A DNA stretch of 64,000 nt, taken from positions 63,745 through 127,744 of the forward strand of contig NZ_SLVX01000008.1 in the NCBI RefSeq assembly GCF_004341885.1, read 5' to 3'. Every line of letters starts with the position of its first letter. Within the stretch, counting starts at the first letter, position 1. The position numbers were made by a program, and so were the translations under genes. A model generated the notes under the pieces. It had not been told where the DNA came from. It did no database searches and saw only the letters and a program-made list of their open reading frames with translations. The stretch is from Shinella granuli. GTDB lineage: Bacteria > Pseudomonadota > Alphaproteobacteria > Rhizobiales > Rhizobiaceae. Positions 1 to 64,000 of this stretch are shown here, piece after piece.

Positions 1-2
1 GG

Positions 3-914
3 TGCGCCGCCATGCAGAAGGCCTACGAGGCGAAGACGGGCCTTGAGATCGCGATGACGCGCATGAGCACCGGCGACATCCTCAACCAGATCCGCGCGGA
101 AAAGGCAGCGCCCACCGTCGACGTCTGGTGGGGCGGCACGGGCGACACGCATCTGCAGGCCGGCTCGGAAAACCTGCTCGAACCCTACCAGCCGGCGCAT
201 GAGCGCGACATGCTGCCCTGGGCGCAGAACTTCTTCGCCATGTCCGGCGGACGCTCGGCCGGCATCTATGCCGGGGCGCTGGGCTTCGCCTACAATGCCG
301 ACCTGCTGCGGGCGGCAAAGCTGCCGGCGCCGACCTGCTGGAAGGACCTGACGGACATCGCCTATCGCGGCCGCATCCAGAGTGGCAATCCGAACTCCTC
401 CGGCACCGCGTTCACGACACTCGCGACGCTCGTGCAGCTCTTCGGCGAGGAGGAGGCCTTCCGCTATCTCGCCGCGCTCAACCGCAACATCGAGCGCTAC
501 ACGTCATCGGGCTCCGCGCCGGTCAAGGCCGCGGCGCGCGGCGAGGTGCTGATCGGCATTTCCTTCATGCACGATGCCGTCACGCAGAAGGAGGCGGGCT
601 CCCCGCTCGTCATCGTCGCGCCCTGCGAGGGCACGGGCTACGAGATCGGCGCCGTCAGCATCGTCAAGGGCGCGCGCCATGTCGAGGAGGCGAAGCGCTT
701 CGTCGATTTCGCGCTGAGCCCGGAGGGCCAGGCGACGGGCGCGGCGGCCGGCCAGAACCAGGTGCCCTCGAACGCCATGGCAAGCCTGCCGCTCGCCGCG
801 CCCGACATCTCGCTGATCAAGATGGTGGATTACGACTTCGCCACCTTCGGCTCGCCGGAAGAACGAAGTCGGCTGCTCGAGCGGTTCGACGCGGTGCTCT
901 CCGCGACGAACTGA
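3..914 (+). CDS. ABC importer solute-binding protein, FbpA/AfuA type (5' end outside window)
   Basis: Periplasmic solute-binding protein of the Fe3+/sugar-phosphate-like family, cut by the window edge. The ATG at 12 is unlikely to be the start: the codons before it (C-A-A) continue the alignment with the paralogue at 1035-2063 (C-E-Q-M there), so signal peptide and N-terminus lie upstream. Blocks shared with that paralogue include W-W-G-G-T-G-D, N-P-N-S-S-G-T-A, S-G-S-A-P-V-K-A-A-A-R-G-E and C-E-G-T-G-Y-E-I-G. It is the first of two tandem binding proteins for the permease/ATPase pair that follows, so the two may differ in ligand. The family is often called iron-binding by homology, but some members (AfuA) bind hexose phosphates; the phosphatase neighbours favour a phosphorylated ligand here (inference). 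Confidence 0.88.
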   Translation, partial: CAAMQKAYEAKTGLEIAMTRMSTGDILNQIRAEKAAPTVDVWWGGTGDTHLQAGSENLLEPYQPAHERDMLPWAQNFFAMSGGRSAGIYAGALGFAYNADLLRAAKLPAPTCWKDLTDIAYRGRIQSGNPNSSGTAFTTLATLVQLFGEEEAFRYLAALNRNIERYTSSGSAPVKAAARGEVLIGISFMHDAVTQKEAGSPLVIVAPCEGTGYEIGAVSIVKGARHVEEAKRFVDFALSPEGQATGAAAGQNQVPSNAMASLPLAAPDISLIKMVDYDFATFGSPEERSRLLERFDAVLSATN

Positions 915-1034
915 TCGAGGCCCGGAAGCAAACCCTATTCGACAATGCGCGAACGAGCCGCCGGCGGGCAGCCCGAAGGCCCCGCCATGCCCGTCCGCGC
1001 CAGCATTCAAACCAAGGCAACAGGAGGATGCCCC

Positions 1035-2063
1035 ATGAAGACCAGAACCCTTTCCCTCATGCTTTTTGCCGGAACGGCGCTTGCCGCCCTGCCGGCTGCG
1101 GCGGCCGGCGAACTCAACCTCATCTGCTCGGCCGACGTCGTCATCTGCGAGCAGATGAAGGGCGATTTCGAGAAGGCGCACGGCGACATCAAGGTGAACA
1201 TGGTGCGCCTGTCCTCGGGCGAGACCTATGCCAAGGTGCGCGCCGAGGCCCGCAACCCGAAGACCGACATCTGGTGGGCCGGCACGGGCGACCCGCATCT
1301 GCAGGCCGCTTCGGAGAACCTGACGCTGGAATACAAGTCGCCGAAGCTCGACGAACTGAACGACTGGGCGAAGAGCCAGGCCGAAAGCGCGGGCTACAAG
1401 ACGGTCGGCGTCTATGCCGGCGCGCTCGGCTGGGGCTACAACACCGAGATCTTCAAGTCGAAGGGCTTCAAGGAGCCGGTCTGCTGGGCCGATCTCCTGG
1501 CGCCGGAACTGAAGGGCGAGATCCAGATCGCCAACCCGAATTCCTCCGGCACCGCCTATACGGCGCTCGCCTCCCTCGTGCAGATCATGGGCGAGGACCC
1601 GGCCTTCGACTACCTGAAGAAGCTCAACGACAACATCTCGCAATACACCAAGTCCGGCTCGGCGCCCGTCAAGGCGGCGGCGCGCGGCGAGACGGCGGTC
1701 GGCATCGTCTTCGTGCATGACGCGGTGGCGCAGACGGCCGAAGGCTTCCCGGTCAAGTCGATCACGCCCTGCGAGGGCACCGGCTACGAGATCGGCTCCA
1801 TGTCGATCATCAAGGGCGCGCGCAACCTCGACAATGCCAAGATCTGGTACGACTGGGCGCTGACCGCGGAGGTCCAGTCGCGCATGAAGGATGCCAAGTC
1901 CTTCCAGTTGCCGTCGAACAAGAACGCGAAAATCCCGAAGGAAGCGCCGCGCTTCGAGGACATCAAGCTGATCGACTACGATTTCGCGACCTATGGCGAA
2001 CCGGCCAAGCGCAAGGCGCTGCTGGAGCGCTGGGACCGCGAAGTCGGCGCGGCCGCCAACTGA
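1035..2063 (+). CDS. ABC importer solute-binding protein, FbpA/AfuA type
   Basis: 342-residue periplasmic binding protein. The start at 1035 is chosen because CAGGAGG lies just upstream and the protein then opens with a classic signal peptide (K-T-R, hydrophobic core, cleavage near A-A-A-A-G around residue 24); an in-frame start at 945 would bury that signal. The mature part is collinear with the protein ending at 914, an obvious tandem paralogue. Conserved N-P-N-S-S-G-T-A-Y (about residue 160) and S-G-S-A-P-V-K segments line the ligand cleft in this fold. It should deliver ligand to the permease at 2136 and ATPase at 4358. Ligand unknown; iron(III) is the default family label, an organophosphate is my preferred inference. 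Confidence 0.9.
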   Translation: MKTRTLSLMLFAGTALAALPAAAAGELNLICSADVVICEQMKGDFEKAHGDIKVNMVRLSSGETYAKVRAEARNPKTDIWWAGTGDPHLQAASENLTLEYKSPKLDELNDWAKSQAESAGYKTVGVYAGALGWGYNTEIFKSKGFKEPVCWADLLAPELKGEIQIANPNSSGTAYTALASLVQIMGEDPAFDYLKKLNDNISQYTKSGSAPVKAAARGETAVGIVFVHDAVAQTAEGFPVKSITPCEGTGYEIGSMSIIKGARNLDNAKIWYDWALTAEVQSRMKDAKSFQLPSNKNAKIPKEAPRFEDIKLIDYDFATYGEPAKRKALLERWDREVGAAAN

Positions 2064-2073
2064 CGGCCTGATG

Positions 2074-2102
2074 GACGGCGCCCGTCTCCTCCGGGCGCCG
2101 TC
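2074..2102 (+). terminator. GC-rich hairpin after the binding-protein gene
   Basis: A perfect 11-bp stem (GACGGCGCCCG / CGGGCGCCGTC, 7-nt loop) stands 10 nt after the stop codon, followed by TCTTCCC rather than a clean T-run. Such hairpins between a binding-protein gene and its permease gene usually act as partial terminators or mRNA-end protectors that raise binding-protein expression. Confidence 0.55.
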
Positions 2103-2135
2103 TTCCCGAAACGACACACCATAGCGAGGTCGGCC

Positions 2136-4361
2136 ATGAGACATGGCAATCGCAGGCTGGACGTGGTCCTGATCCTGGGCGTGGTCGCTTTGACCCTTCT
2201 GCCCTGGTACCGGATCGACGGCGGCTTCTACGGGTTCGGTTGGCTGGCCGGTTTCCCCCTTTCCACCGAGGCCGCGCCCGGCCTCGTGCAGATCGCCGCG
2301 CATGGCCGCCTGTGGCTTGCCGGCGTCGTTCTGCTGCTTCTCCTCGCCGGCGCGGCGCGCGGCATGACGGACCCGATGCGCCGCGGCGCCGCACTGGCGT
2401 GGGTGGGCGCGCTCGGCGTCCTCTTCCTGTCGCTGCAGGGTCTTGCCATCGGCTTTTCCGGCTGGACGTGGACGATCAGCGAAAGCCTGTTCGGCATGCT
2501 CCCGGACGGCCAGCCCGCAATGGGCGCCGGCGCCGTGCTCTCGGCCGTCGTCTTCGTGCTGCTCTTTTCCTTCGGCCTTGCCGAGCGCGGCGTCATGAAG
2601 GGCGATGCCTTCGTCATCAGCGCCATCTCGCTGCTCGTCTTCCTCGTCGCCGTCTTCGTCTTCTATCCGATCGGCAGCATGTTCACCGGCGCGGTGCAGG
2701 ATTTCGACGGCTCGTTCAACCCGGACAATTTCATCCGCAACCTTCAGGATCCGAGCATCTGGAGCCTGAACTGCGTCATCGGTGCGGGGCGCTGCGGCGT
2801 TGCCTGGCGCACCCTGTGGCTCGCCATCATGACCGGTCTCGGCTCGACGCTGCTCGGGCTCGCCTTCGCGCTGGTCGCCACCCGCACGCGCTTTCCCTAC
2901 AAGAAGGGCCTGCGCCTCCTCACCATCCTGCCGATCATCACGCCGCCCTTCGTCATCGGCCTGGCGCTGACGCTGCTCTTCGGCCGCGCGGGCGTCATCA
3001 CGCAGGGGCTTTCCGAGCTTTTCGGCATCGAGCCGGGCCGCTGGCTCTACGGCCTCACCGGCATCTGGATCGCGCAGGTCCTTTCCTTCACGCCGATCGC
3101 CTTCCTCGTCCTGATCGGCGTCGTCGAGGGCGTCAGCCCGTCGATGGAGGAGGCCTCCACGACGCTGCGCGCCGACCGCTGGCGCACCTTCCGGCGCGTC
3201 TCGCTGCCGCTGATGAAGCCGGGCCTCGCCAATGCCTTCCTCATCGGCTTCATCGAGAGCATGGCCGATTTCGGCAACCCGCTGGTGCTCGGCGGCAGCC
3301 ACGGCGTGCTCTCGACGGAGATCTTCTTCGCCGTCGTCGGTTCGCAGAACGATCCCTCGCGCGCCGCCGTGCTCGCCATGGTTCTGCTCGCCTTCACGCT
3401 CTCGGCCTTCCTCGCCCAGCGTTTATGGCTGTCCGGCAAGAACTTCGCCACCGTTACGGGCAAGGGCGACAGCGGGGCGCATATCGCGCTGCCGCGCGGC
3501 CTGTCGATCGGCGTGCATGCCATCGTCATCCCCTGGGGCCTCTTCACCCTGGTCGTCTACGGCATGATCCTCGTCGGCGGCTTCGTGAAGACCTGGGGCC
3601 TCGACAATTCGCTGACGCTCGACCACTACGCCAAGGCCTTCTCCATCAGCTTCGACAATGGCACTGCTTGGGGCATCGCCTGGACGGGCGTCGCCTGGAA
3701 CTCGTTCTGGACGACGATGGAGATCGCGCTGATCTCCGCGCCGCTGACGGCCATCGTCGGCCTTTTGACGGCCTATATCATCGTGCGCCAGAAGTTTACC
3801 GGCAAGAACGTGTTCGAGTTCGCGCTGATGATGAGCTTCGCCATTCCCGGCACGGTCATCGGCGTCAGCTACATCATGGCCTTCAACCTGCCGCCGCTGG
3901 AAATGACCGGCTCGGCGCTGATCCTGATCGCCTGCTTCGTCTTCCGCAACATGCCGGTCGGCGTGCGCGGCGGGATTGCGGCGATGAGCCAGCTCGACAA
4001 GAGCCTGGACGAGGCCTCGCTGACGCTGCGCGCCGGCAGCTTCCGCACCATCCGCAAGGTCATCCTGCCGCTCCTGCGGCCCGCCATCACCGCCGCGCTC
4101 GTCTATTCCTTCGTGCGCGCCATCACCTCGATCAGCGCCGTCATCTTCCTCGTCAGCGCCGAATACAACATGGCGACCTCCTATATCGTCGGCCTCGTCG
4201 AAAACGGCGAATACGGCGTGGCGATCGCCTATTCCTCCATGCTGATCGTCGTGATGATCACCGTCATCACCGGCTTCCAGCTTCTCGTGGGCGAACGGCG
4301 CCTGCGCCGTGAAAACCGCGTCGCCGGCCTTGCCCCCTCTCGTCAGGAGAAAACCGCATGA
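2136..4361 (+). CDS. ABC importer permease, fused two-domain FbpB/AfuB type
   Basis: 741-residue inner-membrane permease carrying two transport domains in one chain. The EAA loops that dock on the ATPase are visible twice: around residues 330-360 (S-M-E-E-A-S-T-T-L-R-A) and 620-650 (S-L-D-E-A-S-L-T-L-R-A), each followed by a P-L-x-x-P segment. An extra N-terminal hydrophobic region of about 190 residues with several membrane segments precedes the first domain; the total is longer than the roughly 500-600 residues usual for FbpB, resembling AfuB-like proteins. The stop overlaps the ATPase start by ATGA, so the two are translationally coupled. Confidence 0.92.
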   Translation: MRHGNRRLDVVLILGVVALTLLPWYRIDGGFYGFGWLAGFPLSTEAAPGLVQIAAHGRLWLAGVVLLLLLAGAARGMTDPMRRGAALAWVGALGVLFLSLQGLAIGFSGWTWTISESLFGMLPDGQPAMGAGAVLSAVVFVLLFSFGLAERGVMKGDAFVISAISLLVFLVAVFVFYPIGSMFTGAVQDFDGSFNPDNFIRNLQDPSIWSLNCVIGAGRCGVAWRTLWLAIMTGLGSTLLGLAFALVATRTRFPYKKGLRLLTILPIITPPFVIGLALTLLFGRAGVITQGLSELFGIEPGRWLYGLTGIWIAQVLSFTPIAFLVLIGVVEGVSPSMEEASTTLRADRWRTFRRVSLPLMKPGLANAFLIGFIESMADFGNPLVLGGSHGVLSTEIFFAVVGSQNDPSRAAVLAMVLLAFTLSAFLAQRLWLSGKNFATVTGKGDSGAHIALPRGLSIGVHAIVIPWGLFTLVVYGMILVGGFVKTWGLDNSLTLDHYAKAFSISFDNGTAWGIAWTGVAWNSFWTTMEIALISAPLTAIVGLLTAYIIVRQKFTGKNVFEFALMMSFAIPGTVIGVSYIMAFNLPPLEMTGSALILIACFVFRNMPVGVRGGIAAMSQLDKSLDEASLTLRAGSFRTIRKVILPLLRPAITAALVYSFVRAITSISAVIFLVSAEYNMATSYIVGLVENGEYGVAIAYSSMLIVVMITVITGFQLLVGERRLRRENRVAGLAPSRQEKTA

Positions 4362-5419
4362 TCAACCAGAAAGCCGGCTCCGTCACGTTCGAGAACGTGA
4401 AGAAGGCCTTCGGCGCCTTCACCGCCATCCCCGACCTTTCGCTCACCATCGAGCCCGGCACGCTCGTCACCCTGCTCGGTCCCTCCGGCTGCGGCAAGAC
4501 GACGACGCTGCGCATGCTCGCCGGGCTGGAACACCCGACGGCCGGGCGCATCCTCATCGGCGGCAAGGACGTCACCATGCTGCCGGCCAACGAGCGCGAC
4601 GTTTCGATGGTCTTCCAGTCCTACGCGCTCTTCCCGCACATGAGCTCGCTCGACAATGTCGCCTACGGCCTCGAATCCTCCGGCCTCTCGCGCAAGGAGG
4701 CGCGGGAGCGGGCGGAGGAGGGGCTGGCGCTCGTCGGTCTTGCCGGTATGGGCGGGCGCCTGCCGGCCGAGCTTTCCGGCGGCCAGCAGCAGCGCGTCGC
4801 CGTCGCCCGTGCGCTGGTGCTGGAGCCGCAGGTGCTGCTGCTCGACGAACCGCTCTCCAACCTCGATGCGCGCCTGCGCCGCCGGGTGCGCACCGAGATC
4901 CGCGAGCTCCAGCAGCGCCTCGGCTTCACCGCCGTCTATGTCACCCACGACCAGGACGAGGCGCTCGCCGTCTCCGACCGGATCATCGTCATGAAGGACG
5001 GCGAGATCGCCCAGTCGGGCGCCCCGCGCGAGCTTTACGAGTTCCCGGCCTCCTCCTTCATCGCCGATTTCATGGGCGAGGCGAATGTCATCGCCTGCGA
5101 GGTCGTCGGCATTGACGGCACCGAGGCCGATATCCGCATCGGCAGCCTGAAGCACCGCGTACCCGCCGGCCGGGCGAGGCCCGGCGCCGCCAGCCTTGCC
5201 GTGCGCCCCGGCGCGGTGACGCTCGCCGAAGGCCGCGGGGAGGGGCTTGCCGGCCGCATCCTGCATTCGGCCTATCTCGGCGACCATGTCGAATACGAGG
5301 TGGAGACCGATGTCGGTACGCTCTTCATCGTCGACCATGCCGTCGACCGCATCCTGCCCGCCGCCTCCGACGCCACGCTCGGCTTCAAGAACCGCGGCAT
5401 CGCCCTCATCAGCAACTGA
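4358..5419 (+). CDS. ABC importer ATPase, FbpC/AfuC-PotA type
   Basis: 353-residue cytoplasmic ATPase energising the permease it overlaps by 4 nt. Walker A G-P-S-G-C-G-K-T-T lies near residue 41, the signature L-S-G-G-Q-Q-Q-R-V near 139, Walker B L-L-L-D-E-P near 160, and the H-loop T-H-D-Q-D-E-A follows. The C-terminal ~110 residues form a TOBE-like regulatory domain with V-R-P-G. It completes the first importer of the cluster. Substrate assignment depends on the binding proteins, not on this subunit. Confidence 0.93.
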   Translation: MINQKAGSVTFENVKKAFGAFTAIPDLSLTIEPGTLVTLLGPSGCGKTTTLRMLAGLEHPTAGRILIGGKDVTMLPANERDVSMVFQSYALFPHMSSLDNVAYGLESSGLSRKEARERAEEGLALVGLAGMGGRLPAELSGGQQQRVAVARALVLEPQVLLLDEPLSNLDARLRRRVRTEIRELQQRLGFTAVYVTHDQDEALAVSDRIIVMKDGEIAQSGAPRELYEFPASSFIADFMGEANVIACEVVGIDGTEADIRIGSLKHRVPAGRARPGAASLAVRPGAVTLAEGRGEGLAGRILHSAYLGDHVEYEVETDVGTLFIVDHAVDRILPAASDATLGFKNRGIALISN

Positions 5420-5438
5420 TACACCAAGGAAGAACAGC

Positions 5439-6239
5439 ATGACGTCGCAAGAGACGGACCTCGACAGGCGCTTCGTCCTCGCCAAGGCCATCGCCCAGGA
5501 GGCGGGGGCCATGGCGCTCGATTATTTCAACCGCCGCGACAGCCTGGTGATCGAGACCAAGCGCGACCCGCAGGACGTCGTCTCCATCGCCGACCGCACC
5601 GTGGAGAAGCTGATCCGCGAGCGGGTCGAGGCGACGTTCGCCGGGGACGGCTTCCTCGGCGAGGAGTTCGGCCATACCGCGGGCAGCTCCGGCTATACCT
5701 GGGTCGTCGATCCCATCGACGGCACCGCGCCCTTCGTCAGCGGCATGCCGAACTGGTGCGTCTCGATCGCCGTGCTGCACGGGAACGAGCCGGTCATCGG
5801 CGTCATCGGCGCACCCTGCCACAACGAGCTCTATGCCGCCGCCGCCGGCAGGGGCGCCAAGCTCAACGGCAGGGTCCTGACGCTCGACCCCACCCGCAAC
5901 GTGCGCAACGCCATGACCGGCATCGGCGCCAACAGCCATGTGGCGCCGGAAGTCATGGCCGACATCATCATCCGGCTGCTGCAGGCCGGCGGCACCTTCA
6001 TCCGCAACGGCTCCGGCGCGCTGATGCTCGCCTATGTCGCGGCCGGCCGGCTCGTCGGCTATTACGAGCCCTACATGCACGCCTGGGATTGCCTTGCCGG
6101 CTATTGCCTCGTGAAGGAGGCCGGCGGCTGGCATCACCCCTTCCCGGTGGAGGGCGAACGGCTGACCAGGGGGGCACCGGTCGTCGCCGCCGGCCCGGGC
6201 GCCCGCGCCGACCTCGAAAGGCTGGCCGGGCTTGCCTAG
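5439..6239 (+). CDS. Inositol-monophosphatase-family phosphatase
   Basis: 266-residue Mg2+-dependent phosphatase of the IMPase superfamily (inositol-1-phosphatase, histidinol phosphatase, 3'(2'),5'-bisphosphate nucleotidase). Metal ligands are visible: G-E-E-F-G (residues ~70-74), D-P-I-D-G-T with D91 and D94, and a C-terminal W-D motif in H-A-W-D-C-L-A-G-Y. The start at 5439 is chosen from AAGGAAGAACAGC upstream; an in-frame earlier start would lie inside the ATPase gene. The 19-nt gap to the ATPase makes it part of the importer operon, so it probably removes phosphate from the imported compound or a product. A second family member is at 10682. Confidence 0.9.
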   Translation: MTSQETDLDRRFVLAKAIAQEAGAMALDYFNRRDSLVIETKRDPQDVVSIADRTVEKLIRERVEATFAGDGFLGEEFGHTAGSSGYTWVVDPIDGTAPFVSGMPNWCVSIAVLHGNEPVIGVIGAPCHNELYAAAAGRGAKLNGRVLTLDPTRNVRNAMTGIGANSHVAPEVMADIIIRLLQAGGTFIRNGSGALMLAYVAAGRLVGYYEPYMHAWDCLAGYCLVKEAGGWHHPFPVEGERLTRGAPVVAAGPGARADLERLAGLA

Positions 6240-6260
6240 CAGGCCGGTTTTGCGCGTCTA

Positions 6261-6274
6261 TGCACGGCTGTGCA
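6261..6274. promoter_or_regulatory. Candidate LacI-type operator, site A, with adjacent -35 box
   Basis: Perfect inverted repeat TGCAC-GGCT-GTGCA in the 222-bp gap before the second importer. A consensus -35 hexamer TTGACA follows at 6283-6288; no convincing -10 is seen at 16-18 bp. Near copies occur at 6404-6420 and 15009-15023, the latter beside a lacI-family gene, so this is probably a binding site for that regulator (inference). Confidence 0.55.
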
Positions 6275-6403
6275 ATATTGTGTTGACAAGTGCCGACCCT
6301 CAATGATTGACTGCACCCACTGACCGGCCGGGATGGGAGGAAACATTCCCGGTTTGGTCGAATTCGGTGCGGTGGCCGGCGGAAGCTGGTAGGGGAGGAA
6401 GCA

Positions 6404-6420
6404 TTGCACGGCTTTGCGAA
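6404..6420. promoter_or_regulatory. Candidate LacI-type operator, site B
   Basis: TTGCACGGCTTTGCGAA, an imperfect dyad differing from site A at two core positions. It lies just upstream of the preferred permease start at 6462 and about 143 bp from site A, a spacing compatible with looping by a tetrameric LacI protein. Confidence 0.4.
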
Positions 6421-6461
6421 GACTGTTGAAAAAACGTGCCGCAACGCACAAGGCGGGCTCC

Positions 6462-8288
6462 ATGGCCACGTCTGATGCGGCTGTAGCGCCGGCGCCCGTT
6501 GGCGGCGCGCGCTGGCGCTACAGATTGCGGCTGGCGCTACGCGAGCCGACGACGGTGATCGCCGTTCTGATGGCGGCGCTGTTTGCCTATCTCATCGTGG
6601 TGCCGATCCTGTCGATCCTTTCGGACGCGGCCACCGTGCAGTTCGGCGACGAGCGGCGCACGGCGGGCGAAACGGGCAGCGTCACCATCTACTATCTCTA
6701 CCGCGCCTTCGCCTCGCCCGTCGCGCACGATCTCTTCTGGGAACCGCTCCTCAACACGCTGAAGGTGGCCTTCGGCGCCATCGCCATCTCGCTGTCGGTC
6801 GGCGGCGTGCTCGCCTGGCTGATCGCCCGCACCGACATGTTCGGCCGCCGCTGGTTCGCCACCGCCCTCATCGTGCCCTACATGCTGCCGGCCTGGACCT
6901 TCGCGCTCGCCTGGACGACGCTGTTCAAGAACCGCACCGTCGGCGGCCAGCCGGGCTGGTTCGAGGCGATCGGACTGTCGCCACCCGATTGGCTCGCCTA
7001 TGGCCAGGTGCCGATCACCATCATCCTCGCGCTGCACTATACCCCCTTCGTCATCCTGCTGTTCGGCTCGGCGCTGCGCCGCTTCGACAGCCAGCTTGAG
7101 GACAGCGCGCGCATTCTCGGCGCGCCGGGCCGGGTGGTCGCGCTGCAGATCATCCTGCCGCTGATGCGCCCCGCGCTGCTGTCGGCGGTGCTGCTCATCT
7201 TCGCCAAATGCCTCGGCGAGTTCGGCGTGCCCTATGTGCTCGGCCTGCCGGTGAAGTTCGACGTGCTGGCGACCTCGCTCTACCGCTCCATCGGCTCGCG
7301 ACAGACCGGCGTTGCGGGCGTGCTCGCCGGCGCCATCATGCTGATCGGCGTTCTGGCCATCATGATCGACGCGCATCTCGCCCGCGAGGCGCGCCGCTTC
7401 GTCACCGTCGGCTCCAAGGGCGCGATGAACCGGCTGTCGCGGCTGAAATCCTGGCGCTGGCCGGCCAGCGGCTTTGCCGCCGCCATCTTCATCGTCTCCG
7501 TCGGCATGCCGCTCCTGACGCTGGCGCTCTCGACGGTCATGCACCAGCCCGGCAGCTTCGCCCTGTCGAACTTCACGCTCGATTACTGGATCGGCCGGGA
7601 CCTGCCGACGGTCGCCATGCGCACCGGCATCCTGCTCAGCCCCGATCTCTGGCAGGCGGCGTGGAACACGATCACGATCGTCGGCATCGCCTCGGTCTGC
7701 TCGGGCATCCTCGGCGTGCTCACCGGCTATGTCGTGGTGCGCACCACCATCCGGCCGCTGGCGATCTTCCTGCGACAGGTCACCTTCATGCCCTATCTGG
7801 TGCCCGGCATCGCCTTCGCAGCCGCCTATCTCTCGCTCTTCGCCGTGCAGCGCGGGCCGATCCCCGGCCTCTACGGCACGACGCTGATCCTCATCCTCGC
7901 CCTGATGGCGGACCAGATGCCCTATGCGTCCCGCGCCGGCATCTCGGCCATGATGCAGCTCGGCAAGGACCCGGAGGAGGCGGCGCAGATCGTCGGCGCC
8001 GGCTGGTTCCGCCGCATGACGTCCATCGTCATCCCGATCCAGAAGGGCTCGCTCGTCACCGGCATCCTGCTGCCCTTCATCTCGGGCATCAAGGGGCTCA
8101 GCCTCTTCGTCATCCTCGCCGTGCCCGCCACGGACGTGCTGACGACCTTCTCGCTGCGCCTCGTCGACTACAACTACACCCAGGCCGCCAATGCCGTGGT
8201 GCTGATCATCGCCGGCCTTGCCTATGGCGGCACGGTGCTCGCCCAGCGGATCACCCGCACCAACCTTGCCGAGGGACTTGGAAACTGA
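6462..8288 (+). CDS. ABC importer permease, fused two-domain FbpB type (second system)
   Basis: 608-residue inner-membrane permease with two transport domains. EAA loops appear near residues 215-240 (L-E-D-S-A-R-I-L-G-A) and near 505-530 (P-E-E-A-A-Q-I-V-G-A). The start at 6462 is preferred because AAGGCGGG precedes it; a TTG at 6414 is also in frame (16 more residues) with AGGGGAGGAA further upstream. The first hydrophobic segment begins about 28 residues from the chosen start. It heads the second importer and overlaps the ATPase start by one base. Confidence 0.9.
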   Translation: MATSDAAVAPAPVGGARWRYRLRLALREPTTVIAVLMAALFAYLIVVPILSILSDAATVQFGDERRTAGETGSVTIYYLYRAFASPVAHDLFWEPLLNTLKVAFGAIAISLSVGGVLAWLIARTDMFGRRWFATALIVPYMLPAWTFALAWTTLFKNRTVGGQPGWFEAIGLSPPDWLAYGQVPITIILALHYTPFVILLFGSALRRFDSQLEDSARILGAPGRVVALQIILPLMRPALLSAVLLIFAKCLGEFGVPYVLGLPVKFDVLATSLYRSIGSRQTGVAGVLAGAIMLIGVLAIMIDAHLAREARRFVTVGSKGAMNRLSRLKSWRWPASGFAAAIFIVSVGMPLLTLALSTVMHQPGSFALSNFTLDYWIGRDLPTVAMRTGILLSPDLWQAAWNTITIVGIASVCSGILGVLTGYVVVRTTIRPLAIFLRQVTFMPYLVPGIAFAAAYLSLFAVQRGPIPGLYGTTLILILALMADQMPYASRAGISAMMQLGKDPEEAAQIVGAGWFRRMTSIVIPIQKGSLVTGILLPFISGIKGLSLFVILAVPATDVLTTFSLRLVDYNYTQAANAVVLIIAGLAYGGTVLAQRITRTNLAEGLGN

Positions 8289-9409
8289 TGCCCGATATCG
8301 TTCTCAGCAATGTGCAGAAATCCTACGGCGCCGGCTCGCCCAACGCGGTGAGCGACCTCGACCTTCACATCCACGACGGCGAGTTCATGTGCCTGCTCGG
8401 CCCATCCGGCTGCGGCAAGACGACGACGCTGCGCATGATCGCCGGGCTGGAGAACCTGACGGACGGCGAGATCGGCGTCGGCGAGAAGATCGTCGACAGT
8501 CCGGCACGCGGCGCCTTCATCGGCCCGGAAAAGCGCGGCATGGGCCTCGTCTTCCAGTCCTATGCGCTCTGGCCGCACCTCACCATCGAGCGCAACACGG
8601 ACTTTGGCCTGCGCCTGCGCAAGGTGCCGAAGGCCGAGCGCGAGGCGCGTGTGACCGAGGTCATGAAGGCGCTGGACATCGAGAAGTACCGGCACCGCTA
8701 CCCCTCGCAGCTCTCCGGCGGCCAGCAGCAGCGCGTGGCGCTCGCCCGCATGCTGGCGGTCAATCCCGGCGTGCTGCTGCTCGACGAGCCGCTTTCCAAC
8801 CTCGACGCGCGCCTGAGGCTCGAAATGCGCGCCGAGCTGAAGCGCATCCATGCCGCCTTCGGCACCACCATCGTCTTCGTCACGCACGACCAGTGGGAGG
8901 CGATGACGCTCGCCACCTCCATCGCCGTCATGAACGAGGGCCGGCTGCAGCAGATCGGCACGCCCAACGACATCTACGACCGGCCGGCCAACCGCTTCGT
9001 CGCCGAATTCGTCGGCAGTCCGCCGATCAACATTCTCGAAACCGCGACCGGCCATGCGCTGGATCGCGCCGCATCGCATTGGCTCGCCGGTCGGCTCGGC
9101 GAGAGCGCGGGGGTCGGCTCGGTGGGCTTTCGGCCCGAAGCCCTGCAGATCGCGCGCTCGGAGGCTGCCGTTCCCGGCGACAGCTTCCGCCATGCGGCCG
9201 AAGTCACCGGCATCCTGCCGACCGGCGGAAGCTGGATCATCGAACTGAAGGTCGACGGCCGCGCCCTCTTCGCCACCACCACCGAATGCCCGGTGCTGAA
9301 GGGCGGCGAACGGGTCTTCGTCCATGCCCGGCCGACGGCCATGCACGTCTTCGACGCAGCGGGCCTGCGGCTTGCCGGCGCGGACGACACGCTGGCGCGC
9401 GCCGCCTGA
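8288..9409 (+). CDS. ABC importer ATPase, FbpC/PotA type (second system)
   Basis: 373-residue cytoplasmic ATPase. Walker A G-P-S-G-C-G-K-T-T (residues ~37-45), signature L-S-G-G-Q-Q-Q-R-V-A, Walker B L-L-L-D-E-P, H-loop T-H-D-Q-W-E-A and a C-terminal TOBE-like domain are all present. The TGATG junction with the permease gives a one-base overlap and coupling. Compared with the ATPase at 4358 it has an insertion after the first strands (K-I-V-D-S-P-A-R-G-A-F-I-G-P-E-K-R), common in PotA-like proteins. Confidence 0.93.
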   Translation: MPDIVLSNVQKSYGAGSPNAVSDLDLHIHDGEFMCLLGPSGCGKTTTLRMIAGLENLTDGEIGVGEKIVDSPARGAFIGPEKRGMGLVFQSYALWPHLTIERNTDFGLRLRKVPKAEREARVTEVMKALDIEKYRHRYPSQLSGGQQQRVALARMLAVNPGVLLLDEPLSNLDARLRLEMRAELKRIHAAFGTTIVFVTHDQWEAMTLATSIAVMNEGRLQQIGTPNDIYDRPANRFVAEFVGSPPINILETATGHALDRAASHWLAGRLGESAGVGSVGFRPEALQIARSEAAVPGDSFRHAAEVTGILPTGGSWIIELKVDGRALFATTTECPVLKGGERVFVHARPTAMHVFDAAGLRLAGADDTLARAA

Positions 9410-9434
9410 ACCGAAACGGAAACTGAAACCCGCG

Positions 9435-9459
9435 CCATCCGATGGGAAGAGACGGATGG
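9435..9459 (+). other. Intergenic hairpin between ATPase and binding-protein genes
   Basis: 7-bp stem CCATCCG / CGGATGG with an 11-nt loop in the 72-bp gap, without a T-run. Probably an mRNA processing or stability element that raises expression of the binding protein downstream. Confidence 0.35.
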
Positions 9460-9481
9460 GGCGAAGCTGGAGGAGGAAAAC

Positions 9482-10588
9482 ATGCGGAAATACGGTTTAC
9501 TGGCAGGCGCCGCGCTGGCGCTATGCATGGCCGGCGGGGCGCTGGCGGAGGACTTCAACCTCGACGCGCTGGTCGAGGCGGCGAAGAAGGAGCCGCCGCT
9601 GTCGGTCTATGACAGCACCGGCAAGATCGTCGACATGGTCGAGGCGTTCAACGCCAAATACGGGCTGAAGGCGGAGGGCTCGAAATCCAAGGCCACCGCG
9701 CAGCTCGAAACGATCATCCGCGAATCCCAGAAGGGCAACATCCAGACGGACGTGTCCTTCATCTCCGACCCCTCGGCGGTGGTCGGCCAGCTGATGCCCG
9801 CCGGCTTCGTGGAGAACTGGGTGCCGCCGGATCTGGCCAAGGACATCTCGCCCGAGGCGCACGACCCGCTGCTCGTCGTGTCGAGCCCGAACTTCCTCGC
9901 CTACAACACCAAGCTCTACGACAAATGCCCGATCACCAATATCTGGCAGCTCACCGAGGCGGAGTGGAAGGGCAAGGTCGCCATGCAGGACCCGCTCGGC
10001 AAGCCGTCCTACACCGACTGGTTCAACCAGATGCGCAGCCGCATCGACGACAAGATCGCCGCCGCCTACGAGAAGCAGTACGGCAAGACGCTGGAAACCG
10101 ACCTCGGCAGCGCGACCGAGGCCTTCGTCGCGGCGCTTGCCGCCAACGGCCCGCTGCTGACGGATTCCGATTCCGCCGCCGGCGAGGCCGTCGCCGCGCC
10201 CGGCCAGAGCGAGCCCTTCGTCGGCCTCGTCGCCTCGGCCAAGTTCCGCGACAATGCGGGCAAGGGCTTCTCGCTCGGCCTGTGCGCCGGGGTGGATCCG
10301 ATCATCGGCTTCTCCAACCCGACGGTCGGCGTCATCGTCAAGGGCTCGGACAGCCCGAACACGGCAAAGCTCTTCGTCCACTATGCCATGACGGCCGAGG
10401 GCATCGCGCCGCAGGCCGAGGACGGCAAGCTGTCCAGCAACCGCACGGTCGGCCTGCCGGACGACGAGCCGTCGGGCATCGGCAAGCATCTCGATGCCCT
10501 GCTGAACTACGACCCCGCCACGGGCCTGGAAGACTGGGACAGCCGGCAGGACTGGCAGGATTTCTGGCGCGTCCACTACAAGCGCTGA
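9482..10588 (+). CDS. ABC importer solute-binding protein, FbpA/AfuA superfamily (second system)
   Basis: 368-residue periplasmic binding protein. GGAGGAAAAC stands directly upstream of the ATG; residues 1-22 form a signal peptide ending A-L-A-E. The N-terminal S-V-Y-D-S-T-G-K, where the family usually reads V-Y-S-S, and the repeating V-S-F/I-x-D pattern indicate the type-2 periplasmic fold of family-1/FbpA proteins, but its sequence diverges from the two binding proteins at 3-914 and 1035, so the two importers probably see different ligands. It is the last transporter gene here, unusually placed after the ATPase. Confidence 0.88.
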   Translation: MRKYGLLAGAALALCMAGGALAEDFNLDALVEAAKKEPPLSVYDSTGKIVDMVEAFNAKYGLKAEGSKSKATAQLETIIRESQKGNIQTDVSFISDPSAVVGQLMPAGFVENWVPPDLAKDISPEAHDPLLVVSSPNFLAYNTKLYDKCPITNIWQLTEAEWKGKVAMQDPLGKPSYTDWFNQMRSRIDDKIAAAYEKQYGKTLETDLGSATEAFVAALAANGPLLTDSDSAAGEAVAAPGQSEPFVGLVASAKFRDNAGKGFSLGLCAGVDPIIGFSNPTVGVIVKGSDSPNTAKLFVHYAMTAEGIAPQAEDGKLSSNRTVGLPDDEPSGIGKHLDALLNYDPATGLEDWDSRQDWQDFWRVHYKR

Positions 10589-10598
10589 GCGAAAGACG

Positions 10599-10640
10599 GG
10601 CGGGCCGTTCCCCGGCCCGCCTGCCGCCCTTGCGGCGGCA
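10599..10640 (+). terminator. Two adjacent GC hairpins after the binding-protein gene
   Basis: Stem 1 GGCGGGCC / GGCCCGCC (10599-10621) and stem 2 TGCCGCC / GGCGGCA (10622-10640) are back to back, with no T-run. They end 8 nt before a potential ATG at 10649 and 41 nt before the preferred start of the next gene. Likely a partial terminator or 3'-end stabiliser rather than an operon end, since the following phosphatase genes stay on the same strand. Confidence 0.45.
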
Positions 10641-10681
10641 ACGATGAGATGAAAACGAACAGGGCAGGAAAGACAGGGCAC

Positions 10682-11527
10682 ATGAGCATTGACGAGGGGG
10701 CGATCGACCGCCGGGAGGCCTTCCTGCACGCGCTTGTCCGCGAGGCGGCGGAGCTTGCCCGCGCCGGCTTTGCCCGGCAGACGGGGCAGGCGGTCAGCAT
10801 GAAGGGCCCGCAGGACTACCTGACGGAGACCGACGGGCAGGTGGAAGACCATCTGCGCGCCCGGATATCGGAGGCATTCCCCGAGGACGGCTTCCTCGGC
10901 GAGGAGGGCGGCGGCGAGCCGGGCGCGCAGGCCTGGGTGGTCGATCCCATCGACGGCACGGCCAATTTCGCCCGGGCGATCCCGCATTTCTGCGTCGCCA
11001 TCGCCTTCATCGCCAGGGGCGAGGTGCAGCTCGGCGCCATCGTCAACCCGGTGCTGGACGAGGTCCATTTCGCCCGCCTCGGCCGCGGGGCGCATCGCAA
11101 CGGGACGCCGATCCGCGTTGCCGCCACGACCGACATCACCGCCACCTCCTTCGAGATGGGCTGGTCGAACCGCCGGCCGCTCGCCTGTTATATCGGCGCG
11201 CTCAACGCGCTGTTCGAGGCGGGCAGCAATGTCAGGCGCGGCGCCTGCGGGGCGCTGGGGCTCGCCTATGTTGCGGACGGGCGCAGCGACGGCTATGCGG
11301 AGCTGCACATGAATTCCTGGGATTGCCTTGCCGGCCTCCTCCTCGTGCGCGAGGCGGGCGGGGTGACGGGGCCGTTCCTGTCGCTCGGCGGGCTGACCGC
11401 CGGCGCGGCGGTGCTGGCCGCCGCGCCCGGCGTCGCCGCCACCCTGTCGGAGGCGACGGGCATTCCCCTTCTGACCGGGCCGGACCTTCTGGCCACGGCG
11501 CAAGAAGAGCATCGGAGAACCGCATGA
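10682..11527 (+). CDS. Inositol-monophosphatase-family phosphatase (second copy)
   Basis: 281-residue IMPase-superfamily enzyme. Metal-binding motifs: G-E-E-G-G (about residues 73-77), D-P-I-D-G-T-A-N-F (about residues 87-95) and S-W-D-C-L-A-G near the C-terminus. The start at 10682 is chosen from CAGGAAAGACAGGG upstream; ATG 10649 is in frame but would add 11 poorly conserved residues and sits against the hairpins. It is only modestly similar to the family member at 5439, so the pair may act on different phosphate esters. The stop overlaps the next start by ATGA. Confidence 0.9.
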   Translation: MSIDEGAIDRREAFLHALVREAAELARAGFARQTGQAVSMKGPQDYLTETDGQVEDHLRARISEAFPEDGFLGEEGGGEPGAQAWVVDPIDGTANFARAIPHFCVAIAFIARGEVQLGAIVNPVLDEVHFARLGRGAHRNGTPIRVAATTDITATSFEMGWSNRRPLACYIGALNALFEAGSNVRRGACGALGLAYVADGRSDGYAELHMNSWDCLAGLLLVREAGGVTGPFLSLGGLTAGAAVLAAAPGVAATLSEATGIPLLTGPDLLATAQEEHRRTA

Positions 11528-12165
11528 CCGACAAACCCACCCGCCACTACGATCGCCCGCCGATCAGCCGCGTCTACGAGAACCTGCCGGGCTTCGGCGT
11601 CGATCTCTTCGTCGGCGGCCGCGAGGGGGCGTCGGACGTGCCGCTGCTGCGCGAGAACGGCATTTCCACCGTGCTCAACTGCGCGGTCAATCTCGACTTC
11701 AACTATGTCGCGGCGCCCGACGAGGTCTCGCATGACAGCCGCGTCGGCTACGGACCGGCGCCCATCCGCTATTACAAGCTCGGCATCGTCGACGGCCCCG
11801 GCAATCCCGACACGATGTTCCTTGCGGGCTACTACCAGCTCCTCGGCGCGCTGCAGCAGGTCCTGCCGGAAAAGCCGAGCTACCCGATGCGCGAGCGCGG
11901 CAACGTGCTGGTCAACTGCCGGGCGGGGCGCTCGCGCTCGGTGATCCTCGCCGCGCTCTTGCTGCATTTGCAGATCCCCGGCGAGTTCCCGACGCTTGGC
12001 TCCGCCGTCGACCATGTGCGGGTGAAGCGCGAGCTGCGTCCCGACGAATGGCACGAGACGCCGAAGCCCATGCTGGTCGCCGCCGCCGAAAGCGCCGCCG
12101 GCTGGGTGCGCCTCGTCGAGGCCGACCGCGCCCGCGCCGCCGCCCTCGCAAGGGCCACCGCATGA
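11524..12165 (+). CDS. Dual-specificity/tyrosine-phosphatase-like CX5R phosphatase
   Basis: 213-residue cytoplasmic phosphatase of the Cys-dependent superfamily. The P-loop V-N-C-R-A-G-R-S-R-S gives nucleophile C132 and R138, as in dual-specificity phosphatases; the usual His before Cys is Asn. A candidate general acid is D in V-D-G-P (about residue 84). No lipid- or protein-docking domain is seen. Such folds act on phosphoproteins, phosphoinositides and inositol phosphates; beside two IMPases and a metallophosphoesterase a small-molecule substrate is more likely than a protein (inference). It overlaps both neighbours by ATGA, so the phosphatases are co-translated. Confidence 0.82.
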   Translation: MTDKPTRHYDRPPISRVYENLPGFGVDLFVGGREGASDVPLLRENGISTVLNCAVNLDFNYVAAPDEVSHDSRVGYGPAPIRYYKLGIVDGPGNPDTMFLAGYYQLLGALQQVLPEKPSYPMRERGNVLVNCRAGRSRSVILAALLLHLQIPGEFPTLGSAVDHVRVKRELRPDEWHETPKPMLVAAAESAAGWVRLVEADRARAAALARATA

Positions 12166-13751
12166 TCCGCATCGCCGTCATCGCCGATCCGCATGTGCAT
12201 GACTGCGCCTGGATACCTGATGGTTCCGGCCTGCCCGGCGCCATCCGCAGCTTCACTGAAACCGCCGCCTCGACGCGTGTCTTCAACGAGAGCATCCCCG
12301 CTTTCCGCGCGGCGCTGGACCGCGTCGCCGAGGCCGGCGCAAGGATCGTGCTCCTCGTCGGCGATCTCACCGACGACGGCCAGCGGCCGAACATCCGCGC
12401 GGCGCTCGCCCTTGTTGAGGAGTACCGCCAGCGCCACGGCATCCGCGTGCTGATGACCCCCGGCAACCACGATTTCTACGCCCTGGCCGGCCGGCCGCAG
12501 GACAAGAGCTTCCTGATGGCCGACGGCACGCCGCTGCTCCTCAGAAGCGCCGATTGCCCGGAGGCGGCGACGCTCGGCACGGCGGAGGCGCTCGCCATGC
12601 TCTCCGGCCTCGGCTTCATGCCCGAGGCGGGCGACCTGCACTGGGAAAGCCCCTTCGGCACCGATCCGGCCTGGGAGGCCCGCAGCTACGAGGCGGTGAG
12701 CCCGGGCGGCGGCACGCGCTGCCGGATGATCGATTCCTCCTATCTCGTCGAGCCGGTGGAAGGCCTCTGGGTGCTCGCCATCGACGCCAATGTCTGCGTG
12801 CCGCGCGACGGGGCGGGCGACCTTGCCGATCCCGGAGAGTTCCACGATCCGACCGACGGCGGCTGGCGGGCCGTGCTCGCGCATCGTGCCCATCTCTTTT
12901 CCTGGATGGCGGATGTGGCAGCGCGGGCGAAGGCCAGGGGCAAGCGGCTCCTCGCCTTCTCGCACTATCCGGCGCTCGATCCGCTCGGCGGCGTGTCGAG
13001 CGAGGAGGTCGCGCTGTTCGGCGCCACCGGCCTTGCCCGCCGCGCGCCGACGGCCGCGGTGGCCGATGCCTTTGCCGCGACCGGCGTTCCCCTGCATTTC
13101 TCCGGCCATCTCCATGTCAACGACACGGCGCGGCACGAAACGGGCGCGGGGCGCTTCGTCAATATCGCGGTTCCCTCGCCGGTCGGCTACGGCCCGGGCC
13201 TGAAGATCGTCGACCTCTACGCCGATCGCAGCGAGATCCGCACGCTCTGCCTCCGGCAGGTGCCCGGCCACGACGCGGCCTTTGCGGCCTATCGCACCGA
13301 GGCGGCGCGGGAAGGGGCGGAAGAGCCCGCCGCGAGCTCAGCGCCCGACCACGGCACCTTCCTCAGCCGCCATCTCGTCAATCTCGTGCACGGGCGTTAC
13401 CTCGCGCGCGAATGGCCGCGCGACATGGTGGAGTTCGTGCGTACGGCGACGGTCGCCGACCTTCTCGAAGCGCTCGAGCTCGCCGCCGCCGGCGCGCCGG
13501 CCTTCGGCCTGAATGAACTCGTCGAGGACTGGTATCGGCTGCGCAAGGCGGGCGAGCTCAGCCATGCGGACATCGCGCCCGACCGGCTGGCCTTCTACCG
13601 CGATCTTTGCGCAAGGGCGCCGCATATCGAGGGCGACGGCCTGCCGGCCCGCTTTTCCACGCTGCTGCGCATGATGCGCGCCTATCTCGACCGCCCGCCG
13701 AACCGGGATTTCGCCCTCAGCCTGCCCGACCTCGTCGTCCGGGCGCTTTAG
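12162..13751 (+). CDS. Calcineurin-like metallophosphoesterase
   Basis: 529-residue enzyme of the dimetal phosphoesterase superfamily. Core motifs in order: D-P-H (residues 9-11), G-D-L-T-D-D-G (about 67), G-N-H-D (about 102), S-H-Y-P (about 267) and G-H-L-H (about 311). No signal peptide is seen. After the catalytic domain comes a ~190-residue C-terminal part without recognisable motifs, shared with the protein at 60074-61741 (both have an H-L/H-M region, an E-W-P block and a D-W-Y block). Phosphomonoesterase or phosphodiesterase activity cannot be distinguished. Last gene of the phosphatase run; the start overlaps the previous stop by ATGA. Confidence 0.88.
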   Translation: MIRIAVIADPHVHDCAWIPDGSGLPGAIRSFTETAASTRVFNESIPAFRAALDRVAEAGARIVLLVGDLTDDGQRPNIRAALALVEEYRQRHGIRVLMTPGNHDFYALAGRPQDKSFLMADGTPLLLRSADCPEAATLGTAEALAMLSGLGFMPEAGDLHWESPFGTDPAWEARSYEAVSPGGGTRCRMIDSSYLVEPVEGLWVLAIDANVCVPRDGAGDLADPGEFHDPTDGGWRAVLAHRAHLFSWMADVAARAKARGKRLLAFSHYPALDPLGGVSSEEVALFGATGLARRAPTAAVADAFAATGVPLHFSGHLHVNDTARHETGAGRFVNIAVPSPVGYGPGLKIVDLYADRSEIRTLCLRQVPGHDAAFAAYRTEAAREGAEEPAASSAPDHGTFLSRHLVNLVHGRYLAREWPRDMVEFVRTATVADLLEALELAAAGAPAFGLNELVEDWYRLRKAGELSHADIAPDRLAFYRDLCARAPHIEGDGLPARFSTLLRMMRAYLDRPPNRDFALSLPDLVVRAL

Positions 13752-13752
13752 A

Positions 13753-13797
13753 GTTTGTCAGGGAAAAGTGGGAACCGGTTTTCCCGAAGAGACAAAC
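13753..13797. repeat. Dispersed palindromic element (GTTTGTC...GACAAAC)
   Basis: Outer arms GTTTGTC (13753-13759) and GACAAAC (13791-13797) enclose an inner GGGAA-CCGGT-TTTCCC-like dyad. I recognise this 'gtgggaaccggttttccc' sequence as a frequently dispersed intergenic palindrome in rhizobial genomes. It sits between convergent genes. Confidence 0.5.
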
Positions 13798-13814
13798 GAA
13801 AACAAAGAAACCTG

Positions 13815-13849
13815 GAATCTGTCAGGTCCGGAATGAACCTGACAGATTC
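13815..13849. terminator. Bidirectional hairpin between convergent genes
   Basis: Perfect 13-bp inverted repeat GAATCTGTCAGGT / ACCTGACAGATTC with a 9-nt loop, exactly between the metallophosphoesterase stop and the lacI-family stop (its last base is the first base of that stop codon). It lacks a long T-run, as many rhizobial terminators do. Confidence 0.55.
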
Positions 13850-14865
13850 TAGGGCCGCACGCTCTTGCGCCAGGCGACCTGCGTCGGCAGGCGCTTGGGC
13901 GGGGCAGGGTCGGCCTCGTCCTTCTCGATGATGGCGACGATATGGTCGGCGATCTCGCCGATCGGCTGGCGGAAGGTGGTGAGGTTGTAGCCGATCCAGC
14001 CGGCCTGCGGGATGTCGTCGAAGCCGACGACGCAGAGCGCCTCGGGAATGTCGAGGCGGAATTCCAGCCGCGCCACGTCCATGAAGCCGAGCGCCAGGAG
14101 GTCGGTGACGCAGAACACGCCGGCCGGCCGGCTGGAGGCGCCGAGCAGCTGGCGGGCGCCTTCCGCGCCGGTCGCGTAGCTGGTCGGCCCGGCCCGGCTG
14201 ACCTGCGCTTCGAGGCCGAGCTCGGCGGCAGCGGCGACGAAGGATTGCTCGCGCGTCACGATGCTCGGCGTGCCCGCCGTCGAGCTGACCACGGCAAGGC
14301 GCCGGCAGCCGGCCCGGTGCAGCATGAGGCAGGCCTCGCGCGCCGCGCTCTCATTGTCCACCAGCACGATCTCCGGCCCCTCGATCGGGTCGTCGCGGTT
14401 GATGAGGATGACGCGCTGGCCGTTCTCGATGCAGGTCTCGATCAGCGAGACGGGCGGCGCGCCGGACACCACCACCGTGGCGTCGGCGCGGTAGTTCAGC
14501 GTCTGGCGCAGCGCCGCCTCGACATTGTCCGGCTGGCCGGCCGTGTTCAGCACCATCACCACCTTGCCGATCGCCTGCAGCTTGCGCGTGGTGACCTCCA
14601 CCACATTGGAATGGAAGGGCGCCTGCAGCTCCGCCACGATCATGCAGACGATGCCGGACCGGTGGTGGATCAGCCCGCGCGCTAGGTGGTTGACGTGGTA
14701 GCCGAGCTTTTCCGCCGCCGCGAGCACCTTGGCGCGCGTCGCCGGCGAAACGCTGGCCCCGTCGGTGAAGGTGCGCGAGACGGCCGAACGCGAGACGCCC
14801 GCGAGCTCGGCCACGCGAATGGCGCTGACCGAGGCCTTTTTCGGCCTGGACCTGGATGTCGTCAC
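13849..14865 (-). CDS. LacI-family transcriptional regulator
   Basis: 338-residue repressor. The GTG start at 14865 has a strong GGAGGCAGGAA Shine-Dalgarno and gives the usual family length; an ATG at 14895 is in frame but lacks one. The N-terminal helix-turn-helix reads I-R-V-A-E-L-A-G-V-S-R-S-A-V-S-R-T-F; the hinge helix contains L-A-R-G-L. The effector domain is of periplasmic-binding-protein type, so a small sugar-like ligand is expected. It is convergent with the phosphatase operon and divergent from the amidohydrolase gene. Palindromes matching those before the second importer lie in the divergent promoter, suggesting control of itself and of that importer. Confidence 0.92.
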   Translation of the reverse strand: MTTSRSRPKKASVSAIRVAELAGVSRSAVSRTFTDGASVSPATRAKVLAAAEKLGYHVNHLARGLIHHRSGIVCMIVAELQAPFHSNVVEVTTRKLQAIGKVVMVLNTAGQPDNVEAALRQTLNYRADATVVVSGAPPVSLIETCIENGQRVILINRDDPIEGPEIVLVDNESAAREACLMLHRAGCRRLAVVSSTAGTPSIVTREQSFVAAAAELGLEAQVSRAGPTSYATGAEGARQLLGASSRPAGVFCVTDLLALGFMDVARLEFRLDIPEALCVVGFDDIPQAGWIGYNLTTFRQPIGEIADHIVAIIEKDEADPAPPKRLPTQVAWRKSVRP

Positions 14866-14886
14866 GTCTTCCTGCCTCCGGATACG

Positions 14887-14936
14887 TTTGTGCATACTTG
14901 CGCATATTCTTTGCCCTGTGCAAAGCCGCAGCGTGA
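14887..14936. promoter_or_regulatory. Regulatory region upstream of the lacI-family gene with TGYGCA repeats
   Basis: TGTGCA (14890-14895) and TGCGCA are repeated about 10 bp apart, followed at 14918 by TGTGCAAAGCCGC, whose reverse complement shares GGCTTTGCA with site B at 6404. Individually weak; together with 15009-15023 they suggest autoregulation. Confidence 0.35.
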
Positions 14937-15008
14937 TGAATTTCCCCGGAAAAGCGTGAAATCGCGGGATCGCACCGCCTTTCCCGCCATCGGTCTTGCG
15001 CGGGTTTT

Positions 15009-15023
15009 CGCACGGCTGTGCAA
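15009..15023. promoter_or_regulatory. Candidate LacI-type operator, site C
   Basis: CGCACGGCTGTGCAA, identical to site A (6261-6274) over 12 consecutive bases, with arms GCAC / GTGC around GGCT. It sits 144 bp upstream of the regulator's start and 64 bp upstream of the divergent amidohydrolase gene. Confidence 0.55.
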
Positions 15024-15086
15024 GGTGCACTGTATCGACCTCGCGCAGGCAAGGGAACTCGAAATCGTCTTTCGCGTTATGGCTGC

Positions 15087-15920
15087 ATGACGGACCTGAT
15101 CGACAGCGATGAACGGCGGGAAGGGGCGCTCTGGAGCGTTGCACGCGGCCAGTCGCCGGTCATCGGCACCGCCATTCACGACGGCCACCTGCTGCGCAGC
15201 GACCTTGCGGCACGCATGAAGCTCGACGCTGCCGGCCGGCTGCGCGAGGAGGACCCTTTCACCGCCGCCTTCATCGCGGATATGAACAACCGGATCGTCG
15301 TCCATCGCTCACGCTTCGAGGTGGACCTGAACCGGCCGCGCGACGGCGCCGTCTATCTGCGCCCGGAACAGGCCTGGGGCCTCGACATCTGGGTCGAACC
15401 GCCCGGCCACGAAGTGCTGGAGCGCCTGCTCGGCCAGCACGACGGCTACTATGCCATGCTGAAGGCCCTGCTTGCGGACATGGCGCGTGCCCATGGCCGC
15501 TTCGTCCTCCTCGACATGCACAGCTACAACCATCGCCGGGCCGGCCCCGACGGGCCGACGACCGCGCAGGCCGACGCACCCGACATCAATATCGGCACCT
15601 TCTCCATGGACAGGGCGTTCTGGGCGCCGGTGGTCGATGCCTTCATGGCCTGCCTGCGGGCGCAGCCTTTCCCCGGGCGGCAACTCGATGTCCGGGAAAA
15701 CGTCGCCTTTGCCGGCAAGGGCGAGCAGACGCGCTTCGTCCACCAGCATTTCCCCGGCCGCGGCTGCGCCATCGCCGTGGAGTTCAAGAAGATCTTCATG
15801 GACGAATGGACGGGCGCGCCGGACCGGGAAGCGATTGCCGCCTTTCGCGCCGCCATCCGCGCCAGCCTGCCGGTGCTCGAAGGCGCTCTCCGGGCCATGC
15901 CCGGCGGGGACGGGCCATGA
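15087..15920 (+). CDS. N-formylglutamate amidohydrolase family protein
   Basis: 277-residue member of the FGase/HutG-like zinc amidohydrolase family, which cleaves N-acyl bonds on glutamate-like amino acids. Candidate motifs: G-T-A-I-H-D-G-H near residue 27, D-M-H-S-Y near residue 147, and E-F-K-K near residue 230. The ATG at 15087 is preferred; a GTG at 15018 is in frame but lies inside the candidate operator. No histidine-utilisation genes are nearby. It overlaps the DUF1704 gene by ATGA and the ATP-grasp gene follows, so it probably serves that peptide-modifying set rather than histidine breakdown. Confidence 0.85.
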   Translation: MTDLIDSDERREGALWSVARGQSPVIGTAIHDGHLLRSDLAARMKLDAAGRLREEDPFTAAFIADMNNRIVVHRSRFEVDLNRPRDGAVYLRPEQAWGLDIWVEPPGHEVLERLLGQHDGYYAMLKALLADMARAHGRFVLLDMHSYNHRRAGPDGPTTAQADAPDINIGTFSMDRAFWAPVVDAFMACLRAQPFPGRQLDVRENVAFAGKGEQTRFVHQHFPGRGCAIAVEFKKIFMDEWTGAPDREAIAAFRAAIRASLPVLEGALRAMPGGDGP

Positions 15921-17770
15921 GCGGGCGTGCCCGCAAGGCGGTGGACCCGCTCGCTGCCGTCACCGAGGCACTGGAGCGCGGCCTTCCCGTCCGCCTCGAC
16001 CTGCCGCGCCGCGGCCGGCTCCACCTCGATCGCCCGCTGCCGTTTCTCGCCGTGCATGTGAACCGGCGCTCGGCTCCTGCGGCCCGCGCAGCCACCATGG
16101 CCAATGCCGCCTATCTCCTGGCGGGCAACCTCTCCGACGCCGCGGCCATCGTGCGCCTCGTCGGCGAACGGATGCGCGAGGAATTCGGCGCCTTCCTCGT
16201 GCTCGATTTCGGTGAGCTCGCGCGCGACCAGCTCGCCGCGGACACGCCCTATCTCGCGCCCTTCGAGATCAGCGTCTCGGCCTCGCCCGATGTGGCGGCG
16301 GAGCGCGCGCAGTCGGCCTTCGTCGGCGCGGTGGAGAAGATCGACGGCCGCTACCGCGCGCCGCGCATCGCGCGGCCGACGCTTGCCGAGGATCCCCATG
16401 CGGGCCTTGCCCGGCGCCTGCCGGATATCCCGACACTCACCGTGCGCGTCGCGCCGATCTACCGGGTGCCGACCTCGCGCGCCGTCTATCCGGAACTGCA
16501 GGGCCGGCTGGTCGCCCGGCTGGTCGATGCCGGGCTGCGGGCCGCCGGCCAGTTCGCCCGCAGCGAGACGGCGCTGGCGCCCGCCACCCACCGGGCGCTC
16601 GGACGGCGCGTCTTCGTCGAGGCGGTGGCGCGCGCCGACCGCGCCATGGACGACATCGCCGCCAGCTTCGATTTCCTGCTCGCGGTGACGCCGATCAATG
16701 CCGACGCGGCCTTCGAAGCCTTCCGCGCGGCCGGCTGCGAGCGCGCGCCGACCTTTCTCTACCGCCCGCTCGCCATCGAAATCGCCGCGCGCAAGAAGGC
16801 GCTGTTCTCCATTGCCCTCGACCGGTTCGAGGATCCGGTGCTGGAGCGGCTCTACGGCGAGAAGCAGCAGGAACTGGACCTCCAGCTCTCCATGCTCGCC
16901 GCCCGCGAGGATGCCCGCTTCGTCGAGATGAGCCGGGCGCTCTACGGCTCCGTCGACGGCCGGCTGGCGAAGGTCGCCGTCGATATCCTGGAGGCGACCG
17001 CCAAGCCCGGTCGCAAGGCAGCCCCGCAGGAGGTGGACCATCGCTATGTCGAGCGGCGGGCGCGGGCGATGATCGATCGCTACAGCGCGCAGTTCTCCGC
17101 CTTCGCGCCGAGCGTCGAGGTGCGCAACGACCTTCCGCCGGGGCTGATGGTGTCGAGCGACCGGCTGCTGATCGCCCGCACCACGACGATGGCGCGCGAG
17201 CGGGTCGAGGCGCTGCTGAGCCACGAGGTCGGCGTGCATCTCTTGACCTATTGCAACGGCTCCGGCCACGGGCTGCGGCTCTTCCGGTCCGGCCTTGCCG
17301 GCTACGAGGGCGCGCAGGAGGGGCTGGCGGTGCTGGCGGAATATCTCGTCGGCGGCATGACGACGGCCCGCCTCCGGCTGATCGCCGCGCGGGTGGTCGC
17401 CTGCGCCGCCATGCTGGGCGGGGCCGGTTTCGTGGAGACCTACCGGCTGCTGGCGAGCGAGCATGGCTTTACCCCGCCCGCCGCCTTCAACATCGCGCTT
17501 CGCCTCCACCGCGGCGGCGGCCTTGCCAAGGATGCGGTCTATCTGCGCGGCCTGCTGGAAATCCTCGCGCATCTGCGCGGCGGCGGCGATCTCGAACCGT
17601 TCTGGCTCGGCAAGATCGCGGCCCGCCATTTCGCCGTCATGCAGGAGCTCAGCCTGCGCGGCCTGCTCAAGGCGCCCCGCCTGACACCGCAATTCATGAC
17701 CGCCAAGGGCGCGGACGAGCGCCTTGCCCGGCTGCGTGCCGGTCTTTCACCCCTCGATCTCATCGCCTGA
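15917..17770 (+). CDS. DUF1704 / QEGLA-motif putative zinc peptidase
   Basis: 617-residue protein matching the family annotated as 'flavohemoglobin expression-modulating QEGLA motif protein'. The metallopeptidase motif H-E-V-G-V-H is at residues 436-441 and Q-E-G-L-A at 467-471; E468 is the likely third metal ligand. The same HExxxH fold family includes the eukaryotic tubulin tyrosine carboxypeptidase MATCAP (KIAA0895L), so a carboxypeptidase removing a C-terminal residue is a reasonable inference. The N-terminal ~280 residues are less conserved. No signal peptide or membrane segment, so cytoplasmic. Coupled to the amidohydrolase by ATGA and 11 nt from the ATP-grasp gene. Confidence 0.85.
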   Translation: MSGRARKAVDPLAAVTEALERGLPVRLDLPRRGRLHLDRPLPFLAVHVNRRSAPAARAATMANAAYLLAGNLSDAAAIVRLVGERMREEFGAFLVLDFGELARDQLAADTPYLAPFEISVSASPDVAAERAQSAFVGAVEKIDGRYRAPRIARPTLAEDPHAGLARRLPDIPTLTVRVAPIYRVPTSRAVYPELQGRLVARLVDAGLRAAGQFARSETALAPATHRALGRRVFVEAVARADRAMDDIAASFDFLLAVTPINADAAFEAFRAAGCERAPTFLYRPLAIEIAARKKALFSIALDRFEDPVLERLYGEKQQELDLQLSMLAAREDARFVEMSRALYGSVDGRLAKVAVDILEATAKPGRKAAPQEVDHRYVERRARAMIDRYSAQFSAFAPSVEVRNDLPPGLMVSSDRLLIARTTTMARERVEALLSHEVGVHLLTYCNGSGHGLRLFRSGLAGYEGAQEGLAVLAEYLVGGMTTARLRLIAARVVACAAMLGGAGFVETYRLLASEHGFTPPAAFNIALRLHRGGGLAKDAVYLRGLLEILAHLRGGGDLEPFWLGKIAARHFAVMQELSLRGLLKAPRLTPQFMTAKGADERLARLRAGLSPLDLIA

Positions 17771-17781
17771 GGAGGCTCTCC

Positions 17782-18831
17782 ATGCGCATCGCTTTCTTCG
17801 TCAACTCGATTGCCGACGAAACCCCGCAGTTCACCACGACGACGCTGGCGCTCGCCGCGCTCAACCGCGGCCACGAGATCTGCTACGTCACGCCGGGCGA
17901 TTTCGTGCTGCGCGCGGATGACAGCCTTGCCGTGCGCGGCCTGGTGCTGCCCTCCTCGGGCTACAAGAAGCCGGAGACGCTGCACAAGGACCTGCAGGGC
18001 GAGAACACCGAGACGCGCATCTTCGACGTCGCGGAGATCGACGTCCTGTTCCTGCGCAACGACCCCTCGCTCGACGTGACGGACCGGCCCTGGGCGGCCC
18101 ATGCCGGGGCGCTGTTCGGGCGGCTTGCGGCGCTGCGCGGCACCCTGGTCGTCAACGATCCGGCCGGCCTCGCCAAGGCGCAGAACAAGCTCTACCTGCA
18201 GGATTTCCCGCCCTCCGTGCGCCCGGCCACGCTGGTCTCCAAGAGCATCGAGGAGATCCGCGGCTTCATCGCCGGGCAGAAGAAGAAGGGGGCGATCATC
18301 AAGCCGCTGCAGGGCTCGGGCGGCAAGAACGTCTTCAAGGTCGCCTCGGCCGACGACCAGAACCTCAACCAGATCTTCGAGGCGGTGAGCGGCGAGGGCT
18401 ATCTCATCGCCCAGAGCTTCATGCCGGAGGCGAGCGAGGGCGACGTGCGCTTCTTCGTGATGAACGGCCGGCCGCTGATGCGCGACGGCAAATACGCCGC
18501 CTTCCGCCGCGTGCCGGCCAAGGGCGAGATCCGCTCCAACGTGCATGTCGGCGGCGGGCCGGCGCCGGTGGAGGTGACACCCGCCATGCTCGCCGTCGTC
18601 GAGGCGGTGCGCCCGAAGCTCGTCGAGGACGGCATGTTCCTCGTCGGCCTCGACATCGTCGGCGACAAGATCCTGGAGATCAACGTCTTCACCCCGGGCG
18701 GGCTCGGCAATCTGGCGCAGCTCTACGAGACCAACTTCTCCGACACGGTCATCGCCGCGCTGGAGGAGAAGATCGCCATGCGCGCGGCCTATGGCGGCCG
18801 GCTGGACAACAGCCGGCTCGCCACGCTGTGA
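17782..18831 (+). CDS. ATP-grasp ligase, glutathione-synthetase-like
   Basis: 349-residue cytoplasmic ATP-grasp enzyme that should join a carboxylate to an amine through an acyl phosphate. Seen: F-L-R-N-D-P near residue 90, lysine-rich I-I-K-P-L-Q-G-S-G-G-K-N-V-F (about residues 172-185, nucleotide-binding loop), D-V-R-F-F-V-M-N-G, and the metal-binding C-terminal E-I-N-V-F-T-P-G-G. That order matches GshB, but no gshA is nearby and the partners are a DUF1704 peptidase and an amidohydrolase, so true glutathione synthesis is doubtful. GAGGAGG stands 6 nt before the ATG. Likely role: ligation of an amino acid to an unknown peptide or small acceptor. Confidence 0.85.
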   Translation: MRIAFFVNSIADETPQFTTTTLALAALNRGHEICYVTPGDFVLRADDSLAVRGLVLPSSGYKKPETLHKDLQGENTETRIFDVAEIDVLFLRNDPSLDVTDRPWAAHAGALFGRLAALRGTLVVNDPAGLAKAQNKLYLQDFPPSVRPATLVSKSIEEIRGFIAGQKKKGAIIKPLQGSGGKNVFKVASADDQNLNQIFEAVSGEGYLIAQSFMPEASEGDVRFFVMNGRPLMRDGKYAAFRRVPAKGEIRSNVHVGGGPAPVEVTPAMLAVVEAVRPKLVEDGMFLVGLDIVGDKILEINVFTPGGLGNLAQLYETNFSDTVIAALEEKIAMRAAYGGRLDNSRLATL

Positions 18832-18850
18832 GCGGCATGCCCCTTACGTT

Positions 18851-19620
18851 TCAGCGCCCGGTGGCGATGCCGGCGGTGAGGATGCCGAGCAGCGTCAGGA
18901 GCGCGACGCCGAGCACGACATAGCGCGCCGCATCGACCGCCACGTCCCCACCAGCCGCCATCAGCGTGCCGGCAAGCGCCGAGGTGACGGAGAAGGCGAT
19001 GAGCTGGGCCGTGGTGATCGCGGCGGCCGCCTTGCCGCCCTCGGCCGGGTCATGCGTGCTGCTCATGGCGGCAACGCCGAGCAGGGGCCAGGCAAGGCCG
19101 ATGCCCGCGCCCGCCAGCGCCAGCACCGCGACCCAGGCGAGCGAGCACCGCCCCGAGCAGGCCGCCGACCAGCGGGCCGACGCCGGCGAGCTGCTGGCTG
19201 AAGAGCGGGATGAAGGTCTCCACCATGACGCCGGCGCTGAGCGCGGCGACGGTGAGATAGCCCCATTTCAGCGCATTGTCGCGCCGGTAGGTGATACGCG
19301 GCAGGATGGTGTTGTGCGCGCGCCGCTCGACGAGCACGAAGAGGACGAGGAGCGCGAGGCCGGCGCCGACGGTCGCCAGTGTCGGCCAGCCGATCGGCAC
19401 GATGGCGCTGAGGCTGATGGCGATAGTGGCAAGCACCAGCGGCACGAGCGAGGCGACGGGCACGGGCGTACGGTGCGGCAAACCGCCCATGCCGGCAAAG
19501 GCGCGCTGCGCGAGAAAGGCGAAGAGCAGGGCGATGATGGCCGAGACGACGAAGGACGTCGTCACCCAAGCATAATAGGTCTGGCCGCCGATATCGGCGA
19601 TGATGGAAGGCATCGTCGAG
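18851..19620 (-). pseudogene. Degenerate MFS drug-transporter (DHA2-like) remnant
   Basis: Pieces of a multidrug transporter remain in order on the minus strand: an early piece (M-P-S-I-I-A-D-I-G-G then Y-Y-A-W-V-T-T) jumps directly to a segment that looks like helix 6 (L-L-F-A-F-L-A-Q-R-A-F); the reading frame then continues to G-P-L-V-G-G-L-L-G-A-V-L-A near 19140, where the frame changes and a block of perhaps 50 residues seems missing, before G-I-G-L-A-W-P-L-L and the final helices to the stop at 18851. The true N-terminus and promoter are absent because the left neighbour's coding sequence begins at 19620. At least three lesions, so not functional. Confidence 0.75.
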
Positions 19621-20037
19621 CAGATGGCGGACGAGTACCTCGCGCGCCTGCACGGCGTCTTTGGCCGGCAGCAGGAGACGGGCGATGCCGCGACCGCGCT
19701 GCTGTCGGAGATCTGGAGCATGGAGAGCTGGGGGGACACCGCCTACTGTCGCATCCTGTTCGAGCTTCTGGCGGAGGCAGGGCGCAACGAGCGGGTCCGC
19801 GCCATCCTCGCCCGCAACACCGATGGCGTGCGCGCGCTCCTGTCGCAGGTGCTGAAGGCCGGCCAGGCGCGCGGCGAGGTGGACCCGGCGCTCGACCCCG
19901 AGCACACCAGCGCCATGCTGATCGCCATCGTCGACGCCGCCCCCATGCTGCCGCTGATGGTGCCCGGCATCCGCTTCGACGAGAGCCGGGCGCTGATCAC
20001 CACCATGGTCCGGCGCTTCCTGCGGCCGGAAGGCTAG
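19617..20037 (+). pseudogene. TetR-family regulator remnant lacking its DNA-binding domain
   Basis: About 140 residues match the ligand-binding/dimerisation half of a TetR regulator (Y-L-A-R-L-H-G-V-F, A-T-A-L-L-S-E-I-W, V-R-A-I-L-A-R-N-T-D, and M-V-R-R-F-L-R-P-E-G at the end). No helix-turn-helix precedes it; upstream sequence is antisense to the transporter remnant. An ATG at 19600 could start translation but within transporter-derived DNA. Original arrangement: divergent tetR and efflux gene, now joined by loss of both 5' ends and their shared promoter. Confidence 0.7.
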
Positions 20038-20316
20038 AACGACGGACGGTATTGTCCAGAATTCCCCTGTCCGGCCAGCACCGCCGTTCCAGAAGCCGCC
20101 GATGGGCAGGATGCGGCCTCAGGCAGGCGTCTTCCTGACGTAGCGGCAGGCGGCGTGGCGGCGCGATCGCCCGCCATCCGCAACGGGCATGCGGCCGCGG
20201 AATGTCACCCGGACAAGATTTTGTTGTCGCCGGCGGCAAGAGGAGAATTTCCTGCCTATGTTAACCGGCGAATCGCCGCCAATATCGGCAGCAAACGCTG
20301 ACCGCAGGAGACACAG

Positions 20317-21927
20317 ATGCTGATCGCGAATCCCACCCGGCGCTCGTTCTTGCAGGCCGGCGCCGCCCTTCTCGCTTCGACCGCGCTGCCGGCCATCGCC
20401 CTTGCCGAGAGCGCCCCAGCCGGCGGCCGGCTGGTGGTGGCGGCCGATTCCGAGCCGAAGAACCTCAATCCCGCGATCGTCGCCTCCAACGGCGTGTTTT
20501 TCGTCGCCAGCAAGGTTATCGAGCCGCTGGCCGAGGCCGCCTTTACGGGCGAGGACGGGCTGTCGCCGCGCCTTGCCACAAGCTGGGAAGGATCGGACGA
20601 CGGCCTTTCGGTCACCTTCCGCCTGCGCGAGGGCGTGACCTGGCACGACGGCACGCCCTTCACCTCCGCCGATGTCGCCTTTTCGGCGCTCGAAGTCTGG
20701 AAACCCTTACAGAATCTCGGCCGCATCGTCTTCGCCCGTCTCGAAACCGTCGAAACGCCGGATGCCGCCACCGCCGTCTTCCGCTTTTCCAAGCCGACGC
20801 CGCTCCAGCTCATCCGCAATGCCCTGCCGGTCGTCAGCAGCGTCATCCCGAAGCATCTCTACGAGGGCACGGATATCGCGACGAACCCGGCGAACACCCA
20901 GCTCGTCGGCACCGGCCCCTTCCGCTTCGCCGAATACAGGCCGGGCGAATATTACCGCCTGACGCGCAACGAGGCCTATTGGGACAAGGACCAGCCGAAG
21001 CTCGACGAGATCATCTTCCGCGTGCTGCCGGACCGCGCCGGGGCGGGCGCGGCGCTGGAGGCGGAGGAGATCCAGCTCGCCGCCTTCTCCGCCGTGCCGC
21101 TCGCCGATCTCGACCGCATCTCCAAGGTGCCGGGCCTTGCGGTCGTCACCAGGGGCTACGAGGCGCTGACCTACCAGCTCGTCGTGGAGATCAACCATCG
21201 CCGCAAGGAGCTCGCCGACCTCAAGGTGCGCCAGGCGATCGCCCACGCCATCGACAAGACCTTCGTCGTCGACACCATCTTCCTCGGCTATGCCGAGGCC
21301 TCCACCGGCCCGGTGCCGAAGAACGCGCCGCAATTCTACGAGGCCGACGTGCCGGTCTATGCCTTCGATGTCGCCAAGGCCAATGCCCTGCTCGACGAGG
21401 CCGGCTATGCGAAGGATGCGAACGGCACGCGCTTCACGCTGAAGCTGCGCCCCGCGCCCTATTTCAACGAAACCCGCCAGTTCGGCGACTATCTCCGCCA
21501 GGCGCTCGCCGCCATCGGCATCGATGCGGAACTGGTGAACGCGGATTCGGCCGCCCACCAGAAGGCCGTCTATACCGATCACGATTTCGACCTCGCCGTC
21601 GCCCCGCCGGTCTTCCGCGGCGACCCGGCGATCTCCACGACCATCCTGGTGCAGTCGGGCATTCCGGCCGGCGTCGGCTTCTCCAACCAGGGCGGCTATG
21701 CCAATGCGGAGCTCGACGCCGTCATCGCAAAGGCGGCCGAAACGATCGACACGGCGGCCCGCACCGCGCTCTACCGCCAGTTCCAGAAACTGGTCGCCGC
21801 CGACCTGCCGCTGATCAACGTCGCCGAATGGGGCTTCATCACGGTGGCGCGCGACAGCGTGCTCAACGTCGCCAGCAACCCGCGCTGGGCGGTGTCGAAC
21901 TGGGCCGATACCGCGCTCAAGACGTGA
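20317..21927 (+). CDS. Dipeptide/nickel-type ABC substrate-binding protein (family 5), Tat signal
   Basis: 536-residue periplasmic binding protein of the DppA/OppA family. The N-terminus has T-R-R-S-F-L-Q-A-G-A followed by a hydrophobic stretch and A-L-A-E, a twin-arginine type signal (cleavage near residue 30). Family hallmarks: a W-H-D-G-T-P-F-T-S-A-D-V block near residue 110, and G-T-G-P-F-R-F near residue 204. CAGGAGACACAG provides the ribosome-binding site. It heads an operon of two permeases, two ATPases and an aminotransferase. Ligand not deducible; an amino compound is suggested by the aminotransferase at the end of the operon. Confidence 0.9.
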   Translation: MLIANPTRRSFLQAGAALLASTALPAIALAESAPAGGRLVVAADSEPKNLNPAIVASNGVFFVASKVIEPLAEAAFTGEDGLSPRLATSWEGSDDGLSVTFRLREGVTWHDGTPFTSADVAFSALEVWKPLQNLGRIVFARLETVETPDAATAVFRFSKPTPLQLIRNALPVVSSVIPKHLYEGTDIATNPANTQLVGTGPFRFAEYRPGEYYRLTRNEAYWDKDQPKLDEIIFRVLPDRAGAGAALEAEEIQLAAFSAVPLADLDRISKVPGLAVVTRGYEALTYQLVVEINHRRKELADLKVRQAIAHAIDKTFVVDTIFLGYAEASTGPVPKNAPQFYEADVPVYAFDVAKANALLDEAGYAKDANGTRFTLKLRPAPYFNETRQFGDYLRQALAAIGIDAELVNADSAAHQKAVYTDHDFDLAVAPPVFRGDPAISTTILVQSGIPAGVGFSNQGGYANAELDAVIAKAAETIDTAARTALYRQFQKLVAADLPLINVAEWGFITVARDSVLNVASNPRWAVSNWADTALKT

Positions 21928-22027
21928 CGGTGGGGCCATGACGGGCGCTTTCGTGGATCCCCTTTCAGGCCAGCCGACCACTTCTCCGGCAAGGCAGGGT
22001 GGCCGCATATGAACGGTGGAGTTCGCT

Positions 22028-22182
22028 ACCCCCCTCTGCCCTGCCGGGCATCTCCCCCTCAAGGGGGGAGATCGGCAGGAGGCGAGCCCCTCGCTCAACC
22101 GGCAACGCCGGAGAGCACCGAAACGGTGCTCCATCCAATCTCCCCCCCTGAGGGGGAGATGCCCGGCAGGACAGAGGGGGGT
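22028..22182. repeat. Rhizobial palindromic intergenic element R1
   Basis: Two inverted arms: 22028-22080 (ACCCCCCTCTGCCC, TGCCGGGCATCTCCCCC, AAGGGGGGAGAT) and 22139-22182, its reverse-complement version ending ACAGAGGGGGGT. Each arm also folds on itself. It fills most of the 362-bp gap between the binding-protein gene and the first permease; nothing else is recognisable in that gap. Related elements occur at 24132, 26950, 33656, 39213, 48901 and 58046. Confidence 0.8.
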
Positions 22183-22289
22183 GCCTTCACCATAGGCGAT
22201 ACCCTCGCCTCGGGCCGGAGACCGCCGGCAAGCCGCAGGGCATTATCACGCTCGCTCCACCCCACGCCCGCAACCCAGCGGCAAGCGCC

Positions 22290-23279
22290 GTGACCCGCGC
22301 CCTCCGCCTCACCGCACGCCGGGCGATCAGCAGCATTCCCGTGCTGCTGATCGTCGTCGTCATGACCTTCCTGCTCCTGGAAACGGCGGCGGGCGATGCG
22401 GTCGATGCCTACCTGCTCTCCATCGGCGGCGGGGATGCGGCGATCGCCGGGGCGCTGCGGCAGGCCTATGGGCTCGACCAGTCCATGGCGGCGCGGCTGT
22501 GGCTCTATCTCTCCGCGCTCGCCCGGCTCGATCTCGGCTGGTCCGTCGCCTTCGACCGGCCGGTTCTCGGGCTGATCATCGAGCGCCTGCCGAACACGCT
22601 GCTCCTGATGGGAAGCGCCACCGCGCTCGCCTTCGCCTTCGGCTCCACGCTCGGCATCCTCGCCGGCGCGCGGCCGGGCAGCCTGCGCGACCGGCTGCTC
22701 TCCACCCTCTCGCTGGTCGTCTATGCCATACCGGGCTTCTGGCTCGGCCTGGTGCTTGCCATTGTCTTCGCCGTGCAACTGCGCTGGCTGCCCACCTCGG
22801 GCATCGAGACGATCGCCTCGGGCCGCACGGGCCTTTCCCGCGCCGCCGACATCGCGGCGCATCTCGTCCTGCCCGTCGGCACGCTGGCGCTCATCTATAC
22901 CGCGCTGTTCCTACGCGTCATGCGCGCCGGCATGGCCGGCATCTGGCGGCTGGATTTCGTGCTCTTCGCCCGCGCCAAGGGGCTTTCACGCGCCCGCATC
23001 GTCCTGCGCCATGTGGCGCGCAATGCGCTCCTGCCGCTTATCACCATGCTCGGCCTGCAGGCGGCCGCCATGCTTGGCGGCAGCGTCGTCATCGAAAGCA
23101 TCTTCGCCATTCCCGGCTTCGGGCGCCTGGCGCAGGAGGCGGTGAGCGGGCGCGATGCGGCGCTGCTCTGCGGCATCATCGTCGTGAGCGCCGTGCTGGT
23201 CATCCTCGTCAATCTGCTCGTCGACATCGTCTATGCCGCGCTCGATCCGCGCGTCGGCACCGCGGAGCGCGGCGCATGA
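22290..23279 (+). CDS. Dipeptide-type ABC permease (DppB-like)
   Basis: 329-residue inner-membrane protein with about six membrane segments. The EAA-loop region (F-A-R-A-K-G-L-S-R-A-R-I-V-L-R-H-V) is near residues 228-245 and the C-terminal D-I-V-Y-A-A-L-D-P-R motif is typical of DppB. The GTG at 22290 is the start, preceded by a weak GGCAAG. The stop overlaps the next start by ATGA. Confidence 0.92.
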   Translation: MTRALRLTARRAISSIPVLLIVVVMTFLLLETAAGDAVDAYLLSIGGGDAAIAGALRQAYGLDQSMAARLWLYLSALARLDLGWSVAFDRPVLGLIIERLPNTLLLMGSATALAFAFGSTLGILAGARPGSLRDRLLSTLSLVVYAIPGFWLGLVLAIVFAVQLRWLPTSGIETIASGRTGLSRAADIAAHLVLPVGTLALIYTALFLRVMRAGMAGIWRLDFVLFARAKGLSRARIVLRHVARNALLPLITMLGLQAAAMLGGSVVIESIFAIPGFGRLAQEAVSGRDAALLCGIIVVSAVLVILVNLLVDIVYAALDPRVGTAERGA

Positions 23280-24985
23280 AGCTTGTCGGCGACATGCTGC
23301 GCCGGCCGGAGGGGGCGACCGGCCTTGCCATCCTCGTCCTGCTCGCGCTTCTCGCGCTGCTGGCGCCCGTCCTCTTCCCCGGCGATCCGCTGAAGATCGC
23401 CGGCCGGGCGCTGACGGCGCCCTTCACCGACCCCGCCTTTCCGCTCGGCACCGACCGGCTCGGCCGCGACGTCCTGGCCGGCATCGTGCACGGTGCGCGC
23501 ACCTCGCTCTTCGTCGGCCTCGCCGCGGCGCTGGCGGCGCTGGCGATCGGCCTTTCGGTGGGGCTTGCGGCGAGCTTTGCCGGAGGGATTGCCGACGAGG
23601 CGCTGATGCGCGTGGTCGATGCCTTCCAGATCGTGCCGAGCTTCCTCCTGGCGCTCGCCTTCGTCAGCGTCATCGGCGCCTCGGTGCCGGTCGTGGTGCT
23701 GGCCATCGCGCTCGGCGCCTGGGCCGATCCCGCGCGGCTCACCCGCGCCGAGGTGCTGTCCGTGCGCGGGCGGGACTATGTCGCCGCCGCGCGTATTGCC
23801 GGCATGCATCCGGTGGAGATCGTCCTGCGGGAAATCCTGCCCAACGTGCTGCCCCCGGTGCTGGCGCTCTCGGCCATCATCGTCGCCACCGCCATCCTGA
23901 CGGAGGCGGCGCTCTCCTTCCTCGGCCTCGGCGATCCCAATGTCGTCACCTGGGGTTCGATGATCGCCGAGGGACGAAACGTCCTGCGCTCCTCGCCCTT
24001 CCTGTCGATCTTCCCCGGCCTCGCTTTGGTCGCGACCGTGGTCGGCGTCTATCTGCTCAGCGAGGGGCTGACCAATGCGCTTGCGGGGGAAGCGAGTGTC
24101 GAAAGGAAGAAATCACGGCGCGCCGGCAAGTACCCCCCTCTGCCCTGCCGGGCAGAGGGGGGGGCCGGCGCTGGCGACAATCCCCCTGCCGAACAGGGGG
24201 AGGAGGGCATGCTCTGCCGGACGAAAAACCTCTCCGTCACCTATCGCGGCCAGGAGACACCGGCCCTGACGAACCTCGCCCTTGCGATCCACGCCGGCGA
24301 GCGGCTGGCGATCATCGGCGAGAGCGGCTCGGGCAAGAGCACCCTCGCGCGGGCGCTGGCCGGGCTCCTGCCCGAAGGGGCCGAGGTGGAGGGCACGGTG
24401 CGCTGGGCGGCGGGCGCCGCGCCGCTTCCCGGCCGCGATCTCGGCTTCGTGCTGCAGGACCCCTCCGCCAGCCTCAACCCGGTGCTGACGATCGGCGAGC
24501 AGGTGGCCGAAGGCGCGCGCCGGCATCTCGGCCTCTCCTGGCCCAAGGCCCGCGCCCGCGCGCTCGACATGCTGGAGCGGGTGCGCCTTCCCGAGCCGGA
24601 AAAGCTGCTCGCCGCCTATCCGCACCAGCTCTCCGGCGGCCAGCGCCAGCGCGTGGCGATCGCCGCCGCGCTCGCCGCCCGCCCGGGCCTCGTCATCGCC
24701 GACGAGCCGACCAGCGCCCTCGACATGGTGGTGCAGGCGGAGATTGTCGCGCTGCTCGACGAACTGGTGCGCGCGGCGGGCATGACGCTCGTCTTCATCA
24801 CCCACGACATCGCGCTGGCCGCCGGCTTTGCCGACCGGGTGGCGATCTTCAAGGACGGGGCGCTCGTCGAAACCGGCCCGGCGGCGGCTGTACTGGCCGC
24901 ACCGCGCGAAACATATACGAAGATGCTGGTCGCCAGCCATCGCGACCTCGCCTCCCCACCATTGGTCGGGGAGATCGGCGCATGA
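23276..24985 (+). CDS. Dipeptide-type ABC permease (DppC-like) fused in frame to ABC ATPase (DppD-like)
   Basis: A single 569-residue frame. Residues 1-~280 are a DppC permease (F-P-L-G-T-D-R-L-G-R-D near 60, EAA loop A-A-R-I-A-G-M-H-P near 172). Residues ~281-311 are encoded by palindromic element R2 (Y-P-P-L-P-C-R-A-E-G-G). From M312 (ATG 24209) follows a complete ATPase: Walker A G-E-S-G-S-G-K-S-T, signature L-S-G-G-Q-R-Q-R-V, Walker B V-I-A-D-E-P. AGGAGGG directly precedes ATG 24209, so separate translation of a 258-residue ATPase is possible alongside the fusion. The tail (S-P-P-L-V-G-E-I-G-A) also looks repeat-derived. Permease-ATPase fusion is not usual for Dpp importers. Confidence 0.85.
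   Translation: MKLVGDMLRRPEGATGLAILVLLALLALLAPVLFPGDPLKIAGRALTAPFTDPAFPLGTDRLGRDVLAGIVHGARTSLFVGLAAALAALAIGLSVGLAASFAGGIADEALMRVVDAFQIVPSFLLALAFVSVIGASVPVVVLAIALGAWADPARLTRAEVLSVRGRDYVAAARIAGMHPVEIVLREILPNVLPPVLALSAIIVATAILTEAALSFLGLGDPNVVTWGSMIAEGRNVLRSSPFLSIFPGLALVATVVGVYLLSEGLTNALAGEASVERKKSRRAGKYPPLPCRAEGGAGAGDNPPAEQGEEGMLCRTKNLSVTYRGQETPALTNLALAIHAGERLAIIGESGSGKSTLARALAGLLPEGAEVEGTVRWAAGAAPLPGRDLGFVLQDPSASLNPVLTIGEQVAEGARRHLGLSWPKARARALDMLERVRLPEPEKLLAAYPHQLSGGQRQRVAIAAALAARPGLVIADEPTSALDMVVQAEIVALLDELVRAAGMTLVFITHDIALAAGFADRVAIFKDGALVETGPAAAVLAAPRETYTKMLVASHRDLASPPLVGEIGA
24132..24207. repeat. Palindromic element R2 inside a coding frame
   Basis: CCCCCCTCTGCCC (24133-24145) and GGGCAGAGGGGGG (24150-24162) form a perfect 13-bp stem, followed by CCCCCTG / CAGGGGG arms up to 24200. 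It matches the outer arm of R1 but lies between permease and ATPase coding sequence without a stop codon, so it is translated. Confidence 0.8.
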
Positions 24986-25779
24986 GCCTTCTCGTCGCGC
25001 AAGATCTTGGCAAGCGCTTTTCCTCCGGCGGCCGCACCGTGGAGGCGCTGCGCGATGTCTCGCTCAGCTTAGCGGCGGGGGAGACGCTCGGCCTTGCCGG
25101 CGCTTCGGGCAGTGGAAAATCCACGCTGGCACGCATCCTCACCCGGCTCGTGCCGGCCGATGGCGGCAGCGTGCGCTTCGCCGGCGAGGACTGGCTCGCC
25201 CTTTCGGGCGCGGACCTGCGCCGCCGCCGCGCCCGCATGCAGATGGTGTTCCAGGACGTTTCCGGCGCCTTCAATCCGCGCGCCACCGTCGCCGACGCGC
25301 TCGACGATCCCCTGCGCATCCACGCCGTAGTGCCGAAGGGCGAGCGCCCGCGCGAGATCGAGGCCCTGCTCGATCGGGTCGGCGTGCCCGCCGCCTATGC
25401 CGGCCGCGCGGTCCGCGACCTTTCCGGCGGCCAGCGCCAGCGTGTCGCCATCGCCCGCGCCATCGCCACGCGCCCGGCGCTGATCGTGCTCGACGAGGCG
25501 GTCTCGGCGCTCGACGTCTCGGTGCGCGAACGCATCCTGCACCTGCTCGCCACGCTGCAGGAAGAGCGCGGCATCGCCTATCTCTTCGTCTCGCATGACC
25601 TTGCCGTGCTGCGCGCGCTCTCCCACCGCATCGCCGTGATGGAGGCCGGACGCATCGTCGAATGCGGGCCGGCGGGCCGCGTCATCGCCGATCCGCAATC
25701 GCCCGCCGCCCGCGCCCTCATCCGCGCCGTGCCGCGCCTCCTACCCCAGGAAAGCAAGGAAAGCCCCGATGGCCGCTGA
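24982..25779 (+). CDS. Dipeptide-type ABC ATPase (DppF-like)
   Basis: 265-residue cytoplasmic ATPase, the second of the heterodimeric pair. Walker A G-A-S-G-S-G-K-S-T (about residues 40-48), Q-loop V-F-Q-D, signature L-S-G-G-Q-R-Q-R-V-A, Walker B L-I-V-L-D-E-A (Ala where most have Pro), H-loop S-H-D-L-A-V. The start overlaps the previous stop by ATGA. No C-terminal oligopeptide-transporter cluster-binding extension is seen, unlike longer DppF proteins. Confidence 0.92.
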   Translation: MSLLVAQDLGKRFSSGGRTVEALRDVSLSLAAGETLGLAGASGSGKSTLARILTRLVPADGGSVRFAGEDWLALSGADLRRRRARMQMVFQDVSGAFNPRATVADALDDPLRIHAVVPKGERPREIEALLDRVGVPAAYAGRAVRDLSGGQRQRVAIARAIATRPALIVLDEAVSALDVSVRERILHLLATLQEERGIAYLFVSHDLAVLRALSHRIAVMEAGRIVECGPAGRVIADPQSPAARALIRAVPRLLPQESKESPDGR

Positions 25780-26866
25780 CCGCTGGAACGCCCTGAACGA
25801 TGTCCCCGATTTCCCGCCCCACCGCCTCGGCCCGCTCGCCGACCGGCTCGCCCGCATCCTGAAGACCCGCAACGACATCCTCCTCTTCCAGACGGAGGCC
25901 GTCGTGGCGCTGGAGGCGGTGGCGACCAGCATCGCCCGGCCGGGGCTGACGGCGCTCAACATCGTCACCAGCCCGTTCGGCGCCTGGTTCGGCGACTGGC
26001 TGCGGCGCGGCGGCGCGGATGTCGTCACGCTCTCGGCCAAACCCGCCTGGCCCATCGACATCGAAAGCGTGGAGGCGGTCTTCGATGCCCATCCCGAAGT
26101 GAAGGCCGTCATCCTCTGCCATGCCGAATCGGCGAACGGCGTGCTCAACCCGCTGGCGGAGATTGCCGCCGCGGCCCGTGCCCGCGGCATCGTGACGATC
26201 GTCGATGCGGTCGCCTCGGTGGGCGGGCATGCGCTCGACGTCGATGCACTCGGCATCGATATCGCGGTGATCGGCCCGCAGAAAGCGCTGGCCGGGCCGG
26301 CCGGCGTCTCGGCGCTGTCGGTCAGCCAGGCGGCCTGGGCCCTGATTTCGGCGGCGGGCGGGCGGCGCAGCTCGACGCTTTCCCTGCTCGACCGCCGGGA
26401 CTGGCTCGACAGCGGGCGCGGCGCGCTTCCCGGCACAGCGGCGCCGCTGGAATTCTTCGCCTTGGAGGCCGCGCTCGACCGCTTCGAGGCGGAGGGGGCG
26501 GAAGCCGTGCTCGCCCGCCATGTCCGGGCGGCGGCGGCGGCGCGCGACGGCCTCCTGGCGCTCGGCGCCCGTCCCTGGGCGGATTTCGGCCGGGCATCCC
26601 ATCTCGTCACCACCGCGGCGCTGCCCGAGGCCGTCGATCCCGAGACCTTCCTTGCCGCCGCCGCGCCGCTCGACATGGAACTGTCCGCCGGCATCGGCCC
26701 CGGTGCCGCGCGGCTGGTGCGGCTCAACCATACGGGCCTCCGGGCGCGCTTCGATAGCGTGCTCGGCAATGTGCTCGCCTATGGCATCGCCCTGCAGAAA
26801 TGCGGCGCCCCGGCGGATCTTGCCGCCGCGGCCGCGGCTGTCGCCGCGCATTACGGCGCGGATTGA
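25769..26866 (+). CDS. PLP-dependent aminotransferase, alanine/serine-glyoxylate type
   Basis: 365-residue fold-type-I enzyme. K172 in I-G-P-Q-K-A-L-A-G is the expected PLP lysine; D-A-V-A-S-V-G-G-H about 25 residues before it is the class-V signature with the PLP-pyridine Asp. The C-terminal half has the G-x-x-R-x-N-H-T-G-like segment (A-R-L-V-R-L-N-H-T-G) typical of alanine-glyoxylate and 2-aminoethylphosphonate aminotransferases. It overlaps the ATPase gene by 11 nt, so it is the last operon gene and probably catabolises the imported amine. Exact substrate not determinable. Confidence 0.85.
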   Translation: MAADRWNALNDVPDFPPHRLGPLADRLARILKTRNDILLFQTEAVVALEAVATSIARPGLTALNIVTSPFGAWFGDWLRRGGADVVTLSAKPAWPIDIESVEAVFDAHPEVKAVILCHAESANGVLNPLAEIAAAARARGIVTIVDAVASVGGHALDVDALGIDIAVIGPQKALAGPAGVSALSVSQAAWALISAAGGRRSSTLSLLDRRDWLDSGRGALPGTAAPLEFFALEAALDRFEAEGAEAVLARHVRAAAAARDGLLALGARPWADFGRASHLVTTAALPEAVDPETFLAAAAPLDMELSAGIGPGAARLVRLNHTGLRARFDSVLGNVLAYGIALQKCGAPADLAAAAAAVAAHYGAD

Positions 26867-26949
26867 AGCCGTTCGAGGAAATCGGGCACCGCGCGTGCAA
26901 CGGACAAAATCGCTGGCGCCCGCAGGGCATCGAATAAGGAGTTGGAAGC

Positions 26950-27090
26950 GCGCCTCCTGCTCCTTCTCCCCACGCGGAGAAGGTCGCGGCAGCGGGTTGA
27001 GGGGGCGGCGCAGGCGGAAGACGGCATGCTTCCCCCCTCGTCCGACCCTTCGGGCCACCTTCTCCCCATGGGGGAGAAGGGGAAAACGGC
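26950..27090. repeat. Palindromic intergenic element R3
   Basis: CCTTCTCCCCACGCGGAGAAGG near 26959-26980 and CCTTCTCCCC-ATG-GGGGAGAAGG near 27058-27080, with R1-like CCCCCCTCGTCCGACCC between. It occupies the first part of the 602-bp gap between the aminotransferase and nasT. Confidence 0.65.
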
Positions 27091-27212
27091 AACGTTGTGC
27101 GCCCTGGTGGCATCGGGGGTAGTGGTGCGCGCCAGACGGGCGACGTGCTGCCGTCGCCATCCGACAAGCCTGCGCAAAAATCGGGCACGCCGCGTCTCAG
27201 GCAGAAGCAACG

Positions 27213-27228
27213 CGGCATTTGCATAGCT
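27213..27228 (+). promoter_or_regulatory. Possible sigma-54 promoter for nasTS (weak)
   Basis: CGGCAT-TTGCA-TAGCT keeps the invariant GG and GC with exactly 10 nt between them but departs from TGGCAC-N5-TTGCT at three positions. If used, the transcript would start near 27239. No convincing sigma-70 promoter competes with it. Confidence 0.3.
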
Positions 27229-27280
27229 GCATTGCACAATAAATGTTTCCCATCTGGTCAAAAAAATCGCATAGTGCCCT

Positions 27281-27394
27281 CAGTTGATGCACACGGCGGT
27301 TTTCCTCCCAGTGCCGCCGCATCAGCTGTTCCCCTCTGGAGGTTTTTGACCTTCACACTTCATGGGCCGCGGTTTCCGCTGGCCCATTTTTTTT
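27281..27394 (+). promoter_or_regulatory. nasT leader: competing hairpins and two T-tailed terminator-like structures
   Basis: Hairpin 1: CAGTTGATG (27281-27289) pairs with CATCAGCTG (27320-27328), and inside it CGGCGG with CCGCCG. Hairpin 2: CCTCC-C-AG in the loop of hairpin 1 (27304-27311) can pair with CTGGAGG (27336-27342), followed by TTTTT; hairpins 1 and 2 overlap and should compete. Hairpin 3: ATGGGCC (27362-27368) with GGCCCAT (27381-27387) followed by eight Ts is a strong intrinsic terminator 75 nt before nasT. No AnnGnn ANTAR loops were found here. Confidence 0.55.
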
Positions 27395-27468
27395 GGTCCC
27401 TTCGCGGCTTGATTTTCCCGGCCATTCGGAGGCATCTGCCGGAAACACTCACGCCGACACGGTGGGAC

Positions 27469-28083
27469 ATGCAGCCGGGCGCACTGAACGTACTGGTCAT
27501 CGACGAGAACCGCATTCGCGCCGCCATCATCGAGGAGGGGCTGCGCGATGCCGGCTATGCCGTGACCGTGGTCGAGGAGATGCAGGGCCTTGCCCGCCGC
27601 ATCGCCGAGCTCAATCCCGACGTCATCGTCATCGATCTGGAAAACCCCAACCGCGACATGCTGGAGAGCATCTTCCAACTGACCCGCGCCATCCAGCGCC
27701 CCATCGCCATGTTCGTCGACAAGTCCGACGAGGCCTCCATCGAGGCGGCGGTGGAGGCGGGCGTCTCGGCCTATATTGTCGACGGGCTGAAGCAGGAGCG
27801 CGTGCGGCCGATCCTGAAAATGGCGATCAGCCGCTTCAACGCCTTCTCCCGCCTCAGCCGCGAGCTGGAGGAGACGCGCAGCGAGCTGGAGAACCGCAAG
27901 GTGATCGACCGTGCCAAGGGCCTCCTGATGCGCTCGCGCGGGCTGTCCGAGGAGGCGGCCTATGCGCTCTTGCGCCGCACGGCGATGAACCAGAACCGCA
28001 AGATCGCCGAGATCGCCCAAAGCCTCGTCACGGCGGCGAGCCTGCTCGATCCGGGAGCGCCCGATCCGGGAGTGAAGACATGA
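27469..28083 (+). CDS. nasT: NasT-type ANTAR antiterminator
   Basis: 204-residue RNA-binding response-regulator-like protein. Residues 1-~125 form a receiver-like domain (V-L-V-I-D-E-N at the start, D-V-I-V-I-D-L in the middle). A coiled-coil linker (R-E-L-E-E-T-R-S-E-L-E-N-R-K) precedes the ANTAR domain (V-I-D-R-A-K-G-L-L-M near residue 146, and A-Y-A-L-L-R-R near 165). ATG 27469 gives the expected length; the frame is open far upstream but not conserved there. In known NasST systems NasS holds NasT until nitrate or nitrite binds, then NasT prevents termination in the nas leader. Such a leader is at 29450-29556. Overlaps nasS by ATGA. Confidence 0.92.
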   Translation: MQPGALNVLVIDENRIRAAIIEEGLRDAGYAVTVVEEMQGLARRIAELNPDVIVIDLENPNRDMLESIFQLTRAIQRPIAMFVDKSDEASIEAAVEAGVSAYIVDGLKQERVRPILKMAISRFNAFSRLSRELEETRSELENRKVIDRAKGLLMRSRGLSEEAAYALLRRTAMNQNRKIAEIAQSLVTAASLLDPGAPDPGVKT

Positions 28084-29291
28084 CGATGCGCCACGCCATC
28101 ACCGCGGGCTTCGTGCCGCTGCTCGACAGCGCCCTCCTCGTCGCCGCGAAGGAGAAGGGCTTTGCCGCGGCGCAGTCGATCGACCTCACGCTGGTGCGCG
28201 AGCGCTCCTGGGCGAGCATCCGCGATCGCCTTGCCGTCCGCCAGTTCGACGTCGCCCATATTCTCGGCCCCATGCCCATCGCCTGCAATCTCGGCCTCTC
28301 CGCCCCGGCCCCGAAGATGATCGTGCCCATGGCGCTCGGCCTCGGCGGCAATGCCGTCACGGTCTCCGCCGCGCTCTGGCGGGCGATGGCGGAAGCCGGC
28401 GCGACCGCCGACCTCGACGCGCGCGAAAACGGCGCGGCACTCCGCCGGGTCATCGACAGGCGTGTGGGCGAGCCGCTGCGCTTCGGCGTCGTGCATCCCT
28501 ATTCCGGGCACAATTACGAGCTGCGCTACTGGCTGGCGGCGAGCGGCATCGATCCGGACCGCGAGATCGACATCCTCGTCCTGCCGCCGCCGGACATGGG
28601 CGATGCGCTCGCCGAAGGGCTTATCGACGGCTATTGCGCGGGCGAGCCCTGGAACACCTTCGGCGTCCTCAAACGCGGCGCGCATCTTGCCACCGTCAAG
28701 GCCGCGATCTGGAAATCGAGCCCGGAAAAGGTGCTCGGCGTCGATGCGGGCTGGGGCGAGGCGAACCCGGAGGCGCTGGCCGCCCTGCTGGTCGCGCTGC
28801 ACCACGCCTCGCTCTGGTGCGGCGATTCGCGCAACCACGCGGAACTCGCTTCGCTGCTGGCGCTGCCCGCCTATGTCGGGCGCGAACCGGACCTCCTGCT
28901 GCCGGCCCTCACCGGCGTCCTGCCGGTCGGCGGCGGCGCGGTGCGCACGGTCGGCGATTTCTTCGTGCCGCAGGCCAAGGCGGCCACCTTCCCCTGGAAG
29001 AGCCATGCGTTGTGGTTCTACACCCAGATGGTCCGCTGGCGGCAGGTGGCGCATACCGAGGCGAACCGCCAGGTCGCCGCTAAGACCTATCGCCCGGATG
29101 TCTATCGCGCGGCGCTGAAGGCGCTCGGCATCGCCATGCCCTCGGCGAGCGCCAAGGTGGAGGGCGCGCTGACCGCGGAAACGCCCGTCGGCTCCTCCGG
29201 CGCGCTGACGCTCGGCCCAGACGGCTTCTTCGACGGCGGGCGCTTCGATCCCGACGACGTCGACGGCTATATCGCAGCGCAATCGCGCTAG
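28080..29291 (+). CDS. nasS: NasS nitrate/nitrite sensor (CmpA/NrtA-like, cytoplasmic)
   Basis: 403-residue protein of the nitrate/bicarbonate binding-protein family (G-F-V-P-L-L-D-S-A, H-I-L-G-P-M-P near 63, G-Y-C-A-G-E-P-W-N near 185). It lacks a signal peptide: the ATG leads directly into the fold. That and its overlap with nasT identify the cytoplasmic sensor NasS rather than a transporter subunit. Known role: binds nitrate/nitrite and releases NasT. Confidence 0.92.
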   Translation: MTMRHAITAGFVPLLDSALLVAAKEKGFAAAQSIDLTLVRERSWASIRDRLAVRQFDVAHILGPMPIACNLGLSAPAPKMIVPMALGLGGNAVTVSAALWRAMAEAGATADLDARENGAALRRVIDRRVGEPLRFGVVHPYSGHNYELRYWLAASGIDPDREIDILVLPPPDMGDALAEGLIDGYCAGEPWNTFGVLKRGAHLATVKAAIWKSSPEKVLGVDAGWGEANPEALAALLVALHHASLWCGDSRNHAELASLLALPAYVGREPDLLLPALTGVLPVGGGAVRTVGDFFVPQAKAATFPWKSHALWFYTQMVRWRQVAHTEANRQVAAKTYRPDVYRAALKALGIAMPSASAKVEGALTAETPVGSSGALTLGPDGFFDGGRFDPDDVDGYIAAQSR

Positions 29292-29346
29292 CGCCTATTT
29301 TATGCGCACTGCACAAAATTTGGCGCCCCTTTGCCGATGGCCTATG

Positions 29347-29362
29347 CGCATGCCGGCATGCG
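29347..29362. promoter_or_regulatory. 16-bp perfect palindrome upstream of the nas promoter
   Basis: CGCATGCC-GGCATGCG, centred about 74 bp upstream of the predicted sigma-54 start. It could be an activator or repressor site. It does not match the NtrC consensus GCAC-N7-GTGC; a looser NtrC-like half-pair, TGCAC-N8-GCGC, is near 29310. Confidence 0.35.
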
Positions 29363-29401
29363 GCCTTCCAGGAAATGAATTAAATCAATCGCTTGCCGAA
29401 C

Positions 29402-29417
29402 TGGCACGCCGATTGCT
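29402..29417 (+). promoter_or_regulatory. Sigma-54 promoter of the nitrate assimilation operon
   Basis: TGGCAC-GCCGA-TTGCT matches the -24/-12 consensus TGGCAC-N5-TTGCW at every position. Transcription should start near 29428, giving a ~177-nt leader before the transporter gene. Implies NtrC or another sigma-54 activator (nitrogen control). Confidence 0.85.
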
Positions 29418-29449
29418 TTTCTTTCCGTAGGCCTTCGGGCCACGATATC

Positions 29450-29485
29450 GGCGTCCAATGACGGGCGCCACCAGCAAAGCCGCTG
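29450..29485 (+). promoter_or_regulatory. Dual-hexaloop ANTAR (NasT) target RNA
   Basis: Hairpin P1: GGCGTCC / GGGCGCC (7 bp including one G-U) closing the hexaloop AATGAC (29457-29462). Hairpin P2: CAGC / GCTG closing AAAGCC (29476-29481). Both loops obey the ANTAR rule A at position 1 and G at position 4; the linker is 2 nt. P2 uses the same bases as the 5' arm of the terminator at 29476, so NasT binding would block termination. Confidence 0.85.
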
Positions 29486-29556
29486 ATCGGGTTTTTCGCG
29501 CACATGACCTCCCTCGTGTCGCGCGAAAAGAACCTGGCCAGCGGCTTTTTGTTTTT
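29476..29556 (+). terminator. Intrinsic terminator/attenuator in the nas leader
   Basis: AAAGCCGCTG (29476-29485) pairs perfectly with CAGCGGCTTT (29539-29548), followed by TTGTTTTT. The enclosed segment forms a second hairpin, TTTTCGCGC / GCGCGAAAA, extendable by ACA/TGT across one bulged C. Mutually exclusive with hairpin P2 of the ANTAR target. Confidence 0.85.
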
Positions 29557-29604
29557 CACCCCCCAAGATGGAGCGGCACGACCTTGTCGGGCCACGGAGA
29601 CGCC

Positions 29605-30831
29605 ATGTCCGAGATCAAGCAGCCCCTGTCCCCGCGCGAACCCGCCGTCGCGCTCTGGATGTCCACCTTCGCCTTCACCATCTGTTTCGCCATCTGGACG
29701 ATTTTCGCCATCATCGGCATCCGCATCAAGGAAGACCTGGGGCTCACCGAAGCCCAGTTCGGCCTCCTCGTCGGCACGCCCATCCTCACCGGCTCGCTGG
29801 TGCGCATCCTGCTCGGTGTCTGGACGCCGCGTTACGGCGGCCGCCTCGTCTATACGCTGACCATGCTGGCGGCGGCGCTTTCGACGCTCATGCTCTCGCA
29901 CGCCGCGACCTTCCCGCAGATGCTGCTCGCCGGGCTCGGCGTCGGCCTTGCCGGCGGGTCCTTCGCGGTCGGCGTCGCCTATGTCTCGCCCTTCTTCCCG
30001 CCGGAAAAGCAGGGCACGGTGCTCGGCATCTTTGGCGCCGGCAATGTCGGCGCGGCGCTGACGAAATTCCTCGCGCCCTTCGTGCTCGTCGCCGCCGGCT
30101 GGCAGATGGTGGCGGAAATCTGGGCGGCGGCGCTGATCCTCACCGCCTGCCTCTTCTGGTTCACCACCAGCGACGACCCGGCCTTCCGCAATCGCCGCGA
30201 CGGCAAGGCGCCGAAGCGCAGCCTCATGCAGGAATTCGCGCCGCTGAGGAAGGCGCAGGTCTGGCGCTTCTCGCTCTATTACTTCTTCGCCTTCGGCGGC
30301 TTCGTGGCGCTGGCGCTCTGGCTGCCGCGCTACCTCGTCGGCGTCTACGGCTTCGACATCGCCACCGCCGGCATGGTCGCCGCCGCCTATTCCATCCCCG
30401 GCAGCATCTTTCGCGCGCTCGGGGGCATGCTTTCGGACCGCAAGGGCGCGCGTGCCGTCATGTACTGGATGTTCGGCATTTCCGCGGTCGCGACGCTCAT
30501 CCTGTCGCTGCCGTCGGGCGTCACGCCCGCCGTCTTCATCGTCACCGTCTTCGTGCTCGGCTTCGTCATGAGCCTCGGCAAGGCGGCGGTCTACAAGCAT
30601 ATCCCGGCCTATTACCCCGACAGTGTCGGCCCGGTCGGCGGGATCGTCGGCATGGTCGGCGGGCTCGGCGGTTTCGTGCTGCCCATCGCCTTCGGCCTCC
30701 TGAAGGATGCGACCGGCCTGTGGTCGAGCTGTTTCCTGCTGCTCTTCGCCGTCGTCGCCGTCTCGCTCCTCTGGATGCATCTTTCCATCCGCCAGATGGA
30801 GCGCCCCTCCGTCTCCGCCGTCGCCGCGTAA
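29605..30831 (+). CDS. MFS nitrate/nitrite transporter (NarK/NasA-like)
   Basis: 408-residue membrane protein with about 12 helices. The nitrate signature G-G-I-V-G-M-V-G-G-L-G-G-F-V-L-P is near residue 350, and a second glycine-rich segment (A-G-L-G-V-G-L-A-G-G) near 115. The start at 29605 (C-C-A-C-GGAGA upstream) lies after the attenuator; an in-frame start at 29458 would lie inside the ANTAR hairpins and is rejected. First gene of the nas operon; nirB follows after 15 nt. Confidence 0.92.
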   Translation: MSEIKQPLSPREPAVALWMSTFAFTICFAIWTIFAIIGIRIKEDLGLTEAQFGLLVGTPILTGSLVRILLGVWTPRYGGRLVYTLTMLAAALSTLMLSHAATFPQMLLAGLGVGLAGGSFAVGVAYVSPFFPPEKQGTVLGIFGAGNVGAALTKFLAPFVLVAAGWQMVAEIWAAALILTACLFWFTTSDDPAFRNRRDGKAPKRSLMQEFAPLRKAQVWRFSLYYFFAFGGFVALALWLPRYLVGVYGFDIATAGMVAAAYSIPGSIFRALGGMLSDRKGARAVMYWMFGISAVATLILSLPSGVTPAVFIVTVFVLGFVMSLGKAAVYKHIPAYYPDSVGPVGGIVGMVGGLGGFVLPIAFGLLKDATGLWSSCFLLLFAVVAVSLLWMHLSIRQMERPSVSAVAA

Positions 30832-30846
30832 GTGTTAGGAAATCCC

Positions 30847-33297
30847 ATGACCGAGAAACTCGTCATCGTCGGCAACGGCATGGCCCCCGGGCGCATGCTG
30901 GAGCACCTCCTCGAAAAGGCCCCGGGCCGGTACGAGGTCACCATCTTCAACGCCGAGCCGCGGGTGAACTACGACCGCATCATGCTCTCGCCCGTCCTCT
31001 CCGGCGAGAAGGCGTATGAGGAGATCATCATCCACGGCGACGGCTGGTACATCAAGCACGGCATCACGCTCTACAAGGGCCACCGCATCGTCGCCGTCGA
31101 CCGCGATGCGAAGACCGTCACCTCCGATCACGGCGTCACGGAACGCTACGACAAGCTCGTCATCGCCACCGGCTCCGTGCCCTTCATCCTGCCCGTGCCG
31201 GGCAACGACATGCGCGGCGTCATCACCTATCGCGACCTCGACGACGTGCAGGCCATGCTGCTCGCCGCCCAGTCGCGCGAGAAGGCCGTCGTCATCGGCG
31301 GCGGCCTGCTCGGCCTCGAAGCCGCCGCCGGCCTTGCCGGCCGCGGCATGGACGTCACGGTGCTGCACGTCATGCCGACGCTGATGGACCGCCAGCTCGA
31401 CCCTGCCGCCGGCTATCTCCTGCAAAGGGAGCTGGAAGGACGCGGCATCAAGATCCTCTGCAAGGCGAGCACCCGGGCCATCGTCGGCAACGGCAAGGTC
31501 GAGGGCATCGAGCTGGACGACGGCCGCGTCATTCCCGCCACGCTCGTCGTCATGGCCGTCGGCATCCGGCCGAGCGTGAGCCTCGCCAGGGAGGCGGGCC
31601 TTGCCGTCAACCGCGGCATCGTCGTCGATCACGGCATGCAGACCTCGGACGGCAGCATCCTGGCGCTCGGCGAATGCGCGGAAGTGGGCGGCATGGTCTA
31701 CGGCCTCGTCGCCCCGCTCTACGAGATGGCGCGGGTCGCCGCCGCCCATCTGGCCGGCGACCGCTCGGCCGCCTTCGTCCATTCCGATACGCCGACCAAG
31801 CTGAAGGTCACCGGTATCGAGCTCTTTTCGCTCGGCGATTTCGCCGACGGCGACGACCGCGAGGAGATCGTGCTGCGCGATGCCTCTGCCGGCGTCTACA
31901 AGCGGCTGGTGCTGAAGGACAACCGCATCATCGGCACGGTGCTTTACGGCGAGACCGCCGATGGCGCCTGGTTCAACGACCTGAAGAAGAAGCAGACCGA
32001 CATTTCCGAGATGCGCGAGACGCTGATCTTCGGCCAGGCCTATCAGGGGGGCGCACCGCTGGACCCTATGGCGGCCGTTGCAGCCTTGCCGGATGATGCG
32101 GAGATCTGCGGCTGCAACGGCGTCTGCAAGGGCAGGATCGTCTCGACGATCACGCAAAAGGGCCTGGCCTCGCTCGACGACGTGCGCGCCCACACCAAGG
32201 CGTCCGCCTCCTGCGGCTCCTGCACCGGCCTCGTCGAGCAATTGATGACGCTGACGCTCGGCGACAGCTACAACCCCGCCGCCGTTCAGCCCATGTGCGG
32301 CTGCACCGATCTCGGCCATGACGACGTGCGCCGCCTGATCAAGGCGAAGGGGTTGAAGACCATTCCCGCCGTCATGCAGGAACTGGAATGGAAGACCTCC
32401 TGCGGCTGCGCCAAGTGCCGCCCGGCGCTCAACTATTACCTCGTCTGCGACTGGCCCGACGAATATGCCGACGACTACCAGTCCCGCTTCATCAACGAGC
32501 GCGTGCATGCCAACATCCAGAAGGACGGCACCTATTCCGTCGTGCCGCGCATGTGGGGCGGCGTCACCAATGCGCACGAACTGCGCGCCATCGCCGATGT
32601 GGTCGACAAGTTCGAGATACCCCTGGTGAAGGTGACGGGCGGCCAGCGCATCGACCTGCTCGGCATCGAGAAGGAGGACCTGCCCGCCGTCTGGGCCGAT
32701 CTCGGCAAGGCCGGCTTCATCTCGGGACAGGCCTATGCGAAAGGCCTGCGCACGGTGAAGACCTGCGTCGGCTCCGACTGGTGCCGCTTCGGCACGCAGG
32801 ATTCCACCGGGCTCGGCATCCGTATCGAAAAGTTCATGTGGGGCTCCTGGACGCCGGCCAAATTGAAGATGGCCGTCTCCGGCTGTCCGCGAAACTGCGC
32901 GGAGGCGACCTGCAAGGATATCGGTGTCGTCTGCGTCGATTCGGGCTTCGAGATCCATTTCGCGGGCGCGGCGGGCCTCGACATCAAGGGCACGGAGGTG
33001 CTCGGCCTCGTGAAGACCGAGGACGAGGCGCTGGAGCATATCGTGGCGCTGACGCAGATGTACCGCGAGCAGGCGCGCTACCTGGAGCGCATCTACAAAT
33101 GGGCCAAGCGCATCGGCCTCGACGAGATCCGCCGCCAGATCATGGGCGATGCGGACAAGCGCAAGGCCTTCTACGACCGCTTCGTCTTCTCCCAGACATT
33201 CGCGCAGGTCGATCCGTGGTCGGAGCGGGTCTCCGGCAAGGACAAGCACGAATTCAGGCCGATGGCGACCATCGGCTACGGCGAGGCCGCGGAATGA
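30847..33297 (+). CDS. nirB: Assimilatory nitrite reductase [NAD(P)H] large subunit
   Basis: 816-residue cytoplasmic enzyme reducing nitrite to ammonium. Order: FAD/NAD(P)H oxidoreductase domain (G-N-G-M-A near residue 9; V-V-I-G-G-G-L-L-G-L-E near 148), a BFD-type [2Fe-2S] region (C-G-C-N-G-V-C-K-G near 420 and C-G-S-C-T-G near 457) and a second Cys cluster (C-G-C-A-K-C near 519), then the sirohaem/[4Fe-4S] half domains with C-V-G-S-D-W-C and the C-P-R-N-C-A-E-A-T-C cluster motif near 680. AGGAAATCCC precedes the ATG. Confidence 0.96.
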   Translation: MTEKLVIVGNGMAPGRMLEHLLEKAPGRYEVTIFNAEPRVNYDRIMLSPVLSGEKAYEEIIIHGDGWYIKHGITLYKGHRIVAVDRDAKTVTSDHGVTERYDKLVIATGSVPFILPVPGNDMRGVITYRDLDDVQAMLLAAQSREKAVVIGGGLLGLEAAAGLAGRGMDVTVLHVMPTLMDRQLDPAAGYLLQRELEGRGIKILCKASTRAIVGNGKVEGIELDDGRVIPATLVVMAVGIRPSVSLAREAGLAVNRGIVVDHGMQTSDGSILALGECAEVGGMVYGLVAPLYEMARVAAAHLAGDRSAAFVHSDTPTKLKVTGIELFSLGDFADGDDREEIVLRDASAGVYKRLVLKDNRIIGTVLYGETADGAWFNDLKKKQTDISEMRETLIFGQAYQGGAPLDPMAAVAALPDDAEICGCNGVCKGRIVSTITQKGLASLDDVRAHTKASASCGSCTGLVEQLMTLTLGDSYNPAAVQPMCGCTDLGHDDVRRLIKAKGLKTIPAVMQELEWKTSCGCAKCRPALNYYLVCDWPDEYADDYQSRFINERVHANIQKDGTYSVVPRMWGGVTNAHELRAIADVVDKFEIPLVKVTGGQRIDLLGIEKEDLPAVWADLGKAGFISGQAYAKGLRTVKTCVGSDWCRFGTQDSTGLGIRIEKFMWGSWTPAKLKMAVSGCPRNCAEATCKDIGVVCVDSGFEIHFAGAAGLDIKGTEVLGLVKTEDEALEHIVALTQMYREQARYLERIYKWAKRIGLDEIRRQIMGDADKRKAFYDRFVFSQTFAQVDPWSERVSGKDKHEFRPMATIGYGEAAE

Positions 33298-33308
33298 GGA
33301 GCACGGAC

Positions 33309-33638
33309 ATGACCTGGTTTCCCATCGGCAACATCGCCGACATCCCCCTGCGCGGCGCGCGCTGCGTCAAGACGCCGGAGGGGAAAATCGCCGTCTTCCG
33401 GACGGCGGAAAACGAGGTCTTCGCCATCGAGGACCATTGCCCGCACAAGGGCGGACCGCTCTCGCAGGGCATCGTGCATGCCAAGGCCGTCACCTGCCCG
33501 CTGCACAACTGGGTGATCTCGCTGGAGACCGGCAAGGCGCTCGGGGCGGACGAGGGGGCGGTACGCACCATTCCCCTGCGCAACGAGGACGGGCTGCTCT
33601 CCATCGCGCTCGAAAGCCTGATGGCGGCGGCGGAGTAG
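33309..33638 (+). CDS. nirD: Nitrite reductase small subunit (Rieske-type)
   Basis: 109-residue partner of NirB with a Rieske fold. Full cluster ligands are present: C-P-H and C-P-L-H separated by 17 residues; many NirD proteins have lost them, so this one may bind [2Fe-2S]. ATG 33309 is chosen from GAGGAG upstream; ATG 33294, overlapping the nirB stop, is also in frame and would add five residues. Confidence 0.93.
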   Translation: MTWFPIGNIADIPLRGARCVKTPEGKIAVFRTAENEVFAIEDHCPHKGGPLSQGIVHAKAVTCPLHNWVISLETGKALGADEGAVRTIPLRNEDGLLSIALESLMAAAE

Positions 33639-33655
33639 GCAATGACAGGAGCAAG

Positions 33656-33787
33656 CCTCGCCCCTCATCCGGCTGCCGCCACCTTCTCCCCGTCCCGACG
33701 GGGAGAAGGGTGCTGGAGCACCGGCATTGCCATATCCTCCTTCTCCCCGCTTGCGGGGAGAAGGTCCCGGCAGGGGGATGAGGGGCG
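33656..33787. repeat. Palindromic element R4 between nirD and nasA
   Basis: GCCCCTCATCCGGCTGCC at the left and GGCAGGGGGATGAGGGGC at the right are inverted outer arms. Internal hairpins CTTCTCCCC-GTCCCGAC-GGGGAGAAG and CCTTCTCCCC-GCTTGC-GGGGAGAAGG lie between. It fills the 175-bp gap; transcription must pass through it for nasA expression. Confidence 0.75.
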
Positions 33788-33813
33788 TGCGGCGCTCCGA
33801 ACAGGAGCCGCCC

Positions 33814-36465
33814 ATGCCCGTTGAGACGAAGACGACCTGCCCCTATTGCGGCGTCGGCTGCGGGGTCATCGCCACGGTCGGCGACGACGGCGCGGTCACC
33901 GTCAGGGGCGATCCGGACCATCCCTCGAATTACGGCCGGCTCTGCTCGAAGGGCTCGGCGCTTGCCGAGACGATCGATCTCGACGGCCGCATCCTCCACC
34001 CCGAGATCGCCGGCCGGCAATCCACATGGGACGAGGCGCTGACCCTCGTCGCGGAGAAGTTCTCCGCCGCCATCGCCGAACACGGCCCGGATTCCGTCGC
34101 CTTCTACGTCTCCGGCCAGCTCTTGACCGAGGATTATTACGTCGCCAACAAGCTGATGAAGGGTTTTGTCGGCGCGGCAAACATCGACACCAATTCGCGG
34201 CTGTGCATGTCCTCCTCCGTCGCCGGCCACCGGCGCGCCTTCGGCTCTGATACGGTGCCGGGCAGCTACGAGGACCTGGAGCTTGCCGACCTCGTCGTCC
34301 TTGCCGGCTCGAACCTCGCCTGGTGCCATCCGGTGCTCTACCAGCGGCTGGCCGCGGCCAAGGCGCGGCGGCCGGGCCTGAAGGTGGTGGTGATCGACCC
34401 GCGCCGCACCATGACGGCGGATATCGCCGACCTCCATCTCGCCATCCGGCCGGATACGGACGTGGCGCTCTTTGCCGGCCTCTTCTCGCACCTCGTCCGA
34501 AGCGATGCGGTGGATCAGAATTTCGTCGCGGCGCACACGACGGGCTTTGCGGAAGCCTTCGCGGCGGCGGTTTCCTTTCCGGAGGCGCTGGAGCGGACCG
34601 GCCTGCCGGCCATGCAGTTGCGCGAATTCTACCGGCTCTTCACGCAGAGCGAAAAGGTCGTGACCTGCTACAGCCAGGGCGTCAACCAGTCCTCCTCCGG
34701 CACGGACAAGGTCAACGCCATCCTCAACTGCCACCTCGCCACCGGCCGCATCGGCCGGCCGGGCATGGGGCCGTTCTCGCTGACCGGCCAGCCCAACGCC
34801 ATGGGCGGGCGCGAGGTCGGCGGCCTCGCCAACATGCTCGCCGCCCATATGGCGCTCGAAAGCGCGGAGGATCGCGACCGGGTGCGGCGCTTCTGGCAGA
34901 CCCCGACGATCGCCGGAAGACCGGGGCTGAAGGCGGTCGACCTGTTCCAGGCCGTCGCCGAGGGGCGCATCAAGGCACTCTGGATCATGGCGACGAACCC
35001 CGTCGTCTCGATGCCGGACGCCGGCGCCGTCGAGGCGGCGATCAGGGCCTGTCCCTTCGTCGTCGTGTCCGACATCCTGAAGGAGACGGACACGGCCCGC
35101 CATGCCCATGTGCTGCTGCCCTCGCTCGGCTGGGGCGAGAAGAACGGCACGGTCACCAATTCCGAACGCCGCATCTCCCGCCAGCGCGATTTCCTTCCCG
35201 CGCCCGGCGCGGCGCGGGCGGACTGGTGGCAGCTTGCCGAGGTCGGGCGGCGCATGGGTTTCGCAAGGGCCTTCGCCTACGAACGGCCGGCGGAGATCTT
35301 TGCCGAGCATGCCGCGCTTTCCGCCTTCGAGAACCACGGCGGCCGCGACTTCGATATCGGCGCCCATGCCGGCATCGGATCGGCCGCCTATGATGCGCTC
35401 GGCCCCTTCCAGTGGCCGCAACCGGCGGGCCGGGCCGAGGCGGAAACCCGCTTCTTCGCCGAAGGCGGCTTCTATCACGCCGATGGCAAGGCCCGCTTCG
35501 TCGCCGTCACGCCTGCCGACGCGGACCGCACGAACGCCGCCTATCCCTTCACGCTCAACACCGGCCGTATCCGCGACCAGTGGCACACCATGACGCGCAC
35601 CGGCAAGAGCGCCCGCCTCTCCGCCCACATCGCCGAACCCTTCGCGGAACTCCACCCGCGCGACGCGCTGGAAATCGGCGTCGCGCCGGCAGGACTCGTC
35701 GAAATCGAAAGCCCGCTGGGCAGGGCGGTGGTGCGTGCCCTCGTCACCGACCGCCAGGCGCGCGGCAGCCTCTTCGCGCCGATGCACTGGAACGACCAGT
35801 ATGCGGCGAAGGCCCGCATCGACGCCCTCGTGCCGCCGCTGACGGACCGGGTGTCCGGCCAGCCGGCCTCCAAGAACGTCGCCGTCGCCGCCCGCCCCTT
35901 CAAGGCCGCACACTATGCCTTCGCCGTGTCGCAGGCAAAACCCGAAGCCCTCGACGCCGCCTACTGGGCGATCGCCAGGGCAGAGGGTGGCTGGCGCATG
36001 GAGCTCGCCTTCGACACGGCGGCGGACGATTGGGCCGGCTGGTGCCGCCGCACCTTCGCCCTGCCGGAAGACATCGAGCCGCTCGGCTATGCCGACCGGC
36101 AGACCGGCGAGATCCGGCTTGCCTTCTTCGACGGACCGCGCCTGCTGGCGGCCTTCTTCCTCGCGAAGGAGCCGGTGGCGGTGGCGCGCAACTGGGCGAT
36201 CGCCGAGCTCGCCGCCGAACATCCGGATCTGCGCAGGCGCTTTTCCCTCGTCGCCGGCCGGCCGGGAGCGGACAAGCCGGATCCCGGCGCGACCGTCTGC
36301 GCCTGCTTCGGCGTCGGCATCAACCAGATCGTCGCGGCGGTGCGCGGGGGATGCCATGGCGTCGAGGCGATCGGCGCGGCGCTGAATGCCGGCACCAATT
36401 GTGGTTCCTGCCGCGGCGAGATCCGCGGCATCATCGAGGGATGCCTCGCCACGGCGGCGGAATAA
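33814..36465 (+). CDS. nasA: Assimilatory nitrate reductase, molybdopterin catalytic subunit
   Basis: 883-residue cytoplasmic enzyme reducing nitrate to nitrite. The N-terminal [4Fe-4S] motif C-P-Y-C-G-V-G-C-G-V with a later C-S-K-G is at residues 9-50; the Mo-bis-MGD domain follows, with candidate Mo ligand C in S-R-L-C-M-S-S (near 131) and the C-terminal cofactor-binding L-N-T-G-R-I-R-D-Q-W-H (near 580). The last ~60 residues are a BFD-like [2Fe-2S] domain (C-A-C-F-G-V-G and C-G-S-C-R-G), as in single-chain NasA. Start chosen from ACAGGAG; the frame runs upstream through R4 but that is not conserved protein. Confidence 0.94.
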   Translation: MPVETKTTCPYCGVGCGVIATVGDDGAVTVRGDPDHPSNYGRLCSKGSALAETIDLDGRILHPEIAGRQSTWDEALTLVAEKFSAAIAEHGPDSVAFYVSGQLLTEDYYVANKLMKGFVGAANIDTNSRLCMSSSVAGHRRAFGSDTVPGSYEDLELADLVVLAGSNLAWCHPVLYQRLAAAKARRPGLKVVVIDPRRTMTADIADLHLAIRPDTDVALFAGLFSHLVRSDAVDQNFVAAHTTGFAEAFAAAVSFPEALERTGLPAMQLREFYRLFTQSEKVVTCYSQGVNQSSSGTDKVNAILNCHLATGRIGRPGMGPFSLTGQPNAMGGREVGGLANMLAAHMALESAEDRDRVRRFWQTPTIAGRPGLKAVDLFQAVAEGRIKALWIMATNPVVSMPDAGAVEAAIRACPFVVVSDILKETDTARHAHVLLPSLGWGEKNGTVTNSERRISRQRDFLPAPGAARADWWQLAEVGRRMGFARAFAYERPAEIFAEHAALSAFENHGGRDFDIGAHAGIGSAAYDALGPFQWPQPAGRAEAETRFFAEGGFYHADGKARFVAVTPADADRTNAAYPFTLNTGRIRDQWHTMTRTGKSARLSAHIAEPFAELHPRDALEIGVAPAGLVEIESPLGRAVVRALVTDRQARGSLFAPMHWNDQYAAKARIDALVPPLTDRVSGQPASKNVAVAARPFKAAHYAFAVSQAKPEALDAAYWAIARAEGGWRMELAFDTAADDWAGWCRRTFALPEDIEPLGYADRQTGEIRLAFFDGPRLLAAFFLAKEPVAVARNWAIAELAAEHPDLRRRFSLVAGRPGADKPDPGATVCACFGVGINQIVAAVRGGCHGVEAIGAALNAGTNCGSCRGEIRGIIEGCLATAAE

Positions 36466-36534
36466 CCCCGTCCGGGCAGGTTCTGCCGACGTTCACGGCA
36501 ACGTTCCGGCCGGCGGCCGGTAGGGAACGATGCG

Positions 36535-37581
36535 TCAGAGGCCGGCGGCCTTCGGGGCGGGGAGGTTTTCCTTCAGCAGCACCTCGATGCGGATGCGCTC
36601 CTGCGAGGCGAGCAGTTCGCGGTGGTCGGCGCGGGCGCGCATGATGCGCAGCGCGCTGCGCACGGCATGGCCGGGGTCCTGGGCGATCACGGCGTCGATG
36701 CGCTCGTCCCTCAGCGCCTGCGCGCTGAAGGGCGTATGCTCGTGCGCGATGACGGTGAGGTCGCGGTCGCCCTGCGCATTCCAGACGGCCGTCAGCGGCA
36801 CGCGCGCCTCCGCGCTCAGGACATAGACGGCGAGCGTATCCGGATGGTGCTGCAATGTGCGCTGGATGACGAGGTCGGCGCGCTTTTCGTCCGCATAGGT
36901 CTCCAGCGACGGCAGGCTCTGGAGATGCGGAAACTGGGCGTTGATGATGCTGTCGAAGCCGAGGCGGCGCTGGATGCTGTCGAGCGCCATCATGGTCTCG
37001 GCGACGACCATGATCTTGCCCGGCCGCGCGCCGATGAAGCGGCCGGCGATCTTTCCCGCCGTCGCGCCGGCGGCAAAGTTGTCGATGCCGACATAATCGG
37101 CACTCTCCAGCCGCTCCTGGCCGGAAAGGAACTGCACGACCTTGACGTCCCGTTCGACGAGCCGCACCAGCGCGTCGCGCACCTGCGGCGATTCCGGCGC
37201 CATGACGGCGACGCCGTCCACCGCGTCGTGGTCGATGGCGGTGAGGTATTTGGCGACGTGGTGCGGGTCGCTCATCGCAATCTGCGCGACCTCCACCTCG
37301 GTGGAATCGGCCCGCAGCGCCTCCTTCGCCTCGCCGACGCGGGCGATGAGTTCGGCAAGATACTGGTCGCCCGAGGTCGGCAGCACGAAGCGGAAGCGGT
37401 AGGTCTTGTTGCGGGCCAGCGCCACGGCCGCGGGGTTGCGCACGAAGCCGATGCGCTCGATGGCTTCGGCCACCTTCCGTGCGGCCCTGGAGCTGACATT
37501 CGGCCGCTCGTTAAGGACGCGGTCGACCGTCGCGAGGCTGACGCCCGCGGCTTCTGCCAGGTCTTTCGCGGTGGGCCGCAT
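36535..37581 (-). CDS. LacI-family repressor of the adjacent polyol/triose operon
   Basis: 348-residue regulator. Helix-turn-helix A-K-D-L-A-E-A-A-G-V-S-L-A-T-V-D-R-V-L at residues 5-23, then a periplasmic-binding-protein-like ligand domain. It is divergent from the ABC importer at 37869 and two palindromes typical of LacI operators fill the promoter gap, so it most likely represses the importer and itself. Convergent with nasA, with a short hairpin-forming gap (CGTTCC / GGAACG near 36503-36530). Confidence 0.92.
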   Translation of the reverse strand: MRPTAKDLAEAAGVSLATVDRVLNERPNVSSRAARKVAEAIERIGFVRNPAAVALARNKTYRFRFVLPTSGDQYLAELIARVGEAKEALRADSTEVEVAQIAMSDPHHVAKYLTAIDHDAVDGVAVMAPESPQVRDALVRLVERDVKVVQFLSGQERLESADYVGIDNFAAGATAGKIAGRFIGARPGKIMVVAETMMALDSIQRRLGFDSIINAQFPHLQSLPSLETYADEKRADLVIQRTLQHHPDTLAVYVLSAEARVPLTAVWNAQGDRDLTVIAHEHTPFSAQALRDERIDAVIAQDPGHAVRSALRIMRARADHRELLASQERIRIEVLLKENLPAPKAAGL

Positions 37582-37651
37582 ACTCCACTCTCTTTCACAT
37601 CGGCGTGATCCTGAACCGATTCCTCTAACAAAAGCAGGCGAAAAGCAAGAA

Positions 37652-37700
37652 TTGAAGTGCGCACCTCAAAAATTGCTTGCATTGAGGTGCGCACCTCAAT
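37652..37700. promoter_or_regulatory. Twin LacI operators
   Basis: Site 1 TTGAAGTGCGCACCTCAA (37652-37669, one mismatch in symmetry) and site 2 ATTGAGGTGCGCACCTCAAT (37681-37700, perfect 20-bp palindrome). Both have the central C-G step of LacI operators; centres are 30 bp apart, about three helical turns, so dimers would bind the same face. Confidence 0.85.
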
Positions 37701-37868
37701 ATGAGTCGATGCGTGGCCGGCAGGAGGAATGTCGCCTGCCACGGAGGCGGCGCGGAGGAGAGCGACCCGCAGGACGGGTGCGCCCTGCCTCATTCCGCGC
37801 CATGTGCCCGCGACGGGCGTTTTCAACCTTCCGATGGAGGTCGGGAGGAGGGGGAGGAGAACCCAGCC

Positions 37869-39203
37869 ATGACCATTCGCCATTTCAGAACACTGGCCGC
37901 TTCCGGCGCGCTTCTGGCCGCCGGCGTCGCCATCCCCGGTGGGGCGAGCGCCAGGGACCTGACGCTCTGCTGGGCCGCCTGGGACCCGGCCAACGCGCTG
38001 GTCGAGCTCAGCAAGGATTTCGAGGCCAAGAGCGGCGTCAGCATGAAATTCGAATTCGTGCCGTGGCCGAATTTCGCCGACCGCATGCTCAACGAGCTGA
38101 ATTCCGGCGGCAAGCTCTGCGATCTCATGATCGGCGACAGCCAGTGGATCGGCGGCGCGGCGGAGAACGGCCAGTATGTCAAGCTCAACGATTTCTTCGA
38201 CAAGGAAGGGATCAAGATGAGCGACTTCATTCCGGCGACCGTCGTCGGTTACGCCGAATGGCCGAAGAACTCGCCGAACTACTGGGCGCTGCCGGCCTTC
38301 GGCGACGTCGTCGGCTGGAGCTACCGCAAGGACTGGTTCGCCCGTCCGGAACTGCAGGCGGAGTTCAAGGAGAAATACGGCCGCGAGCTGGCCGTGCCGA
38401 AGACCTTCGGCGAACTGAAGGACATCGTGCAGTTCTTCCAGAAGCGCGAGATCGACGGCAAGACCGTCTATGGCGCGGCGATCTACACGGAGCGCGGCTC
38501 CGAGGGCATCACCATGGGCGTCATGGACGTGCTCTACAGCTTCGGCTTCAAGTACGAGAACCCGGACAAGCCCTATGAGCTGGAGGGTTACGTCAACTCC
38601 GCCGAGGCGGTGAAGGGGCTGGAGTTCTACAAGGAGCTCTACGACTGCTGCACGCCGCCCGGCCATTCCGACGCCTACATGTCCGAGGACATCGACGCCT
38701 ACAAGTCGGGCCAGGTCGCGCTGCACATGAACTTCGCCTTCACCTGGCCGGGCATCCATGCCGACGCCAATGTCGGCGGCGAGAAATCCGGCTATTTCCC
38801 CAACCCAGCGGGTCCTGACGGCGCGGCCTACGCCCAGCTCGGCGGCCAGGGCATTTCGGTCGTCTCCTCCTCGGAAAAGCAGGAGGATGCGCTCGCCTAT
38901 ATCAAGTGGTTCGCGCAGCCGGAGATCCAGCAGAAATGGTGGGAGATGGGCGGCTATTCGGCACTGCTGAAGGTCGTCGAGGACCCGAATTTCGCGACCA
39001 GCCAGCCCTATGCGCAGACCTTCCTCGACTCCATGGCGATCGTCCAGGATTTCTGGGCGGAGCCGGCCTATGCCTCGCTGCTGCAGGCGGCGCAGAAGCG
39101 CTTCCACGACTATGTCGTCGCCGGCCAGGGTTCCGCAAAGGACGCGCTCGACGGCCTCGTCAAGGACTGGACGGAGGTCTTCGAGGACGAAGGCAAGTAT
39201 TGA
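37869..39203 (+). CDS. ABC sugar/polyol solute-binding protein (family 1)
   Basis: 444-residue periplasmic protein. GGAGGAGAAC precedes the ATG; residues 1-~29 are a signal peptide ending G-A-S-A-R. The mature protein has the family-1 extracellular binding fold (T-L-C-W-A-A-W-D-P near 32; P-W-P-N-F-A-D-R near 65; W-A-L-P-A-F-G-D near 140; aromatic-rich A-F-T-W-P-G near 297). It heads the operon controlled by the twin operators. The DhaK-DhaL kinase downstream suggests a polyol, glycerol-like compound or triose. Confidence 0.9.
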   Translation: MTIRHFRTLAASGALLAAGVAIPGGASARDLTLCWAAWDPANALVELSKDFEAKSGVSMKFEFVPWPNFADRMLNELNSGGKLCDLMIGDSQWIGGAAENGQYVKLNDFFDKEGIKMSDFIPATVVGYAEWPKNSPNYWALPAFGDVVGWSYRKDWFARPELQAEFKEKYGRELAVPKTFGELKDIVQFFQKREIDGKTVYGAAIYTERGSEGITMGVMDVLYSFGFKYENPDKPYELEGYVNSAEAVKGLEFYKELYDCCTPPGHSDAYMSEDIDAYKSGQVALHMNFAFTWPGIHADANVGGEKSGYFPNPAGPDGAAYAQLGGQGISVVSSSEKQEDALAYIKWFAQPEIQQKWWEMGGYSALLKVVEDPNFATSQPYAQTFLDSMAIVQDFWAEPAYASLLQAAQKRFHDYVVAGQGSAKDALDGLVKDWTEVFEDEGKY

Positions 39204-39212
39204 CGGTCCGTA

Positions 39213-39345
39213 ACCCCCCTCTGCCTACCGGCATCTCCCCCACAAGGGGGAGAAAGCAGGCCGCACGCTCTTCCCGTGATTTTTCATGGTGAGGGTCCGG
39301 CAGGCTAGCCCCTCCCCTTGTGGGAAGGGGTTGGGAAGGGGTCTT
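39213..39345. repeat. Palindromic element R5
   Basis: ACCCCCCTCTGCC ... GCATCTCCCCC-ACA-AGGGGGAGA at 39213-39252 matches the R1 arm. CCCCTCCCCTTGTGGGAAGGGG with neighbouring GGTCCGGCAGGC at 39295-39345 is a related arm. It occupies most of the 270-bp gap between binding-protein and permease genes. Confidence 0.7.
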
Positions 39346-39473
39346 TCGATCAAGGCCGATCGCCTTCATACTCCGCCCTGCGCCCGCCGCCTCCCAGCGG
39401 GTCACGGCGCGGCCGGAGCCGGGGATCTGTCCCGGCTCTGCCGCCGCTCAGTCAAATATGTAGGGGAACACCC

Positions 39474-40421
39474 ATGCTGAAATCCACCGTGGACCGGGTC
39501 GCCGAGGCGACGCCGCACGTCATCGCCAGACGCATGCACGGCCTGTCCGACCGCGCGCTCGCCTGGCTCTTCGTCGCCCCGTCGATCGTGCTCTTGCTGG
39601 CGGTCAACATCTTCCCGCTGATCTGGACGATCCGGCTGAGCTTCACCAATTTCCGCGTCAACCGGCCCAATGCCGAGGTCGATTTCGTCGGCCTCAGGAA
39701 CTATGCCAGCATCCTGTCCGACCGCGACATCTGGCTGACCATGCAGGCGACGGCACATTTCCTGATCTGGACCATCGTGCTGCAGGTCCTCATCGGCTTC
39801 TCGCTCGCCTATCTCATCAACAAGAAGTTCCGCGGCAACGATCTGTGGACGACGATCATCGTGCTGCCGATGATGCTGAGCCCGGCGGTGGTCGGCAATT
39901 TCTGGACCTTCCTCTACCAGCCGCAGATCGGCCTCTTCAACTATGCGGTCGGCTTCCTGACCGGCGCGGACCCGTCCAGCTTCTCGATGATCGGCGACGT
40001 CAAGCTCGCGCCCTGGGCGATCATCATCGTCGATACCTGGATGTGGACGCCCTTCGTCATGCTGATCTGCCTTGCGGGCCTGCGTTCCATTCCGCCAAGC
40101 ATCTATGAGGCCGCCGAATGCGACCGCGCCAGCAAGTGGCGGCAGTTCTGGACGATCACCATCCCGCTCGTCCTGCCCTTCCTGATGCTCGCCGTGCTGT
40201 TCCGCGGCATCGAGAACTTCAAGATGTTCGACCTCGTCGTGCAGCTCACCGGCGGCGGCCCCGGCTCGATCACCGAGCTGACCTCGATCAACCTCAAGCG
40301 CGAGGCCTTCGAAAAGTGGCGCACCGGCTATGCCTCGGCCTATGCCGTCATCCTCTTCGTCACGGTCTTCGGCCTCGCCTCGATCTACGTCAAGGCGCTC
40401 AACAAGGTGAAACAACGATGA
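39474..40421 (+). CDS. ABC sugar/polyol permease 1 (UgpA/MalF-like)
   Basis: 315-residue inner-membrane protein with six predicted helices. The EAA loop P-S-I-Y-E-A-A-E-C-D-R-A near residues 208-220 (the usual G of EAA-x3-G replaced by R-A) and V-A-P-S near the N-terminus are typical of family permeases. TAGGGGAACACCC precedes the ATG. Overlaps the second permease by ATGA. Confidence 0.92.
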   Translation: MLKSTVDRVAEATPHVIARRMHGLSDRALAWLFVAPSIVLLLAVNIFPLIWTIRLSFTNFRVNRPNAEVDFVGLRNYASILSDRDIWLTMQATAHFLIWTIVLQVLIGFSLAYLINKKFRGNDLWTTIIVLPMMLSPAVVGNFWTFLYQPQIGLFNYAVGFLTGADPSSFSMIGDVKLAPWAIIIVDTWMWTPFVMLICLAGLRSIPPSIYEAAECDRASKWRQFWTITIPLVLPFLMLAVLFRGIENFKMFDLVVQLTGGGPGSITELTSINLKREAFEKWRTGYASAYAVILFVTVFGLASIYVKALNKVKQR

Positions 40422-41356
40422 GCTATTCCGTCACCGAGCCGTCGCGCCGGCAGAAATGGGTCGCGGGCATCCTGGTCATCGGCTATGCCCTGATCACCAT
40501 CCTGCCGCTCGTCTGGATCATCGCCACCAGCTTCAAGTCCCCGTCCGACGCCATCGCCTATCCGCCGAAGACCTTCTTCACACCGACGGTGGAAGGGTAC
40601 GTCAACGTCTTCACCACGCGCACCCGCCTTTCGCCCGACCAGTTGCAGGCGGTCGGCGAGCCGACCACCTGGTACGACAAGCTCGTGCGCAAGGACGGGC
40701 TCGTCATTTCCGGCCCCTCGCGCTTTGCCGAACGCTTCACCAATTCGGTGATCATCGGCTTCGGCTCGACGGTGCTGTGCATCGTGCTCGGGACAGTGGC
40801 GGCCTATGCCTTCTCGCGCTTCAAGGTGCCGCTGAAGGACGATCTCCTGTTCTTCATCCTCTCCACGCGCATGATGCCGCCGATTGCCGTCGCCATCCCG
40901 ATCTTCCTGATGTTCCGCTCGCTCGGCCTCAGCGACACCCATGCCGGCATGATCCTGCTTTATACCGCAGTGAACCTGTCGCTCTCCGTATGGCTGCTCA
41001 AGGGCTTCATCGACGAGATCCCCGTCGAATACGAGGAGGCGGCGCTGATCGACGGCTACACGCGCTTCCAGGCCTTCTACAAGGTCGTGCTGCCGCAGGC
41101 GGCGACGGGCATCGCCTCCACCGCCATCTTCTGCCTGATCTTCGCCTGGAACGAATATGCCTTCGCCGTCCTGTTGACATCCGGCAACGCCCAGACGGCC
41201 CCGCCCTTCATTCCCACCATCATCGGCGTCAGCGGCCAGGACTGGCCCGCCGTCGCCGCCGGCGCGACGCTCTTCCTCGTGCCGGTCATGGTCTTCACCA
41301 TCCTTCTGCGCAAGCATCTCCTGCGCGGCATCACCTTCGGAGCAGTCCGCAAATGA
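40418..41356 (+). CDS. ABC sugar/polyol permease 2 (UgpE/MalG-like)
   Basis: 312-residue inner-membrane protein. The EAA loop V-E-Y-E-E-A-A-L-I-D-G-Y-T is near residues 205-218. An insertion of about 40 residues in the first periplasmic loop (around T-R-L-S-P-D-Q-L-Q) is longer than in MalG and seen in polyol-type systems. ATGA overlaps on both sides. Confidence 0.92.
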   Translation: MSYSVTEPSRRQKWVAGILVIGYALITILPLVWIIATSFKSPSDAIAYPPKTFFTPTVEGYVNVFTTRTRLSPDQLQAVGEPTTWYDKLVRKDGLVISGPSRFAERFTNSVIIGFGSTVLCIVLGTVAAYAFSRFKVPLKDDLLFFILSTRMMPPIAVAIPIFLMFRSLGLSDTHAGMILLYTAVNLSLSVWLLKGFIDEIPVEYEEAALIDGYTRFQAFYKVVLPQAATGIASTAIFCLIFAWNEYAFAVLLTSGNAQTAPPFIPTIIGVSGQDWPAVAAGATLFLVPVMVFTILLRKHLLRGITFGAVRK

Positions 41357-41541
41357 CTCGATTTTTCAACGGCCTCCTGCATTTCCGGCGCAGCGCCTGG
41401 GAAATGCTGGCCTCGGTGCTGATCGCGGCGGGCGTCGTCATGCTCATGCAGCCCTTCGCGCTCGCGCTCTACTCCTGGTCCTTCGTCGTCACTCTCCTCG
41501 GCACGGTGATGTTCATCATCGTCAGCCATTTCCCGGAGTAG
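41353..41541 (+). CDS. Small two-helix membrane protein of the ABC importer operon
   Basis: 62-residue protein with two hydrophobic segments (about residues 16-35 and 38-58) and a basic N-terminus. It overlaps the permease stop by ATGA and ends 4 nt before the ATPase, so it is a genuine operon member. Importers with two ATPases, two permeases and one small membrane protein are known for glycerol in rhizobia (glpSTPQUV), where GlpU is such a protein of unknown role; homology here is suggested by context only. Confidence 0.75.
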   Translation: MTRFFNGLLHFRRSAWEMLASVLIAAGVVMLMQPFALALYSWSFVVTLLGTVMFIIVSHFPE

Positions 41542-41545
41542 GCCG

Positions 41546-42643
41546 ATGGCGCAAATCAGGATCCAGAACGTGCGCAAGGAGTTCGGTGCCTTCACCGCCG
41601 TCCGCTCCTCCTCCTTCACCATCGAGGACGGCGAGTTCTTCATGCTGCTCGGCCCCTCCGGCTGCGGCAAGACGACGACGCTGCGCATGATGGCCGGCCT
41701 CGAACTGCCGACCTCGGGCGAGATCTTCATCGACGGCGAGGAGGTCGGCATGAAGCCGGCCAGCCAGCGCGACATCGCCTTCGTCTTCCAGATGTTCGCG
41801 CTCTACCCGCACATGAACGTGCGCAAGAACATCTCCTATCCGCTCGTCAGCCAGGGCATGAAGCGCGAGGAGGTGCGGACGCGCGTCGCCGAAGTCGCCC
41901 GCATCCTCAAGATCGAGCACATCCTCGACAAGCCGGTCGGCGGCCTTTCCGGCGGCGACCGCCAGCGCGTGGCGCTCGGCAGAGCCATCGTGCGCCGGCC
42001 GAAGGCCTTCTTCATGGACGAACCGCTCGGCGCGCTCGACGCGGAATTCCGCGAGCATATGGCCGAGGAACTGCGCGCGCTGCACGACCGCATGGGCGCG
42101 ACCACCGTCTATGTCACGCACGACCAGCTCGAAGCCATGCAGATGGGCGACAAGATCGTCGTGATGAACCACGGCGTCGTGGAACAGTTCGGCAAGCCGC
42201 AACAGATCTACGACTGGCCGGCGACGAAATTCGTCGCCCAGTTCATCGGCTCGCCCTCGATGAATTTCCTGGAGTTCGAAGGCATGATCGGCATCGGCGG
42301 CAACAGCGTCGATCTCGGCGGCGTCAAGGTCGACGTGCCCGCCGCGCGCGAAGGCCGCGACGGCCGCCTGACGCTCGGCGTCCGGCCGGAACATGTGAAG
42401 TTCCGCGACGATGCCGCCTATCGCGGCCGGGTCAGTGCCGTGGAATATCTCGGCACGACGCAGACCGTCACCCTCGCAACGGAACACGGCGAGCTGAAGG
42501 CGCGGATCTCCTCCGCCCACAAGGTGCGGGAGGAGGAGCTGGTCGGCCTCGACTTCGACGCGCGGACCCTCTCGCTCTTCGATGCGGAAAGCGGCAAGGC
42601 CCTCCTCTCCGAGGGCAATGAAGGAGTGCTCGGACATGGCTGA
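41546..42643 (+). CDS. ABC sugar/polyol ATPase 1 (UgpC/MalK-like)
   Basis: 365-residue cytoplasmic ATPase. Walker A G-P-S-G-C-G-K-T-T, signature L-S-G-G-D-R-Q-R-V-A, Walker B F-F-M-D-E-P-L, H-loop T-H-D-Q-L-E-A, and a C-terminal TOBE region with V-R-P-E-H. It overlaps the second ATPase gene by 8 nt. Two different ATPases imply a heterodimeric engine. Confidence 0.93.
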   Translation: MAQIRIQNVRKEFGAFTAVRSSSFTIEDGEFFMLLGPSGCGKTTTLRMMAGLELPTSGEIFIDGEEVGMKPASQRDIAFVFQMFALYPHMNVRKNISYPLVSQGMKREEVRTRVAEVARILKIEHILDKPVGGLSGGDRQRVALGRAIVRRPKAFFMDEPLGALDAEFREHMAEELRALHDRMGATTVYVTHDQLEAMQMGDKIVVMNHGVVEQFGKPQQIYDWPATKFVAQFIGSPSMNFLEFEGMIGIGGNSVDLGGVKVDVPAAREGRDGRLTLGVRPEHVKFRDDAAYRGRVSAVEYLGTTQTVTLATEHGELKARISSAHKVREEELVGLDFDARTLSLFDAESGKALLSEGNEGVLGHG

Positions 42644-43631
42644 GGTCGTCCTTGAAAACGTCACGAAACGCTTCGGCAGCACGCTCGCGCTCGACAATGT
42701 CTCGCTGACGGTGCCGGACGGCTCCTTCGTCGTCCTCCTCGGCCCGACCGGCGCGGGCAAGACGACAACGCTGCGCATGGTCTCCGGCCTCGACGCGCCC
42801 GACAGCGGCGAGGTCACCATCGGCGGCAGGCCGATGAAGGGCCTGTCGCCCGCCGAGCGCAATGTCGCCATGGTGTTCCAGCAATATTCGCTCTATCCGC
42901 ACCTCACCGTCCGCCAGAACCTGGAGTTCCCCCTGAAATCCCCGCTCCTGAAGACGCCCCGCGCGGCGATCGACCGGAAGGTCCAGGAGGTCGCCGAGGT
43001 GCTGCAGATCGCCCACAAGCTGGAGAACAAGGCAACGGCGCTTTCGGGCGGCGAGATGCAGCGCGTCTCCATCGGCCGCGCGCTGGTGCGCAATCCCGAG
43101 ATCTTCCTGATGGACGAGCCGCTGAGTTCGCTCGATGCCAAGCTCCGGGCGGACCTGCGCATCGAATTGAAGCGCATCCAGGCGAAGTCCGGCGCGACGC
43201 TGCTCTACGTCACCCACGACCAGATCGAGGCGATGACCATGGCGACCCATGTCGGCGTGCTCAATGAGGGAAAACTGGTGCAGTTCGGCTCGCCGCGTGC
43301 GGTCTACGAAGAGCCGGTCAGCGTCTATGCCGCGACCCGCCTCGGCCAGCCGCGCATCAACGTGCTGCCGGCCGATCTTTTCGCCGGCGCCCCCGCGGGG
43401 GCAAAAAGCATCGGCCTTCGCCCGGAGCATATATCGCAAGGGGAGGGGGAGGAGGCGCTGGTCAAGCGGGTCGAGCATCTCGGCGACCAGACGCGCCTGC
43501 ACCTTTCCTTCAAGCGGCACGACCTCATCACCATCACCGACGCCCACACGCCGCTGAAGGGCGGCGAGACCATCCGGATCCAACCGTCGCGGCCGCTCTA
43601 TTTCGACGCCGCCGGCATGCGTTTAGCTTAG
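42636..43631 (+). CDS. ABC sugar/polyol ATPase 2
   Basis: 331-residue ATPase, paralogue of its neighbour. Walker A is G-P-T-G-A-G-K-T-T and the signature L-S-G-G-E-M-Q-R-V; Walker B F-L-M-D-E-P-L; H-loop T-H-D-Q-I-E-A. Start at ATG 42636 (GAAGGAG upstream) overlaps the previous gene. The C-terminal regulatory domain is shorter. Confidence 0.93.
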   Translation: MAEVVLENVTKRFGSTLALDNVSLTVPDGSFVVLLGPTGAGKTTTLRMVSGLDAPDSGEVTIGGRPMKGLSPAERNVAMVFQQYSLYPHLTVRQNLEFPLKSPLLKTPRAAIDRKVQEVAEVLQIAHKLENKATALSGGEMQRVSIGRALVRNPEIFLMDEPLSSLDAKLRADLRIELKRIQAKSGATLLYVTHDQIEAMTMATHVGVLNEGKLVQFGSPRAVYEEPVSVYAATRLGQPRINVLPADLFAGAPAGAKSIGLRPEHISQGEGEEALVKRVEHLGDQTRLHLSFKRHDLITITDAHTPLKGGETIRIQPSRPLYFDAAGMRLA

Positions 43632-43645
43632 GGAGAACAACAACC

Positions 43646-45265
43646 ATGGCGCAATTCATCAACAAGCGCGAAGACGTCGTCACCGAGGCGATCGACGGGG
43701 TGCTGGCCCTTTCGGGCGGCGCGCTGACCCGGCTCGACGGCTATCCGCATATCCGCGTCGTCCTGCGCAGCGACTGGGACAAGTCGAAGGTGGCGATCGT
43801 CTCCGGCGGCGGCTCCGGCCATGAGCCCGCCCATGTCGGCTTCGTCGGCAAGGGCATGCTGACCGCCGCCGTCTGCGGCGACGTCTTCGCCTCGCCGAGC
43901 GTCGATGCCGTGCTCGCCGGCATCCTCGCGGTGACCGGCCCCGCCGGATGTCTCCTCATCGTCAAGAACTATACCGGCGACCGCCTGAATTTCGGCCTCG
44001 CCGCCGAGCGGGCGCGCGCCTTCGGCCTCAATGTCTCCATGGTCATCGTCGGCGACGACATCGCGCTGCCCGACCTGCCGCAGGCCCGCGGCGTCGCCGG
44101 CACGCTCTTCGTGCACAAGATCGCCGGCGCGCTCGCCGAACGGGGGGCCGACCTCGACACGGTCACGGCGGCCGCCAGGAACGTCATCGCCGGCACGCGC
44201 TCCATCGGCATGTCGCTCGACACCTGCCGCGTGCCCGGCTCGCCGAAGGAGGACCGCATTCCCGAGGGCAAGGCCGAGCTCGGTCTCGGCATCCATGGCG
44301 AGGCGGGCGTCGAGCAGATCGATTTCGCCGGCGCGCGCGCCTCGGTCGCCACCATGGTCGAACGGCTCGCCACCGTCATGGGCGAGGGACCGCATGTCGC
44401 GCTGATCAACAATCTCGGCGGCGCGTCCGTCTTGGAAATGTCGGTGCTCGCCCATGACCTGCTCGGCTCTTCGGTCGGCACGCGGATCACCCATGCCATC
44501 GGCCCCGCGCCGCTGATGACCTCGCTCGACATGCAGGGCCTTTCCATCTCCGTCTTCCCCGCCGACGCGGCCGAGCTGGAGCTCCTGAAAACCCCCGTGC
44601 CGATCGCCGCCTGGCCCGGCGTCTCGGAAGTCCGGCCGATCGCGGTCGCGGCCTTGCCGGACGGCCTGACGCCGATCACGCCGATGCCCTCGAACCACGC
44701 GGCGACCCGTGCCTTCGTCATCAATTGCTGCAACGTGCTGATCGCCGCCGAGCAGGACCTCAACGCCCTCGACGCCAAATCCGGCGACGGCGACACCGGC
44801 TCGACGCTGGCGGGCGCCGCCCGCGCGCTGATCAACGCCATCGACCGCCTGCCGCTCTCCGACCACACGCAGCTCCTGCGCGCCATCGGCCTGGAGCTGA
44901 GCCAGACGATGGGCGGCTCCTCGGGCGTGCTGCTCGCCATCTTCTTCGCCGCCGCCGGCGACGGCGCCTCCAGCGGCCTGCCGATGCGCGAGGCGCTGCG
45001 CGCCGGCCTTGCCCGCATGCAGGAGATCGGCGGCGCCAGCATCGGCGACCGCACCATGGTGGACGCCCTCTCCCCCGCCCTCGAAGCGCTCGGCGAAAGT
45101 GTTTCTGCCGCTGCGGACGCGGCCCGCCAGGGCGCGAACTTCACCGCGACCCTCACCCACGCAAAAGCCGGGCGGGCGGCCTATATCAATGCGAAGCAGC
45201 TTGAGGGGCATGTCGACCCCGGCGCGGAGGCGGTCGCCCGGCTGTTCGAGCATCTGGCGGCGTGA
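43646..45265 (+). CDS. ATP-dependent dihydroxyacetone kinase (DhaK-DhaL fusion)
   Basis: 539-residue kinase. Residues 1-~325 are a DhaK domain: G-G-G-S-G-H-E-P near 54 and H217 in G-I-H-G-E, the residue that covalently holds the ketose. Residues ~345-539 are DhaL: L-D-A-K-S-G-D-G-D-T-G-S-T provides the Mg-ATP aspartates, and M-G-G-S-S-G-V-L-L is a conserved loop. Single-chain fusions use ATP directly, unlike PTS-linked DhaKLM. GGGAGAACAACAACC lies upstream. It ends the importer operon and would phosphorylate dihydroxyacetone or a related ketose made from the imported polyol; no polyol dehydrogenase is present. Confidence 0.93.
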   Translation: MAQFINKREDVVTEAIDGVLALSGGALTRLDGYPHIRVVLRSDWDKSKVAIVSGGGSGHEPAHVGFVGKGMLTAAVCGDVFASPSVDAVLAGILAVTGPAGCLLIVKNYTGDRLNFGLAAERARAFGLNVSMVIVGDDIALPDLPQARGVAGTLFVHKIAGALAERGADLDTVTAAARNVIAGTRSIGMSLDTCRVPGSPKEDRIPEGKAELGLGIHGEAGVEQIDFAGARASVATMVERLATVMGEGPHVALINNLGGASVLEMSVLAHDLLGSSVGTRITHAIGPAPLMTSLDMQGLSISVFPADAAELELLKTPVPIAAWPGVSEVRPIAVAALPDGLTPITPMPSNHAATRAFVINCCNVLIAAEQDLNALDAKSGDGDTGSTLAGAARALINAIDRLPLSDHTQLLRAIGLELSQTMGGSSGVLLAIFFAAAGDGASSGLPMREALRAGLARMQEIGGASIGDRTMVDALSPALEALGESVSAAADAARQGANFTATLTHAKAGRAAYINAKQLEGHVDPGAEAVARLFEHLAA

Positions 45266-45295
45266 GGTCATGGGAAAAGGCTGGAGCAGCCACGC

Positions 45296-45366
45296 GCTGC
45301 ACCGGTCTCTTCAAGGGCTACGGCATGACCACGGCCCAGATCCTCTACCTCCTCGCAAAGCGCCGC
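45296..45366 (+). pseudogene. Fragment resembling the N-terminus of Usg-family protein
   Basis: In the frame at 45304 the sequence reads G-L-F-K-G-Y-G-M-T-T-A-Q-I-L-Y, close to the conserved opening of the small alphaproteobacterial Usg protein, then degenerates into repeat R6. About 20 residues survive of a normal ~90. Confidence 0.35.
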
Positions 45367-45377
45367 AGCCCTCTCCT

Positions 45378-45458
45378 CCGTCATGGTCGGGCTTGACCCG
45401 ACCATCCACAGGCCGCGGGTGCCGCGTGAATCCTCGGGTCAAGCCCGAGGATGACGGC
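45378..45458. repeat. Palindromic element R6 (second repeat family)
   Basis: ATGGTCGGGCTTGACCCGACCAT (in two halves, 45383-45405) and ATCCTCGGGTC / AAGCCCGAGGAT (45430-45452) are two hairpins sharing the core CGGGYTTGACCCG, flanked by CCGTCAT and ATGACGG as inverted ends. Different from the R1 family. Confidence 0.7.
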
Positions 45459-45493
45459 GAGGGTGGGTTGGAGGCTGGAGGTCGGCAACGAAA

Positions 45494-45528
45494 CAAGGCC
45501 GGGGCGGCGATTTGCTGCCCCGGCCTTT
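45494..45528. terminator. Bidirectional intrinsic terminator
   Basis: AAGGCCGGGGCGGC pairs with GCTGCCCCGGCCTT (one mismatch), flanked by A- and T-rich ends (ACAAGG / CCTTTGCC). It lies between the convergent dihydroxyacetone kinase and RND pump genes and probably ends both transcripts. Confidence 0.7.
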
Positions 45529-45556
45529 GCCATTCGGGATGATGCTGCGCGGGTTG

Positions 45557-48500
45557 TTACGCCGCGTGCGCTTCCCTTTCTCCCTCCATCGTCGACTTGC
45601 CATGCTGCACCAGCGGGCGGTTGCCCGTCAGGCGGCGGAGCAGCACGTAGAAGACCGGCGTCATGAAGATGCCGAAGAAGGTGACGCCGATCATGCCGGA
45701 GAAGACGGCAAGGCCCATGGCGGCGCGCATCTCCGCACCCGCGCCGGTGGACAGGACCAGCGGCACGACGCCCATGATGAAGGCCATCGAGGTCATCAGG
45801 ATCGGGCGCAGGCGCAGGCGGCTCGCCTCGATCGCGGCCTTGATCGGCGTCCTTCCCTCGAATTCCAGCTCGCGCGCGAATTCGACGATCAGGATGGCGT
45901 TCTTCGCCGACAGGCCCACCAGCACCACGAGGCCGATCTGGGTGAAGACGTTGTTGTCGCCGCCCGTGTACCAGACCCCGGCGAGCGCGGCGAGCACGCC
46001 CATCGGCACGATCATGATGATGGCGATCGGCAGCGTCAGGCTTTCATATTGCGCGGCGAGCACCAGGTAGACCAGGAGCAGCGCCAGCGGGAAGACGACG
46101 ATGCTCGAATTGCCGGCGAGGATCTGCTGGTAGGTGAGGTCCGTCCACTCGAAGTCGATGCCTGACGGCAGCGTCTCGGCCGCGATCTTTTCCACGGCCG
46201 CCTGCGCCTGGCCGGAGGAGAAGCCGGGGGCCGGGCCGCCATTGATGTCGGCGGCGAGGAAGCCGTTGTAGCGCGTGGTGCGCTCCGGCCCGGTCGTCGC
46301 GTCGACCTTCAGGAGCGCGGCGAGCGGGATCATCTCGCCCGATTGCGAGCGCACCTTGAGCTGGCCGATATCCTCCGGCTTGGCGCGGAAGGCCGAGTCC
46401 GCCTGGACGCGCACGGAGTAGGTGCGGCCGAACGCGTTGAAGTCGTTGACATAGAGCGAGCCGAGGTAGATCTGCAGCGTCTCGAACACGTCGGTCACGC
46501 GCACGCCGAGCTGCTGGGCCTTGGAGCGGTCGAGATCGGCATAGAGCTGCGGCACGTTGATCTGGAAGCTGGAGAACAGGCCCGCCAGCTCCGGCGTCTG
46601 GTAGGCTTTCGCCAGGAACGCCTGGGTCGCCTCGTTGAGCGGCCCGTAGCCGAGGCCGGCGCGGTCCTCGATCTGCAGCTTGAAGCCGCCCGTCGTGCCG
46701 AGGCCGTTGACCGGCGGCGGCGGGAACATGGCGATGAAGGCATCCTGGATGGCGCCGAACTTCTGGTTGAGCTGCATGGCAATCGCCCCGCCCGACAGTT
46801 CCGGCGTCGTGCGCTCCTCGAAGGGAGCGAGCGAGGCGAAGACGATGCCGGAATTCGAGCCGATGGTGAAGCCGTTGATCGACAGGCCCGGGAAGGCGAT
46901 GGCGTGCTCGACGCCCGGCTGCTCCAGCGCGATCTCGCTCATCTTCTTGATGACCTCTTCCGTGCGGTCGAGCGTCGCGCCGTCCGGAAGCTGGGCGAAG
47001 CCGATGAGGTACTGCTTGTCCTGCGCCGGCACGAAGCCGCCGGGCACGGCGTTGAACACCGCATAGGTCGCACCGACGAGGGCGAGATAGATCGCCATCA
47101 CCAGGGACTTGCGCGTGACGAGCCCGCCGACGCTGCGGCCGTAGCCGTTGCCGGCGGCGCTGAAGGCGCGGTTGAAGCCGCGGAAGAACCAGCCGAACAG
47201 GCCATCCATCACCCGCGTCAGCCAATCCTTCGGCGCATGGTGGTCCTTCAGGAGAAGGGCCGCCAGCGCCGGGGAGAGCGTCAGCGAGTTGATGGCGGAG
47301 ATGACCGTCGAGATCGCGATGGTGAGCGCGAACTGCCGGTAGAACTGGCCGGAGAGGCCGCTGATGAAGGCGAGCGGCACGAAGACGGCGACGAGGACGA
47401 GCGCGATGGCGATGATCGGGCCTGACACTTCGCGCATCGCCCGGTAGGTGGCTTCGCGCGGGGACAGGCCGTTCTCGATGTTGCGCTCGACGTTCTCGAC
47501 GACGACGATGGCGTCGTCCACCACGATGCCGATGGCCAGCACGAGGCCGAAGAGGGTCAGCGCGTTCACCGAGAAGCCGAAGGCATACATCACGGCGAAG
47601 GTGCCGATGATGGAGACCGGGACGGCGAGCAGCGGGATGATCGAGGCGCGCCAGGTCTGGAGGAAGACGATGACGACGAGCACGACGAGCGCGATGGCCT
47701 CGAGCAGCGTATCGACGACCTTGTCGATCGAGGCGCGCACGAATTCCGTCGTGTCGTAGACGATCTCGTATTTCACGCCCTCGGGCATGGCGATCTGGAG
47801 CTGGTCCATCGTGGCGCGCACATTGTCGGCGATCTCGATGGCGTTGGAGCCCGGCGCCTGCAGGACGGCAACGGCGACGGCCGGCTCGCCGTCGAGCAGC
47901 GAGCGCAGCGAATAGTCGGCCGCGCCCATCTCGATGCGCGCGACGTCGCGCAGGCGGGTGATCTGGCCCTCCGCGCCGGTCTTCACGATGATGTTGCCGA
48001 ATTCCTCCGGCGTGCGCAGGCGCCCCTGCGCATTCACGTTGAGCTGGAGGTTGACGTCGTTGGCGGTGGGCGAGGCGCCGATGATGCCGGCGGCGGCCTG
48101 CACGTTCTGCTCGCGGATGGCGTTGGAAATGTCGCTGGCGGCGAGCGCATGCTCCGCCGCCTTCTGCGGATCGATCCAGACACGCATCGCATAGTCACCC
48201 GCGCCGAACACCTGGACCTGGCCGACGCCCTCGATGCGGGCGAGGCGGTCCTTGATGTTCAGCGTGGCGTAGTTGCGCAGATAGGTGATGTCGTAGCGGT
48301 CGGTCTTCGAGACGAGGTTGACCACCATGATGAAGTCCGGCGAGCTCTTGACCGTGGTGACGCCGAGCGCGCGCACTTCGGCGGGAAGGCGGGGTTCGGC
48401 CTGCGACACGCGGTTCTGCACGAGCTGCTGGGCCTTGTCCGGATCGGTGCCGAGCTTGAAGGTGACCGTCAGCGTCAGGACGCCGTCAGAGGTCGCCTGG

Positions 48501-48745
48501 CTGTTCATGTAGAGCATGTCCTCGACGCCGTTGATCTGCTCTTCGAGCGGCGTCGCGACGGTTTCGGAAATGACGACCGGGTTTGCGCCGGGATAGGTGG
48601 CGCGCACCACGATCGAGGGCGGCACGACCTCCGGATATTCGGAGATCGGCAGGGCGCGCATGCCGATCAGGCCGGCGACGACGATGAGGATCGACAGCAC
48701 CCCGGCGAAGACCGGGCGATCGATGAAGAAACGGGAGATGTTCAT
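45557..48745 (-). CDS. RND multidrug efflux permease (HAE1, AcrB/MexF-like)
   Basis: 1062-residue inner-membrane pump driven by protons. Start MNISRFFIDRP is typical of MexF/BepE-like proteins, with GGAGAGGGG upstream; the frame extends further but carries no conserved sequence. Proton-relay D-D in G-I-V-V-D-D-A-I-V is near residue 400, the second helix bundle begins near 870. The adaptor gene is upstream on the same strand, 324 bp away, with repeat R7 between. No outer-membrane channel gene is in the window. Confidence 0.95.
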   Translation of the reverse strand: MNISRFFIDRPVFAGVLSILIVVAGLIGMRALPISEYPEVVPPSIVVRATYPGANPVVISETVATPLEEQINGVEDMLYMNSQATSDGVLTLTVTFKLGTDPDKAQQLVQNRVSQAEPRLPAEVRALGVTTVKSSPDFIMVVNLVSKTDRYDITYLRNYATLNIKDRLARIEGVGQVQVFGAGDYAMRVWIDPQKAAEHALAASDISNAIREQNVQAAAGIIGASPTANDVNLQLNVNAQGRLRTPEEFGNIIVKTGAEGQITRLRDVARIEMGAADYSLRSLLDGEPAVAVAVLQAPGSNAIEIADNVRATMDQLQIAMPEGVKYEIVYDTTEFVRASIDKVVDTLLEAIALVVLVVIVFLQTWRASIIPLLAVPVSIIGTFAVMYAFGFSVNALTLFGLVLAIGIVVDDAIVVVENVERNIENGLSPREATYRAMREVSGPIIAIALVLVAVFVPLAFISGLSGQFYRQFALTIAISTVISAINSLTLSPALAALLLKDHHAPKDWLTRVMDGLFGWFFRGFNRAFSAAGNGYGRSVGGLVTRKSLVMAIYLALVGATYAVFNAVPGGFVPAQDKQYLIGFAQLPDGATLDRTEEVIKKMSEIALEQPGVEHAIAFPGLSINGFTIGSNSGIVFASLAPFEERTTPELSGGAIAMQLNQKFGAIQDAFIAMFPPPPVNGLGTTGGFKLQIEDRAGLGYGPLNEATQAFLAKAYQTPELAGLFSSFQINVPQLYADLDRSKAQQLGVRVTDVFETLQIYLGSLYVNDFNAFGRTYSVRVQADSAFRAKPEDIGQLKVRSQSGEMIPLAALLKVDATTGPERTTRYNGFLAADINGGPAPGFSSGQAQAAVEKIAAETLPSGIDFEWTDLTYQQILAGNSSIVVFPLALLLVYLVLAAQYESLTLPIAIIMIVPMGVLAALAGVWYTGGDNNVFTQIGLVVLVGLSAKNAILIVEFARELEFEGRTPIKAAIEASRLRLRPILMTSMAFIMGVVPLVLSTGAGAEMRAAMGLAVFSGMIGVTFFGIFMTPVFYVLLRRLTGNRPLVQHGKSTMEGEREAHAA

Positions 48746-48900
48746 GGCAATACCCCTCTCCAGGGACGAACGGACCCATCCGGCGGGCGATGCGCCGCCG
48801 GCGGGCATGGGATTGTTGGTTGTTTCGGGGCAGGGCGGGTGAGCGTCCTGCCGGTCTTCGGCTACGGTGTCTGTCGCGCCTCCCACAGGGAAGGTCATCG

Positions 48901-49052
48901 CAGACGGTTTTGCCCCTCATCCGGCCTGCCGGCCACCTTCTCCCCGCAAGCGGGGAGAAGGGATATGCCGAGCCGGTTTCCTCGACCCTTGCCGGTTCGT
49001 CGGGCACATCCCCTCTCCCCGCTTGCGGGGAGAGGGTTAGGGTGAGGGGCTG
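48901..49052. repeat. Palindromic element R7 in the adaptor-pump gap
   Basis: GCCCCTCATCCGGCCTGCC ... CCTTCTCCCCGCAAGCGGGGAGAAGG (split at its centre) at 48912-48961 and CCCTCTCCCC-GCTTGC-GGGGAGAGGG with GGTGAGGGGC at 49012-49050. Fills about half of the 324-bp gap; no other feature is recognised in it apart from the pump's ribosome-binding site. Confidence 0.7.
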
Positions 49053-49069
49053 AACCCCGAACCGCCCGC

Positions 49070-50260
49070 CTACTTCGCCGAGGCGACATTCTCCTGCACC
49101 TGCGGATCGACGACGACGCCGGGGCGGACACGTTGCAGGCCATTGACGACGATGCGGTCGCCGCCGGCAAGGCCGCTTTCGACGACACGCTCGTTGCCGG
49201 ACAGGCTGCCGAGCACGACCGGCCGGTAGGCGACCTTGTTGTCCTTGTCGACGACGAAGACGAACTTCTTGTCCTGGTCGGTACCGACGGCCTTCTCGCT
49301 GATGAGGATCTTGCTTTCGGCCTTCGGCTCGCCCATGCGGATGCGCACGAACTGGCCGGGGATCAGCCTGCCGCCGGGATTGTCGAAGACGGCGCGCACG
49401 GTGATCGTGCCGCTCGCTGCGTCCACCTCGTTGCCGATGAGCTGGAGCTTGCCGCGGATCGGCGTGCCCTCGTCGGCGAGCGTGCCGACCTCGACGGGGA
49501 TCTGGTCGATCGGCGGCAGCGCGTCCGTGGAGGCCGGCAGGGCGGCGAGCGCCCTGGCGACCGTCTCCTCGCTGACATTGAAGCCGGCATAGATCGGGTC
49601 GACCGAGACAAGCGTCGTCAGCGCCGGCGAGGTCGAGCCGGCGGCGACGAGGTTGCCGGTGGTGATCTCCACCTTGCCGACGCGGCCGGAAACCGGCGCG
49701 CGCACTTCCGTATAGCCGAGCTCCAGCTTGGCGGCGTGCAGCGTGGCCTCGGCCGTCTTCAGCGCGGCACGGGCCTCGGCCAATGCGTTCTGGCGCGTGT
49801 CCACCTCGCTTTGCGAGATGCTGTTGCTCTTGGCGAGGCGCTGGCCGCGCTCAAGCTCGGTCGTGGCGAGCTTCACGCGCGCCTCGGCGGAGGCGTACTG
49901 GCCTTCGGCCTGCGTCACCGCGGTCTTGAAGGGCTCCTGGTCGATGGTGAAGAGCAGGTCGCCCGCCTTCACCAGCGCGCCCTCGCGGAAATTCACCGCC
50001 TCGATGGCACCGGCGACGCGCGAGCGGATCTGCACGCGGTCGATCGCCTCCAGACGGCCGGAAAATTCCTGCCAGGTCACCACGTCGCGGTTCTCGACCA
50101 CGGCGACCGTGACCGGCACGGCGGGCACTTCGGCCGTCACGGTGGCTTCCGCCTGGGCGACATTGCCCGGCAGTTGGAAATAGAGGGCTGCGGCGGAAAC
50201 GGACACAGCCAGTCCCAGGCCGGCGCCCGTCAGGGCCCAGCGTTTGCGCTTCGACGTCAT
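49070..50260 (-). CDS. RND efflux periplasmic adaptor (membrane fusion protein)
   Basis: 396-residue adaptor. AAGGAGAAGAAC precedes ATG 50260; an upstream in-frame start at 50299 is not needed. N-terminal basic stretch K-R-K-R-W plus one hydrophobic segment anchors or exports it. Lipoyl half-motifs flank an alpha-hairpin (A-E-G-Q-Y-A-S-A-E-A-R-V ... L-E-L-G-Y-T-E-V-R-A-P). It bridges the pump at 45557 to an outer-membrane channel. The gene order adaptor-pump matches MexEF and BepDE-type operons. Confidence 0.93.
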   Translation of the reverse strand: MTSKRKRWALTGAGLGLAVSVSAAALYFQLPGNVAQAEATVTAEVPAVPVTVAVVENRDVVTWQEFSGRLEAIDRVQIRSRVAGAIEAVNFREGALVKAGDLLFTIDQEPFKTAVTQAEGQYASAEARVKLATTELERGQRLAKSNSISQSEVDTRQNALAEARAALKTAEATLHAAKLELGYTEVRAPVSGRVGKVEITTGNLVAAGSTSPALTTLVSVDPIYAGFNVSEETVARALAALPASTDALPPIDQIPVEVGTLADEGTPIRGKLQLIGNEVDAASGTITVRAVFDNPGGRLIPGQFVRIRMGEPKAESKILISEKAVGTDQDKKFVFVVDKDNKVAYRPVVLGSLSGNERVVESGLAGGDRIVVNGLQRVRPGVVVDPQVQENVASAK

Positions 50261-50305
50261 GTTCTCTTCTCCTTGCGGCCCTTGGACCGCGTGTTTCAAA
50301 TTAAA

Positions 50306-51127
50306 TTAGTGAATGCTTATATTTTGAACAAAACCCGAAAACTGGCGGCCGACCTCCTCTTGCCAGGTGGATGGCCGCTTGGGAGACCAGTCAGGGGTTT
50401 CGCCCGTCTTCCCGCCATAAATTTCAGGCCAGCCTGTCCCGGCGGGGAGCACATGCCGGCGAACCTTGACGCCCGCTGCGGTAAGGCAGTCGGCGTAACC
50501 GAGGGCTTCGTCGCGCAGCGGATCGTCCTCCGCCGAAACGACGAGCGCGGGCGCGACGCCCGCAAGCCGCGAACAGAGGCACGGCGCCGCATAGGGATGG
50601 CAGACGCCGCCGCTGAGATAGTGGCTCCAGCCCTCCGCCCAGCGCTGGCTCATGCCGAGCGCCTCGGACTCGCGGAAGGAAGCGGTGCCCATGAAGGGAT
50701 CGAGCAGCGGGGAGAACAGCACCTGGCCGTCCAGCTCGTCGGCGAAATGGTCGCGCGCCTTCAGCGCCACGCCGGCGGCGATGTTGCCGCCCGCCTCCTC
50801 GCCGCCGATGATGAGCGGCGACTTGCGGTCGCCGAGGCCGGCGCGCTTCTTGGCGAGATAGGAAAACATCGAAAAGCCGACTTCGAGCGGCTTGGGGAAG
50901 ACACCGCCGCCCGGCGCGCCATAATCCAGAACCGCAACGATGGCGCCCGTGGAGGCGATGGCCTCGGCGACGGGGGAGGGGCGAAGGCCCTCTTCCAGGA
51001 ACGCGCCGCCATGGAAGTAGAGCAGGATGGGGGCGCCCTTGGCGAACTCCGCTCCCTGATAGACGCGTGCGGACACGGGGCCGATGGCCACCTTGTCGAA
51101 CGTCATATCCTTGATCTCTACCGGCAT
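50306..51127 (-). CDS. HSL-type alpha/beta-hydrolase homologue lacking catalytic Ser and His
   Basis: 273-residue protein with the fold of hormone-sensitive-lipase-like esterases. The oxyanion motif H-G-G-A-F (residues 39-43) is present, but the nucleophile elbow, normally G-D-S-A-G-G-N, reads G-E-E-A-G-G-N (109-115), with Glu111 where Ser should be. The acid region S-A-E-D-D-P-L is kept, while the histidine segment reads L-P-A-G-T-G-W-P without H-G-F. It is therefore probably non-catalytic, perhaps a binding or sensory protein. It lies 45 bp upstream of the efflux adaptor on the same strand and is divergent from a LysR gene. Confidence 0.8.
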   Translation of the reverse strand: MPVEIKDMTFDKVAIGPVSARVYQGAEFAKGAPILLYFHGGAFLEEGLRPSPVAEAIASTGAIVAVLDYGAPGGGVFPKPLEVGFSMFSYLAKKRAGLGDRKSPLIIGGEEAGGNIAAGVALKARDHFADELDGQVLFSPLLDPFMGTASFRESEALGMSQRWAEGWSHYLSGGVCHPYAAPCLCSRLAGVAPALVVSAEDDPLRDEALGYADCLTAAGVKVRRHVLPAGTGWPEIYGGKTGETPDWSPKRPSTWQEEVGRQFSGFVQNISIH

Positions 51128-51173
51128 GGTTTCGTCCTCGGGCCCCTCTGGAATTAGGATGGGGCCTCACCAT

Positions 51174-51202
51174 TTATATCGTGCCTGATCGCGGCGATAT
51201 AA
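51174..51202. promoter_or_regulatory. Inverted repeat in the LysR/hydrolase divergent promoter
   Basis: TTATATCG (51174-51181) and CGATATAA (51195-51202) form perfect 8-bp arms around 13 nt. An AT-rich dyad in a GC-rich divergent gap beside a lysR gene is a likely binding site for that regulator. Confidence 0.55.
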
Positions 51203-51269
51203 GTGTGCCAAAACTGACTTCACTATCCATATTCTCGAACAATAGCAGCTTCCAACCTGGGAATGTTCC

Positions 51270-52238
51270 ATGGATCAGCTTTCCGCAATGCGTGCCTTCC
51301 TCCGCGTGGTGGAGACCGGCAATTTCACCCGGGCCTCCGCCGCGCTCGGCATGCCCAAGGCGACGGTGAGCAACCTCATCCAGAACCTCGAAACGCATCT
51401 GCAAACCAAGCTGCTCAACCGCACGACGCGCCGGGTGATGGTGACGACGGACGGGGCGCTCTACTATGAGCGGGCGATCCGGATCGTCGCGGAGATCGAC
51501 GAACTGGACGGCAGCCTCTCCCATTCCCATGCCAGCCCGCGCGGGCGCCTGCGCGTCGAGATGGCGGGGGCCTTCGCGGACCTGCTGGTCATTCCCCGGC
51601 TCGGCGATTTCCATCAGAAATTCCCGGATATCCATATCGACCTCGGCGTCGGCGACCGGACGGTGGATTATCTGGCGGAGAATGTGGACTGCGCGCTGCG
51701 CGGCGGGGCGCCCGGCGACCAGTCGCTGATCGCCCGGCGCGTCGCCGAGATGGATATCGTCACCTGCGCCGCCCCGGCCTATATCGAGGCCTTCGGCACG
51801 CCGCGGCACCCGCTGGACCTCGGCGGCGCGCACCATTGCATCAACTATTTCCTGGCGCAGACCGGCCGCACCATGCCTTTCGAATTCGAAAAGGACGGCG
51901 AGACGGTCGAGGTCGACAGCCGCTATATCGTCTCGGTCAACGATGCGCGCAGCTATCTCGCCGCGGCCCTGTCCGGCCTCGGCGTCGCGCCGCTGCCGCG
52001 CTTCATGGCGACCGAGGCGCTGAAGAGCGGCGCGCTCGTGCCGGTGCTGCCGGGCTGGCGGTCGGAACCGATCCCGCTCTACATCGTCTATCCGCCGAAC
52101 CGGCACCTCTCCAACAAGGTCCGCGTCTTCGTCGACTGGCTGGTGCGGCTGCTCGCCGAAGCGCAAATCGGCGCCTCGTCGGCGAAGGCGGCAAGGAACG
52201 AAAGCCTCAGTGCTGGTCGAGCGCCCGCGTCAGGGTGA
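51270..52238 (+). CDS. LysR-family transcriptional regulator
   Basis: 322-residue regulator. N-terminal winged helix (M-R-A-F-L-R-V-V-E-T-G-N-F-T-R-A-S-A-A-L at residues 7-26) followed by a type-2 periplasmic-binding-like effector domain with C-R-x/P-R-H-P and A-R-S-Y-L-A-A-A-L-S-G-L-G. It is divergent from the hydrolase/efflux genes, which it probably controls through the dyad at 51174. Its last 32 bp overlap the 3' end of the convergent MFS gene, so the C-terminal tail may be a recent extension. Confidence 0.9.
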   Translation: MDQLSAMRAFLRVVETGNFTRASAALGMPKATVSNLIQNLETHLQTKLLNRTTRRVMVTTDGALYYERAIRIVAEIDELDGSLSHSHASPRGRLRVEMAGAFADLLVIPRLGDFHQKFPDIHIDLGVGDRTVDYLAENVDCALRGGAPGDQSLIARRVAEMDIVTCAAPAYIEAFGTPRHPLDLGGAHHCINYFLAQTGRTMPFEFEKDGETVEVDSRYIVSVNDARSYLAAALSGLGVAPLPRFMATEALKSGALVPVLPGWRSEPIPLYIVYPPNRHLSNKVRVFVDWLVRLLAEAQIGASSAKAARNESLSAGRAPASG

Positions 52239-53532
52239 GGGCGGCGATGGTGCAGATGGCGCCGGAGATCAGGTAGCCGCCGATGAAGACGATGCCGAAG
52301 CTGGTGGCAAGGCCGAGCGCCACGAGCGGGGCGAAGCCCGCACCGACGAGCCAGGCGAGGTCCGAGGTCAGCGCCGCGCCGGTGTAGCGGTAATATTGCG
52401 TGAAGCGCGAGGAGACGGCGCCGGAGGACTGGCCGAAGGTGAGGCCGAGGATGAAGAAGCCGATCAGGATATAGGCGTCCTGCCCCTTGCCGCCGGAATC
52501 GAGCAGGAAGGGCGCGGAGAAGGAGAAGATCGCGATGAGGATGGCGCCGGCCATGAGCTGGTTGCGCCGGCCGATGCGATCGGCGATGACGCCCGACAGC
52601 ACGATGCCGACGACCCCGACGGCCGCGCCCGCCACCTGCACCCAGAGGAACTCCTCCACCGACTGGCCGCCGGTGAGCATGATCCAGGAGAGCGGGAAGA
52701 TGGTGACGAGGTGGAACATGGCGAAGCTTGCGAGTGGCACGAAGGCGCCGAGCACGACATCCATGGCGTGCTTGCTCAGCATTTCGAAGATCGGCCGGGC
52801 CTGCAGCTCCTGCGCCTCCATGGCCGCGCCGAATTCCTTGCTGGCGACGATGCGCAGGCGCGCGAAGAGCGCCACGACGTTGATGGCGAAGGCGACAAAG
52901 AACGGATAGCGCCAGCCCCAGGCGAGGAAATCCGCCTCCGAGAGATTGCTGACGAAATAGCCGAAGAGGATGCTGGCGAGCGCGAAGCCGAAGGGCGCGC
53001 CGAGCTGCGGGATCATCGCGTACCAGCCGCGGCGGTTTTCCGGCGCGCTCAGGCTGAGCAGCGAGGCAAGCCCGTCCCAGGCGCCGCCGAGCGCGAAACC
53101 CTGGCCCAGCCGGAAGAGCGCGAGCAGCGCCACGGCCCAGTAGCCGATCGTCTCGTAGCCCGGCAGGAAGGCGATGGAGGCGGTCGAGCCGCCGAGGATG
53201 ACCAGCGCCACCGTCAGCTTGGTGCCGCGGCCGTAGTTGCGGTCGATCCACATGAAGACGAAGGAGCCGACCGGCCGGGCGAGGAAGGCGAGGGGAAAGA
53301 GCGCGAAGGACATCAGCGTCGCGGCCACCGCGCTGCCGGCGAAGGGGAAGATGAGCTTCGGGAAGACGAGGATGGAGCCGAGGCCGTAGACGAAGAAATC
53401 GAAGAATTCGGAGGTGCGCCCGATCACCACGCCGATGGCGACGCTGCCGGGCGAAAGCGGCTTGTCGTCGTCATGCATGCGGCGGGCGTCCCGCTCGAGA
53501 CCGGAGGAGGAGGGGTTAGCGACCGAACTCAT
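52207..53532 (-). CDS. MFS transporter, metabolite:H+ symporter (MHS) type
   Basis: 441-residue inner-membrane protein with about 12 helices. E-F-F-D-F-F-V-Y-G near residue 42 and R-P-V-G-S-F-V-F-M near 85 are MHS family signatures (shikimate, proline/betaine, citrate transporters). G-Q-G-F-A-L-G-G-A-W-D-G replaces the usual G-G-E-W-G motif, a notable change. Substrate not determinable. Convergent with and overlapping the LysR gene. Confidence 0.88.
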   Translation of the reverse strand: MSSVANPSSSGLERDARRMHDDDKPLSPGSVAIGVVIGRTSEFFDFFVYGLGSILVFPKLIFPFAGSAVAATLMSFALFPLAFLARPVGSFVFMWIDRNYGRGTKLTVALVILGGSTASIAFLPGYETIGYWAVALLALFRLGQGFALGGAWDGLASLLSLSAPENRRGWYAMIPQLGAPFGFALASILFGYFVSNLSEADFLAWGWRYPFFVAFAINVVALFARLRIVASKEFGAAMEAQELQARPIFEMLSKHAMDVVLGAFVPLASFAMFHLVTIFPLSWIMLTGGQSVEEFLWVQVAGAAVGVVGIVLSGVIADRIGRRNQLMAGAILIAIFSFSAPFLLDSGGKGQDAYILIGFFILGLTFGQSSGAVSSRFTQYYRYTGAALTSDLAWLVGAGFAPLVALGLATSFGIVFIGGYLISGAICTIAALTLTRALDQH

Positions 53533-53639
53533 GAATTTCTCCGAGCGATGTGCGCCATGTCGTTAGAGTGTTGACTATTCGGCGTCCAATATCAAGAATT
53601 AGGCGAAACGTGCGCGCTGCGGCAAGGTTGCGTCCGAAC

Positions 53640-53655
53640 CTGCGACCCGTCGCAG
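53640..53655. promoter_or_regulatory. CTGCGAC palindrome upstream of cyoA
   Basis: CTGCGAC-CC-GTCGCAG is a perfect dyad. CTGCGAC recurs in direct orientation near 53733 and 53752 in the same 296-bp gap, so the motif may be a regulator-binding array for the oxidase operon. Confidence 0.4.
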
Positions 53656-53681
53656 CACGGCTTGAAGACCCGCGACGATTA

Positions 53682-53695
53682 TTGCGCTAGATCAA
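53682..53695. promoter_or_regulatory. FNR/FixK-like box upstream of cyoA
   Basis: TTGCG-CTAG-ATCAA matches the anaerobox TTGAT-N4-ATCAA except for two bases of the left half. It is 134 bp before the cyoA start, a plausible place for oxygen-dependent control of a quinol oxidase. Confidence 0.4.
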
Positions 53696-53828
53696 TTTTG
53701 CGGCGGCGGACAGCCCAAAAGTTTCTACCGCACTGCGACAGAATGCTGCGCTGCGACGAAGCACCTCATTTCCAAGCGCGACCATGCCCGCTTATTGCCG
53801 ACTAGACAGAACGCAAGTTGAGGCCGCA

Positions 53829-54923
53829 ATGCCGAAGCCATTCAGTTTAGCCCGAGTCTCGATCCTCCCCCTGATGCTGGCCCTGCTTTCCGGATGCAAC
53901 ATGGTCGTCATGTCGCCCTCCGGGGACATCGCCACGCAGCAGCGGGACCTGATCGTCATCTCCACCATCCTCATGCTGATCATCATCGTGCCGGTGATCG
54001 CCATGACGCTCTATTTCGCCTGGCATTACCGCCAGTCGAACACGGCGGCGAAGTATGATCCGGAGTGGCATCACTCGACGGGCCTGGAAGTCGCCATCTG
54101 GTCGGCCCCGCTCGCCATCATCATCGCGCTCGGCGCCATCACCTGGGTCAGCACCCACAAGCTGGATCCGTACCGGCCGCTGGAACGGCTCGATGCGGCA
54201 CGGCCGGTGACGGAGGAGACGAAGCCGATCACCGTCGAGGTGGTGGCGCTCGACTGGAAATGGCTGTTCTTCTATCCGGACCAGGGCATCGCCACGGTCA
54301 ACGAGATGGCGGCCCCCGTCGACGTGCCGATCAACTTCAAGCTCACCGCCTCCTCGGTGATGAACTCCTTCTACGTGCCCGCGCTCGCCGGCATGATCTA
54401 CACCATGCCCGGCATGGAGACGAAGCTGCACGCCGTCATCAACAAGGCCGGCGAATACGAGGGCCTGTCGTCGAACTACAGCGGCGACGGCTTCTCGCAC
54501 ATGCGCTTCAAGTTCCACGGGCTCGACCAGGCCGGCTTCGACGCCTGGGTGGCGCGGGTGAAGCAGAACGGCACGGCGCTCAACCGCGACGCCTATCTGA
54601 AGCTCGAAAAGCCGAGCGTGAAGGAGCCGGTGCGCTACTACGCCACCGTCGACGACGGGCTCTACCAGGCCGTGCTCAACATGTGCGTGCGCGAAGGCCA
54701 GATGTGCATGAAGGACATGATGCATATCGACATGACGGGCGGGGCGGGCAAGGAGAGCCACGGGAACAAGGCGAAACTCGAACACGACAACCGCCATGCC
54801 GCGGACGAGGCGCCCGCCGCCACCTTCCCCGAGACCGGCAATCCCGCGCGCAGCGAAGAACCGGCCGAGGGCGTGGAGGAGAACCCGGCCACGACGAACC
54901 ACGACGCGCACCAGTCGCACTAG
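53829..54923 (+). CDS. cyoA: Cytochrome bo3 ubiquinol oxidase subunit II
   Basis: 364-residue lipoprotein subunit. ATG 53829 gives a lipoprotein signal with lipobox L-L-S-G-C (C23); an in-frame ATG at 53784 would precede it. Two membrane helices follow (about 31-56 and 77-97), then the cupredoxin-like domain. The CuA ligand set of cytochrome c oxidases is absent (V-P-A-L-A-G-M-I-Y region), consistent with quinol use. The C-terminus has a ~40-residue polar tail rich in E, P and H. Confidence 0.94.
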   Translation: MPKPFSLARVSILPLMLALLSGCNMVVMSPSGDIATQQRDLIVISTILMLIIIVPVIAMTLYFAWHYRQSNTAAKYDPEWHHSTGLEVAIWSAPLAIIIALGAITWVSTHKLDPYRPLERLDAARPVTEETKPITVEVVALDWKWLFFYPDQGIATVNEMAAPVDVPINFKLTASSVMNSFYVPALAGMIYTMPGMETKLHAVINKAGEYEGLSSNYSGDGFSHMRFKFHGLDQAGFDAWVARVKQNGTALNRDAYLKLEKPSVKEPVRYYATVDDGLYQAVLNMCVREGQMCMKDMMHIDMTGGAGKESHGNKAKLEHDNRHAADEAPAATFPETGNPARSEEPAEGVEENPATTNHDAHQSH

Positions 54924-55007
54924 CTTTCATTGCGCCCGCCGGCCGCGGCGGGCGCGCAAGGCCCTCGCATGCACCGGGCCGCCTACGAAACGATATTGGA
55001 CGATCCC

Positions 55008-57008
55008 ATGTTCGGCGACATCAGCCTCACGCAATTCATTTTCGGACGGCTCACCTGGGAGGCAATCCCCTACCACGAGCCCATCCTCGTCGTGACCTTC
55101 GCGGTCGTGGCGCTGGGCGGCATCGCGCTTCTCGGCCTGATCACCCGGTTCCGGCTCTGGGGCTATCTCTGGAACGAGTGGTTCACCTCCGTCGATCACA
55201 AGAAGATCGGTATCATGTACATCATCCTCGCCATCATCATGCTGCTGCGCGGCTTTGCCGACGCCATCATGATGCGCATCCAGCAGGCGATCGCCTTCAA
55301 TGGCAGCGAGGGCTATCTCAACGCCCATCACTACGACCAGATCTTCACCGCGCACGGCGTGATCATGATCTTCTTCGTGGCGATGCCCTTCGTCACCGGC
55401 TTCATGAACTATGTCGTGCCGTTGCAGATCGGCGCGCGCGACGTCTCCTTCCCCTTCCTCAACAACTTTTCCTTCTGGATGACGACGGGCGGGGCGGTCA
55501 TCATCATGATGTCGCTGTTCGTCGGCGAGTTCGCCCGCACCGGCTGGCTCGCCTATCCGCCGCTCTCGGGCGCGGACTACAGTCCCGGCGTCGGCGTCGA
55601 CTATTACATCTGGGGGCTGCAGGTCGCCGGTGTCGGGACGACGCTTTCCGGCATCAACCTCATCGCGACCATCGTGAAGATGCGCGCGCCGGGCATGACC
55701 TTCATGAAGATGCCGGTCTTCACCTGGACGTCGCTGTGCACCAACATCCTGATCGTCGCGACCTTCCCGATCCTCACCGCCACGCTCGCCCTCCTGTCGC
55801 TCGACCGTTACGTGGGAACGAACTTCTTCACGAACGACCTCGGCGGCAATCCGATGATGTATATCAACCTCATCTGGATCTGGGGCCATCCGGAGGTCTA
55901 CATCCTCGTGCTGCCGGCCTTCGGCATCTTCTCCGAGGTCGTCGCCACCTTCTGCGGCAAGCGGCTCTTCGGCTATACGTCCATGGTCTACGCCACCTGC
56001 GTGATCATGATTCTCTCCTACATCGTCTGGCTGCACCACTTCTTCACCATGGGCTCGGGCGCCTCGGTCAACGCCTTCTTCGGCATCACGACCATGATCA
56101 TCTCGATCCCGACGGGCGCGAAGATGTTCAACTGGCTGTTCACCATGTATCGCGGCCGCATCCGCTACGAGGTGCCGATGCTGTGGACGGTCGGCTTCAT
56201 GGTGACCTTCGTCATCGGCGGCATGACGGGCGTGATGCTGGCCATCCCGCCGGCCGATTTCGTGCTGCACAATTCGCTGTTCCTCATCGCGCATTTCCAC
56301 AATGTCATCATCGGCGGCGTGCTGTTCGGGCTGATGGCCGGCGTCGTCTACTGGTTCCCCAAGGCCTTCGGCTACAGGCTCGATCCGTTCTGGGGCAAGA
56401 TGAGCTTCTGGTTCTGGCAGATCGGCTTCTTCTTCGCCTTCATGCCGCTCTACGTGCTCGGCCTGATGGGCGTCACCCGCCGCGTCAGCCAGTTCGAGGA
56501 CCCGTCCCTGCAGATCTGGTTCGTCATCGCCGCCTTCGGCGCGGCGCTGATCGCGCTCGGCATCGCCTCCTTCGTCATCCAGCTCGTCGTCAGCTTCCTG
56601 CGGCGCGACCAGCTCCGCGTGACGGGCGATCCCTGGGACGGCCGCACGCTGGAATGGTCGACCTCCTCGCCGCCGCCGGACTACAACTTCGCCTTCACCC
56701 CCGTCGTGCACGACCATGATAGCTGGTACGACATGAAGAACCGCGGCTACGAGCGCCCGCTGGAAGGCTTCAAGCCGATCCACATGCCGAAGAACACCGG
56801 CACGGGCGTCGTCCTGTCGGCCATCAGCGTCGTGCTCGCCTTCGCACTGATCTGGTACATCTGGTGGCTGGCGGCGCTCTCCTTCATCGCGCTCATCGCG
56901 GTGTCGATCGCCCATACGTTCAACTACGACCGCGACTTCTTCATCCCCGCCGAGACCGTGACGGCGACCGAGGACGCGCACACGAAACTGCTGCAAGAAC
57001 GGACCTGA
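55008..57008 (+). CDS. cyoB: Cytochrome bo3 ubiquinol oxidase subunit I
   Basis: 666-residue haem-copper oxidase core, the usual CyoB length. Start at ATG 55008 (M-F-G-D-I) parallels the E. coli protein. CuB/haem ligands: H-P-E-V-Y, H-H after I-V-W-L, and H-F-H-N-V; low-spin haem His in F-T-A-H-G. Quinol-site residues are conserved: R-G-F-A-D-A and H-H-Y-D-Q. Pumps protons while reducing O2. The gene is 84 nt after cyoA and 4 nt before cyoC. Confidence 0.96.
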
Positions 57009-57012
57009 GCCC

Positions 57013-57636
57013 ATGAGCGCGACCCAAGTCCACGATACCGACGGAAAGCCGGTCTTCTACCTCAAGGACGAGCATCACCCGGAAAACAGCACCATGCTGG
57101 GTTTCTGGCTCTACCTGATGAGCGACTGCCTGATCTTCGCCGTGCTCTTCGCAACGCACGGCGTGCTCGGCCGCAACTATGCGGCCGGCCCGTCGCCCGC
57201 CGATCTCTTCGACCTGTCGCTCGTCGCCATCAACACGGCGATGCTGCTCCTCTCCTCCATCACCTACGGCTTCGCCATGCTCCAGATGGAGCGCAATGCC
57301 AGGATGGAGACGCTGGTCTGGCTCGGCATAACAGGCGTCTTCGGCGCGGCGTTCCTGGCGCTGGAGCTCTACGAATTCTACCACCTGATCCATGAGGGCG
57401 CCGGCCCGACGCGCTCGGCCTTCCTGTCGTCCTTCTTCACGCTGGTCGGCACGCACGGCCTGCACGTCACCTTCGGCATCATCTGGCTGATCACGCTGAT
57501 GGTGCAGGTGAAGAAGCACGGCCTCAACCCCGAGAACCGCCGCCGGCTGATGTGCCTCTCCATGTTCTGGCACTTCCTCGACGTCATCTGGATCGGCGTC
57601 TTCTCCTTCGTCTACCTGCTCGGAGTCCTCGGATGA
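57013..57636 (+). CDS. cyoC: Cytochrome bo3 ubiquinol oxidase subunit III
   Basis: 207-residue membrane protein with five helices. F-W-L-Y-L-M-S-D-C-L-I-F near residue 35 and the C-terminal W-H-F-L-D-V-I-W are subunit III signatures. Overlaps cyoD by ATGA. Confidence 0.95.
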   Translation: MSATQVHDTDGKPVFYLKDEHHPENSTMLGFWLYLMSDCLIFAVLFATHGVLGRNYAAGPSPADLFDLSLVAINTAMLLLSSITYGFAMLQMERNARMETLVWLGITGVFGAAFLALELYEFYHLIHEGAGPTRSAFLSSFFTLVGTHGLHVTFGIIWLITLMVQVKKHGLNPENRRRLMCLSMFWHFLDVIWIGVFSFVYLLGVLG

Positions 57637-58019
57637 GCCACGAAAGCGCTTCGGAAGCCCATCACGCCCATAGCCACGGCCACGATGCCGGCCATGGCTC
57701 GTTCAGGAGCTACATGATCGGCTTCGTCCTCTCGATCATCCTGACGGCCATTCCCTTCTGGCTGGTCATGGGCGACGTGCTCGACAGCAAGCTGTTCACC
57801 GCCGTGCTCGTCATGGGCATCGGCGTGGTGCAGATCGTCGTGCACATGGTCTACTTCCTGCACATGAACCCGCGCTCGGAAGGCGGCTGGACGCTGATGG
57901 CGCTGATCTTCACGCTGATCATCGTCGGCATCGCCATTGCCGGCTCGCTCTGGGTCATGCATCACCTCAACACGAACATGATGCCGATGACCCATGAGAT
58001 GATGAAGACCATGCCTTGA
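57633..58019 (+). CDS. cyoD: Cytochrome bo3 ubiquinol oxidase subunit IV
   Basis: 128-residue membrane protein with three helices after a His-rich N-terminus (H-H-A-H-S-H-G-H-D). V-H-M-V-Y-F-L-H-M-N near residue 72 is the family signature. Last oxidase gene; no cyoE (haem O synthase) follows. Confidence 0.94.
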   Translation: MSHESASEAHHAHSHGHDAGHGSFRSYMIGFVLSIILTAIPFWLVMGDVLDSKLFTAVLVMGIGVVQIVVHMVYFLHMNPRSEGGWTLMALIFTLIIVGIAIAGSLWVMHHLNTNMMPMTHEMMKTMP

Positions 58020-58045
58020 TCGGAGCGATGGGAATGCGCGCCGGG

Positions 58046-58202
58046 GCGACCACCCCCCTCTGCCCTGCAGAGCGGCATGGAAGATGGATGAAACGGTGCC
58101 ACATCGCCTTCTCCCCCGCGGGGGAGAAGGGAAGGAGCGGCAATGTCACATTCCCCAAGCGCCCCTTGTGGGGGAGATGCCCGGCAGGGCAGAGGGGGAT
58201 GG
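58046..58202. repeat. Palindromic element R8 between cyoD and SURF1 gene
   Basis: ACCACCCCCCTCTGCCCTGC at the left and GCCCGGCAGGGCAGAGGGGG at the right are inverted outer arms as in R1, with CCTTCTCCCC-CGC-GGGGGAGAAGG and CCCCTTGTGGGGGAGAT between. It fills the 191-bp gap. Confidence 0.75.
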
Positions 58203-58210
58203 CCTAGCCC

Positions 58211-58930
58211 ATGTCGGAACCCTCCGCCCGCGCCCGGCGCCTCCTCACAAGCGTCCTCGTTCTTCTCGCCGCCGTCTTCCTCGCCCTCGGCACCTGGCAG
58301 GTGCAGCGCCTGTTCTGGAAGCGCGACCTCATCGCCCGCGTCGAAAGCCGCGTCCATGCCGAACCGGTGGCGGCGCCGGCGCGGGCCGGATGGCCGGCGA
58401 TCAGCACGGAAAGGGACGAATACCGCCGCGTCACCGCCATCGGCCTCTTCCAGCACGACAAGACGGTGCTCGTGCAGGCCGTGACGGAGCGCGGCGCCGG
58501 TTTCTGGGTGCTGACACCGCTGCGCCTGGCGGACGACACGACCGTCCTCGTCAACCGCGGCTTCGTGCCGGCCGATCGCCGCGCGCCCGCCGACCGCGCG
58601 GGAAGCGAGCTTGCGGCCGGCCCCGTCGCGGTGACGGGGCTGCTGCGCCTCAGCGAACCCGGCGGCGGTTTCCTGCGCGCCAACGATCCCACCGGCGAGC
58701 GCTGGTTCTCCCGCGATGTCGCCGCCATCGCCGCCGCAAAGGGGCTTTCCGACGTCGCACCCTATTTCATCGACGCGGATGCGACGCCCAATCCCGGCGG
58801 CCTGCCGGTCGGCGGTCTCACGGTCATCGCCTTCCGCAACAGCCACCTCGTCTATGCGCTCACCTGGTACGTGCTGGCTGCAATGAGCACGGCCGGCCTC
58901 TGGCACGTCCATCGGCGGCGGCGCGTCTAG
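58211..58930 (+). CDS. SURF1-family cytochrome oxidase biogenesis protein
   Basis: 239-residue membrane protein with one helix at each end (about 10-28 and 213-231) and a periplasmic domain between, the standard SURF1 topology. L-G-T-W-Q-V-Q-R-L near residue 26 and V-N-R-G-F-V-P near 116 are family motifs. In alphaproteobacteria SURF1 paralogues accompany cyo genes and assist haem insertion. The IS630 element begins inside its TAG stop codon, but the stop is preserved. Confidence 0.92.
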   Translation: MSEPSARARRLLTSVLVLLAAVFLALGTWQVQRLFWKRDLIARVESRVHAEPVAAPARAGWPAISTERDEYRRVTAIGLFQHDKTVLVQAVTERGAGFWVLTPLRLADDTTVLVNRGFVPADRRAPADRAGSELAAGPVAVTGLLRLSEPGGGFLRANDPTGERWFSRDVAAIAAAKGLSDVAPYFIDADATPNPGGLPVGGLTVIAFRNSHLVYALTWYVLAAMSTAGLWHVHRRRRV

Positions 58931-59974
58931 AGCGTTTCATGTTTTGATTGAAGCGTATCCTGCGTTTAAGAAGTAGTTTCGGCATTCCCTTGGTCGGATT
59001 GTTTTGACGAGATCGGCGACGAAGCGGCACGTGTCCTCAATGGTGCGCTTCTGTGCGAGACGCATCCAGTCTTTGATTTTGGCGAAGGCTTGCTCGATGG
59101 GATTGAGGTCCGGAGAATAGGGTGGCAGGAACCAGAGCCTCGCACCTGCCGCTTTGACGGCCTGGCGGATGGCCGCCGATTTGTGGCTGCCGAGATTGTC
59201 CATGATAACGATGTCGCCGGGCTTGAGAGCGGTCACGAGTTGTTGCTCGACATAGGCACGAAAGCACCGGACGTTGATCGGACCGTCGAAGACGCATGGG
59301 GCGGTCAGCCGGTCGCAGCGCAAGGCTCCGAGGAAGGTCAGGGTACGCCAATGGCCATGCGGCGCGAAGCCGCGCAGGCGCTTGCCCTTCGGTCCCCAGC
59401 CCCTTAGCGGCGCCATGTTGGTTTTGATCCAGGTCTCATCGATGAAGACGAGCCGCGTCGGATCGAGATGGCCTTGCCATACCTTCCAGCGTTGGCGTTT
59501 GCGGGCGATGTCGGCCCGGGCCTGCTCAAGGGCAAACAGTGTTTTTTTTGAAGCGCAGGCCTTCACGACGCAGGAACTGCCACACCGTGTTGTGCGAGAC
59601 CATCACCCCGCCCGGCTCAGTTCATCCTTCAGTCCGTGTAGGCTCAGATGTGGATTCTGCTGTAGACGGGCGGCAATGAAATCGCGATGCGGCTCCAGAA
59701 TGCGCTTGCAATGTCCGCCCATCTTGCCTGGTGCAACCGAGCCGGTCGCCCGGTAGCGTTGCGACCACTTCACAACCGACGAAACAGCAACACCAAACCG
59801 CCCTGCCACCGAGCGGCAACTCTCGCCGGCAAAAACGGCCGCGACAACACGTTCGCGAAGGTCTCCAGATAGGGCTCGAACCATCCGATGCTGGCCTCCT
59901 CCCAGCCAGCATCTTGAATCACAAAACCAACCTCATGGGAATCCAGATCGATTCAATCAAAGACAAAAACGCTC
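58930..59974. mobile_element. IS630-family insertion sequence
   Basis: About 1,045 bp flanked by TA on both sides (58928-58929 and 59975-59976), the IS630 target duplication. Terminal inverted repeats: left GAGCGTTTCATGTTTTGATT, right (reverse complement) GAGCGTTTTTGTCTTTGATT, both continuing GAA. It carries one transposase reading region on the minus strand. The left TA belongs to the SURF1 stop codon. Confidence 0.85.
58937..59884 (-). pseudogene. IS630-family transposase, interrupted by frameshifts
   Basis: The N-terminal helix-turn-helix part (G-D-L-R-E-R-V-V-A-A-V, 59884-59606) ends at TGA 59603-59605 after S-R-A-G. In the other frame the protein continues [20 protein letters not shown] until an eight-A run (59542-59549), after which the original frame resumes with the DDE catalytic domain ([22 protein letters not shown]). 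One missing G near 59606 and the A8 run thus make two compensating shifts. The A-run could be a programmed slippage site; the missing G looks like a true lesion. Confidence 0.75.
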
Positions 59975-60073
59975 TAGGATGCGATCGATGCGCCATGCCA
60001 GCGGCCTCGTGTCTTGAAGGCCGACGGCAGGCCAAAGACGCCATTCCGGTGAGCTGCAAAGCCGCTGCGCCCT

Positions 60074-61741
60074 TCAACGTGGCAGGGCAGCAGCCGATCC
60101 GGCAGAACGTCCCGCCTCCCTTGACGCCCGTTCCAAGCTGCGGCCGAGAACGCCGAGGAAGATTGCGAAGAACCGCCGCGGCCCGTCCTCGCCCGCCGGC
60201 GTGAGGTCGCCGAAATGCTCGGCGAGAGACCGGTAGCAGGCGAGCCTGTCGGGGGCGATATGGGCGGGGGCAGCGGCGGGGGACTGGCGCAGGCAATACC
60301 AGTCGGCGACGAGGTCGAGGAGCGGGACGGCCTCCAGCGGACCCGTGTCGAGGCCGGCCGGCGGCGTGCCGTCCGCCATCAGCCGGCAGAGATCGGCGAG
60401 CGTCATACGCCGCGCCATCTGCGCCATGTCCGCCGGCCATTCTTTCGGCAGGAAGCGGTGAACGACGAGGGCGCGCATGTGGTGGTGCAGGAAATCGCCG
60501 TAGTCGCGGGCGGCGAGCGCCGGGTCCGGGGCGAGGCCTTCGCGGGCCTGCTCGGCCCGGTAGAGCGCGAGGAGATCGGCATCGAGCGGCGTCTCGGCAA
60601 GCGAGACGGTTTCGACGGACGGCGCCCCATCCCCCGTCTCGACCACGACGAAGCCGGCGGGAAAGGCGACGAGCGAGGGCACGGCGATGTTGACGAGGCT
60701 GCGGCCACCGTCATCGTGGCGCGAGCGGGCCTCGACATGCAGGTGGCCGCTGAAATGCAGCGACAGGCCGGCGGCGATGAGCGTTTCGGCGACGATCGGG
60801 CGGGGCGTGCGCTTCGCGACGTTCGTTTCGCCGAAGAGCGCACGCTCGCTGTCCGTCTCGTCCTCGAAGGGATCGAGCGCGGGATAGTGGGAGAAGGCGA
60901 GGAGCGTCTTGCCCTTGCGCGCCGCCCGCGCCGCGACATCGGCGATCCAGGCGAGGAGATAGGGTTTTACGCGCAGGAGCGCGTTCCAGCCGGCATCGGA
61001 ACTGTCGAGGAAGGCTTTCTTGCGGGCGATGTCGCGCCGGCCGTTGCGTGGCTCGAAGACATTGGCATCGATCATCAGCAGCCACAGGCCGTCCTCCGGC
61101 TCGACCAGGTAGGAGGCATCCATCAGCCGCCGCACGGTGCCGCCATCGGCGGAGCGCAGGTCGTGCTCGCGCGCGGCGGGCGCGTCATCGGCGCCGAAGG
61201 GCGTTTCGAAATGAAGGTCGCCGGGGCGGCGGAAATAGCCGAAATCGCCAAGCGCGCGGATGCCCGCCGGCACGCCGTCGCAATACATCTTCTCCGTCAC
61301 CACCGGACGGCCCGGATCCTCCGCCGCCTTCTCCGCATCGCTCGTCACCAGTACCGTGCCGCCCCCGGCATGCACATAGCGGGTGTCGCGGTGCTTGCCG
61401 AGCGGGCCGAAGACGTCGTGGTTGCCGGGTGTCGCGTAGAAGTTGAGGCCGTGGTGGTCGCGATAGGCCGCAAGCAGCCGCACGAGGCTCGCCACCGTGC
61501 CGCGCTGGCCGTCGTCGGTATAGTCGCCGAGCAGGACGACGTGGCGGATGCCCATGGCGACGATCCGGTCGAGCGCCGCGGGGAGGGCGGTAAAACTCTC
61601 GTTGAAGACGCGGGTGGAGCGGACGGTGTCGGCGAAGGTGCGCACCGTCAGCCTTCGCCCGTTCACGACGAGGCCGGGAAAATCGTAGTCGCCTTCGATA
61701 TCGTGGAAATGGGCGTCCGCGATGACGGCGACGCGGGCCAT
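60074..61741 (-). CDS. Calcineurin-like metallophosphoesterase (paralogue)
   Basis: 555-residue enzyme. Motifs: D-A-H (residues 9-11), G-D-Y-T-D-D-G (about 72), G-N-H-D (about 107), S-H-Y-P (about 288), G-H-L-H (about 332). It shares domain order, the D-A-S-Y-L-V-E-P segment and the C-terminal E-W-P and D-W-Y blocks with the protein at 12162-13751. Here it ends a minus-strand operon after a UDP-sugar dehydrogenase and a methyltransferase (4-nt gap), a different context from its paralogue. Substrate unknown. Confidence 0.88.
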   Translation of the reverse strand: MARVAVIADAHFHDIEGDYDFPGLVVNGRRLTVRTFADTVRSTRVFNESFTALPAALDRIVAMGIRHVVLLGDYTDDGQRGTVASLVRLLAAYRDHHGLNFYATPGNHDVFGPLGKHRDTRYVHAGGGTVLVTSDAEKAAEDPGRPVVTEKMYCDGVPAGIRALGDFGYFRRPGDLHFETPFGADDAPAAREHDLRSADGGTVRRLMDASYLVEPEDGLWLLMIDANVFEPRNGRRDIARKKAFLDSSDAGWNALLRVKPYLLAWIADVAARAARKGKTLLAFSHYPALDPFEDETDSERALFGETNVAKRTPRPIVAETLIAAGLSLHFSGHLHVEARSRHDDGGRSLVNIAVPSLVAFPAGFVVVETGDGAPSVETVSLAETPLDADLLALYRAEQAREGLAPDPALAARDYGDFLHHHMRALVVHRFLPKEWPADMAQMARRMTLADLCRLMADGTPPAGLDTGPLEAVPLLDLVADWYCLRQSPAAAPAHIAPDRLACYRSLAEHFGDLTPAGEDGPRRFFAIFLGVLGRSLERASREAGRSAGSAAALPR

Positions 61742-61745
61742 GGGC

Positions 61746-62231
61746 CTACGCCCGCCTGCGGTAGAGGAAGTAACGCTTGCTGTCGACGGTGGCGGGCAGC
61801 GCCAGGGGCTCCAGCGCCGCGTGGTCGAGCGGCAGGCCGCTGATGGCGATGCCGCCGGCGCCGAGCGCGCCGGCGACGATGTCGGGCAGCCAGGTTAGCG
61901 TGACCGCGTCCTTGTCGTCATAGCCGGTGCCGATATCGGCGTGGACGAGCGCGGCATTCGTGCCGGCAAAGGCCCTTGCCGTCTCGACGATCTCGCCGAG
62001 CACCAGGTCGCCCGGCGGCGGCGTGGAGGAGGAATGCGCGCCGAGCGCCCTATCGAAGGCGACGATGCGCCGGCCGGGGAATTTCTCGCGCAGGTGATCG
62101 AAGGTGCGGCCGTTGCCGAGGCCGATCTCGAGGATCGCGCCGTCCTCCGGCAATGGCAGGGCCTGCGCGACATGGTCGATGACGTCACGCTGGGCGGACA
62201 TGCGGCGGATGAAGCTTTCGAGGCGGCTCAT
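61746..62231 (-). CDS. Small class I SAM-dependent methyltransferase-like protein
   Basis: 161-residue Rossmann-fold protein. Motif I I-L-E-I-G-L-G-N-G-R-T near residue 35, an acidic residue ending the second strand (I-V-A-F-D-R-A), and H-A-D-I-G-T-G-Y near 98. It lacks an obvious substrate-binding lid, shorter than most methyltransferases. Between the dehydrogenase (9-nt gap) and the metallophosphoesterase, so co-transcribed. Methyl acceptor unknown. Confidence 0.75.
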   Translation of the reverse strand: MSRLESFIRRMSAQRDVIDHVAQALPLPEDGAILEIGLGNGRTFDHLREKFPGRRIVAFDRALGAHSSSTPPPGDLVLGEIVETARAFAGTNAALVHADIGTGYDDKDAVTLTWLPDIVAGALGAGGIAISGLPLDHAALEPLALPATVDSKRYFLYRRRA

Positions 62232-62240
62232 GCGGGGATC

Positions 62241-63584
62241 TCAGGCCTTGAGGATCGTATCGGCGGCGATGCCGCGCCGGGCGAAGACGTTGCGCGTGTC
62301 GACGATCAGCGCGCCCCATTCGGCGAGCGCCGCATAGTCGATATCGTCATGGTCGGTGGCGATCAGGATCGCGTCGAAGGCGCGGATGTCCGCCTCGTCC
62401 CAGGCGACCGACGGGCGGCCGCGGAAGGCGCCGTATTCGCGGGTCGGCGGGATTTCCGGCACATGCGGATCGTAATAGCTTGCCGCGCCGCCGCGCTCCT
62501 CGATCAGCTCGATCAGCTTCAGCGAGGGGCTTTCGCGGATGTCGGGCACGTTCTTCTTGTAGGCGAGGCCGATCACCAGCACCTTCGAACGGCTCAGCGC
62601 CTTGCCGGCGCGCCGGTCGAGCGCCTCGGCCAGCCTGCCCACCACATGGCGGGGCATGGAAGAGTTGATCTCGCCGGCGAGCTCGATGAAGCGGGTCGGC
62701 AGCTCGTGGGCGCGCGAGGCCCAGGTGAGGTAGAAGGGATCGATCGGGATGCAATGGCCGCCAAGGCCCGGGCCGGGATAGAAGGGCATGTAGCCGAAAG
62801 GCTTGGAGCTTGCGGCGTCGATCACCTCCCAGATGTCGATGCCCATGGCCTCGTAGACGACCTTCAGCTCGTTCACCAGGGCGATGTTCACCGCGCGGAA
62901 AATGTTCTCCGTCAGCTTCACCGCTTCGGCCGTGGCGGTGGAGGAGACGGGCACGACCGTCTTGACCACCGCGCCGTAGAAGGCGGTGACGAGCGCCTGC
63001 GCCGCCGCGCCGTCGCCGGCGACGACCTTCGGGATGGTCGAGGTCTGGAACTGGCGGTTGCCGGGGTCCTCGCGCTCCGGCGAGAAGCCGAGGAAGAAGT
63101 CCGTGCCGGACGTGAGGCCGCCGGCCTCCAGCGTGCGGCGCACCAGGCCGTCGGTCGTGCCGGGATAGGTGGTCGATTCCAGAACGACGAGCTGGCCGGG
63201 GCGCAGCGTCGCGGCGATGTCGCGGCAGGTCTGCTCGACATAGCGCATGTCGGGGTCGCGGTGGCGCGTCAGCGGCGTCGGCACGCAGATGGCGATGATG
63301 TCGCATGCGCCGAGCCTTGAGAAATCGCTCGTCGCGGCAAAGCGGCCGGCGCGGTGCTCGGCGGCGAGGATATCGCTCGGCACCGCCTCGATATAGCTGC
63401 GCCCGGCCTCGATCGCGGTGATCTTGCCGGGGTCGATGTCGAAACCCGTCACGGCAAAGCCGGCGCGGGCGGCGGTGATGGCGAGCGGCAGGCCGACATA
63501 GCCGAGACCGATGACGCCGACGCGGGCCTCGCGAGACGTTATTCGGGCCAGCAGCGTCTCGTGGGAAAGCAAGGCAGTTGGCAT
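62241..63584 (-). CDS. UDP-sugar 6-dehydrogenase (UDP-GlcNAc/GalNAc-type, WbpA/WbpO-like)
   Basis: 447-residue NAD-dependent enzyme oxidising a UDP-hexose(amine) to the uronate. N-terminal G-L-G-Y-V-G-L-P-L near residue 25; S-T-T-Y-P-G-T-T near 141; central N-I-F-R-A-V-N-I-A-L-V-N-E-L; catalytic Cys in G-L-G-G-H-C-I-P-I-D near 273; C-terminal G-L-A-Y-K-K-N-V-P-D-I-R-E-S. The Y-P-G-T and K-K-N-V-x-D-x-R-E-S forms favour the UDP-HexNAc dehydrogenase subgroup over UDP-glucose dehydrogenase. Start at ATG 63584 with CGGAGTGCCG upstream. Feeds surface polysaccharide synthesis; a glycosyltransferase is divergent. Confidence 0.9.
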   Translation of the reverse strand: MPTALLSHETLLARITSREARVGVIGLGYVGLPLAITAARAGFAVTGFDIDPGKITAIEAGRSYIEAVPSDILAAEHRAGRFAATSDFSRLGACDIIAICVPTPLTRHRDPDMRYVEQTCRDIAATLRPGQLVVLESTTYPGTTDGLVRRTLEAGGLTSGTDFFLGFSPEREDPGNRQFQTSTIPKVVAGDGAAAQALVTAFYGAVVKTVVPVSSTATAEAVKLTENIFRAVNIALVNELKVVYEAMGIDIWEVIDAASSKPFGYMPFYPGPGLGGHCIPIDPFYLTWASRAHELPTRFIELAGEINSSMPRHVVGRLAEALDRRAGKALSRSKVLVIGLAYKKNVPDIRESPSLKLIELIEERGGAASYYDPHVPEIPPTREYGAFRGRPSVAWDEADIRAFDAILIATDHDDIDYAALAEWGALIVDTRNVFARRGIAADTILKA

Positions 63585-63750
63585 CGGCACTCCGCGCACA
63601 TATACAGGACCGCGCGTTGAGATGGGAGAGTTTGGCCAGCCTGTCAACCCTTGCCGTCCGGCCCCGCCGGGCGCGCAGCACGATGGGCCGCAAAGCCGTG
63701 CCGCGGTTCGCGGCGCCAGGGCGACGATGAGAAAGGGCCTGCGGGCGAGC

Positions 63751-64000
63751 ATGAAGATCGCGTTCTACGCCCCGCTGAAATCGCCGGACCATGCCGTGCC
63801 CTCGGGCGACCGGCTGATGGCCCGCCAGCTTGTCGACTGCCTGAGGCGGGCCGGCCATGCCGTCACGCTCGCCTCGGAGCTGCGCGCCTTTTGCGGCGAC
63901 AGCGACGATGCGGCCGCCTATGCGGTGCTCCGGGCGCGGGCGGCGGCGGAGGTCGAGCGGCTTTCGGCGCTCTGGCGGGCGGAGGGCGCGCCGGACCTTT
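63751..64000 (+). CDS. Glycosyltransferase, GT4-like N-terminus (3' end outside window)
   Basis: The first 83 residues (M-K-I-A-F-Y-A-P-L-K-S-P, then S-G-D-R-L-M-A-R-Q-L and G-H-A-V-T-L-A-S) match the N-terminal acceptor-side Rossmann domain of GT-B family-4 glycosyltransferases. An in-frame ATG at 63727 would add eight residues. Truncated by the window end, so the nucleotide-sugar site is not visible. Confidence 0.65.
   Translation, partial: MKIAFYAPLKSPDHAVPSGDRLMARQLVDCLRRAGHAVTLASELRAFCGDSDDAAAYAVLRARAAAEVERLSALWRAEGAPDL

Follow-up and report, generated by a model that had tools for sequence, protein, structure and literature searches.

A conserved gene trio of FGase-like hydrolase, DUF1704/MATCAP protein and GshB-like ATP-grasp ligase in Shinella granuli, a candidate stress-induced ligate-and-trim cassette

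The tails of eukaryotic tubulin are written by TTL/TTLL and erased by MATCAP and CCP, and the fold of the FGase family is presumably equivalent to that of CCP. ATP-grasp ligases reportedly occur with unrelated peptidases in the amidoligase-peptidase neighbourhoods of Iyer et al. 2009, with which the locus described here shares the general ligase-peptidase theme, and this trio may already be listed there. According to PMC10499314, the MATCAP family takes Tyr and Glu off tubulin tails, and PMC12239564 describes RimK and RimB as adding and removing Glu on the protein RpsF. The RimK/RimB and rlo operons resemble our locus in combining an ATP-grasp ligase with a peptidase able to reverse it (PMC12239564), whereas the peptidase of RimK/RimB is retropepsin-like (PF05618), a family without a match in any of the three proteins studied here. 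For bacterial DUF1704 proteins, no described function was found in the literature searched; the same literature gave no support to their label "flavohemoglobin expression-modulating", which the initial annotation had already doubted and which we consider misleading.

The window (the whole stretch of 64,000 nucleotides that was analysed) carries an FGase-like, a DUF1704/MATCAP and a GshB-like ATP-grasp gene in this order on the + strand, encoding 277, 617 and 349 aa (Table 1). The coordinates, lengths, ATGA overlap and 11-nt gap given in the initial annotation all matched the sequence, and its HEVGVH and QEGLA motifs were located at residues 436 and 467 of the 617-aa protein. The same trio of genes, with equal lengths, is annotated in Shinella sp. 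HZN7, and an intact trio was located on pSymB of Sinorhizobium meliloti 1021. Since the flanking genes vary among Shinella, S. zoogloeoides, Pararhizobium and Sinorhizobium, the trio itself was taken as the unit.

Table 1. Positions of the trio and its features in the window
Feature	Position	Strand	Basis or remark
Predicted sigma-EcfG/RpoE2 (general stress) promoter GGAAC-N16-CGTT	15054..15078	+	exact motif
FGase-like (PF05013) zinc-hydrolase-type gene, 277 aa	15087..15920	+	profile match and conserved motifs
ATGA overlap, FGase-like/DUF1704	15917-15920	+	
DUF1704/MATCAP-family protein, 617 aa	15917..17770	+	Pfam, NCBIfam, AlphaFold/Foldseek
Probable degenerate FGase domain, residues 12-202 of the DUF1704 protein, without DxHS and VExKK	15950..16522	+	hhalign
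MATCAP metallopeptidase domain, residues 267-608	16715..17740	+	PF08014
HEVGVH, predicted HExxxH zinc-binding/catalytic motif	17222..17239	+	H436, E437, H441 invariant 47/47
QEGLA, E468 as probable third metal ligand	17315..17329	+	Q467, E468, G469, A471 invariant 47/47
11-nt gap, DUF1704 to ligase gene	17771-17781	+	
GshB-like ATP-grasp ligase, PRK12458/NF009110 subfamily, 349 aa	17782..18831	+	profiles, 1gsa match
Loop EINVFTPGG, residues 299-307	18676..18702	+	replaces canonical EINVTSPT[CG]I[RK]E; 25 trio ligases vs 10 canonical GshB
C-terminal tail NSRLATL (N..[LMI].xL-COOH)	18808..18828	+	conserved in window-type ligases

The distribution of the trio was surveyed in 398 genomes of the phylum, a ligase being counted when its NF009110 score was above the cut-off. 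The ligase subfamily gave 16 matches, of which 15 adjoin a DUF1704 gene and the 16th lies at a contig end. DUF1704 was also found in 13 of the 14 ligase genomes against a background of 47/398 (hypergeometric P 2e-12, the related genomes not being independent), and an FGase was fused or within about 2 kb in 12/14, the other two (G109 and G173) being cut by contig ends. The trio is a conserved unit with co-occurrence far above chance, on which the reading of the initial annotation had depended.

The DUF1704 protein scored 302.3 bits against the MATCAP profile PF08014 (27 needed; residues 267-608) and 346.6 bits against TIGR02421 (cut-off 338.65), and it has the HExxxH motif with a downstream Glu that marks MATCAP/DUF1704, its QEGLA being aligned with EEGLA of human MATCAP. 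Twenty residues were invariant in the 47 DUF1704 domains compared, including H436, E437, H441, E468, K538, D539 and Y542; the tree was made from 47 of the 54 loci after exclusion of L003, L007, L008, L013 and L014 (near-duplicate or broken) and of L092 and L093 (length filter). The protein was modelled with AlphaFold (mean pLDDT 67.7, moderate quality), and human MATCAP was the best PDB match: the top four Foldseek matches were all human MATCAP (7z5g/7z6s, E 2e-6 to about 1.2e-5) and were the only ones with E <= 0.001, pointing to the MATCAP fold on a moderate model. Many purine nucleoside phosphorylases, the amidase AmiP (7b3n), a phage poly-gamma-glutamate hydrolase (3a9l) and the FGase 2q7s (rank 39) followed with E 0.003-0.06, and these weaker matches (aligned ranges not shown) would belong to the N-terminal domain. 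Human MATCAP1/2 (TMCP1/2, KIAA0895L/KIAA0895) shares PF08014, the HExxxH...E arrangement and the conserved KDxxYLxG with the bacterial protein, while by sequence alone the match to 7z5g was not significant (E 0.15) and the bacterial protein has an N-terminal FGase-like domain.

The product of the first gene matched the FGase profile PF05013, a domain which it has in common with HutG (N-formylglutamate deformylase) and other FGase proteins, with 92.3 bits (gathering score 28.9), whereas it was far under the HutG equivalog cut-off of TIGR02017 (30.2 of 278.75 bits). It has the conserved motifs HDGH (31), EEDPFT (54), SRFEVDLNR (75), DMHSYN (143) and VEFKK (231), whose residues would act as metal ligands or base, as in the M14-like fold. 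The trio FGase forms a sequence family of its own: when its profile was compared with seven further FGase genes, four scored only 20-28 bits (the remaining three were not reported). The N-terminal domain of the DUF1704 protein was aligned by hhalign with the trio FGase (85.5%, E 5.7e-6, 78 columns) and with the FGase half of the fusions (83.6%, E 8.2e-6, 184 columns), the controls, 8 versions with shuffled columns and a pair of unrelated alignments, reaching at most 0.9%. The window-type DUF1704 protein thus looks like one with a degenerate FGase domain, adjoining a separate FGase gene in which the conserved residues are kept. FGase and DUF1704 are fused into a single protein in 6 of the 398 genomes and also in Vibrio sp. 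HDW18; the FGase motifs are lost in the fusion of G304 (L070). Neither the fusion nor the likeness of the N-terminal domain to FGase figures in the initial annotation.

The ligase matched GSH-S_ATP (PF02955, 165.1 bits), GSH-S_N (PF02951, 47.8 bits) and E. coli GshB (1gsa, E 2.9e-34), and its 460 bits against NF009110 (cut-off 408) place it in the PRK12458/NF009110 subfamily. It shares with GshB both Pfam domains and the motifs RxDP, KPLxGxGG, GDxR, GxD and E[IV]N, but differs in PGG instead of SPT[CG]I[RK]E, in an extended C-terminus with a final Leu and in scores under the glutathione synthase equivalog cut-offs (TIGR01380, 198.7 of 299.05; NF003573, 208.4 of 272); the RimK-family profile TIGR00768 gave 61.4 of 143.4 bits. 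An ordinary glutathione synthetase, which would have undermined the initial reading, was rejected as its identity because both equivalog cut-offs were missed, the activity itself being conceivable in view of the genomes without canonical GshB described below. A second GshB gene with the canonical loop is located elsewhere in the genome (C4:128805-129677), so that the ligase is not its sole GshB. The structure model of the ligase was poor (pLDDT 56.6) and left out of the interpretation.

A canonical GshB was also present in seven other ligase genomes examined, and none was found in six (G006, G037, G093, G113, G173 and G109). A GshA-family gene was found in all 14 ligase genomes (PF04262 in 5, PF04107 in 9), a count given without background rate and in which PF04107 also covers non-GshA proteins; in the search for a eukaryote-type GSH synthetase the control was silent. 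Because the six trio genomes without canonical GshB have a GshA-type gene, a substrate such as glutathione or an analogue of it is no less likely than anything expected from a pure tubulin-code analogy.

Upstream of the operon lies an exact GGAAC-N16-CGTT, corresponding to the sigma-EcfG regulon motif GGAAC-N16-17-CGTT and given as the R. etli sigma-EcfG1 motif in PMC3892343. Between its end and the start codon of the FGase gene lie 8 nt, and a transcript from this promoter would have little or no leader. The exact motif was found <=120 nt upstream in 10/18 loci (the window and 9/17 others), the background in the same loci being 0.018 per 450 strand-bases, and its distance from the nearest in-frame start was 8-9 nt in 9 of 11 measured loci. 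It lies farther upstream in two further loci, both of S. meliloti, was only approximate in L098, L116 and L118, and was not found within 420 nt upstream in L012, L119 and L069. The genome has two NepR genes, both in loci with the EcfG motif, which indicates an EcfG/NepR system on the side of NepR. The trio is probably induced by the general stress response, and the promoter motif is a new observation of this work.

We tentatively favour, with a confidence approaching an even chance, a stress-induced cassette that ligates and trims a glutathione-like or other short peptide. In alphaproteobacteria, sigma-EcfG would transcribe the operon into an mRNA with little or no leader. At the expense of ATP, the GshB-like ligase would attach an amino acid to the C-terminal carboxyl group of a short peptide, probably of the gamma-glutamyl type as suggested by the GshA genes. 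The added residue or the acceptor may differ from that of the housekeeping GshB, since the loop after the catalytic EIN differs while most core residues are kept. The MATCAP-type metallopeptidase would take the C-terminal residue back off and the FGase-type hydrolase would then cut the remaining acyl-amino-acid bond, and one operon could build and dismantle a tripeptide gamma-Glu-X-Y. The pseudo-FGase domain, judging from the fusions, may be a scaffold left from, or replacing, a fused active FGase. If the ligase were instead a second or, in some genomes, the sole true glutathione synthetase, the peptidases recycling GSH or its conjugates under stress, the GshA genes in all 14 genomes, the six genomes without canonical GshB and a fusion-type ligase (L058) barely above the NF003573 cut-off (275.8 of 272 bits) would be accounted for; the canonical GshB in the window genome and seven others, the missed cut-offs and the changed loop argue against simple glutathione homeostasis, which we consider unlikely.

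The initial annotation saw in the trio a means to ligate and cleave an amide, and this theme agrees with three enzymes that look catalytically intact and with the fusion of FGase to DUF1704; its tubulin-code analogy in pure form fits less well, the ligase being GshB-like and not close to RimK. A writer and eraser of protein or peptide tails, comparable to tubulin (de)tyrosination/glutamylation or RimK/RimB, in which the ligase adds to a protein C-terminus and MATCAP (perhaps also FGase) removes, is a minor but appreciable possibility. Beyond the tubulin and RpsF precedents, the trio of L066 adjoins a Zn_protease and 7TM_transglut (rlo-like) pair, as by similarity does that of L067, RimK adjoins a solo DUF1704 in L075 and the fusion locus L070, and the invariant C-terminal Leu of the window-type ligase could be a self-substrate or docking tail. 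However, the surroundings of the trio hold no conserved gene for a target protein, the ligase falls under the RimK cut-offs, and the Leu tail is missing in six fusion-type ligases and kept in 2/6 solo ligases. The fuller version is rather improbable: a stress-induced bacterial "tail code" with an ATP-grasp writer, MATCAP and M14-type (FGase) erasers and the Leu as substrate or docking signal, from which eukaryotic MATCAP would descend. A cassette for catabolism or salvage of an environmental N-acyl amino acid or peptide is very unlikely; the FGase family is mainly hydrolytic and genes of an SBP-dependent (dipeptide-type) ABC transporter follow the trio in the window and in HZN7, but this transporter is not a conserved neighbour of the trio in the compared loci, for which reason an operon including it was rejected, and a biosynthetic ligase with a stress promoter is ill-suited to catabolism. 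ATP-grasp and peptidase pairs are known in RiPP clusters (PMC8939145), yet PADLOC-DB gave 0 families for five trio and fusion proteins and 12 intergenic gaps held no conserved precursor or target gene, their small ORFs being only lineage-specific, so that an anti-phage or RiPP-type system is hardly credible.

One branch of DUF1704 is now connected with a specific ligase, with a second hydrolase that can even be fused to it and, as judged by the promoter motif, with the general stress response. This would bear on the origin of the eukaryotic tubulin detyrosinase and on a pre-tubulin role of MATCAP-like enzymes, and the pSymB copy of S. meliloti 1021 offers a genetically tractable host in which substrates are testable.

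Several observations point against a tight trio: 38/53 DUF1704 matches are without an adjoining ligase, the Vibrio sp. HDW18 fusion likewise, and one of three copies in G113 (C16, L064) had no FGase within 12.5 kb. Solo ligases occur on plasmids of Ensifer adhaerens and S. chiapasense. Leu was the last residue in 30/30 intact window-type ligases and in 0/6 of the fusion-type; the ligase tree did not resolve these two types as sisters (L013, with a broken frame, was left out of the protein alignments). The idea that this Leu is lost where MATCAP is absent held only partly, as the solo ligases, one clade, end in Tyr/His in 4/6 and in Leu in 2/6.

The initial annotation had placed an FGase-like gene (PF05013), a DUF1704/MATCAP gene (PF08014, TIGR02421) and a GshB-like ATP-grasp ligase gene (PRK12458/NF009110) side by side, and all three coordinates, the overlap and the gap proved exact (see the table). 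Profile searches agreed with its family assignments, and both DUF1704 motifs were found (HEVGVH, residue 436; QEGLA, residue 467). Shinella is the closest named relative, with a 97% identical protein in S. yambaruensis and a 99% identical one in Shinella sp. HZN7, whose annotation shows the same trio. The window genome contains one DUF1704 gene, six FGase genes and a second, distant GshB (36% identity). The LacI-family regulator gene divergent from the trio was not conserved beside it in the annotated relatives examined.

Features of the trio in the window and at compared loci (window positions unless a locus or genome handle precedes them)
Feature	Position	Strand	Remarks
FGase-like gene	15087-15920	+	277 aa; FGase profile match
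DUF1704/MATCAP gene	15917-17770	+	617 aa; ATGA overlap with FGase gene; MATCAP profile match
GshB-like ATP-grasp ligase gene	17782-18831	+	349 aa; 11-nt gap after DUF1704 gene; GshB/ATP-grasp profile match
Ligase C-terminus N..[LMI].xL	18808-18828		
GGAAC-N16-CGTT motif	15054-15078		8 nt between motif end and FGase start
Second EcfG-like motif	37128	+	spacer 18
LacI-family regulator gene	13849-14865	-	divergent from trio
Ligase at contig end	G109:C7:48-1097		
70-aa gene (S. meliloti)	L114:5994-6206		
70-aa gene	L099:5006-5218		
Interrupted FGase gene	L099:5247-9914		S. medicae ml29
rlo-like pair	L066:2688-4732	+	
rlo-like pair	L067:5709-7777	-	assigned by similarity
RimK-family ligase	L075:3046-3948	-	beside solo DUF1704
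RimK-family ligase	L070:5748-6653	-	beside fusion-type locus
DUF413/MaoP-like gene	L059:10448-11083	-	
DUF413/MaoP-like gene	L063:6671-7012	+	
DUF413/MaoP-like gene	L113:7530-7889	+	
Small exported-looking protein	L057:9910-10269	-	
Small exported-looking protein	L064:10536-10838	-	
Small exported-looking protein	L065:5237-5509	+	
Lysine-rich small ORF	L060:10563-10802	-	
Lysine-rich small ORF	L064:10103-10258	-	
Lysine-rich small ORF	L065:5576-5914	+	

The co-occurrence survey proposed by the initial annotation revealed a conserved linkage. Among 398 genomes of the phylum, TIGR02421 gave 53 matches in 47 genomes and NF009110 gave 16 matches above cut-off in 14, and 15 of the 16 ligases adjoin a DUF1704 match. 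The exception (in genome G109, 82% complete and with no DUF1704 match) starts at a contig end. DUF1704 was present in 13/14 ligase genomes (P 2e-12 given 47/398, kinship ignored), and FGase was fused to it or lay within about 2 kb in 12/14; in the remaining two, G109 and G173, the contig ends at the locus. The converse fails, as 38/53 DUF1704 matches have no NF009110 ligase beside them. The trio was also found in 13/13 loci retrieved by DUF1704 similarity (Shinella, Devosia, Brevundimonas, Mesorhizobium, Rhizobium and a Rhizobiales bacterium), with broken reading frames in Devosia sp. A8/3-2 (L013). Trio-kind DUF1704 occurred in 117 plasmid records, 79 of them from Sinorhizobium, and an intact trio lies on pSymB of S. 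meliloti 1021. Solo NF009110-type ligases with no FGase or DUF1704 in the stretch examined were observed on Ensifer/Sinorhizobium plasmids (L115, L117, L121, L122, L123, L124); in strain Corn53 the trio and a solo ligase reside on different plasmids. In S. medicae ml29, the matched pieces of the interrupted FGase gene are separated by two genes for group II intron reverse transcriptases.

Two architectures were distinguished. In type A, that of the window, FGase, DUF1704 and ligase are separate genes in this order, while in type B (six genomes: G243, G303, G304, G318, G342, G368) the ligase is followed by a single open frame of 660-709 codons, its FGase part preceding the DUF1704 part. Vibrio sp. 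HDW18 has the fusion without a neighbouring ligase. By hhalign, the FGase half of the fusion and the trio FGase share an alignment of 225 columns (100%). A weak but specific FGase match was also seen for the first 200 residues of the type A DUF1704 protein, against the trio FGase (85.5%, E 5.7e-6, 78 columns) and the fusion FGase (83.6%, E 8.2e-6, 184 columns), with eight shuffled and two unrelated control alignments at or below 0.9%. Since this domain lacks DxHS and VExKK, two of the FGase motifs, type A seems to carry a pseudo-FGase domain on its peptidase alongside a separate FGase whose motifs are conserved. A midpoint-rooted tree built on 47 DUF1704 domains put both types and three short solo forms in one cluster (support 0.994), with a further 20 solo forms outside it (support 1.0).

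Twenty residues were invariant across these 47 domains, including H436, E437, H441, E468, K538, D539 and Y542. Human MATCAP aligned at the HExxxH, EGLA and KDxxYLxG segments with a sequence score not significant by itself (E 0.15), and the four best PDB matches of the predicted DUF1704 structure were all human MATCAP. The trio FGases kept the motifs HxG, REEDPfT, SRFe.DlNR, LDxH[ST]YN and E.KK.FM, except the G304 fusion, which lost several. The window FGase scored far below the HutG cut-off (30.2 vs 278.75 bits), and PADLOC matched none of five trio or fusion proteins.

The trio ligase passed the NF009110/PRK12458 subfamily cut-off (460 vs 408 bits). An ordinary glutathione synthetase, the outcome that the initial annotation had set against its own proposal, was not obtained, as the window ligase missed both glutathione synthase equivalog cut-offs (198.7 vs 299.05 and 208.4 vs 272 bits). 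The borderline is thin, because one fusion-type relative narrowly passed one of them (275.8 vs 272 bits). Compared with GshB the core is retained, but PGG stands where 10 canonical GshB have SPT[CG]. The C-terminus N..[LMI].xL was present in 30/30 intact type A ligases examined, distant taxa included (19 + 8 + 1 + 2 from separate sets, not independent), and in 0/6 type B ligases; solo ligases of the Ensifer/Sinorhizobium plasmids ended in Leu in 2/6 and in Tyr or His in 4/6.

Upstream sequence places the trio under a predicted sigma-EcfG (general stress) promoter. The motif before the window FGase has the form of the R. etli sigma-EcfG1 motif, GGAAC-N16-CGTT, as given in PMC3892343. At 10/18 alphaproteobacterial loci (several near-duplicates) an exact GGAAC-N15-18-CGTT occurred at most 120 nt from the FGase start, against a background in the same loci of 0.018 times per 450 strand-bases, and at 9/11 loci measured 8-9 nt separate its end from the nearest in-frame start. 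Two S. meliloti strains have the motif farther out, at 334-361 nt upstream; there a 70-aa gene precedes FGase, and the motif lies 56 nt ahead of that gene. L098, L116 and L118 had near matches only, and no motif was found within 420 nt upstream at L012, L119 and L069. Both NepR genes of the window genome have an EcfG motif. The 70-aa gene, seen between motif and FGase in Sinorhizobium, belongs to no Pfam family.

The simplest reading using all three enzymes is the stress-induced making and trimming of a short peptide, gamma-Glu-X-Y or similar: under stress all three would be induced, the ligase would add Y, MATCAP would take it off again, and FGase would cleave the remaining acyl-X bond. A GshA-family gene was found in 14/14 ligase genomes (5 + 9 by two profiles), a count without a background rate, in which PF04107 takes in other proteins too. 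That the trio serves glutathione itself is a serious rival, because canonical GshB was not found in six ligase genomes (G006, G037, G093, G113, G173, G109). Another rival makes the ligase a writer and MATCAP an eraser on protein tails; the MATCAP/TMCP and RimK/RimB activities, as described in PMC10499314 and PMC12239564, and the rlo-like pair adjoining the trio at two loci speak for it, but no target gene was found.

The general theme of an ATP-grasp ligase with a peptidase is already known, and earlier work, e.g. the survey of Iyer et al. 2009, may already have recorded this neighbourhood. The literature search, whose coverage excluded that survey and the MATCAP structure paper, returned no description of the trio; what appears to be new is this gene set, together with the fusion or pseudo-domain of FGase and the stress promoter.

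Several neighbouring genes were recorded. The rlo-like pair (PF05618 Zn_protease and 7TM_transglut) directly follows the trio ligase. Mutually related LysR-type regulator genes, grouped by similarity with two members scanned with Pfam, adjoin the trio or fusion at L057, L058, L062, L063, L064, L065, L067 and L071. At three gammaproteobacterial loci a DUF413/MaoP-like gene lies just 5' of the fusion-type operon, and in Vibrio sp. HDW18 such a gene occupies the expected ligase position. The small exported-looking proteins near the trio, from three distant genomes, had no Pfam match in the two scanned and share the motif C..Y[AG].ED.V...Y[MI]..C[LI]. Lysine-rich small ORFs lie between trio genes and neighbours at three loci.
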